NCBI GenBank assembly: GCA_031292145.1
Contig: JARLHR010000195.1
Location: 1-35,178, forward strand
DNA from: Clostridium sp.
Lineage (GTDB): Bacteria > Bacillota > Clostridia > Clostridiales > Clostridiaceae
Direction of reading: 5' to 3'
DNA: 35,178 bases
Shown here one piece after another: positions 1 to 35,178 of the stretch. The notes under the pieces were generated by a model, which saw nothing but the letters and a program-made list of their open reading frames with translations, made no database searches and had not been told where the DNA came from. Positions within the stretch are counted from its first letter, which is position 1. Every line of letters begins with the position of its first letter. A program made the translations under genes and the position numbers.

Positions 1-49
1 TGACCCCCTGCTTGTAAGGCAGGTGCTCTCCCAGCTGAGCTATGCGCCC
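1..49 (-). tRNA. tRNA-Val (anticodon UAC), 3' part cut off by window edge
   Basis: Read on the minus strand, the gene begins GGGCGCA (acceptor arm), followed by a D-arm of the AGCTCAGCTGGGAGAGC type. The anticodon arm is a CCTGC/GCAGG stem around the loop CTTACAA, giving anticodon TAC (Val). The variable loop and T-arm lie beyond position 1. It is the second gene of a short tRNA operon, 15 bases after the CCA end of tRNA-Glu. Confidence 0.95.
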
Positions 50-64
50 ATAAGATAGATAAAA

Positions 65-139
65 TGGTGACTCCTAGGGGAATCGAACCCCTGTTACCAC
101 CGTGAAAGGGTGGTGTCTTAACCGCTTGACCAAGGAGCC
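65..139 (-). tRNA. tRNA-Glu (anticodon UUC)
   Basis: This is a complete 75-base tRNA with an encoded CCA end. The acceptor stem GGCTCCT pairs with AGGAGTC (one G-U pair). The anticodon stem CCACC/GGTGG surrounds a loop carrying TTC. The T-arm contains the usual GGTTCGATTCC core. It is the first gene of the tRNA operon, transcribed from the promoter at 214-242. Confidence 0.98.
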
Positions 140-213
140 ATGCTTTAGTGTCTTCTTCTTGAATGTCAAAACTTTATGTCCTTAAGTCATTCAAGCTGCT
201 GACCACATAGACT

Positions 214-242
214 ATAATACATAAATTTAGTTTCGGTGTCAA
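214..242 (-). promoter_or_regulatory. Vegetative (sigma-A type) promoter of the tRNA operon
   Basis: On the minus strand there is a perfect -35 box TTGACA (237-242), a 17-base spacer, and the -10 box TATTAT (214-219). Transcription would begin near 207, about 68 bases before tRNA-Glu. The near-consensus match suits a stable-RNA operon. Confidence 0.85.
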
Positions 243-746
243 CACATTTTTTCATTTTTTTTATTTTTATATTACTTAATCTGACTATCATCTGAATTTT
301 TCAAGTGTTCTATTAAAGCTTAACGCCCATTTTATCAGGATTATGCTACTATATAATAACCTTTCTAACTTTCATTTAAATTTTTATTTTTTAATTCTAT
401 ACAAGCTCTATTAATAAATTATTATATAATTATTTATAATTCAAGTAATTTTATTTATGTAAGATAAATTAAAAATTTAGTCAAAATATTTACCCTTTAG
501 GAAATTAATGACTCCATTTACATTTAAAAATTAAACAAATAATTTCTTAACTAAAAAACTTTTATAATATTTTGCTTATTATCTAAGTGCATAGAACCAT
601 ATTAAAATCTTATAATTCTAAACTTTTCCGTAACTTTTATATATACTTTATTCACTTTTATTTTTATATTTTTTGTTACTATGATAAAATTTAGTAAATA
701 ATATACATAATATATCTTTGTACACAGTAAGGAGAGATTAATAAAT
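243..746. other. AT-rich non-coding gap
   Basis: About 500 bases lie between the tRNA promoter and the flavoprotein gene. I find no convincing ORF, RNA gene or strong inverted repeat. The end nearest the gene must hold its promoter, but I could not pick a clear one among the many T/A runs. The only certain signal is the ribosome binding site AAGGAGAG at 729-736. Confidence 0.5.
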
Positions 747-1991
747 ATGATTTATCACGATTTAATAATTGTTGGTGGTGGTGCTTCTGGATTAATGGCT
801 GCAATAGTTGCTAAAGATTTTGGCATAGATGTCGCTATTATTGAAGGCACGGATAGAATTGGTAAAAAAATTCTTGTAACTGGAAATGGTCGCTGTAATA
901 TTAGCAATAAAAATATCACTTATCCATATATAAATTTTCATAGTCAAAATAATAATTTTTTTCAAGAAGTTTTAAATAATTTTTCAATAAAGGATACTGA
1001 AAGTATGTTTTTATCTCTTGGCTTACCCTTAATCGAATTAGAAAATGGTAAGATGTATCCAAAATCTCTTCAAGCATCTTCTGTAATAGATATATTTAGA
1101 ATGGCTTTAGACGATAAAAATATACCTTTATATGCAAATTGTCACATTAATTCTATAAATAAAAAGAGAAACTTTGTTTTATCTACTAATAATGATGAAT
1201 ATGAAAGCTTTTCTTGTAATAAACTTATTCTAAGTTGTGGTGGAAAATCTGCTGTAAAAACAGGTTCAGATGGCTCAGGTTATAAACTAAGCAAATCATT
1301 AGGACATAGCACTATAGAACCTCTTCCTGGTATTGTTCAATTAAAATTAGATTATCCGTACTTAAAAGCCTTGTCTGGAATTAAATTTGATGGCTCTGCT
1401 TCCATTTTAGTGAATGATAAAATTATTCGTACAGACATAGGTGAAATATTATTTACTGACTATGGAATCTCAGGACCACCTATCCTGCAATTGTCATCTC
1501 ATGCTTCTAAGGCACTTTATGAAAATTCTAAGGTAACCATAAGACTTGATATGTTTCCATCAGAAAGTAAAGAAGATTTAGAAAACTTCTTATCTACACA
1601 TTTTTCTGTATTTGGCTACAGAGAAATATCCTCAGCATTAATTGGAGTTATAAATAAAAAATTAATTTCCACTATATTAAAAGACGTTGGAATTGCAGAT
1701 ATTCATTTACCTTGCAGTAATATAGATTGGAAATATATTAATAATTTAATTACTAAATTTAAAAAATGGGATTTCAATTGTATAGGTACTAATGGCTTTT
1801 CTAATGCTCAAGTTACTGTTGGTGGGATAGATACTTGTGAAGTTAATAATTTAACCTTGGAATCTAAATTAGTTAAAAATCTATACTTCTGTGGTGAAAT
1901 ATTAGATGTTCACGGTGACTGCGGTGGTTTTAATCTTCAATGGGCATGGAGTTCTGGTTATTTAGCCGCAAAATCTGCAGCTAGTAAATAA
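747..1991 (+). CDS. BaiN/HI0933-family NAD(P)/FAD-dependent flavoprotein
   Basis: The 414-residue protein has an N-terminal dinucleotide-binding turn GGGASG (residues 10-15) for FAD. The family hallmark TGNGRCN follows at 45-51. A C-terminal FAD-contact segment contains GEILDVHGDCGGFNLQWAW. These features place it in the HI0933/YhiN/BaiN group of soluble flavoproteins, probably oxidoreductases. In gut clostridia one member (BaiN) has been linked to bile-acid dehydroxylation, but most members have no assigned substrate, so no reaction is claimed here. The start is fixed by the Shine-Dalgarno AAGGAGAG ending 10 bases upstream. It stands alone: the next gene is convergent, and a stem-loop at 2029-2082 separates them. 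Confidence 0.9.
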   Translation: MIYHDLIIVGGGASGLMAAIVAKDFGIDVAIIEGTDRIGKKILVTGNGRCNISNKNITYPYINFHSQNNNFFQEVLNNFSIKDTESMFLSLGLPLIELENGKMYPKSLQASSVIDIFRMALDDKNIPLYANCHINSINKKRNFVLSTNNDEYESFSCNKLILSCGGKSAVKTGSDGSGYKLSKSLGHSTIEPLPGIVQLKLDYPYLKALSGIKFDGSASILVNDKIIRTDIGEILFTDYGISGPPILQLSSHASKALYENSKVTIRLDMFPSESKEDLENFLSTHFSVFGYREISSALIGVINKKLISTILKDVGIADIHLPCSNIDWKYINNLITKFKKWDFNCIGTNGFSNAQVTVGGIDTCEVNNLTLESKLVKNLYFCGEILDVHGDCGGFNLQWAWSSGYLAAKSAASK

Positions 1992-2028
1992 ATATTCTTT
2001 TGCATTTAAATAATATTATATAACAAAA

Positions 2029-2082
2029 ATAACTATCACAAAACTTTCAAATTTAATTATGTTTTGCGGTAGTTATCTTTTT
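2029..2082. terminator. Bidirectional terminator between converging genes
   Basis: A 16-base inverted repeat (2029-2044 and 2061-2076) pairs with one wobble and one mismatch on either strand. It encloses a 16-base loop and is followed by CTTTTT on the plus strand. It lies exactly between the convergent flavoprotein and thioesterase genes. Confidence 0.75.
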
Positions 2083-2109
2083 AAATATACCTTATATAAC
2101 ATCTGAAAA

Positions 2110-2871
2110 TTAATCTAAATTTCTTTGCCAATCAGCTTCCAACAAGGTTACTTCAATTCCCTCATTATTTGTTATGATGTGATATGATTTTAAATTATTC
2201 TCATCGATTTCCCTTATAGCCACAGAAGATGATATTACATCGCCATAAGTTGTTTCTTTTTCAAATATTACTTTAATTCTTTTAAGAGTATAATTATTAA
2301 TAACATCAAGTGGAATAGCTTCAATGGCCCATTCAAAGTACTTAACATTATTAACATGATTATTCGAATCAATATCACTATATCTAATACTAAATTGCTT
2401 GTGGTATTTGCATTCCTCTTTATTAATTTTCCCCATTTTATCTATACTTATATCATAATCAACGTCCCCATCTACACCATAAAAGTCATATTGCTCTTGC
2501 TGTATTCTCATAGGTCTTCTTTTTTCAATATCAATTAAAAAGAATAATGCTAATGCCTCTCCAATAAGATCACCTTTACCATCTTTAATAATATATTTTC
2601 TTAATCCATAAAACTTTTTAAAACCTACTGGCTGAGTTGTAATGCTTATGGTTTCTCCGAACATTGGATATCTATGCATTTTTATGTCATATTTATAAAA
2701 TACCCAAGCGCAATTTTCCTTTGTACAGTATTCAATCCCTCCACCTAACAGTTCAGATTGTTGAGTTCCTATATCACAAATAAAATCAACTATTGATGAT
2801 AATTTGCATCTTAATTTGCTATTTACTTCGTAATAATGTATTTCATATTTCTTTGTAAAATTATTCCCCAT
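2110..2871 (-). CDS. Acyl-ACP thioesterase (FatA/FatB-like, double hot-dog)
   Basis: This 253-residue soluble enzyme is of the plant-type acyl-ACP thioesterase family, which hydrolyses acyl-ACP to free fatty acid and ends or diverts chain elongation. The first hot-dog half opens with KKYEIHYYEV, in the usual N-terminal position. The second half carries a D-x-N-x-H motif (D168, N170, H172) in DIDSNNHVNN, the expected catalytic cluster, with glutamates E204/E206 downstream as candidate partners. The length is normal for bacterial members. The ATG at 2871 has no recognisable Shine-Dalgarno, and an in-frame stop lies two codons upstream, so the start cannot move outward. The chain-length preference cannot be read from the sequence. 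Confidence 0.88.
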   Translation of the reverse strand: MGNNFTKKYEIHYYEVNSKLRCKLSSIVDFICDIGTQQSELLGGGIEYCTKENCAWVFYKYDIKMHRYPMFGETISITTQPVGFKKFYGLRKYIIKDGKGDLIGEALALFFLIDIEKRRPMRIQQEQYDFYGVDGDVDYDISIDKMGKINKEECKYHKQFSIRYSDIDSNNHVNNVKYFEWAIEAIPLDVINNYTLKRIKVIFEKETTYGDVISSSVAIREIDENNLKSYHIITNNEGIEVTLLEADWQRNLD

Positions 2872-3031
2872 ACTAGCTTATTGCGAAATGCATAAAAATA
2901 GCTATTTATTTTCCTAGCTTTAACACACTTATTTATATATCCTAATTAAAGTAATTTTAAATACGTGCAATTTTTAAACATGCAATAATTCTCTCTCCCT
3001 TCTAAAATTTTTATTAACTTCACTTAATTTT

Positions 3032-3059
3032 ATAATACAATATTAACATATTAACCCAA
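3032..3059 (-). promoter_or_regulatory. Possible promoter of the acyl-ACP thioesterase gene
   Basis: On the minus strand TTGGGT (3054-3059) and TATTAT (3032-3037) are separated by 16 bases. If used, the gene has an unusually long leader of about 150 bases, which contains an 11-codon ORF at 2946-2981. Confidence 0.4.
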
Positions 3060-3087
3060 TTAAATATATTGTCTATTATCAATTTAT

Positions 3088-3121
3088 AAAAAAAAGGATC
3101 TTCTAAAAAGAAAATCCTTTT
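3088..3121 (-). terminator. Rho-independent terminator after the DUF1858 gene
   Basis: On the minus strand, AAAAGGAT (3114-3121) pairs with ATCCTTTT (3092-3099) and runs into a T tract. It begins 15 bases after the stop codon of the DUF1858 gene. Confidence 0.8.
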
Positions 3122-3135
3122 AATAAATAATATCA

Positions 3136-3318
3136 TTATCTATTTAATGCTTCTAATAAATCGTCTAAATTTAATCCGTGAACTGTTGCAGCTTCTGCTA
3201 TAGTTTCAGCTTGAGCTGATGGACATCCAACACATCCCATTCCAAAACTCATTAAAACTTCTGCTTTAGATGAATCTGCCTTAACTACTTCACCAATTGT
3301 CATATCCTTAGTTATCAT
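3136..3318 (-). CDS. DUF1858 domain protein (putative redox disulfide protein)
   Basis: This 60-residue protein is a single DUF1858 domain. It carries the MGCVGC segment with Cys29 and Cys32 and the following helix SAQAETIAEAA that define the family. Family members are small CxxC proteins, sometimes fused or adjacent to hybrid-cluster and other redox proteins. A redox-active disulfide or metal-binding role is suggested for the family but unproven. It has its own strong promoter just past purA, its own Shine-Dalgarno (GAAGGTGAAAG) and its own terminator, so it is monocistronic. Confidence 0.9.
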   Translation of the reverse strand: MITKDMTIGEVVKADSSKAEVLMSFGMGCVGCPSAQAETIAEAATVHGLNLDDLLEALNR

Positions 3319-3367
3319 ACTTTCACCTTCTTTAAATATAACTTATGTAATTATTGTCTTCAATAAA

Positions 3368-3396
3368 ATTATATTTTATACTAAGCTGAAAGTCAA
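3368..3396 (-). promoter_or_regulatory. Promoter of the DUF1858 gene
   Basis: On the minus strand TTGACT (3391-3396), a 17-base spacer and a perfect TATAAT (3368-3373). The -35 box lies about 20 bases beyond the purA stop codon, so the small redox gene can be expressed independently of purA. Confidence 0.85.
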
Positions 3397-3416
3397 TACC
3401 CGAGTATAACACTAAA

Positions 3417-4703
<1,287 letters not shown>

Positions 4704-4805
4704 TTATCTTGCCTCCCTTAATATAAATAAACTTACCTATTAATTTTAATTTCAATTTAATTAATACTTTGGAGTTCATTAAATTCTTTTAAACTCTCCC
4801 TTTAA

Positions 4806-4834
4806 ATAGTAGCAAAGTACCTTTGTATGGTCAA
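4806..4834 (-). promoter_or_regulatory. purA promoter
   Basis: Minus strand: TTGACC (4829-4834), a 17-base spacer, TACTAT (4806-4811). The spacer contains a small inverted repeat, CAAAG-TAC-CTTTG on the plus strand (4813-4825), which could be a repressor site but is short enough to be chance. The -35 box is 19 bases from the divergent -35 box of the malic enzyme promoter. Confidence 0.75.
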
Positions 4835-4853
4835 CTATATATCGAATATTTTT

Positions 4854-4882
4854 TTGCTTTTTTCATAAATAATTCGTATAAT
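4854..4882 (+). promoter_or_regulatory. Malic enzyme gene promoter
   Basis: Plus strand: TTGCTT (4854-4859), a 17-base spacer, a perfect TATAAT (4877-4882). It fires away from the purA promoter, giving a compact back-to-back pair. Confidence 0.75.
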
Positions 4883-4955
4883 TGTTTTATCTGAGGATAT
4901 TTTGCTTATATTTTACCGATTTTAAATATATTTTACATATTAAGGAGTGTTTTTA

Positions 4956-6131
4956 ATGAATATTTATGAAGAAGCCTTAAAATTTCATGAAGAAAAAAGA
5001 GGCAAGTATGAAATCAAACCAACATGCGAAGTAAAGAGTGCAAAAGATTTAAGTCTAGCATATACACCTGGAGTTGCTGAACCTTGCCGTGAAATACATA
5101 AAGATCCTCAAAAAGCTTATACATATACTCGTAAATGGAATACAGTTGCTGTTGTTTCTGATGGTACAGCAGTTTTAGGTCTCGGTGATATCGGTCCTCT
5201 TGCAGCTCTACCTGTTATGGAAGGTAAAAGTATCTTATTCAAGGAATTTGGAAATGTAGATGCATTTCCTATAGTTTTAGATACCAAAAATGTAGATGAG
5301 ATTGTTAATACGGTTGCAAATATTGCTCCAACTTTAGGTGGAATAAATCTAGAAGATATTTCGGCTCCTAGATGCTTTGAGGTTGAAAAAAAATTAAAAG
5401 AGAGATTAAATATTCCAGTATTTCATGATGACCAACACGGAACAGCTATTGTTGTCTTGTCTGGCTTATTAAATGCTTTAAAAATAGTAAAGAAAAATCT
5501 AGATGATATAAAAGTCATCATAAATGGAGCTGGCTCTGCTGGAACTGCTATCTGTAAATTATTACTTTCCTCTGGTGTTAAAAATATAGTGATGTGTGAT
5601 ATAGATGGTGTAATAAGTAGAGATAAAGATTTAAGCAATAATATATACATGCAGGAATTGGCTAACATAACTAATCCCAACAATGAAACTGGTAAGCTGT
5701 CAGATGTTATAAAAGATGCAGATGTGTTTATCGGAGTTTCTGCTCCAAACATATTATCAAAGGATATGGTTAAAACCATGAATAAAGATGGAATAGTCTT
5801 TGCCATGGCTAATCCAACTCCAGAAATATTTCCTGAAGATGCAAAAGAAGCTGGAATTGCTGTAATGGGAACTGGTCGTTCAGATTATCCAAATCAAATA
5901 AATAACGTATTAGCTTTCCCTGGAATATTTAGAGGGGCATTAGATGTAAGAGCTACAGAAATTAATGAAGAAATGAAAGTTGCTGCTGCATATGCAATTG
6001 CAAATGCTATATCTACTGAAGAATTAGATGCCGAAAATATAATACCCAAAGCATTTGATTTAAAGGTGCAATCTTTGGTTGCAGAAGCTGTTAAAGAAGC
6101 CGCAATTAAAAGTGGTGTGGCTAGCATTTAA
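4956..6131 (+). CDS. NAD(P)-dependent malic enzyme (oxaloacetate-decarboxylating malate dehydrogenase)
   Basis: This short bacterial malic enzyme of 391 residues converts malate to pyruvate and CO2 with NAD(P)+ reduction. The malic N-domain shows SLAYTPGVAEPC with catalytic Tyr36, EGKSILFKEFG with catalytic Lys91, and the metal-binding HDDQHGTA. The C-terminal Rossmann domain has GAGSAG near residue 195, then CDIDG, whose acidic residues suggest NAD preference. I place the start at the ATG at 4956, nine bases after the Shine-Dalgarno AAGGAGTG. An in-frame GTG at 4947 lies inside that Shine-Dalgarno and is unlikely to be used. Confidence 0.95.
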   Translation: MNIYEEALKFHEEKRGKYEIKPTCEVKSAKDLSLAYTPGVAEPCREIHKDPQKAYTYTRKWNTVAVVSDGTAVLGLGDIGPLAALPVMEGKSILFKEFGNVDAFPIVLDTKNVDEIVNTVANIAPTLGGINLEDISAPRCFEVEKKLKERLNIPVFHDDQHGTAIVVLSGLLNALKIVKKNLDDIKVIINGAGSAGTAICKLLLSSGVKNIVMCDIDGVISRDKDLSNNIYMQELANITNPNNETGKLSDVIKDADVFIGVSAPNILSKDMVKTMNKDGIVFAMANPTPEIFPEDAKEAGIAVMGTGRSDYPNQINNVLAFPGIFRGALDVRATEINEEMKVAAAYAIANAISTEELDAENIIPKAFDLKVQSLVAEAVKEAAIKSGVASI

Positions 6132-6149
6132 TTTAATTATACTTTCATA

Positions 6150-6190
6150 AGCTACCCATAACTTTTATATTTATAGGTAGCTCATTTGTA
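6150..6190 (+). terminator. Weak stem-loop after the malic enzyme gene
   Basis: AGCTACC (6150-6156) pairs with GGTAGCT (6176-6182), with further partial A/T pairing inside. It lies 19 bases past the stop codon. The T-run that follows (CATTTGT) is poor, so termination may be inefficient. Confidence 0.45.
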
Positions 6191-6266
6191 TATTCCAATA
6201 TTAATTCCATACAATATTCATCACCGGATATTGTACATATTCTTAAATAATTATAATTCAAAAATT

Positions 6267-6377
6267 TTATCCACATAGTTTTCATATAAAAGTTATGCAC
6301 AATATTTTTCTTTTTATTTATCCACACATTAATTTTATTATAGTTTTCCACAATTAAAAAGTATTGCTTTATCCACA
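6267..6377 (+). promoter_or_regulatory. Periodic array of five DnaA boxes outside oriC
   Basis: Five 9-base DnaA boxes lie on the same strand: TTATCCACA at 6267, TTATGCACA at 6293, TTATCCACA at 6318, TTTTCCACA at 6344 and TTATCCACA at 6369. Start-to-start distances are 26, 25, 26 and 25. Three boxes match the consensus exactly and the other two differ at one base. The TTATGCACA variant also occurs in the oriC cluster at 30296-30304. The array ends about 130 bases before the next gene. It could titrate DnaA, control the downstream gene, or serve as an initiation-control site. DnaA-box clusters outside oriC are known in other Firmicutes. Confidence 0.85.
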
Positions 6378-6504
6378 ATGAAAGTTTTCTTCAAATGCAA
6401 ATCCCTATAAATAATGTATTAATATGAGCCTACTTAATTGTAGACAATAAAGAAATATTTTATTACCATAAAGTTAATACTAATTCTAATTAGGAGTGAG
6501 ATAT

Positions 6505-7020
6505 ATGAGTGAATTATTAATCCCAATAAATATTAATGAATTTAAGGATATCATCAATATAAGATTCAATACTATTCTAGATGGATTTGATAACTTCGAA
6601 AATTTTACCCTTATGACTAGTGATATAAAAAATGGAGAAAACAAGATTACTGAATTTATAGAAAAAGTTTTTGAAACTAATAATTATGAATGCTATATAG
6701 ATTTTTATATAAATAAAATTTCTAACGAAGATAAACAAAAACTCCTTACCTTAGTCTCTGATGAAGATAAGAAAATATTAAAGCTCCATTTAAATGCTCC
6801 GCCACATGATGGAGTTTTCTATAAGTTAACGAATAAATCTCTTATACCTTTTTTAGTTCGCTTAAATACAAGAGAGATTTTCTTTGTTACCTTTTACTTT
6901 GTTTATAAGCCGATTACTATATGGGGAAATTACGGTCTCAAATTTCCTTGTTTCTTTAGTAATCAAAGTGATTTAGAATTTTACCATGAAATGTGCAAAT
7001 CATTTGGATTACTTGAATAA
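6505..7020 (+). CDS. Hypothetical protein, unknown family
   Basis: I do not recognise this 171-residue protein. It begins MSELLIPININEFKDI and looks soluble and mixed alpha/beta, with no signal peptide and no clear membrane segment. It is rich in aromatic residues in its second half (FFVTFYFVYKPITIWGNYG). Three isolated cysteines do not form a motif. The start is the ATG at 6505, after the Shine-Dalgarno TAGGAG; an in-frame GTG at 6496 overlaps that site and is rejected. It is monocistronic: the DnaA-box array is upstream and a terminator at 7076-7114 is downstream, so DnaA control is possible but only inferred. Confidence 0.75.
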   Translation: MSELLIPININEFKDIINIRFNTILDGFDNFENFTLMTSDIKNGENKITEFIEKVFETNNYECYIDFYINKISNEDKQKLLTLVSDEDKKILKLHLNAPPHDGVFYKLTNKSLIPFLVRLNTREIFFVTFYFVYKPITIWGNYGLKFPCFFSNQSDLEFYHEMCKSFGLLE

Positions 7021-7075
7021 AAATTATTTTAAATATGCCTAAATTATATAAATCATTCTTGCTTACATATAGAAT

Positions 7076-7114
7076 AAAATGGATGTTTAAAATCATTTTT
7101 AAGCATCCATTTTA
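7076..7114. terminator. Bidirectional terminator
   Basis: AAAATGGATG (7076-7085) pairs with CATCCATTTT (7104-7113), with an A/T-rich inner stem. T-rich tails follow on both strands. It can end both the unknown plus-strand gene and proC on the minus strand. Confidence 0.75.
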
Positions 7115-7146
7115 TTTCTTATTAAATTTTCTCATTTTTAATTTAT

Positions 7147-7228
7147 GTTCCTAATTGTGCTTCGCACTCCTTTTATAGGTGCGCGCTTTTTTTAACTTAA
7201 GTTCTTAATTGCGCTACGCGCTTTTTTT
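7147..7228 (+). repeat. Tandem GC-rich mini-palindromes with T-runs
   Basis: Two related units are present. Unit A (from 7147) reads GTTCCTAATTGTGCTTCGCAC, a 17-base insert, then GCTTTTTTTAACT. Unit B (from 7201) reads GTTCTTAATTGCGCTACGCGC, then TTTTTTTAACT. Each carries a short hairpin (GTGC/GCAC or GCGC/GCGC), and unit B has the classic form of a plus-strand terminator. The T-run of unit B overlaps the proC stop codon. They look like a duplicated terminator element and stand out by being GC-rich in AT-rich surroundings. Confidence 0.6.
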
Positions 7229-8033
7229 AACTGTGCATATTCTTAGATTTTTCTGCACACTTATCAATCGCTTGTATAACACTATTTCTGAATCCTCGCT
7301 TTTCTAATTCAACAACTGCATCAATTGTAGTTCCAGCAGGTGAACAAACCATATCTTTTAACTCTCCAGGATGTTTTCCTGTTTCTAGTACCATTTTAGC
7401 AGATCCTAAAACACTTTGCGCTGCCATCTTATAAGCTTTAGCTCTAGGTATACCTAATTTTACTGCAGCATCGGCCATTGCTTCTATAAACATAAACACA
7501 TATGCAGGTGATGAACCACATAACGCAGTAAATGCATGGAAGTCCTTTTCCTCCAGTTGAACACATTCACCAAAACTTTCAAAAATATTAATACAATATT
7601 CTAATTCCTCTTTATTAACATTTTTATTAGGACATACTGCTGACATAGCTTTCCCTACAAGTGCAGGTGTATTAGGCATAGTTCTAATTATTTTAGAGCT
7701 ATCACTTATCCATTCTTCCATATTCCCTATACTAACTCCAGCCGCTATAGAAATAACTAATTTCCCTTTAGTTAACTCTGATTTAATTTCATCTATTATT
7801 GTTTTGTACATAAAAGGTTTAACTGCTAAAACTATAATTTCAGCTTCTTTTGCAACAACTTTAATATCTAAAGTTGTTACTATATTAAATTTTTCATTTA
7901 ATTTTTTTGCAGATTCTTCAGTCTTAGTAGAAACTATTATATTATCAGCTTTTAAAAATCCTGATTTAAGTAGTCCTCCCACCATAGAACTGCCCATATT
8001 TCCACAACCTATAAATCCAATCTTTTTACTCAT
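7227..8033 (-). CDS. proC: Pyrroline-5-carboxylate reductase
   Basis: The enzyme reduces 1-pyrroline-5-carboxylate to L-proline with NAD(P)H, the last step of proline synthesis. The 268-residue length is typical. The N-terminal Rossmann turn GCGNMG is at residues 10-15. Also present are VLAVKPF and IRTMPNTPALVG in the middle. The C-terminal helical domain carries the P5CR signature around GELKDMVCSPAGTTIDAV. The Shine-Dalgarno is GGGGGC, six bases before the ATG. It is a single gene flanked by divergent and convergent neighbours. Confidence 0.97.
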   Translation of the reverse strand: MSKKIGFIGCGNMGSSMVGGLLKSGFLKADNIIVSTKTEESAKKLNEKFNIVTTLDIKVVAKEAEIIVLAVKPFMYKTIIDEIKSELTKGKLVISIAAGVSIGNMEEWISDSSKIIRTMPNTPALVGKAMSAVCPNKNVNKEELEYCINIFESFGECVQLEEKDFHAFTALCGSSPAYVFMFIEAMADAAVKLGIPRAKAYKMAAQSVLGSAKMVLETGKHPGELKDMVCSPAGTTIDAVVELEKRGFRNSVIQAIDKCAEKSKNMHS

Positions 8034-8178
8034 TTTATAGCCCCCATTTTAATTTTTTTTGTTATATATTCAAATTTTATCATTTTATATAAATATCTTA
8101 AATTTAGTCCATTACAATCATAGAATAGCTTGTATTAAAAATCACAAACTATAATTAGTTATGAAGGGAGGAATATAT

Positions 8179-8517
8179 ATGAACACTAATTGTTTAATAT
8201 ATAATAGTTCTTTAAAAAGTCCAACAGATTTTATTGATTCTATTTTATATCATGAACTCAAAGAACAAATTCCTACATGTGACTTTGAAGAAACCTCAAA
8301 TTTTTATTATATAAATATAAATTCATTTTGTGATGACAAACACTCGTTAGAAATATCTTATAAATTTAATTTTTTTATATTAACAATAGTACCCAATAGC
8401 ACCTCTAGAAAAATTTTATTTCAGCGCAGTTTTTATTTCCCTCAAATTGATTTAAATCATATACTACTTCATGATTGTAAGGATACTATTAAATTAGTAA
8501 TACCAAAAGTTATCTAA
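8179..8517 (+). CDS. Small protein, possibly a divergent Hsp20/alpha-crystallin relative
   Basis: This 112-residue protein has no confident family. Its C-terminal third, FQRSFYFPQI (81-90) then KDTIKLVIPKV (101-111), resembles the end of the alpha-crystallin domain of small heat-shock proteins. There the pattern is an Arg-x-Phe-x-Leu-Pro strand, a variable turn, then Gly-x-Leu-x-Ile-x-x-Pro-Lys. The usual glycine is Asp/Thr here, and the N-terminal half is short and cysteine-bearing. If related, it is a degenerate member. The start at 8179 follows the Shine-Dalgarno AAGGGAGG; an in-frame ATG at 8161 lies ahead of that site. It is a single gene, divergent from proC and ended by the terminator at 8568. 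Confidence 0.6.
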   Translation: MNTNCLIYNSSLKSPTDFIDSILYHELKEQIPTCDFEETSNFYYININSFCDDKHSLEISYKFNFFILTIVPNSTSRKILFQRSFYFPQIDLNHILLHDCKDTIKLVIPKVI

Positions 8518-8567
8518 TACGCTTATATGATAAAATATAATATTTTAAATCAATCATAACATTATTC

Positions 8568-8605
8568 AAAGATATAAGAATATAAATTTAAATTCTTATA
8601 TCTTT
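8568..8605. terminator. Bidirectional terminator between the small gene and dnaB
   Basis: A perfect 14-base inverted repeat, AAAGATATAAGAAT (8568-8581) and its complement (8592-8605), has a 10-base loop. It lies between convergent genes. It has no GC clamp, but its length compensates. Confidence 0.7.
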
Positions 8606-8637
8606 GCCATTTATATTATTTCTTATTTGTTTAAATT

Positions 8638-9975
8638 TTATTCTCTATGAATTACATCCAAATTACCAAATTTACTATATTGCCCAAGCCAAGCTAGTCT
8701 AACAGTACCAACTGGACCGTTTCTTTGCTTAGCCATTATACATTCACCAATGTTTTTATCTTCAGTTTCTTTGTTGTAATACTCATCTCTATACAAGAAC
8801 ATAACTACGTCGGCATCCTGCTCTATGGAACCTGATTCTCTTAAATCTGATAACATTGGCCTATGGTCTGCTCTTTGCTCAGGAGCACGCGATAACTGGG
8901 ATAATGCTATTACCGGACATTCCATTTCTTTAGCTAATGCTTTAATAGATCTAGATATTTCATATACTTCCTGTTGCCTATTGTCACTACCGGTTCCTCC
9001 AGACATAAGTTGCAAATAGTCTATAACAATTAAATCTATTCCATACTCAATCTTAAGCCTTCTACATTTTGATCTCATTTCCATAACAGTAACTCCGGCA
9101 GTATCATCTATATAAATCTTTGCCTTAGATAATGGCCCTGCTGCCATAGCAATATTCTCCCAATCCTTATCTTCCAACGTTCCAGTTCTAAGCTTTAACA
9201 TGTCAACATTAGCTTCTGAACATAACAATTTGTAAGCTAATTGCTCCTTAGACATTTCCAGAGAAAATACTACAACACTTTTATTCTCTCTAAGTGCTGC
9301 ATGCTCTACTATATTTAATGCAAATGTTGTTTTACCCATTGAAGGTCTAGCTGCAATTAATACCATATCTCCGCTTTGAAATCCAGAAGTCTTTGCATCT
9401 AAATCAGTAAATCCTGTTGGAACCCCAGTAACTGTGCCTTTATTATTAAAAAGCATTTCTATTTGTGCAAATCCTCTTTCTAATACATCGCTTAATGGTT
9501 CAAAGTCTTTTGATGTTCTTTTCTCAGCTATGTTAAATATTTTCTTTTCTGCACTATCTACAACATCTTCTACATTACTTTGGTTATTATAACTTTCCTC
9601 AATTATAGCAGTTGATGATTTAATAAGTTTTCTCAAAGTAGACTTATCTGAAACAATTTTTATGTATGCACTTAAATTAGCAGTAGTAGGTACAGAAGAA
9701 CTCAATTCTGTTATATAGGTTACCCCTCCAGCTCTTTCAAGCATATCAGTACTCTTTAAATATTCCAATAAGGTTAATAAATCAATTGCTATATCATTTC
9801 TAAACATCTCTAATATAGTTTTATATATTATCTTATGACCATCTCTATAAAAATCTTCTTCTTCTAGGCTCTCTAATACCTTTGCAATGGCCCCTTTGTC
9901 TATGATCATAGATCCTATAACTGATTGTTCTGCTTCTATGCTTTGAGGTAAACTCCTCATAACTGATGCATCCAA
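8638..9975 (-). CDS. dnaB: Replicative DNA helicase DnaB (DnaC of Bacillus)
   Basis: This is the hexameric 5'-3' helicase that opens the fork and recruits primase. The N-terminal domain (about 1-150) shows PQSIEAEQSVIGSM. The RecA-like domain has Walker A ARPSMGKTT (209-217), Walker B VIDYLQLM near 320, and the C-terminal motif AKQRNGPVGT. The 445-residue length is standard. The start is a TTG codon at 9975, supported by the Shine-Dalgarno TAGGAGGAAT with an eight-base spacer; the first ATG is five codons in. A terminator separates it from lonC upstream, so it probably has its own promoter in the 140-base gap. Confidence 0.97.
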   Translation of the reverse strand: MDASVMRSLPQSIEAEQSVIGSMIIDKGAIAKVLESLEEEDFYRDGHKIIYKTILEMFRNDIAIDLLTLLEYLKSTDMLERAGGVTYITELSSSVPTTANLSAYIKIVSDKSTLRKLIKSSTAIIEESYNNQSNVEDVVDSAEKKIFNIAEKRTSKDFEPLSDVLERGFAQIEMLFNNKGTVTGVPTGFTDLDAKTSGFQSGDMVLIAARPSMGKTTFALNIVEHAALRENKSVVVFSLEMSKEQLAYKLLCSEANVDMLKLRTGTLEDKDWENIAMAAGPLSKAKIYIDDTAGVTVMEMRSKCRRLKIEYGIDLIVIDYLQLMSGGTGSDNRQQEVYEISRSIKALAKEMECPVIALSQLSRAPEQRADHRPMLSDLRESGSIEQDADVVMFLYRDEYYNKETEDKNIGECIMAKQRNGPVGTVRLAWLGQYSKFGNLDVIHRE

Positions 9976-10065
9976 GCCTTATTCCTCCTATCTAATTATC
10001 AATTGACAATTATTTTATACTTCATCTTTTGTAATTTAACCATTCTAATTCTATCATTTATTAGA

Positions 10066-10104
10066 TATAAAAAAAAGTCTCCCCAATTACTAAAGAGACT
10101 TTTT
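10066..10104 (-). terminator. Terminator after lonC
   Basis: On the minus strand AAAAAGTCTC (10095-10104) pairs with GAGACTTTTT (10072-10081) around a 13-base loop, then runs into T residues. It sits 14 bases past the lonC stop and ends the MazG-like/gdpP/rplI/lonC unit. Confidence 0.85.
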
Positions 10105-10117
10105 ATTTAAAAATATC

Positions 10118-12016
10118 TTAATTAAATGCAATTTCCATAAGTTCTTCTATTGATTCTAAAGTCCTAACTTGTATATCTTCAGTATTTAAAGGAATCTCCT
10201 TTTCATTATCTTTTGGAATTAAAACAAGCTTTATTCCCATTCTTCTAGCTCCATATATCTTTTCAAATATCCCCCCTACTGGTTTAACCTTACCTTGAAG
10301 TGATATTTCTCCTGTAATTGCTATATCTTGTCTTATAGGTTTATTTAATAACGCACTTATTATACAAATTGTAATTGCTGCTCCTGCTGAAGGCCCATCT
10401 ATTTTCCCGCCACCAACAACATTAACATGAATATCATAATCTTTAATATCTTTATCTGTTAAATTTCTGATAACTGATGCTGCATTAAATACAGAATCTT
10501 TAGCCATACTTCCAGCTGTATCATTAAATCTAACTACACCAGTCCCCTTTTTCTTTGCGGGGAAAACAGCTGCTTCAATTTCTATTGTAGATCCTAAAAA
10601 TCCACTTACCCCTAATCCATATACATGGCCTATTTCCTTTTTATCTATGTTTATTAACCTTTCAAATGGAACATATCTTCCTATTGATATTACTTCATCT
10701 AAATCTGATAATTTTATTTCCAAATTCTCTACAAATTCTTTGCTACGATGTAGTGAATACCCATATGTATCAGTTAATATATTTACTGCTTTTCTGCCTT
10801 CGAATGTATAATTACTAATTTTCTGTGCAACACCAGGTTCCAACCTAACTTTCAATCTTTTAGCCGCATCTTCTACTATAAGTACTATATCTGACGAAGA
10901 TAGTGGTTCAAAATATACTTCTGTACATCTTGACCTCAAAGCAGGATTAATTTCACTTGGGCTTTTAGTAGTAGCTCCGATTAAAACAAAATCCGCTGGT
11001 GCTCCATTATCAAAAAGATACTTAATATACTTAGGAATCGTTTCATCATCTGGGTCATAATACGATGATGAAAATTCTACCCTTTTATCTTCTAAAACTT
11101 TTAAAAGTTTATTTTGAAGCATAGAATCTAATTCACCTATCTCATCTATAAATAGTATTCCTCCATGAGCTTGAGTAACTAATCCTGGCTTAGGTTCAGG
11201 TATACCAACTTCAGCTAAATCTCTCTTGCTGCCCTGATATATTGGATCATGCACTGATCCTAATAATGGATTTGTTATTTCTCTTGGATCCCATCTTAAT
11301 GTAGTTCCATCCACCTCAATAAATTTAGATTTATCATCAAATGGAGTATAGCTAAGTTTCTTTACTTCATCTAATGCAATTCTAGCTGCTGTAGTCTTTC
11401 CCACTCCAGGTGGTCCATATAATATTATATGTTGTGGATAAGGTGATGAAAGTTTTGAAATTAGTGATTTAATGGCTCTTTGTTGACCCACTACTTCGCT
11501 AAAATCCATAGGTCTAAGAAAACTCATGATATTTTTACTAGTAACTCTACTATCTAAGTCTATTAAGTTATTCAGTTTATTAATTGTTTTCTTATTCTCA
11601 GAGCCTTTTTGTTTATTAATAACGGAAAGTCTAACTTCATCTATATACTTTTCTTGCTTTTCCATAATAGATTGCTCAACTTGAGATTCAATTTTACTTT
11701 GAACATATCTTTTGGCTAATTCGTTAGAAATTAGCCTTACAGTTTTATCTATAGCCTCTTGTAATTCCTCTTTTGGGGGTACAACCTTTAAATCTTTACC
11801 TTCCGCTAATATTGTATTTATCGCATAAATCTTTTCACAAAGGTTTGATGATTGTGTAAATTTATCTAACTTAAACCTAACTGTTCTAGCTTTAAATGCA
11901 CCTTTATCAAGAATATTTTTAGTTATAGACGTTAATGCCTCTATTTGTGAATCTAATGATAAAGTTCCGGAAATAATATCCTGCAACAATAAGTTTGTGT
12001 CATTATATGAATTCAA
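10118..12016 (-). CDS. lonC: LonC-type ATP-dependent protease
   Basis: This 632-residue Lon-family AAA+ protease has an unusual architecture. There is no Lon substrate-binding N-domain; a helical, charged region (about 1-160) precedes the ATPase. Walker A GPPGVGKT is at 201-208 and Walker B ILFIDE at 287-292. A Lon protease domain lies at the C-terminus, with Ser543 in DGPSAGAA and Lys586 in VGGIFEK, 43 residues apart as in E. coli Lon. This matches clostridial LonC proteins. It directly follows rplI (12 bases) and probably shares its transcript. A quality-control role is inferred from the family. Confidence 0.92.
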   Translation of the reverse strand: MNSYNDTNLLLQDIISGTLSLDSQIEALTSITKNILDKGAFKARTVRFKLDKFTQSSNLCEKIYAINTILAEGKDLKVVPPKEELQEAIDKTVRLISNELAKRYVQSKIESQVEQSIMEKQEKYIDEVRLSVINKQKGSENKKTINKLNNLIDLDSRVTSKNIMSFLRPMDFSEVVGQQRAIKSLISKLSSPYPQHIILYGPPGVGKTTAARIALDEVKKLSYTPFDDKSKFIEVDGTTLRWDPREITNPLLGSVHDPIYQGSKRDLAEVGIPEPKPGLVTQAHGGILFIDEIGELDSMLQNKLLKVLEDKRVEFSSSYYDPDDETIPKYIKYLFDNGAPADFVLIGATTKSPSEINPALRSRCTEVYFEPLSSSDIVLIVEDAAKRLKVRLEPGVAQKISNYTFEGRKAVNILTDTYGYSLHRSKEFVENLEIKLSDLDEVISIGRYVPFERLINIDKKEIGHVYGLGVSGFLGSTIEIEAAVFPAKKKGTGVVRFNDTAGSMAKDSVFNAASVIRNLTDKDIKDYDIHVNVVGGGKIDGPSAGAAITICIISALLNKPIRQDIAITGEISLQGKVKPVGGIFEKIYGARRMGIKLVLIPKDNEKEIPLNTEDIQVRTLESIEELMEIAFN

Positions 12017-12028
12017 AATTAATCCTCC

Positions 12029-12475
12029 TTATTCTTGTGGAACAATAATCACTTTCATTTTAGTGCTAACTTCTGGATATAACTTCACATCTATTTCATA
12101 TCCACCTGCTAATTTTATTGTATCCATAACAATTTTTTTCTTATCTATCTCAATTTTATGTTGCTCTTTAATTAATTCCGCAACATCTTTACTAGTAATG
12201 GCACCAAATAGCTTTCCACTTTCTCCTGTCTTAGCTTTTATTGTTATTTCCTTTCCCTTTAACTCTCCTGCTAATTTTTGAGCTGCTTCAACTTCAGCTA
12301 ATTTTTGCTTTCTTTCATTTTCTATTTTATTATTTAAAATATGCATATTTGAAGCACTAGCTTCTTGTGCTAATTTCCTTGGAAATAAAAAATTTCTTGC
12401 ATATCCATCTGATGCTTCAATAACATCTCCTTTCTTCCCTATCTTCTTAACATCTTGTAATAAAATAACTTTCAT
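12029..12475 (-). CDS. rplI: 50S ribosomal protein L9
   Basis: The 148-residue protein has the L9 N-domain [17 protein letters not shown] and the signature NFLFPRKLA, followed by the long connecting helix and a C-terminal rRNA-binding domain. It binds 23S rRNA at the base of the L1 stalk. The start is two bases after the gdpP stop codon, so its Shine-Dalgarno (AGGATAGGTGA) lies inside the end of gdpP and the two are probably translationally coupled. Confidence 0.98.
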
Positions 12476-12477
12476 AT

Positions 12478-14418
12478 TTATTCACCTATCCTTAAATATT
12501 TTTTCATTGCTTCTTTTAATTGACTAATTACCTCTTCAATTGTCTTGTTTTGTATCTTAGCTCCAGCAATATTCATATGCCCTCCTCCGCCTAATGCTTC
12601 CAAAACAATCTGAACATTAATATCTCCTATTGATCTTCCACTAATATATACTTCATTATTTATTTCTCCCAAGACAAAACTTACAGATATTCCTGATATA
12701 TTTAATAATTCATCAGCTGCTTTTGCTATAATTACAGAATCTATATTTTTAGGTGTTACTGCAATAGCCATATTATCATTTACTTCTGCTGCTTTTATAG
12801 TTTCTGCAACAAGCAGGTAGTCTTCTAAATCATCTGTAAACATTTTTTTAATTTCAATTGGATCTGCTCCTAAAGACTTTAGAAATGAGGCCGCATCAAA
12901 AGTTCTAACTCCTGTCTTAAAAGAAAAACCTTTAGTATCCATAAAAATACCTGCAAGTAATCCTTCTGCTTCATTCCTTGTTAAGTTCGGTTTTTCCACC
13001 ATATATTGTATAATCTCAGTAACCATCTCAGATGTAGACGATGCGTATACTTCTATATAATTTAATATATCACATTCTATCATATCTGGACTTCTTCTAT
13101 GATGATCTATTATAACCTTTCTTTCAGCTTTCTCTACTAATTGTAAATCAGCAATATAACCTTTATTATGGACATCAACAATGATAATTAATGTTTTATT
13201 ATCCAAGTTATCTATTGCTTCCTCTACAGTTATAAATAAATCCTCATATCTAGATTCTTTGTTCAGTTTGTTTAAAAAATAATCAATTGCACTAGTATCA
13301 TTCTTTAATGCTATATTGCAATTTTTCCCCAATTGCTTAACTACGCTAGCCAATCCAACTGCTGATCCAAAGCAATCCATGTCTGGATTCTTATGTCCAA
13401 TAATATATACCTTACTACTCTCATAAATTAATTCACTCAAAGCTCTTGCAATAACTCTTGCCTTTACCTTAGTTCTTTTTTCTATCTCTTTTGTATTTCC
13501 TCCAAAAAATTTTATATCATCATTAGTTTTAATAACAGCTTGATCTCCACCTCTGCCTAATGCTAACTCTTTAGCTATATTAGCATTATTATAATTCTCA
13601 AGGGGAGACATTCCCCCTCTTCCAACACCTATGCTTAGTGTAATTTCAATTGAATTACCCTTATCAATTTTTGAAATTACCTCCATTATATTAAACTTTT
13701 GCTTTATTTCATCCTCAATATATTTATCTTGAATTGATAATACATACTTATTGGTATCATACTTCTTAACCATTGCATTCAAATTATTAGCATAGGTATT
13801 TATTGTTCTTTCTATTTCAGCAACTAAAAGAGGCCTGTTACTCTCATCGGTTTTATCTAATACTTCTGTAAAATTATCTACCTCAATTAACATTATACTT
13901 TCTTTAGTAGTTGCATAATCTATAAGCTTTGTTATGTCATTAAAAGATAATAAATACAAATATTCTTTATTTTTTGTCTCAATTAAATTTGCATAAACAT
14001 CATATAATTTACTATCGATATTTAATCTTTGATGTAAGTTACTTTCATGTTTTAAGAAATCATCTAGATTGAGCCCTCTAATTATACTTAAAATATTTTT
14101 TTCTGAATCTTCCTCATTCGATTTTAAGGTCTTAAATAAATTATTACACCACACTAGTTCTCCAGTTTCTTTTATTAATGCAACCGGATAAATAGATTTT
14201 AATGCATTTTCTGATATTGCTTTATCTATGCTTTTTATAAACTCATTATTGTCATTTTCTTTTTTCCAATAATAATTTAATTGTTGAAAATTATCTATTA
14301 AATAAATAGCCAGAATAATTATACCTATACCTATATAATTATATGCACATAATATTATTGAAACTATAATTAATAATCCAGGCTTAAGCAATCGTTTAAG
14401 CATAATTATCCAATTCAT
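12478..14418 (-). CDS. gdpP: Cyclic-di-AMP phosphodiesterase GdpP (membrane DHH/DHHA1 protein)
   Basis: The 646-residue membrane protein hydrolyses c-di-AMP. Two N-terminal membrane helices (about 13-26 and 28-43) precede a PAS-like sensor and a degenerate GGDEF domain that contains SIGVGRGG in place of an active signature. The DHH domain follows with [20 protein letters not shown] and IDHHRR, then the DHHA1 domain with [11 protein letters not shown]. All catalytic motifs are intact. The start follows the Shine-Dalgarno TAGGAGG. Its partners are rplI and lonC downstream and the MazG-like gene 21 bases upstream. Confidence 0.95.
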
Positions 14419-14439
14419 AAAAAGCCTCCTAAGACATGT

Positions 14440-14766
14440 TTAATCTTTCCTATTACCAATATAACGTTTTAATTTACTTAAACTTTTACCTTCCTTTTCA
14501 ACTTGATCCTCAGCTCTTATACCCAAATCTAACTTTGATTTAATAATATGATCTATATCCATAAAAGAATAACCTAATTTCTCACCTAAGATATATAATA
14601 TAATTATTGCACCTGAAATACAATCTAATATTGAATCACGCGCTACATTACTTCCCTTTGTTAAAAGCTTAAAAAATTCCCCAATTATACAAAGTAATTC
14701 TGCCTTTAAATCTTCTATAATTTTAATGTTAGACATTATATTAAAATTATCTTTTCTCATAGCCAT
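14440..14766 (-). CDS. MazG-like family protein
   Basis: The 108-residue all-helical protein matches clostridial MazG-like proteins, seen in MRKDNFNIMSNIKIIEDLKA, a central EFFKLLTKGSNVA and a C-terminal charged helix. MazG-fold proteins hydrolyse NTPs, but the acidic metal-binding set is only partly evident here, so activity is uncertain. I place the start at the ATG at 14766, preceded by GGGAGAGGGTGAT. A longer reading from 14823 has no ribosome binding site ahead of it. It is the first gene of the unit that continues into gdpP. Confidence 0.8.
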   Translation of the reverse strand: MAMRKDNFNIMSNIKIIEDLKAELLCIIGEFFKLLTKGSNVARDSILDCISGAIIILYILGEKLGYSFMDIDHIIKSKLDLGIRAEDQVEKEGKSLSKLKRYIGNRKD

Positions 14767-14896
14767 ATCACCCTCTCCCAAACCCTGTATTCTTATTTTA
14801 ATTTTTTTTTGTAAGTATTGCAAGAACTTATAACCTTTTTACTATATTTTACCATATTTTTGAACAATATAGTATTTTATTTATATTTTTATATAT

Positions 14897-14921
14897 TAAA
14901 AAACCCCTGATTTCTCAGGGG
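14897..14921 (-). terminator. Terminator of the rpsF-ssb-rpsR operon
   Basis: On the minus strand CCCCTGA (14915-14921), loop GAAA, TCAGGGG (14904-14910), then six T residues. It is a compact GC-rich Rho-independent terminator 17 bases after the rpsR stop. Confidence 0.95.
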
Positions 14922-14937
14922 ATATTAATTATTACCT

Positions 14938-15198
14938 CTATTCTGTTGTAAATGGTAATAATGCTATGTTTCTTGCTCTCTTTATTGAAGATGTTAATTC
15001 TCTTTGATGCTTAGCGCAAGCTCCAGAAATTCTTCTTGGAAGAATCTTTCCTCTTTCTGTAACATATTTTCTAAGCTTATTTATATCTTTATAATCAATA
15101 AATTCAGCCTTATCTACACAAAAAGCACAAACTTTTTTTCTAGATCTTCTCATTTTTCCGCCAGGTCTTCTACTATTGTTACCTTCTTCTCTGCTCAT
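14938..15198 (-). CDS. rpsR: 30S ribosomal protein S18
   Basis: The 86-residue protein carries the S18 core [21 protein letters not shown]. It is the cysteine-containing form, with C24, C27, C61 and H64 forming a probable zinc site, unlike the metal-free paralogs that some bacteria keep. S18 binds 16S rRNA as a heterodimer with S6, the product of the first gene of this operon. The Shine-Dalgarno is GGAGGG. It is the last gene of rpsF-ssb-rpsR. Confidence 0.97.
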
Positions 15199-15221
15199 TT
15201 TATTCCCTCCTTACTTTAAAT

Positions 15222-15668
15222 TTAGAAAGGCATATCTCCATCATCTACTGGAGTTATATCCTCTTCAAAATTTCCGCCACCAAATGCATCATTTGCTGGC
15301 ATCGAATATTCATTGCTGTTACCAAAACTAGTTCCAGCATTTCCTGATGCATTTCCTTTACTTAAAAACTGAACTTCTGTAGCAACTACTTCTGTTACAT
15401 ATCTTTTAGTACCATCCTTTGCATCATAACTTCTGGTTTGAATTCTACCACTAATAGCCATTTGGCTACCTTTACTCATGTAATTAGCAGTACTTTCCGC
15501 TTGTTTGCCCCATATTACTACAGGTACAAAGTCCGCTTCTTTTTGACCAGTCTTTGTGTTATATTTATCAACTGCTAATGTTAAGGTTGTTACTGCTGCT
15601 CCACTTCCTGGAGTAAATCTTAGTTCTGGATCTTTCGTTAATCTTCCGATTAGAACTACTTTATTCAT
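15222..15668 (-). CDS. ssb: Single-stranded DNA-binding protein
   Basis: The 148-residue protein has an OB-fold N-domain starting MNKVVLIGRLTKDPELR (to about residue 105). A glycine/asparagine-rich linker follows, then the acidic tip DDGDMPF that recruits replication and repair partners. Its position between rpsF and rpsR is the normal Firmicutes arrangement, which ties SSB supply to ribosomal protein expression. Confidence 0.97.
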   Translation of the reverse strand: MNKVVLIGRLTKDPELRFTPGSGAAVTTLTLAVDKYNTKTGQKEADFVPVVIWGKQAESTANYMSKGSQMAISGRIQTRSYDAKDGTKRYVTEVVATEVQFLSKGNASGNAGTSFGNSNEYSMPANDAFGGGNFEEDITPVDDGDMPF

Positions 15669-15681
15669 TTACAACACCACC

Positions 15682-15969
15682 TTATACTTGTTCATTAACA
15701 ATGATATGTCTAATAACACCATCAGTGATTCTGAATATTCTATCTAACTCTCTTGGTAATTCAGGGTTAGCAGTAAAGTTAACTAAAGTATAATAACCTT
15801 CACTAACTTTTTTGATTTCGTAAGCAAGCTTTCTCTTACCCCAGAAATCAACATTGTCTACTGTTCCTCCACCATTTTCTATAACACCCTTGAATTTTTC
15901 GATATTAGCTTTAACAGTTTCTTCGTCAAATGCAGGGTTTAATATAAATATAGTTTCGTACTTTCTCAT
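15682..15969 (-). CDS. rpsF: 30S ribosomal protein S6
   Basis: The 95-residue protein has the S6 beginning MRKYETIFILNP and the typical FWGKRKLAYEI. The start is the ATG at 15969, just after the strong Shine-Dalgarno GGGGAGGAGGTGA. An in-frame GTG at 15978 lies within that site and is rejected. S6 partners S18 on the 16S rRNA platform. The leader at 15984-16019 can fold into a structure that includes part of the Shine-Dalgarno and may bind S6:S18 as autoregulation. Confidence 0.97.
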   Translation of the reverse strand: MRKYETIFILNPAFDEETVKANIEKFKGVIENGGGTVDNVDFWGKRKLAYEIKKVSEGYYTLVNFTANPELPRELDRIFRITDGVIRHIIVNEQV

Positions 15970-15983
15970 TAATTTCACCTCCT

Positions 15984-16019
15984 CCCCTCGGACTAACGGC
16001 TATGCTTTGCATAGCAGGG
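15984..16019 (-). promoter_or_regulatory. Candidate S6:S18-binding leader of rpsF
   Basis: On the minus strand, CCCT (16016-16019) can pair with AGGG at 15984-15988. It encloses a perfect hairpin GCTATGC-AAA-GCATAGC (15999-16015) and an unpaired 3' segment CGTTAGTCCG. The outer stem takes up the first bases of the Shine-Dalgarno. A hairpin with an asymmetric CCG-containing loop at this position is what is known for S6:S18-responsive rpsF leaders; the match here is by eye. Confidence 0.55.
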
Positions 16020-16032
16020 ATTACAAGTTATT

Positions 16033-16061
16033 ATTATATCATTTAGTAAATATATAATCAA
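16033..16061 (-). promoter_or_regulatory. rpsF operon promoter
   Basis: Minus strand: TTGATT (16056-16061), a 17-base spacer, a perfect TATAAT (16033-16038). Transcription should start near 16026, placing the whole leader structure in the transcript. Confidence 0.85.
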
Positions 16062-16070
16062 GTAATTATT

Positions 16071-16265
16071 CTAATTTTCTGCAATAATTATTATTTTTTT
16101 TGCATCTTTTTTAAATTTACTTCTAGGAATCATTACTATTCTTCCACAACCAGTGCATTTTATTTTTATATCTGCTCCTAGCCTTATTACTTCAAATTGA
16201 TTTGTTCCACAAGGATGCTGCTTTTTCATTTCCACTATATCTCCAAGATTAAAACTTTCAATCAT
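16071..16265 (-). CDS. DUF951 family protein
   Basis: The 64-residue protein is a DUF951 domain, a small beta-rich protein with KKQHPCGTNQFEV and CTGCGR. Cys19, Cys37 and Cys40 suggest a small zinc-ribbon-like or nucleic-acid-binding site. The family is widespread in Firmicutes next to mscS-type and rpsF genes but has no established function. It lies 33 bases after the channel gene and is probably co-transcribed with it. Its stop codon abuts the -35 region of the rpsF promoter. Confidence 0.9.
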   Translation of the reverse strand: MIESFNLGDIVEMKKQHPCGTNQFEVIRLGADIKIKCTGCGRIVMIPRSKFKKDAKKIIIIAEN

Positions 16266-16298
16266 AGCTTTTCTCTCCCCCTTATACTTTATTAATAT

Positions 16299-17156
16299 TT
16301 AATTAATACTAGTTTCTGATACATATATTTTGTTTTTGTCTAATTCTAACTTTATTGCCATCCTAAGCTCATTTTCCATTTTCCATTGCATAAGCGGTTT
16401 TGCTTTACCAACTATTCTTATTGTTACACTTGATAATTCTAATGCTATAATTCCTTTAACCTCCAAAGATTCCTCTATAAACTCTTCATTTTTATTTTTA
16501 AAATCCTCACAAGTAGTTTCTATAATATTAATTACTTCTTCAATATTCTCCTCATTAGATACATTTACATCTACAACAAATCTAATATCATTTCTTGAAT
16601 GATTAGTAACTCCAATTATGGACCCATTTGGTATAGAATGTACATCTCCAGTAAAATCTGTAATTACAGTAGCTCTAATTCCTATACTCCTAACAATTCC
16701 ATTATAACTTCCTATAGTTACATGGTCCCCAACAACAAATTGGTTTTCAAACAAAATAAAAAATCCATTTATTAGATCTCTTATTAAACTTTGTGCTCCA
16801 AGCCCAACTGCAATTCCACCTATACTTGCAAAAGTAAAAGATATACCATCAAATAATATTGATATTATTATTGATATCCCCATAAAATATACTGAATATT
16901 TTAGAATACTTTTTAGAACCTCCCCCAATGTTTTTGCTCTCTGAGTATCCAATGAAAGTACTGCATTACTTTTTATTTGTCTTTCAACAAATTTTTTTAT
17001 TAAGTGCTTTCCAAACTTTATAGAAAAGTACATTAGAATAATTACAAGTATTATTTTAATTACACTAGTAATTATTCCGGGAATCCACGCTAAACTTAAA
17101 AATTCATCTATATATTCTTGAATAACTTTTTGAAAGTTTTCTAAATTATTATTCAA
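16299..17156 (-). CDS. MscS-family mechanosensitive channel
   Basis: The 285-residue membrane protein has an N-terminal helix at about 25-45 and a second at about 75-95. The glycine/alanine-rich pore helix follows in FASIGGIAVGLGAQSLIRD, then the beta-domain starting VGDHVTIG, and a soluble C-terminal alpha/beta domain. This is the minimal three-helix MscS plan, for release of solutes on hypo-osmotic shock. The Shine-Dalgarno GGAGGAG is close to the ATG. DUF951 follows and DUF3343 precedes it on the same strand. Confidence 0.93.
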   Translation of the reverse strand: MNNNLENFQKVIQEYIDEFLSLAWIPGIITSVIKIILVIILMYFSIKFGKHLIKKFVERQIKSNAVLSLDTQRAKTLGEVLKSILKYSVYFMGISIIISILFDGISFTFASIGGIAVGLGAQSLIRDLINGFFILFENQFVVGDHVTIGSYNGIVRSIGIRATVITDFTGDVHSIPNGSIIGVTNHSRNDIRFVVDVNVSNEENIEEVINIIETTCEDFKNKNEEFIEESLEVKGIIALELSSVTIRIVGKAKPLMQWKMENELRMAIKLELDKNKIYVSETSIN

Positions 17157-17178
17157 ACATTCTCCTCCTTCCCTATTT

Positions 17179-17415
17179 TTAAACCAATATGTATCCTTCT
17201 TGATTTCTAAAATATATATTTTTATATTCTAATATCTTATCATTAATTATTTTTTCTATTTCTTCTTTTTCCTCTAATCTTACGCATATCCCACAACTCA
17301 TAGTTATTGATGTTGGTGTTGGCATTATTCTAAAATTAAAACTTAATTGATTTAATTTCCTTTCTGCTGCCATTGCGTCATACGTATTTTTGAAAACTAT
17401 TATATAATAATTCAT
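17179..17415 (-). CDS. DUF3343 protein (putative Se/S carrier-like)
   Basis: The 78-residue protein opens MNYYIIVFKNTYDAMAAE, and a CGIC motif (Cys41, Cys44) follows a proline/threonine stretch, both typical of DUF3343. The family is proposed to carry sulfur or selenium as persulfide or selenide. The start is the ATG at 17415; the upstream GTG at 17424 falls in the Shine-Dalgarno AGAGGTGAT. It is divergent from a LysE-type exporter and a cysteine-desulfurase-family gene, a suggestive neighbourhood for sulfur or selenium handling. Confidence 0.85.
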   Translation of the reverse strand: MNYYIIVFKNTYDAMAAERKLNQLSFNFRIMPTPTSITMSCGICVRLEEKEEIEKIINDKILEYKNIYFRNQEGYILV

Positions 17416-17582
17416 GTTTATCACCTCTTCTTATACTGTTATGCTATAATTTATATTATATATATTTTTTAAACATAATAAAGAATAAGAATATATTTAC
17501 TATAAAAAACTTCTGAAATTTGATGAAAAAGTTTTTTTTTTACTTTATAATTATATACAAATGCAAGAAAAAGGAGAATATA

Positions 17583-18230
17583 ATGTTTTCAATATTTAAT
17601 ATATTTCAGGCTATACTGGTAGGCTTTTCTACAGGTTTTATTGCCTCCATTCCCTTAGGTCCTTCTGGTCTCGAATCTGTTAGCCGTTCTATATCAAAGG
17701 GATTTAAAGAAGGCTTTAAAGTATCTCTTGGTGCAGTATCTGCTGATATAGCATATATAATAATTATTAATTTAGGGCTGTTTACAATACTGACTAGAAA
17801 CCCTAAATTTCATAGTTTATTTTGGCTCGTATCGGGAATTGTTTTAATTTTATCTAATAGAATCTCCTTTAAATCTAAAAACTTAGATTTTGAATTAGAA
17901 AAATCAGTTTATAAATCTAATTCAAATGGATTTTTAACTGGTTTTTTGATAACGTTTCTTAACCCAACAACTCCATCATTATGGATTGCACTAAGTGGTA
18001 CTATATTTAACGTTTGGAGACATCGTGGAGGAATATTTTTTATTTTTTCAATTTCTTCAATGATAATAGGAAGTATAACTTGGTTCTGTTTTCTTAATAT
18101 TTTAGTAAGTAAAGGTTTTAAAAAGTTCAACCCTAATTTTACCAATAACACATCAAAATTTATGAATTATTTGCTTTTCACACTTGGTGTAATATTTGTT
18201 ATTTGGGGAGCCTATAAATTTATCTTTTAG
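17583..18230 (+). CDS. LysE-family transporter
   Basis: The 215-residue, six-helix membrane protein has the LysE/RhtB family hallmarks IPLGPSGLESVSRSISKG near the N-terminus and FLNPTTPSLWIALSG near the centre. Such proteins usually export amino acids or analogues; the substrate here is unknown. The start at 17583 is supported by the Shine-Dalgarno AAGGAGAA. A longer reading from 17520 adds a basic, Lys/Phe-rich stretch without a ribosome site. Its stop codon overlaps the Shine-Dalgarno of the next gene, so the two form a coupled pair. Confidence 0.88.
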   Translation: MFSIFNIFQAILVGFSTGFIASIPLGPSGLESVSRSISKGFKEGFKVSLGAVSADIAYIIIINLGLFTILTRNPKFHSLFWLVSGIVLILSNRISFKSKNLDFELEKSVYKSNSNGFLTGFLITFLNPTTPSLWIALSGTIFNVWRHRGGIFFIFSISSMIIGSITWFCFLNILVSKGFKKFNPNFTNNTSKFMNYLLFTLGVIFVIWGAYKFIF

Positions 18231-18239
18231 AGGTGATAT

Positions 18240-19397
18240 ATGGAAGTTTATTTAGATAACTCATCAACTACCTTTCCTAAACCTAAACAAGTTATTGATG
18301 CCATGTATAATTATATGCTCAAAGTGGGTGGCAATGCTGGCCGTGGAAATTATAGTAATGCACTTGATAGTAACAGATACTTGTATGATGCAAGAGAAGT
18401 TGTTTGTAATTTCTTTGGTTATGATTCTCCAAGTAATGTTATTTTTACAAATAATGTTACTACCTCTCTAAATATATTAATTAAAGGAATATTAAAGCCA
18501 GGAGATCATGTAATAACTTCTTCAATGGAACATAATTCTGTAACTCGACCTCTTTTCTTTTGTAAAGAACATCTAGACATTAAACTAGATATATTACAGG
18601 CAAATAAAGAAGGCTTTATTGATATTGATGATTTTAAAAGTAAAATTACTACTAAGACAAAATTAGTTGTAATAACTCAAGCATCTAATGTAACCGGTTC
18701 AATTCAAGATATACGTACCATAGGTGAAATATGCAACAATCTAAATGTTTTCTTTATTGTTGATTCATCTCAAGGTGCTGGAGTATTAGATATTAATATG
18801 AATGCTATAAACGCTAATGCAATAGCTTTTACTGGACATAAAAGTTTGCTAGGCCCACAAGGCATTGGTGGTTTTATTTTAGATTCAAAGTTTAATGATT
18901 CGTGCTCCAGCCTACTTCACGGAGGTACAGGAAGTCTTTCTTATTCTCTAGATCAACCCGACTTTTTACCAGATAAGTTTGAATGTGGTACCAATAACCT
19001 TCCTGGTATAGTTGGTTTAGCTGAAGGAATTAAATACATAAACTCTATCGGATTGGATGAAATATATAGTCATAATTATAATTTAATAAGTTACTTATTA
19101 AATGGTTTATTGAATATAGATGGAATTATTGTTTATGGAGATTTAACTTGCAAAAATCTAACTACATGTATTTCTATAAATATTAAATCTATTAATTGTT
19201 CTGAACTTGGTTACTATTTGGAATGTGATGGAATTAAAACTAGATCTGGTTTACACTGTGCTCCCTTAGCACATAAAACTATTGGAACTTATCCGAATGG
19301 GACTGTAAGATTAAGTATTAGTTACTTTACAACAAAACAAGAACTTGATTACACTCTAACAATTTTAAATCAAATTGCTAATAATAACAAAAGCTAA
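18240..19397 (+). CDS. Cysteine desulfurase family protein (class V aminotransferase, EF2568-like)
   Basis: This 385-residue PLP enzyme begins MEVYLDNSSTTFPKP. The residues expected for cysteine desulfurase chemistry are present: His98 in MEHNS, Asp175 in VDSSQGAG, the PLP lysine Lys201 in TGHKSLLGPQG, and Cys340 in RSGLHCAPLAH. That pattern and the N-terminal sequence fit the EF2568-type subgroup, whose members often accompany selenium-dependent enzymes. It would remove sulfur or selenium from cysteine or selenocysteine as a persulfide or selenide. It starts nine bases after the LysE gene, with the Shine-Dalgarno AGAGGTGAT overlapping that gene's stop. The delivery target is unknown. Confidence 0.88.
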   Translation: MEVYLDNSSTTFPKPKQVIDAMYNYMLKVGGNAGRGNYSNALDSNRYLYDAREVVCNFFGYDSPSNVIFTNNVTTSLNILIKGILKPGDHVITSSMEHNSVTRPLFFCKEHLDIKLDILQANKEGFIDIDDFKSKITTKTKLVVITQASNVTGSIQDIRTIGEICNNLNVFFIVDSSQGAGVLDINMNAINANAIAFTGHKSLLGPQGIGGFILDSKFNDSCSSLLHGGTGSLSYSLDQPDFLPDKFECGTNNLPGIVGLAEGIKYINSIGLDEIYSHNYNLISYLLNGLLNIDGIIVYGDLTCKNLTTCISINIKSINCSELGYYLECDGIKTRSGLHCAPLAHKTIGTYPNGTVRLSISYFTTKQELDYTLTILNQIANNNKS

Positions 19398-19574
19398 TTG
19401 AAAATTTTATAATATGTTTTCTATGTAATTAGGTTGTTGTATTAATGTAAAGCTCACATATTTATATGTTCTATATTTTAATATTTTTATTTTACTATAA
19501 AATGTATTATTAATAATTTATTTTATTTAACCGCTATTATTTAATATAAATTTATAACTTTAAATAATGAATAA

Positions 19575-19614
19575 AACCTCTTTTTGTTGGATATAAATCT
19601 AATAAAAGGAGGTT
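19575..19614 (+). promoter_or_regulatory. Hairpin sequestering the yyaC Shine-Dalgarno
   Basis: Bases 19575-19592 and 19597-19614 pair in full: 18 base pairs, three of them G-U, around the loop ATAA. The 3' arm holds AAAAGGAGGTT, the only ribosome binding site of yyaC (ATG at 19624). No T-run follows, so it is not a terminator. Transcripts entering from upstream should be poorly translated unless the hairpin opens or transcription begins inside it. Confidence 0.8.
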
Positions 19615-19623
19615 CTTGTTTAT

Positions 19624-20199
19624 ATGTGTGACAATTTTAATGTAAATTCATCTTCCGTTACTGCCTGTATTAAAATTAAAAATTATTTATTAAATGAATT
19701 GCAACCAATTCTTAATGATAATAGACCAATTGTTTTTGTTTGCATTGGTAGTGATAGATCCACTGGAGATTCACTTGGTCCACTAGTAGGTCATAAGTTA
19801 CAATATTTTTCTAGAAGTAATATACATGTCTATGGGACATTAAAAAACCCAATACATGCTAAAAATATAGTAGATACATTGAATGGCATTAATTCTAATT
19901 TTATAAATCCATATATAATAGCCATCGATTCATGTCTTGGCTCTTTAAATAACATTGGAAAGGTATTTATTCAGAAAAAACCACTCATACCCGGTTTAGC
20001 ATTAAATAAAAAACTTCCACCAGTTGGAGAAATGAGCATAACCGGTATTGTAAATATATCTAGCGGTTTTGATTTTCTAGTGCTACAAAATACTAGATTG
20101 CATATTGTTATGAACTTAGCAGATTCCATTTCAAGGGGAATTTATTATTTTATTTTAAATAGTTTAAATGGACCCACTAAATCACAACAATATGTTTAA
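19624..20199 (+). CDS. yyaC: Sporulation protein YyaC (GPR-like spore protease family)
   Basis: The 191-residue protein matches YyaC, a relative of the germination protease GPR, in VFVCIGSDRSTGDSLGPLVG near residue 40 and AIDSCLGS near residue 100. The conserved aspartates in SDRSTGD and IDS are present. In Bacillus it is made during sporulation, and its gene sits beside parB and soj as here. Its Shine-Dalgarno is strong but buried in the 18-bp hairpin at 19575-19614. A second hairpin spans its stop codon. This gene indicates an endospore former. Confidence 0.92.
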   Translation: MCDNFNVNSSSVTACIKIKNYLLNELQPILNDNRPIVFVCIGSDRSTGDSLGPLVGHKLQYFSRSNIHVYGTLKNPIHAKNIVDTLNGINSNFINPYIIAIDSCLGSLNNIGKVFIQKKPLIPGLALNKKLPPVGEMSITGIVNISSGFDFLVLQNTRLHIVMNLADSISRGIYYFILNSLNGPTKSQQYV

Positions 20200-20212
20200 C
20201 ACATATTGTTGT
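20184..20212 (+). terminator. Hairpin spanning the yyaC stop codon
   Basis: ACAACAATATGT (20184-20195) pairs perfectly with ACATATTGTTGT (20201-20212). The five-base loop TTAAC contains the TAA stop. Only a weak T-run follows, so it may stabilise the mRNA end rather than terminate. Confidence 0.55.
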
Positions 20213-20272
20213 ATTTAAAATCAGTAAATACTTATATTATCATAAGAAATATTGTATTTTTTATTTAATTAC

Positions 20273-20318
20273 AAAAAAGTTCTTACACCGTTAATCATGA
20301 CTAGTGTAAGAACTTTTT
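20273..20318. terminator. Strong bidirectional terminator between yyaC and the DUF4446 gene
   Basis: A 15-base perfect inverted repeat, AAAAAGTTCTTACAC (20274-20288) and its complement (20304-20318), has T-runs on both strands. It separates convergent genes. Confidence 0.9.
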
Positions 20319-20324
20319 ATAAAT

Positions 20325-20822
20325 TTATTTATTTGTCGCTTCATCTAAAACATGCAATTCTTCTTCTGACAAATCATATCTTGATATACCCTTATCAATA
20401 GGCTTTGCATACGTAGTACTTTCTTGTCTTCCATATATACCAGTTAAAATAACACCGTCATTATTATCATCTAGCATTGCAATTGAAAAGCTTAAGTCAC
20501 TGCCTACATTCTCAAAAGCCTTATACCTCATAATAGCTACATTTTGAATACAATCTTTCATTTTTATTTCTAATCTATTACATTCTTCTAATGCCTTATC
20601 TGAAGTTTCCTTAGCAACTTGAATACTATCTAACCTTTCTAATAGCATTTCTTCTAGGTTGCTACCACTTGTTCCCTTCATTAACTTTCTATACTTACTT
20701 TCAGCTCTCCCTACTGCTTTAAATAAAATTACTACCATTATAAATAATAATATAATAATTATTATCATTATAATTACTATATATGGCATTAATTCATTAA
20801 TTGCGGTTATTAGTGTATCCAA
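20325..20822 (-). CDS. DUF4446 family membrane-anchored protein
   Basis: The 165-residue protein has one N-terminal membrane helix (about 13-35, nearly all Ile/Leu/Met/Val). A coiled-coil segment follows (about 55-85), then the conserved DUF4446 domain with MRYKAFENVGSDLSFSIAMLDDNNDG and the turn GIYGRQES. The function is unknown. Members are common downstream of parB in clostridia. It starts 39 bases after parB, with parS in between. The final acidic helix ends DEATNK. Confidence 0.88.
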   Translation of the reverse strand: MDTLITAINELMPYIVIIMIIIIILLFIMVVILFKAVGRAESKYRKLMKGTSGSNLEEMLLERLDSIQVAKETSDKALEECNRLEIKMKDCIQNVAIMRYKAFENVGSDLSFSIAMLDDNNDGVILTGIYGRQESTTYAKPIDKGISRYDLSEEELHVLDEATNK

Positions 20823-20845
20823 TCCTTTGTCATTCCTTTCATAAT

Positions 20846-20861
20846 TGTTTCACGTGAAACA
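20846..20861. promoter_or_regulatory. parS centromere site
   Basis: TGTTTCACGTGAAACA is a perfect 16-base palindrome identical to the consensus chromosomal parS. It lies immediately after the parB stop codon (20862-20864 on the minus strand). ParB would load here and spread to build the segregation complex, about 10 kb from dnaA. I found no second parS in the window. Confidence 0.97.
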
Positions 20862-21722
20862 TTACATATTTATAATATCTAATATTCTTTGTAAATCTTC
20901 CTCAGAATAATATTCAATTTCTATTTTACCCTTATTCTTTTTATTTGAAATATTAACTTTAGTTCCAAAATAATTTTGAAGCTGATTCTTTACTTCCTTA
21001 TAGTATTGATTTAAATCTTCATTAGCCTCAAGAAAATCATTCTTTGGTTCTTCTTCATTAATCTTCTTTATTAATCTTTCTAATTCTCTAACTGATAATT
21101 TTTCATCAATCACTTTTTGTGCTATTTCATATTGTTTTGTCTTATCACTAATAGCAAGAAGCGCCCTTCCATGTCCTTCAGTAATAATACTTTCAATTAT
21201 GTATTGTTGAACTCTTTCATCCAAATTTGTCAATCTAATTGTATTTGTTATTGCAACTCTCGACTTTCCAATTCTTTTACTCAATTCTTCTTGAGTAATT
21301 TTAAAATCATCCAATAATTTTTTATAAGCAAGTGCTTCTTCAATTGGATTTAGATCCTGTCGTTGGATATTTTCTATCAAAGAAATTTCTAAGATATCTC
21401 TATCACTTAATTCCATTATAACTGCTGGTATTTCTTTTAATCCAGCCATTTTAGCAGCTCTCCATCTTCTTTCCCCAGCTACTATTATATATTGATCTTC
21501 GCTATACTTTCTCAGAATTAATGGTTGTATGATACCATGCGCCTTAATTGACTCTGCTAATTCAGCTATTTTTTCAGAATCAAATAACTTTCTCGGCTGT
21601 TTTTCATCACTCTTAATTTTATGTATTGAAATTAAGATATTACTACTTTGTTCCATAACACTTTCTGATTCCTCAGGTATAAGAGCACTCAATCCTTTTC
21701 CTAAAGTAAATTTTTTTGCCAT
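20862..21722 (-). CDS. parB: Chromosome-partitioning protein ParB (Spo0J)
   Basis: The 286-residue protein starts MAKKFTLGKGLSALIP, the usual ParB amino terminus that contacts ParA. The CTPase domain has GERRWRAA (83-90) and ENIQRQDLNPIEEA (117-130). The helix-turn-helix at about 142-161 reads ITQEELSKRIGKSRVAI. The specificity positions read Arg, Thr and Gly, as in parS-binding ParBs. The C-terminal dimerisation domain is present. The start is the ATG at 21722; a GTG at 21731 overlaps the Shine-Dalgarno TAGGTGAT. It follows soj by 9 bases as an operon. Confidence 0.97.
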   Translation of the reverse strand: MAKKFTLGKGLSALIPEESESVMEQSSNILISIHKIKSDEKQPRKLFDSEKIAELAESIKAHGIIQPLILRKYSEDQYIIVAGERRWRAAKMAGLKEIPAVIMELSDRDILEISLIENIQRQDLNPIEEALAYKKLLDDFKITQEELSKRIGKSRVAITNTIRLTNLDERVQQYIIESIITEGHGRALLAISDKTKQYEIAQKVIDEKLSVRELERLIKKINEEEPKNDFLEANEDLNQYYKEVKNQLQNYFGTKVNISNKKNKGKIEIEYYSEEDLQRILDIINM

Positions 21723-21731
21723 TATAATCAC

Positions 21732-22493
21732 CTACTGCCTTTTTAAAAATTCTTTAGTTAGTTTTACGTAGGCTTCTGCACCTTTGCACTTTTCATCATA
21801 TAACATTATTGGTAATCCAAAACTAGGTGCTTCTGCTAGTCTTACATTTCTAGGAATTGTTACATTATAAACCTTATCTTTAAAATATTTTTGAACTTCC
21901 TTTAAAACCTCATTGCTAAGATTCGTCCTATAATCAAACATAGTCATAATCACACCCTCAATTTCTAACTTCTTATTGAGTGACTTCTTTACTAATTGTA
22001 CCGTATTAACTAATTGACTTACTCCTTCTAATGCATAAAATTCACATTGTATTGGAATAAGAACCGAATCAGCACAAGCTAATGCATTTATCGTTAATAC
22101 TCCCAACGATGGCGGACAATCTATAAATACATAATCATATTCATCTTCAATTTCCTTCAACTTATTTTTTATTATATTTTCCCTATCATTTCTATTTATA
22201 AGTTCTACCTCTGCTCCTGCAAGTTCCATTGTGGAAGGTGAAATGCATAAATTTTGAACTAAATCACTCCTAACTATAGATTCCTTCATTGTTGTATCTG
22301 AAATTAAAACATCATAAATAGATAAATCTAAATTATTTTTATCTAATCCTAATCCACTCGTTGTATTTCCTTGAGGATCAATATCTATAGTTAAAACTTT
22401 ATACCCTTCCATTGCTAAATATGCGCATAGATTAATATTAGTGGTTGTTTTTCCGACCCCACCTTTTTGATTAAAAATACAAATTTTTTTCAT
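21732..22493 (-). CDS. soj: Chromosome-partitioning ATPase ParA (Soj)
   Basis: This 253-residue deviant Walker ATPase has QKGGVGKTTT (9-18), the signature lysine Lys10 and the second motif DCPPSLG. The length is that of the short Soj type without a DNA-binding N-domain. It moves ParB/parS and, in Bacillus, also switches DnaA between active and inhibited states. The Shine-Dalgarno AAGGG is modest. The upstream 244-base gap holds a terminator-like stem and an unexplained 16-bp hairpin. Confidence 0.96.
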   Translation of the reverse strand: MKKICIFNQKGGVGKTTTNINLCAYLAMEGYKVLTIDIDPQGNTTSGLGLDKNNLDLSIYDVLISDTTMKESIVRSDLVQNLCISPSTMELAGAEVELINRNDRENIIKNKLKEIEDEYDYVFIDCPPSLGVLTINALACADSVLIPIQCEFYALEGVSQLVNTVQLVKKSLNKKLEIEGVIMTMFDYRTNLSNEVLKEVQKYFKDKVYNVTIPRNVRLAEAPSFGLPIMLYDEKCKGAEAYVKLTKEFLKRQ

Positions 22494-22638
22494 ATTTAAG
22501 CCCTTAAAGAGCGTCCCCCCTTTCCCATATTAATATTATATATATTTTTTTACTATAATAAAAGATTTATGTTCTAAAAAACAGAGTTAGCATTAAATTA
22601 TCTTATAATATGATGATATTTATATAAATTAATAGAAC

Positions 22639-22670
22639 AAAAAAGGCATCTTAAAATATCTTTTAAACCC
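22639..22670 (-). terminator. Possible terminator of the noc operon
   Basis: Minus strand: an imperfect stem GGGTTTAAAA...TTTTAAGATGCC is followed by TTTTTT. It is A/T-rich and mismatched near its base, but the T-run position is right for ending noc transcripts. Confidence 0.45.
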
Positions 22671-22683
22671 TATAGCTTGACGA

Positions 22684-22721
22684 ATAATTAAAGTTAAGGC
22701 CATAACCTTAACTTTAATTAT
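22684..22721. repeat. Perfect 16-bp inverted repeat between soj and noc
   Basis: Bases 22684-22699 pair perfectly with 22706-22721 around CCATAA. The stem begins ATAATTAAAGTTAAGG. There is no T-run on either side, so its role is uncertain. It lies 17 bases past the noc stop codon and may be part of the transcript end. Confidence 0.7.
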
Positions 22722-22737
22722 ATACTATCATTAAATT

Positions 22738-23520
22738 TTATTTCTTTATTTTCGGAATCTTTACTGTTACTTCTATAAATTCTTCTTCATCCTTGTATTG
22801 ATATTCAGCTGGTATGTCAAATTTTTGTAATACTTGTTTAATTGTATTTACGTATAATTTTGCAGGTAAAACACCTTTGATATTCCTTTTTCCCTTATTT
22901 TTTAGTTCCTGTCCTGCAAGTTTAAGTAATTCTTTATTAATAAGTTCCTCTGTCTTTTTTACATTTAATCCATCGTTTATTACCCTTTGGACTATTTTTA
23001 ATTGTAGTTCTTCACTTGGAACTGTAAGCAATGCTCTTGCATGCCTTTCTGTTAATTTATTCTTTAAACATATTTCTCTAACTTCAGAACTTAACTTTAA
23101 CAATCTCAATTTATTTGCAATTGTAGATTGTTTTTTTCCCATCCTCTTAGCAAGTTCATCTTGTGTGAAATTATGATCATTAATTAAATTATAATATGCC
23201 TCTGCTTCTTCAATATAATTTAAATCTTCTCTTTGCAAGTTTTCTAATAATGCTATCTGAGCTGATTCAGAATCTGTTATATCTATAACATTGCAAGGAA
23301 CTGTTTCTAGATTAGCTAATTTTGCAGCTCTAAGCCTTCTTTCACCTGCTACTAATTCGAAAACTTCGCCTCTCTTCCTTACTGTGAGAGGTTGAATTAT
23401 TCCATATTGCTTAATTGATTGTGATAATTCTTCAATTGCATCTTCATTAAAATATTTACGCGGTTGATATATATTTGGAATTACCTTATCTATATTAATT
23501 TTTACTATTTCATTGTTCAT
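22738..23520 (-). CDS. noc: Nucleoid occlusion protein Noc (ParB family)
   Basis: This 260-residue ParB paralog blocks division over the nucleoid in Bacillus. It has GERRLRAA (59-66), LENLQREDLNYIEEAEAY (92-109) and the helix-turn-helix FTQDELAKRMGKKQSTIANK (118-137). The specificity residues are the Noc-type Gln131, Lys137 and Arg159 in TERHARAL, contrasting with Arg/Thr/Gly in the neighbouring ParB. I place the start at the ATG at 23520 (MNNEIVKIN). A GTG at 23556 would add 12 residues but has no ribosome site. The upstream GGGATGGG element is only a fair Shine-Dalgarno. Confidence 0.92.
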   Translation of the reverse strand: MNNEIVKINIDKVIPNIYQPRKYFNEDAIEELSQSIKQYGIIQPLTVRKRGEVFELVAGERRLRAAKLANLETVPCNVIDITDSESAQIALLENLQREDLNYIEEAEAYYNLINDHNFTQDELAKRMGKKQSTIANKLRLLKLSSEVREICLKNKLTERHARALLTVPSEELQLKIVQRVINDGLNVKKTEELINKELLKLAGQELKNKGKRNIKGVLPAKLYVNTIKQVLQKFDIPAEYQYKDEEEFIEVTVKIPKIKK

Positions 23521-23642
23521 GTTCCCAACCCATCCCTTATCAAAATACTGTATCACATCTACTTATTCATTCTACTTTAATTGCACTTTTCCTTTAAATT
23601 TCTATTATTTTATTATAATTCATCTAAATAATCATGTTGATA

Positions 23643-24362
23643 TTATTTTAGTGGGTTCTTTGTAATTGATCCTGCTTTTCTTGGATATACTTTAGAGCAT
23701 TCTTTTATTTTTTTTACAACAACAAGATTATGTCTTAATTCCGTTTCCTCAATATTAACTTCGCAAATATTAATTAATTCTCCACCAAGAATTTTGATAG
23801 CATTTAAACTTTCATTAATTTCTTGATCAACAGAAGGTCCCTTTAATGCAATAAAACTACCACCAATTTTCACATAAGGTAAACATAACTCAGTTAATAC
23901 ACTCATATTAGCAACCGCTCTAGATGTTGCTATATCAAATTTTTCTCTTAATCTTTTGTCTCTTGCACCATCTTCTGCTCTTGAATGAATTGTGGTAACA
24001 TTAGAAAGTCCTAGCTTATTAATAACAGTATTTAAAAAATTAACTCTTTTATTTAATGAATCCAATAGTGTAACTTTTATGTCTTCCTTCATGATAGATA
24101 TTGGTAACCCCGGGAATCCTGCCCCTGTTCCAACATCTATCAACGTATTGGCATTTTTTAATTCATCTCGTTTAAATGATTTTATTGAATCTATAAAATG
24201 CTTTTTGATTACTTCCTCATCTTCAACTATTGCTGTTAAGTTTATCTTCTCATTCCATTCTTGAAGAAGCTTCATATAATCTATAAATTTATCGTATTGT
24301 TCTCGGGATAATTGTAAACCAACATCTTCAGATGATTTACACATCAAATCATAAAAATCCAT
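23643..24362 (-). CDS. rsmG: 16S rRNA (guanine-N7) methyltransferase RsmG
   Basis: The 239-residue SAM-dependent enzyme methylates G527 of 16S rRNA. The SAM-binding motif [15 protein letters not shown] is clear. It is followed by [19 protein letters not shown] and the conserved ATSRAVA segment. The C-terminus ends [11 protein letters not shown], as is usual. The Shine-Dalgarno is GGAGG. It is third in mnmE-mnmG-rsmG, 20 bases after mnmG. Confidence 0.97.
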
Positions 24363-24382
24363 AATTCCTCCACATTAACTAT

Positions 24383-26269
24383 TTAAAATTGCTTATTATA
24401 ATGATGCTCTAGATAAATTAATAAAACTGAAATATCAGCTGGTGATACCCCTGAAATTCTTGAAGCCTGCCCTATACTTATTGGTTTAATATTATCTAGT
24501 TTTTGCATAGCTTCTGTTCTTAAACCTTTAATATCACTATAATTAACATCCTTTGGTAATAACTTCTTTTCAAATTTCTTAAATTGAGTAACTTGTTCAA
24601 GTTGGCTTTGTATGTATCCTTCATACTTAGTAAGTATATTTATTTGTTCTCCAACATCATAAGGTAATTCTGGTCTTTCAGTATCTAACGGTGACAAATC
24701 AAAATAATCTAATTCAGGTCTTTGCATTAATTCATAAAAACTAATAGGTTTTCTTAGCTCAGCTGAATTTAATGAGTATAGAAATTCATTTACTTCCTTC
24801 TTATTTGTCACTTTCAGGTTTCTTAACCTATGTAACTCGCATTCAATATTTTCCCTCCTTTGTAAGAATATGCAATACCTCTCCTCTGTAACTAATCCAA
24901 CTCTATATCCTATTTCAGTTAATCTAAAATCAGCATTATCTTGCCTTAATAACAATCTATATTCCGCTCTAGATGTCATCATTCTATAAGGTTCATTAGT
25001 TCCCTTCGTAACCAGATCATCTATAAGTACTCCTATATATGCATCAGAACGAGTTAATATTAGTGGTTCTTCATTCTTGATTTTTAATGCTGCATTCAAT
25101 CCGGCAATTAAACCTTGTGCACCTGCTTCCTCATATCCTGAACTTCCATTTAGCTGACCTGCACCATATAACCCTTCTATATTTTTAAATTCTAATGTCG
25201 GCTTCAATTGAGTTGGATCAATTGAATCATATTCAATTGCATATGCAGTCCTCATCATTTCAACATTCTCAAGTCCAGGTAGAGTTTTAAGCATTTTAAT
25301 TTGAACTTCTTCTGGTAGCGACGAAGAAAATCCACCTACATACATTTCTAATGTATCAAGACCTTCTGGTTCAATAAATATTTGATGCTGAGGTTTATCC
25401 GGAAATCTCATTATCTTATCTTCTATAGATGGACAATATCTAGGCCCAACGCCCTTTATACTCCCATTATAAATTGGAGATCTATCTATATTATCTCTGA
25501 TTATTTTACGTGTTTCTTCATTTGTATAAGTTAAATAGCACGATACTTGCTCCTTCTCTAAGTTTTCACTCATAAAAGAGAAAGGTACTATTTTATCATC
25601 ACCATTTTGTTCCATCATTTTTGAGAAATCAACAGATTTTCTGTTGATTCTAGCAGGAGTTCCTGTTTTAAATCTTCTTAGCATAATTCCTAAATCTAAT
25701 AGTGATTGAGATAAATCATTTGCAGGAAATAATCCATTAGGGCCACCACTATATGATACTTCACCAATAATAATTTTTCCCTTTAAATATGTACCTGTCG
25801 CAAGTACCACTGCTTTACACTTAAAAATAGCGCCATTTTTAGTAACGACACCTGTTACCTTTCCATCTTCAACCTTAAGTTCTGTAACTTCAATTTGTCT
25901 GATTTTAAGATTATCTTGTTCTTCCAGAACTTTCTTCATCCTATATTGATAATTTTTCTTATCTGCTTGAGCCCTTAATGAGTGAACTGCTGGTCCCTTT
26001 GATGTATTTAACATTCTTGACTGAATAAATGTATTATCTATATTTATCCCCATTTCTCCACCAAGCGCATCGATTTCTCTAACTAAATGACCTTTTGCCG
26101 TACCACCTATATTGGGGTTACAAGGCATCAATGCTATTGAATCTAAATTTATTGTACATACTAAAGTATTAAGTCCTAATCTTGCTGAAGCTAATGCTGC
26201 TTCACACCCTGCGTGCCCAGCACCAACGACTATTACATCAAATTGACCACCATCATAATTTACTGCCAT
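24383..26269 (-). CDS. mnmG: tRNA uridine-34 modification enzyme MnmG (GidA)
   Basis: This 628-residue FAD protein works with MnmE to add the carboxymethylaminomethyl group at U34 of certain tRNAs. The FAD turn GAGHAG (16-21) is followed by [22 protein letters not shown]. Also present are [19 protein letters not shown] and [16 protein letters not shown]. The C-terminal helical domain ends with [14 protein letters not shown], the part that binds MnmE and tRNA. It starts nine bases after mnmE. Confidence 0.98.
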
Positions 26270-26278
26270 TACTTTTAC

Positions 26279-27661
26279 CTACTTTCCTACACAAAATTCG
26301 CTAAAAATCTTATTTAATAAATCTTCTTCTAGCTCATCTCCTGTTATTTCACCTAATGCCTTCATAGCTGCAGTTATATAAATAGATATCAAATCAAGAT
26401 ATTCATTAGCATTAATTTTATTTAGAGCTGCATCACAATTTTCTAATGATTTATATAAAGCTTGCTTATGTCTTGTATTTGATATTATTAGACTTTCAGA
26501 ACTTATATCTCCATTAAAGAATAAGTTTTTAATCTCCCTTTTTAAATCATCTATTCCTTTTCCTGTTTTAGCTGATATATTTATCTTATTATTTAACTTA
26601 TTGACTATTTCTTCTGATATCTTTATACCTAAATCTACCTTGTTTAACAATACTATGTATTTTTTATCTTTTATTTTATCAATTATAATCTGATCATCAT
26701 CATCTATATTCCTAGATACATCCAGCATTAATATTATTAAATCTGCTTCTTCAAGCTTTTCCTTAGACTTCTCGACACCTATTTTCTCCACTATATCTTC
26801 AGTATCTCTTATACCTGCAGTATCAGTTATTCTAATAGGTATTCCATCAAGATTTATGTATTCTTCAATTACATCTCTAGTTGTACCTGGAACATCCGTT
26901 ACAATTGCTCTCTTTTCTCTTAATAATGCATTAAGTAATGATGATTTTCCCACATTAGGTTTACCAACAATAACTACATTAAGTCCATCTCTTATTATCT
27001 TACCTTCATCAGCGTTAGCCAATAAATTTTTTACCTTTATAATTGTTTTATTAATACCATCCTTAATTTCATTAATTAATTTATCATCAATAATATCCTC
27101 ATCATCTTCTGTAAAATCGACTGCATATTCAATTGAAGCTAATATATTTAATAAATATCTTCTTAATTCAGCTATAGCCTTCGAAAGTGCTCCACTACTT
27201 TGCAACATTGCAGCTTTCATAGACAATTCAGTCTTTGCTGTAATTATATCCATAACAGCTTCTGCTTGACTTAAGTCTATTCTACCATTCAAAAAAGCTC
27301 TTTTGGTAAATTCACCTGGTTCTGCAAGTCTAGCTCCTGCTCTAATAACCTGATTTAATACACTACTGGTTGATATAACACCACCATGGCAATTAATCTC
27401 AACTACATTTTCCCCAGTATAGCTATTAGGTGCTTTCATATAACTTAAAATAACTTCATCAATTATTTCCTCATTTTTTAAATCTAAAATATTTCCATAC
27501 TTCATAGTGTATGTTTTCATATTTTTAATATCATAATCATTCTTAGGTTTAAAGATTTTACTAGCAATATTTAAAGCATTTTCTCCAGATAATCTGATTA
27601 TAGCAACTCCGCCTTCTCCAATAGGTGTTGCTATTGCAGCAATTGTATCAAATTCTTTCAT
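26279..27661 (-). CDS. mnmE: tRNA uridine-34 modification GTPase MnmE (TrmE)
   Basis: The 460-residue GTPase partners MnmG. The N-terminal folate-binding domain (to about residue 120) has [19 protein letters not shown]. The G domain has the P-loop GKPNVGKS (233-240), the G2/G3 segments PGTTRD and DTAG, and NKVD. The essential C-terminal CVGK ends at residue 460 and is intact. The Shine-Dalgarno GGGAGGAAA precedes the ATG. It is the first gene of mnmE-mnmG-rsmG-noc; jag and a terminator lie upstream. Confidence 0.98.
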
Positions 27662-27802
27662 TTACTTTCCTCCCTTAATTAAAAAAGAATTTTCATATTA
27701 AGATCTCTTTAAAACTAATATCAATTTTACATAACAAATTTTAAATAGTCAAAGTCATATTAACTAAAGTTTTCTTTTAAAATTATGAAATTTGTTATAA
27801 AT

Positions 27803-27830
27803 TTAAAAAGAAAGCCCTTTAAGGCTTTCT
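27803..27830 (-). terminator. Terminator after jag
   Basis: Minus strand: AGAAAGCC (27823-27830), a six-base loop, GGCTTTCT (27809-27816), then TTTTT. The stem sits one base past the jag stop codon and ends the rpmH-to-jag transcript. Confidence 0.9.
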
Positions 27831-27831
27831 T

Positions 27832-28461
27832 CTATAAATCTTTTTTTAATTCAACAACTACTCTTCTAAATGGTTCGTCGCCTTCGCTATATGTATTAAC
27901 AAAGGCATCATCTTGAAGTGCAGAATGAATAATTCTTCTCTCATATGGATTCATTGGTTCTAGCTTAAATACCTTCCGTGTCTTCTTAACTTTATTGGCA
28001 GTCTTTATAGCAACACCCTTAAGAGTTTCCTCTCTTTTACTTCTATAATCTTCAGTATCTAATATAACTTTTTTATGAGGAAGTTCATGTACCTTATTGA
28101 CTACTAATGAAACTAAATATTGTATAGAATCTAACGTTTCCCCCCTGTAACCAATTATTACACCCATTTTTTCTCCTGATAAGTTGATTATTATGGTATC
28201 ATCCGTTTCTTTGATATCTATCTTAGCTTCCATTTCCATGCAATTAAGTATATTTTCTATAAAGTCTCTTGCTTCTTTAATATAATCATATTTACTAGAA
28301 ACCCTAATTTTAACTGGCTTAACTCCTATAACATTAAATAAACCTTTTGAACCATGATTCAGAATTTCAAAATCAACTTTACTTTTGTCTGTGCCAAGTT
28401 CAATTAAAGCCTTATTTAAAGCTTCTTCAACAGTTTTTCCTTCTACTTCTATTGATTTCAT
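27832..28461 (-). CDS. jag: RNA-binding protein Jag/KhpB (Jag-N, KH, R3H)
   Basis: The 209-residue protein has three domains: Jag-N (about 1-50, SIEVEGKTVEEALNKALIELG), a KH domain (about 75-140, with GVIIGYRGETLDSIQYLV) and an R3H domain (about 148-209, PMNPYERRIIHSALQ). It binds RNA and in other Firmicutes acts with KhpA in cell elongation and division control. It follows yidC by 40 bases, the usual pairing. The ribosome binding site is AGAGGTGGTGG. Confidence 0.96.
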   Translation of the reverse strand: MKSIEVEGKTVEEALNKALIELGTDKSKVDFEILNHGSKGLFNVIGVKPVKIRVSSKYDYIKEARDFIENILNCMEMEAKIDIKETDDTIIINLSGEKMGVIIGYRGETLDSIQYLVSLVVNKVHELPHKKVILDTEDYRSKREETLKGVAIKTANKVKKTRKVFKLEPMNPYERRIIHSALQDDAFVNTYSEGDEPFRRVVVELKKDL

Positions 28462-28500
28462 TTGTTAATCCACCACCTCTCATATGAAAGTAAACTTAAA

Positions 28501-29259
28501 TTACTTCTTTTTCTTCTTTTTACTTGCTAAATTTTTAGGCTCTTCAACTGTCATAACAAATTTGTCTGATTCTACTTTAGTTTCTTTGGTTGCATTACTC
28601 TCTTGAATTGCAGGCCTATAATTTAAGAAATATGTTTGTATTGTTTGAATTATATTACCAATTATCCAATATAAAACTAGAATTGATTTAAAGTTAAATG
28701 ACATAAAACCCATCATTCCAGCCATTGCCAAATTCATTGTTCCCATATTCATTCCATTGGCTTGAGCTGGAGTAGCTTTAGTCATTAAATATGATGGTAT
28801 ATATGTTGATAGTGCAGCTAAAATCGGCAATATATGCAATGCATCTGGTGCAAACAAATCTTTAATCCATAAAAATGATGCTCCATCTATTCCTTGTATC
28901 CCCATAAAAACATAATATAGAGCCATTAATATTGGTAATGGAAGCAGTGATGGAATACATCCCCCTGCTACACTAACATTATTATCTTTGTATAGTTTCA
29001 TTACTTCAGCATTTAATTTTTGTGGATCGTCCTTATATTTATCCTGAATTTTTTTTACTTCTGGTTGAATTTTCTGCATTCCTCTTGTAGATTTTGCTGC
29101 TTTAATATTAAATGGCAATATTAATATTCTTATAATTAAAGTAAAAACAAATATTGCTAAAACATACGATAATCCAACATCTGATATTCCCATGCCAACT
29201 ATAACGTTATGCAGGGAATCAAATATATTTTTCAAAAAGTTAACTATTGGTTGTAACAT
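28501..29259 (-). CDS. yidC: Membrane protein insertase YidC (SpoIIIJ/OxaA)
   Basis: The 252-residue insertase has the short Gram-positive form with five predicted membrane segments. The first is near 20-40, followed by the cytoplasmic loop MQKIQPEVKKIQDKYKDDP, then segments near 105-120, 145-165, 175-190 and 195-215. The conserved groove arginine can be assigned to Arg49 in NIKAAKSTRG or an adjacent site. The tail is basic (ASKKKKKK). Unlike Bacillus SpoIIIJ it has no lipoprotein signal peptide. It is translated 22 bases after yidD. Confidence 0.95.
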   Translation of the reverse strand: MLQPIVNFLKNIFDSLHNVIVGMGISDVGLSYVLAIFVFTLIIRILILPFNIKAAKSTRGMQKIQPEVKKIQDKYKDDPQKLNAEVMKLYKDNNVSVAGGCIPSLLPLPILMALYYVFMGIQGIDGASFLWIKDLFAPDALHILPILAALSTYIPSYLMTKATPAQANGMNMGTMNLAMAGMMGFMSFNFKSILVLYWIIGNIIQTIQTYFLNYRPAIQESNATKETKVESDKFVMTVEEPKNLASKKKKKK

Positions 29260-29281
29260 TAAAATATATACCTCCTAGTAT

Positions 29282-29491
29282 TCATCTTACGGGGTCATAT
29301 CCACCTTTACAAAAAGGATTACATCTTAATATTCTGTAAACAGCCATTATTGCACCTTTTAAAGCTCCATACTTATTTATTGCATCTAGAGCATATTGTG
29401 AACAAGTTGGCATAAATCTACAGCACGAAGGCCTTCCTGGTGAAATATGTTTTCTATAAAAATTAATTAAGTGTATTAGTAATTTCTTCAT
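29282..29491 (-). CDS. yidD: Membrane protein insertion factor YidD
   Basis: The 69-residue protein has the full YidD signature: [28 protein letters not shown] and [12 protein letters not shown]. It assists YidC-dependent membrane insertion and sits on the membrane through an amphipathic N-terminal helix. Its beginning overlaps the end of rnpA by 29 bases in another frame, so translation is likely coupled. Confidence 0.97.
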
Positions 29492-29840
29492 TATTATATA
29501 AGCCTGCCTTTTTAATTAAATTCTTCATAGCATTTTCTACCTCAAAATAACTTTTGTCTTTTATAGGGTTTCGTGCTATAAAAATAAAATCATATCCCTT
29601 TATTATATAATTGTAATTTAACCTAAAGCTCTCACTTATTAATCTTTTGCATCTACTTCTAACAACACTATTTCCTACTTTTTTGCTTACAGAAACACCT
29701 AATTTATTATAGCTGTTAAAATATTTATTTTTATTTTTTTTATTTTTTAATATATACATAACTAAAAGATCATTTGCAAATGACTTTCCTCTTCTATATA
29801 TAATTGTAAACTCAAAATTTTTTTTTAATCTATAAATCAT
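29463..29840 (-). CDS. rnpA: Ribonuclease P protein component
   Basis: This 125-residue basic protein binds the RNase P RNA for tRNA 5' maturation. It has [18 protein letters not shown] and the signature [23 protein letters not shown], where the common Arg-Asn-Arg reads Arg-Ser-Arg. The Shine-Dalgarno AAGGAG lies 13 bases upstream, rather far. A terminator-like hairpin stands between rpmH and this gene, which would limit RnpA relative to L34. Confidence 0.95.
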
Positions 29841-29877
29841 AGATATTTTTAAACTCCTTTTTTCCCTGCATTTGCAG

Positions 29878-29900
29878 AAAAAAGGCCACTTAAAGCGGCC
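29878..29900 (-). terminator. Partial terminator (attenuator) between rpmH and rnpA
   Basis: Minus strand: GGCCGC (29895-29900) pairs with GTGGCC (29884-29889) around TTTAA, followed by TTTTTT. It lies one base after the rpmH stop. Its likely effect is to make more rpmH than rnpA message. A short CTGCATTTGCAG hairpin follows in the rnpA leader. Confidence 0.7.
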
Positions 29901-29901
29901 C

Positions 29902-30036
29902 TTATGCTGTTAATTTTTTTCTTCCTTTTTGTCTTCTGTTTTTAAGAATGTTTCTTCCTGATTGAGTGCTCATTCTTTTTCTGAAACCATGTTCTTTTTT
30001 TCTTGTTCTTTTTTTAGGTTGGTAAGTCATAAACAT
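29902..30036 (-). CDS. rpmH: 50S ribosomal protein L34
   Basis: The 44-residue, highly basic protein reads [20 protein letters not shown], continues with RMSTQSGRN and ends GRKKLTA. It is too short for most ORF screens. The family pattern K-x-x-x-HGFR-x-RM and the ending are intact. The start ATG at 30036 follows AAGGGGGTG with an eight-base spacer; the ATG two codons later is a weaker alternative. It is the first gene of the rpmH-rnpA-yidD-yidC-jag operon, transcribed away from the origin. Confidence 0.97.
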
Positions 30037-30109
30037 TGCATATGCACCCCCTTAAACTTATTATTTATAGTAAAAACTATACTTTGCGATTTTAAATTTT
30101 ACTTTATCT

Positions 30110-30138
30110 ATTATATATACATACTATTTTTCTGTCAA
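30110..30138 (-). promoter_or_regulatory. Perfect consensus promoter of the rpmH operon
   Basis: Minus strand: TTGACA (30133-30138), exactly 17 bases, TATAAT (30110-30115). This is the strongest promoter in the window. A DnaA-box variant (30162-30170) lies 24 bases upstream of the -35 box, so DnaA binding at the origin could affect it. Confidence 0.93.
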
Positions 30139-30161
30139 GGTAGTAATATATAGTAATATAT

Positions 30162-30549
30162 TGTTGATAAATATATTTTATATATATTTTTTTGTGGATA
30201 ACTTCTTGAATGTGAGTAATTACTTATGTTATCATATGTATTATGTTGTGAATAATTTATTGGCAAACAAGTTTATCCACAAGTGTGGATAAACTTGTGC
30301 ATAACTTGTTTGATTCTCATTATACGTACATGCTACACATCGTATTAGTGCTGGATTTAGTACATGTTTATAACTTTTAGAATGCTTTGTTATTAATTTT
30401 TTATAAAAAATATTTCTAAACATAATTATTAACCTGTTGATATATTTATATACATACTTGGCTATAATATAAAAATGTTTATATTTTTGTTGATAAACTG
30501 TACATAACATCCTAAAAAATTTTTTTATTAAAATATTGGAGGAATAAGA
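30162..30549. other. oriC, upstream DnaA-box cluster (rpmH-dnaA intergenic)
   Basis: DnaA boxes, consensus or near it, are at 30162-30170 (TGTTGATAA), 30193-30201 (TGTGGATAA), 30247-30255 (TGTGAATAA), 30273-30281 (TTATCCACA), 30284-30292 (TGTGGATAA), 30296-30304 (TGTGCATAA) and 30488-30496 (TGTTGATAA). The two central consensus boxes face each other inside a 15-bp inverted repeat (30267-30298). A TATAAT at 30463-30468 may be the dnaA -10 box, without a well-spaced -35. The region corresponds to the upstream half of a bipartite Firmicutes oriC. Confidence 0.9.
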
Positions 30550-31899
30550 ATGGATGCCGATCTAAAAAATTTATGGGATAAAACCTTAGATATTATAAAA
30601 AGTGAGCTCAGTGAAGTTAGCTTTAATACCTGGATTAAAAGTTGCGAACCACTATCTATTTCTTCAGATACACTTAAGATAAGCGTTCCGAATTCCTTTA
30701 CTCAAGATATTTTAGATAAACGATATAAGGTTTTAGTTGCAAATTCCATAAAAGCAGTATGTTCAAAATTATATAAAATCGAATTTATTATAATGACCGA
30801 AGGTTATGATAAAGACGAAATTAAAGTAAATGATACTGCAGCCTCAAAATCAATTATTGTTAATGATGAAATGTCTTCAACGTTAAATCCAAAATATACA
30901 TTTAATTCTTTTGTAATAGGCAATAGCAATAGATTTGCCCATGCAGCATCACTAGCTGTTGCTGAATCACCTGCAAAGGCTTATAATCCTTTATTCATAT
31001 ATGGTGGGGTTGGACTTGGAAAAACTCATTTGATGCATGCTATAGGGCACTACATTTTAGATGGAAACCCTAATGCAAAAGTAGTATATGTCTCTTCTGA
31101 AAAATTTACTAATGAATTAATTAATGCTATTAAAGATGATAAGAATGAAGAATTTAGAAATAAATATAGAAATGTAGACATCCTACTTATAGATGATATT
31201 CAATTCATCGCTGGAAAGGAACGTACCCAAGAAGAATTCTTCCATACGTTTAATGCATTACATGATGCAAATAAGCAAATTATACTATCTTCAGATAGAC
31301 CACCAAAAGAAATTCCAACATTAGAAGATAGACTTCGCTCTAGATTTGAATGGGGCTTAATAGCGGATATTCAAGTTCCTGATTTTGAAACTAGAATGGC
31401 TATTTTGAAAAAGAAAGCAGATGTTGAAAATTTAAATGTTGATAACGCAGTTATGGGATATATTGCTACAAAAATTAAATCAAATATAAGAGAGCTCGAG
31501 GGAGCGTTAATACGAATCATTGCCTATTCTTCACTAACCAATAGGGAAGTTACTGTAGATTTAGCTTCTGAAGCATTAAAAGATATTATCTCTAAAAAAC
31601 AAGGAAAACATGTGACTATTGATTCCATACAAGATGTAGTTTCTAGTTACTTTAATTTACGTGTAGAAGATTTAAAATCTCAAAGGAGAACTAGAAATGT
31701 TGCTTATCCAAGGCAAATTGCAATGTATTTAAGTAGAAAACTAACTGATATGTCTTTACCTAAGATTGGAGAAGAATTTGGAGGAAGGGATCATACTACA
31801 GTTATACACGCTTATGAAAAAATATCAGAAAACTTAAAAACTGATGATTCTCTTCAACACACAATTAATGATATTACTAAAAAATTAACTCAAAATTAA
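30550..31899 (+). CDS. dnaA: Chromosomal replication initiator protein DnaA
   Basis: The 449-residue initiator has four domains. Domain I (1-80) has [21 protein letters not shown]. Domain II is a short linker (about 85-115). The AAA+ domain III has Walker A GGVGLGKT (152-159) and Walker B ILLIDD (211-216). Domain IV has the DnaA-box-binding signature [14 protein letters not shown] (411-424). The Shine-Dalgarno GGAGGAA precedes the ATG. DnaA boxes flank the gene on both sides, implying autoregulation. Confidence 0.99.
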
Positions 31900-32009
31900 T
31901 CCACACCTGTACATAATAACCGAATAACAACTTGTGGATAATATTTTTGTGGTTCTAATTAACTTTAACTTGTGGATAACCAGTTTAAATTGTTACTGAC
32001 TTATCCACA
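31897..32009. other. oriC, downstream DnaA-box cluster (dnaA-dnaN intergenic)
   Basis: Boxes: 31897-31905 (TAATCCACA), 31933-31941 (TGTGGATAA), 31971-31979 (TGTGGATAA) and 32001-32009 (TTATCCACA). Three match the consensus exactly. The first overlaps the dnaA stop codon. Together with the box at 32055 and the DnaA-trio run they form the likely unwinding half of the origin. Confidence 0.9.
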
Positions 32010-32054
32010 ATATTTTTGAATAAAATTTTGTTGATATGAGCGGGATTAAAGCAG

Positions 32055-32093
32055 TTATCAACAAATCAACAGCCCCTACTACTATTATTACTA
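32055..32093 (+). other. Probable basal origin unwinding site (DnaA box, GC tract, DnaA-trios)
   Basis: A DnaA-box variant TTATCAACA (32055-32063) is followed by a GC-rich patch AGCCCC (32071-32076). Then comes CTACTACTATTATTACTA (32076-32093), whose complement reads as six 3'-(G/A)AT trios. This is the order (box, GC patch, trios) described for the Bacillus subtilis unwinding element, and it lies in the same place, between dnaA and dnaN. AT-rich DNA continues to the dnaN ribosome site. Confidence 0.8.
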
Positions 32094-32160
32094 TAAAAAT
32101 ATTAATCTATATCTATTTATTATATTTAAATTCCTGTTAATAAATAAGGAGGGTTTCTAA

Positions 32161-33261
32161 ATGATTTTTACATGTGAAAAACAAAAAATATTAGAAGGTA
32201 TTTCAATAGTTCAAAAGGCAATAACAGGTAAATCAACAATGCCTATACTAGAGGGAATATATATAAAAGCTAGTGAGTCAACATTAACACTTATTGCTTC
32301 AGACATGGATGTTAGTATACAAACATTAGTTGAAGCAACAGTTATTCAGGAAGGTAGTATAGTTATTGATGCGAAAATATTCGGAGAAATAATACGAAAA
32401 TTACCAAATTCAATAATAAAAATGGAGATTATTGAAAATCAATTAATAAAGATAACCTGTGAAAAATCTATATTTGATGTAGTTTATATGAATGCAAATG
32501 AATTTCCAGAATTACCTGAGATTAATGAACAATTGAAAATATCAGTAAATCAAAATATATTAAAGAATATGATAAAAGGTACATCTTTTGCAATTGCACA
32601 AGAAGAAACAAGGCCTATTCTTCAAGGTATTTTATTTGAGGTAAAAAATAAAAATTTAAATTTAGTAGCTCTTGATGGGTATCGATTAGCTATTAAAAGT
32701 GAGTTTTTAGATAATGATATGGATATAGAAGTTGTCATACCTGGAAAAACTTTAAATGAGGTATCTAAAATACTGGAGGATATAGAAGATATTGTGGATA
32801 TAACATTTACTAATAATCATATATTATTTAATTTAGAAAAAACTAAAATAATCTCTAGATTATTAGAAGGCAAATTTATAAATTATAATTCATTATTACC
32901 ACAGGAGCATAAATTACTAGTTAATGTTAATAGGCAAGAGCTGCAAAATGCTATAGAAAGAGCATCATTGATGGCTAAGGATGGTAATACAAATTTAATA
33001 AAATTAGATATACAGCAAGATAATCTTATAATAACATCTAATTCTCAATTGGGAAAAGTGCGAGAAGAAATTTCAATAAAATTGCAAGGTGATGAAATAG
33101 AAATTGCATTTAATTCGAAATACTTATTAGACGTACTAAAAAATATGGAACAGAATGAGGTTGTTATGAAAATGACTTCTGGAATAAGTCCATGTGTAAT
33201 TGAGGAACAAAATAATAGCAATGCAAGATATCTAGTTTTACCTGTAAGATTAATGAGATAG
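32161..33261 (+). CDS. dnaN: DNA polymerase III sliding clamp (beta subunit)
   Basis: The 366-residue protein has three repeated clamp domains, seen in MPILEGIYI, ETRPILQGILFEV and DGYRLAIKS, and the C-terminal LPVRLMR end. It forms the dimeric ring that tethers the polymerase. The Shine-Dalgarno AAGGAGGG precedes the ATG. Its TAG stop shares bases with the Shine-Dalgarno of yaaA. Confidence 0.98.
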   Translation: MIFTCEKQKILEGISIVQKAITGKSTMPILEGIYIKASESTLTLIASDMDVSIQTLVEATVIQEGSIVIDAKIFGEIIRKLPNSIIKMEIIENQLIKITCEKSIFDVVYMNANEFPELPEINEQLKISVNQNILKNMIKGTSFAIAQEETRPILQGILFEVKNKNLNLVALDGYRLAIKSEFLDNDMDIEVVIPGKTLNEVSKILEDIEDIVDITFTNNHILFNLEKTKIISRLLEGKFINYNSLLPQEHKLLVNVNRQELQNAIERASLMAKDGNTNLIKLDIQQDNLIITSNSQLGKVREEISIKLQGDEIEIAFNSKYLLDVLKNMEQNEVVMKMTSGISPCVIEEQNNSNARYLVLPVRLMR

Positions 33262-33294
33262 GAGGATAAATATTATTTTAATATTTATGCAATG
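33261..33294 (+). promoter_or_regulatory. Structured Shine-Dalgarno spacer of yaaA
   Basis: The only good ribosome site, GGAGG (33261-33265), is 26 bases from the ATG at 33292, too far for normal use. Between them lies a perfect 9-bp hairpin, TAAATATTA-TTT-TAATATTTA (33267-33287). Folding leaves one base before it and four after, restoring a five-base effective spacing. Confidence 0.7.
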
Positions 33295-33504
33295 AAGATG
33301 AATAAAATAAAAATCAACACTGAATTTATAAAGTTAGATGCATTTTTAAAATGGGCTGCTATTGTCAGCTCTGGTTCAGAAGCTAAAATTTACATACAAG
33401 ATGGATTAGTAAAAGTTAATAATGAAATTTGCATTCAGCGAGGAAAAAAATTGAAAATTGGTGATGTTGTAAGTTTCGAAGATTCACATTTTGAAATAAT
33501 ATAG
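33292..33504 (+). CDS. yaaA: S4-domain RNA-binding protein YaaA (RlbA-like)
   Basis: The 70-residue protein is a single S4 RNA-binding domain: FIKLDAFLKWAAIVSSGSEAK, then DGLVKVNNE and KKLKIGDVV. It is the conserved small gene between dnaN and recF in Firmicutes, thought to act in ribosome assembly. An ATG two codons later (33298) is a possible start. The ribosome binding site is unusual: a hairpin separates GGAGG from the start codon. Confidence 0.93.
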   Translation: MKMNKIKINTEFIKLDAFLKWAAIVSSGSEAKIYIQDGLVKVNNEICIQRGKKLKIGDVVSFEDSHFEII

Positions 33505-33572
33505 TTATATAAATATAATAAATAAACTGTTATTTAATTATATTATGATATAATTATTATAGGTGTATTTTT

Positions 33573-34655
33573 ATGTATGTTAAAAACATAAGTTTGCTTG
33601 ATTATAGAAATTACGAAAGTTTAAATATACAATTAATTAAAAATGTTAATGTTTTTGTGGGGGATAATGCTCAAGGAAAAACTAACATTTTAGAATCAAT
33701 TTATTATAGTGCCTTTGGAAAATCGCATAGGACTTCAAAGGATAAAGAATTAATAAATTGGAAAAAAGAAAATGCTTATATAAGTTTGCTCATAGGAAAA
33801 AATAGACTAGATAAAAAGATTGATATAAATATTTTAAGGGATGGAAAGAAAGCCATTAAAGTAAATAATATTAAAGTAGGCAAGATAGGTGAATTATTTG
33901 GAACCTTTAATGTTGTAATGTTTTCTCCAGAAGATTTAAAAGTTATAAAGGAATCTCCGACCATAAGAAGAAGAATGCTGGACATGGAATTATCCCAAAT
34001 AAATTCTAAGTATTATTTTAATTTAGTTCAATACAACAAAATATTAAATGAACGGAATATTGTACTGAAAAGTAAGATATTTAATCAAGATATTTTAGAC
34101 GTGTATGATATACAATTAATTGAATATGCTGATTATATTGTTTCAAAAAGGTTAGAATACATAGATAAGATAAACTTTTATGGAAGGGAAATCCATGATG
34201 AAATAACATCAGGTAAAGAAAAAATTGAATTTAAATATAATTCTAATGTTAATTTAGAGGACTTCAAAAATAGTTACTTGCAAAAATTAAAATATAACAT
34301 TTTGAAGGATAGAGAAAGAGGAGTAACGTCAGTAGGACCACATAGGGATGACTTTAGCGTATTTATAAATTTTATAGATACTAAGATATTTGGATCTCAA
34401 GGTCAGCAACGTACATCAATTTTAACTATGAAATTTTCATCTTTAAAGATTATCAAAGAAATAACCGGGGAATATCCTGTTTTATTATTAGATGATGTTT
34501 TGTCGGAACTTGATTCAAGCAGAAAAAAGTATATATTAAATTCAATTAATGACATACAGACAGTAATTACATGCACTGGAGTTGAAGATTTAAAGGATTA
34601 TTTAGATGATAAAGTTAAGATATTTAATGTATCAAATGGGCAAGTTTTAAATTAA
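33573..34655 (+). CDS. recF: DNA replication and repair protein RecF
   Basis: This 360-residue SMC-like ATPase loads RecA at gaps. Walker A GDNAQGKT is at 30-37, the signature SQGQQRTSILTMKFSSL near 270-290, and Walker B VLLLDDVLSELD near 310. The length is typical. The Shine-Dalgarno is a weak AGGTG 7 bases before the ATG. It follows yaaA by 68 AT-rich bases, in the normal order. Confidence 0.98.
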   Translation: MYVKNISLLDYRNYESLNIQLIKNVNVFVGDNAQGKTNILESIYYSAFGKSHRTSKDKELINWKKENAYISLLIGKNRLDKKIDINILRDGKKAIKVNNIKVGKIGELFGTFNVVMFSPEDLKVIKESPTIRRRMLDMELSQINSKYYFNLVQYNKILNERNIVLKSKIFNQDILDVYDIQLIEYADYIVSKRLEYIDKINFYGREIHDEITSGKEKIEFKYNSNVNLEDFKNSYLQKLKYNILKDRERGVTSVGPHRDDFSVFINFIDTKIFGSQGQQRTSILTMKFSSLKIIKEITGEYPVLLLDDVLSELDSSRKKYILNSINDIQTVITCTGVEDLKDYLDDKVKIFNVSNGQVLN

Positions 34656-34669
34656 AGGAGGAATGCTTA

Positions 34670-34930
34670 GTGTTTTTGCATTTAGGTGAAAATGTTGTAG
34701 TTCCTATTAAAGATATTATTGGGATATTTGATTTACAAAACACAATGTATAGTTCTGATACAATACAATTTTTGAGGCTAGCAGAGGAAGATGGGTTTGT
34801 AGAACGTATTACAGAAGAAACACCAAAATCATTTATTATAGCAGAAGTTGATAATAAAAGTAAGATATATCTTTCACCAATATCATCAACTACACTAACA
34901 AAAAGGACTGATATAGAATATAGTTCTTAA
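34670..34930 (+). CDS. remB: Extracellular matrix regulator RemB-like (DUF370, YaaB)
   Basis: The 86-residue protein is a DUF370 domain starting MFLHLGENVVVPIKDIIGIFD, followed by SKSFIIAE-like sequence (PKSFIIAEVDN) and YLSPISS. RemB sits between recF and gyrB in Bacillus and is a relative of the DNA-binding RemA. The start is a GTG at 34670 behind a strong AAAGGAGGA with an eight-base spacer. It is 14 bases after recF and part of that operon. The regulatory role in clostridia is unknown. Confidence 0.92.
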   Translation: MFLHLGENVVVPIKDIIGIFDLQNTMYSSDTIQFLRLAEEDGFVERITEETPKSFIIAEVDNKSKIYLSPISSTTLTKRTDIEYSS

Positions 34931-34969
34931 TTTTACAAGTATAATAATTTTAATATTTATTAAGTTTAG

Positions 34970-35178
<209 letters not shown>

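Follow-up and report, generated by a model that had tools for sequence, protein, structure and literature searches.

A regularly spaced row of DnaA boxes close to oriC, conserved in many Clostridium genomes, suggests a brake on starting DNA replication

Introduction

What could be the role of five evenly spaced DnaA boxes, all on one strand, in a gap between two genes outside the replication origin of Clostridium? The question is raised by a stretch of 35,178 nucleotides from Clostridium sp. (hereafter the window), a contig on which dnaA, dnaN and the two oriC clusters are found. Clusters of DnaA boxes outside oriC are already known, as are DnaA sites inside B. subtilis genes (PMC4447404), and the accounts of Clostridium and Clostridioides origins in PMC7561715 and PMC5749712 describe clusters around dnaA. 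In B. subtilis, the clusters outside oriC, taken together, are reported to hold initiation back; titration of DnaA is the role ascribed to them, their effect is weaker near the terminus, and the deletion of all six leads to early initiation, which is read as sensitivity to free DnaA (Okumura et al. 2012, as cited in PMC5295017, PMC13220808, PMC11019786, PMC5010248).

The array in the window

The array and the features around it are the following:

6267..6377, + strand: in-register DnaA-box array of five boxes, steps 26/25/26/25 bp (box scan)
6267..6275, + strand: DnaA box 1, TTATCCACA
6293..6301, + strand: DnaA box 2, TTATGCACA
6318..6326, + strand: DnaA box 3, TTATCCACA
6344..6352, + strand: DnaA box 4, TTTTCCACA
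6369..6377, + strand: DnaA box 5, TTATCCACA
4947..6131, + strand: malic enzyme gene (PF00390/PF03949), upstream neighbour, not adjoining the array in some relatives
6505..7020, + strand: gene for a 171-aa protein, downstream neighbour, not adjoining the array in some relatives
747..1991, + strand: HI0933-like flavoprotein gene (PF03486), whose coding sequence holds the array in many relatives
1128..1214, + strand: site homologous to the coding array B1-B4 of relatives (coordinates from alignment), with no box left in the window
30162..30304, no strand assigned: oriC box cluster upstream of dnaA, mixed orientation, irregular
30550..31899, + strand: dnaA (PF00308, PF08299)
31897..32063, no strand assigned: oriC box cluster between dnaA and dnaN, mixed orientation, irregular

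The array lies in a 373-bp gap with 22% GC, between the end of the malic-enzyme ORF (6131) and the ATG at 6505, which follows the last box by 128 bp, and it is located 24.3 kb upstream of the dnaA start (30550). A preliminary description of this DNA had reported five same-strand boxes with these steps in a gap of this length, about 24 kb from dnaA and more regular than either oriC cluster; re-reading of the coordinates and box positions agreed on every point, and its judgement that chance is very unlikely was borne out. Specifically, 20,000 dinucleotide shuffles of the gap yielded at most three same-strand TTWTNCACA boxes, and that once, against the five of the real gap. Moreover, a search of the 6,342,069-bp assembly for two boxes 14-19 bp apart on one strand returned four matches, all within the array, and the reversed-pattern control returned none across the same assembly. 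With at least three DnaA-consensus boxes grouped outside oriC, the array resembles the Bacillus type of cluster. As for its surroundings, the 171-aa protein has no Pfam match and none above the cut-off in NCBIfam, and it is present in 31 of the 59 genomes searched, the window's own included. Two ParB-family genes and one ParA-type gene are found between the array and dnaA (20862-23556).

Persistence of the intergenic array in relatives

A three-box pattern with gaps of 15-18 bp was present in 18 of the 68 genus genomes searched, in 22 of 225 from the order and in a single one of 398 taken from the phylum, namely the window's own, and the reversed pattern was absent from every genome searched in the three sets. 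All but one of the 18 genus matches are intergenic and lie downstream of purA or the malic enzyme gene and before proC; this region contains extra genes in G022, G030 and G032, and in G023 its far side is a contig end. In the eighteenth match (G013) the array lies within a gene. An intergenic array is also present in G076, with a mismatch in the third box and steps of 26/25/26/26, bringing the intergenic form to 18 of the 68 Clostridium genomes (17 by pattern plus G076). A second in-register array occurs in G032, 3.4 kb away, between AraC-type and response-regulator genes.

The 171-aa gene does not adjoin the array in G005, G022, G068 and G090, nor does the malic enzyme gene in G022, G032, G068 and G072, while in G030 the array is 20 kb from the 171-aa gene, beside which a degenerate three-box copy is found. 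Furthermore, the DNA surrounding 22 more distant homologues of the 171-aa gene (L013-L034, one of them from G021) contains no array. The neighbouring genes thus change while the array persists, which indicates that it is tied to neither of them.

Loss of the boxes or of their spacing in close relatives, the outcome that the preliminary description had singled out as speaking against it, is confined to two cases within the window's clade (20 genomes: 19 by HI0933 identity plus G023): 18 retain in-register arrays, G021 has an irregular cluster and G069 has none, its gap between the malic enzyme gene and proC being devoid of boxes. As G069 is the nearest neighbour of the window in the HI0933 tree, the array is dispensable there. 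Contig C1 of this genome carries thirteen dispersed copies of a 44-45-bp element consisting of TTATACACA, a spacer and TTATCCACA.

Among the genomes with the array and dnaA on one contig (single-contig chromosomes being taken as circular), 13 of 14 intergenic arrays are placed 22-27 kb upstream of dnaA and on its strand, and that of G030 is at 47 kb. The irregular clusters of G021 and G083 are about 22.6-22.7 kb from dnaA. This fixed distance may merely reflect conserved gene order. An extra, less regular three-box cluster (steps of 26 and 46) is present in G002 and G033, in the latter between proC and dnaB.

Conservation of the register and of the boxes

Over 25 arrays, 79 of the 81 same-strand neighbour steps of 15-40 bp measure 24-27 bp (24 bp once, 25 bp 25 times, 26 bp 46 times and 27 bp seven times), and six further steps of 42-68 bp exceed that range. 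Of these arrays, 19 belong to the genus, with G030 and G032 contributing a pair each, and six to g24 and g57; the count leaves aside the coding arrays, G021 and G083, and G076 contributed no step. The register survives changes in length: G008 and G059 are without about one unit that is present in G034, G027 and G081, and keep it nonetheless. A step of 29 bp separates two coding boxes in G220 and G221.

The mean pairwise identity of box, spacer and flank columns was 0.92/0.70/0.60 and 0.97/0.79/0.73 in two groups of six genomes each, where part of the box-column excess is built in, since box columns were defined by boxes in at least three of the six rows. The second box is identical at eight of its nine positions throughout the first group and varies at position 5 alone (G, A, A, A, A and T), as is expected of a DnaA box. 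The letter tally over 113 boxes is no evidence of this kind because the boxes were chosen with the same pattern. Taken as comparative sequence evidence, the relatives indicate that the array is under selection.

The array does not have the double boxes with 2-3 bp gaps of the E. coli type. The gaps between its boxes are 15-18 bp and contain no good partner box: at gaps of 2-3 bp an average of 3.0-3.2 of 9 positions match, versus 2.8 in shuffles, and only 0-3 of 76 unique spacers reach a match of 6/9. Cryptic partner boxes, which would give a continuous DnaA filament, were also considered and rejected, since matches on the upstream side of the boxes were only slightly in excess (z of 3.7 at a gap of 1 bp, 2.3 and 2.5 at 2 and 3 bp), with a 6/9 match in 2 or 3 of the 76 unique spacers at these upstream gaps of 1-3 bp.

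A coding form within the HI0933-like gene

The HI0933-like gene was taken from all genus genomes with a match (63 of 68) and aligned, and the sequences were divided into a far set, with below 70.5% identity to the protein of the window (n = 44), and a near set (n = 19); a coding box was accepted if its first base was A, C or T. In the far set, four boxes occur in 19 genomes, three in 13, two in five, one in one and none in six, and hence 37 of the 44 genomes hold two to four boxes, at steps of 25, 26 or 27 bp, within the coding sequence. In the near set, 15 genomes are without a box, three have one, and G090 has two in addition to an intergenic array. No strict in-register three-box array was found outside the HI0933-like gene in the more distant part of the genus. 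In the 24 genomes with a cluster position (single-contig chromosomes again circular), the coding clusters are 23.7-30.4 kb upstream of dnaA.

The complete tally of the 68 genomes is therefore 18 intergenic, 37 coding, two irregular, seven in which none was found and four not assessable. Specifically, neither the genome-wide three-box pattern nor the coding count revealed an array in G069, G009, G001, G035, G075, G006 and G074, and the assessable number is 64 because G015, G073, G078 and G082 have neither an HI0933 match nor a pattern match.

The boxes constrain the choice of codons. Leu-Ser-Thr is written TTA-TCC-ACA in 37 of 38 cases (codon usage expects 0.011). The box codons likewise prevail for Ile-His (ATC-CAC, 36 of 37, expected 0.012), Leu-Phe-Thr (TTA-TTC-ACA, 25 of 25, expected 0.033) and Leu-Tyr-Thr (TTA-TAC-ACA, 25 of 29, expected 0.036), with the caveat that these expectations treat the sequences as independent and relatives are not. 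After removal of sequences with at least 88% identity, which left 36 of the 44 far sequences and 16 of the 19 near ones for the synonymous tests, the synonymous identity of the far sequences exceeded expectation by 0.289 at the box codons, 0.012 between them and 0.044 elsewhere. When the comb of box codons was placed at 391 positions of the far set, the array ranked second, the first being the same comb moved by 10 codons and still overlapping the array, and all 12 best placements overlapped it; in the 16 near sequences the array ranked 40th of 391. Similarly, the array came first among 11-codon windows in the far set, where the start-codon region and codons 156-172 were high too, and it was not first when the 63 genomes were pooled (52 kept).

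Which form came first

In an HI0933 protein tree built without the array columns, 17 intergenic-array genomes are separated from 37 coding-array genomes by a well-supported branch; of the genomes with neither form, G083, G021 and G069 fall on the intergenic side and six on the coding side. The midpoint root is uninformative on the direction of the move. Outgroups were drawn from 40 genomes searched, 36 of which had an HI0933 match, and 30 loci were read: the coding stretch holds two boxes in G145, G220 and G221, one in G225 and one, with A as first base, in G092, and no box in the remaining 25. The presence of boxes at the coding site in two other genera makes this site look older. Moreover, 3 of 10 Leu-Tyr-Thr codon triplets in the window's clade are TTATACACA. 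Together, the outgroup boxes and these triplets favour, and do not prove, a history in which the coding array is the older and the window's clade moved it into the intergenic gap.

Distribution beyond the genus

Arrays are also present at other loci in g57, another genus (the C. mediterraneense group), with steps of 26 or 27 bp (L189-L193; G219, G220, G221), and in G219 they lie 209 and 336 kb from dnaA (L189, L190). In g24, the array of G123 is 18.8 kb upstream of dnaA and is flanked by dnaB and an acyl-ACP thioesterase gene. When 84,980 species were scanned with a related three-box pattern of 25-27 bp, 47 stretches were obtained, a lower bound given that the scan pattern is narrower than the arrays and that records near the window's genome were perhaps omitted: 25 in the HI0933-like gene, nine in the intergenic home region, five in the C. 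mediterraneense group and eight elsewhere, two of which are near dnaA. The intergenic carriers include C. beijerinckii HUN142, C. puniceum, C. chromiireducens and C. uliginosum, and the coding carriers C. tertium, C. celatum, C. nigeriense, C. paraputrificum and C. gasigenes. No Bacillus record is among the 47 stretches.

Looser two-box patterns gave a few matches of their reversed controls, in 4 of 13 and 5 of 13 genomes. Clusters more distant from dnaA are also present. One is written into a gene, at L241:8254-8415 (contig C75 of the window's genome) and likewise in L243, L245, L247 and L255: in the five of five genomes examined, a low-complexity, NVDK/NVDN-rich insert of an ORF of about 3,100 aa, of the GH94 family in L241 (the one scanned against Pfam), repeatedly encodes TGTGGATAA. 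This cluster is roughly 320-480 kb from dnaA in four near-complete chromosomes and is not in the 25.5-bp register. Another, intergenic cluster (L242:7968, C75:77967 of the window's genome) adjoins an ABC_trans_CmpB (PF06541) gene, and similar clusters are found in G008, G028, G030 and G068 (L244, L246, L248, L256), roughly 300-450 kb from dnaA.

Discussion

On balance, the array is probably a DnaA sink close to oriC that restrains initiation. The analysis establishes the array itself, its uniqueness in the assembly, the stronger conservation of boxes than of spacers, the register of about 25.5 bp, the persistence of the array as its neighbours change and its codon-constrained coding equivalent; DnaA binding, sequestration and the effect on initiation are inferred. 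DnaA would bind the five spaced single boxes, and the array, being about 24 kb from oriC, would be copied soon after initiation; the number of strong sites would thus double just as re-initiation must be blocked, and free DnaA would fall. The register of about 25.5 bp would represent the geometry of Clostridium DnaA on spaced single boxes. Of the two roles proposed in the preliminary description, a titration or regulatory site gains indirect support from the relatives that keep the array, and a promoter for the gene at 6505 finds no support.

Several observations weigh on the sink. Its conserved register does not fit a plain sink, and any titration load would be divided between the array and the box clusters 300-480 kb away. 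The arrays of G219 at 209 and 336 kb from dnaA also speak against it, as do the seven of 64 assessable genomes in which none was found, G069 among them. In B. subtilis, about tenfold overproduction of DnaA without over-initiation (reported in PMC13220808) counts against a titration sink, and so does the preference of E. coli DnaA in vivo for boxes 2-3 bp apart, as described in PMC11317965, against the gaps of 15-18 bp found here. Either the single boxes would be bound independently and the register would have another cause, or Clostridium DnaA would assemble differently.

A rather unlikely extension of these considerations is that the array represents the Clostridium chromosomal counterpart of a plasmid incompatibility array, that is, a row of DnaA iterons with a register of about 25.5 bp, some 25 kb from oriC, on which a specific DnaA complex switches oriC off and which moved between coding and intergenic sites while keeping register. 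If true, DnaA would assemble on spaced single boxes, beyond the paired-box rule of E. coli. Plasmid incompatibility iteron arrays, such as P1 incA, lower initiation by means of regular same-strand initiator sites that lie close to the origin without being part of it. The Clostridium array resembles them in layout only, with regular same-strand initiator-type sites near an origin; those arrays are bound by a Rep protein and control plasmid copy number, whereas here DnaA-type boxes are found on a chromosomal contig.

Unlikely as well is an active control complex instead of a passive sink, in which DnaA on the boxes would handcuff oriC-bound DnaA or form an off-state complex, in the manner of Rep proteins on iteron arrays located outside plasmid origins. 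The register, which titration should not need, is kept at the HI0933 codons, in the purA/malic-proC region and at the g24 and g57 loci, the difference between G008/G059 and G034/G027/G081 amounts to about one whole unit, and the boxes of each in-register array lie on a single strand. However, steps of 24-27 bp, and the 29 bp of the coding boxes in G220 and G221, indicate that the phase is not strict, and the plasmid parallel may be no closer than an analogy.

It is improbable that the array acts as a DnaA-responsive promoter element of the 6505 gene or of some other neighbour. DnaA is known as a transcription factor, according to PMC4447404, and the last box is 128 bp before the ATG, but the array is without the gene beside it in four genomes and 20 kb from it in G030, it lies within a coding sequence in 37 genomes, and the 22 distant homologues are without it. 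As the 171-aa and malic-enzyme genes come and go, a promoter role is unlikely, and for the 6505 gene it was rejected on gene absence, distance and coding form. Similarly improbable is another protein that reads TTATCCACA-like sites, for instance a nucleoid or segregation factor: parA/parB-type genes do lie between the array and dnaA, but both oriC clusters are made up of the same word, the boxes vary where DnaA boxes do, and we know of no other reader of such a word. Lastly, chance or a functionless relic of tandem duplication, for which the lack of an array in seven genomes would speak, is contradicted by the conservation data and very improbable, for shuffles never reach five boxes, the reversed three-box controls give no match, boxes stay while spacers diverge and the coding form is codon-constrained.

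Compared with known systems, the oriC-proximal sink favoured here comes closest to the B. subtilis clusters, a likeness that the preliminary description had aptly drawn: these too comprise several consensus boxes outside oriC, some near it, and their position matters. The strong B. subtilis sites are given in PMC4447404 as ywcI/vpr, gcp/ydiF, trmE/jag, ywlC, sda and yydA, and the genes at the array differ. Its neighbours (malic enzyme, purA and proC, or HI0933) revealed no orthology with a B. subtilis cluster locus, and the trmE/jag gap in the window has no box within one mismatch of TTATCCACA. Unlike the Bacillus clusters as presented in these sources, the array has a register of about 25.5 bp and no paired boxes, and its codon-constrained form has no Bacillus counterpart described there. 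B. subtilis DnaA binds in vitro inside genes such as codV and rplB; these intragenic sites are weak (Kd of 1.1 and 1.4 uM with ATP versus 0.13-0.33 at strong sites), and neither register nor codon constraint is described for them in the relevant part of PMC4447404.

The likeness to datA and DARS, also drawn earlier, is a weaker analogy. In E. coli, initiation is limited by datA, a cluster of boxes located outside oriC and sensitive to position, as summarised in PMC5010248; datA is IHF-dependent and promotes ATP hydrolysis, and B. subtilis is described in PMC13220808 as having neither IHF nor datA. Moreover, transcription through datA harms it (PMC5010248), whereas the Clostridium coding form sits inside a gene. 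DARS1 and DARS2 of E. coli are likewise DnaA-binding control loci outside oriC, but they reactivate DnaA, according to PMC13220808. A search of open-licence papers turned up no report of an array kept in register, of DnaA boxes constraining codon choice or of a comparable Clostridium locus.

The once-per-cycle control of initiation in Gram-positive bacteria is only partly understood, and B. subtilis has no Hda, SeqA or datA. From sequence comparison, a row of boxes conserved in many relatives suggests a conserved brake on starting DNA replication. Conserved through much of the genus, with a definite spacing, and dictating codon choice in an unrelated enzyme gene, the array offers a ready genetic handle on initiation, and it implies that a codon-level constraint in a gene may stem from replication control and not from the protein.
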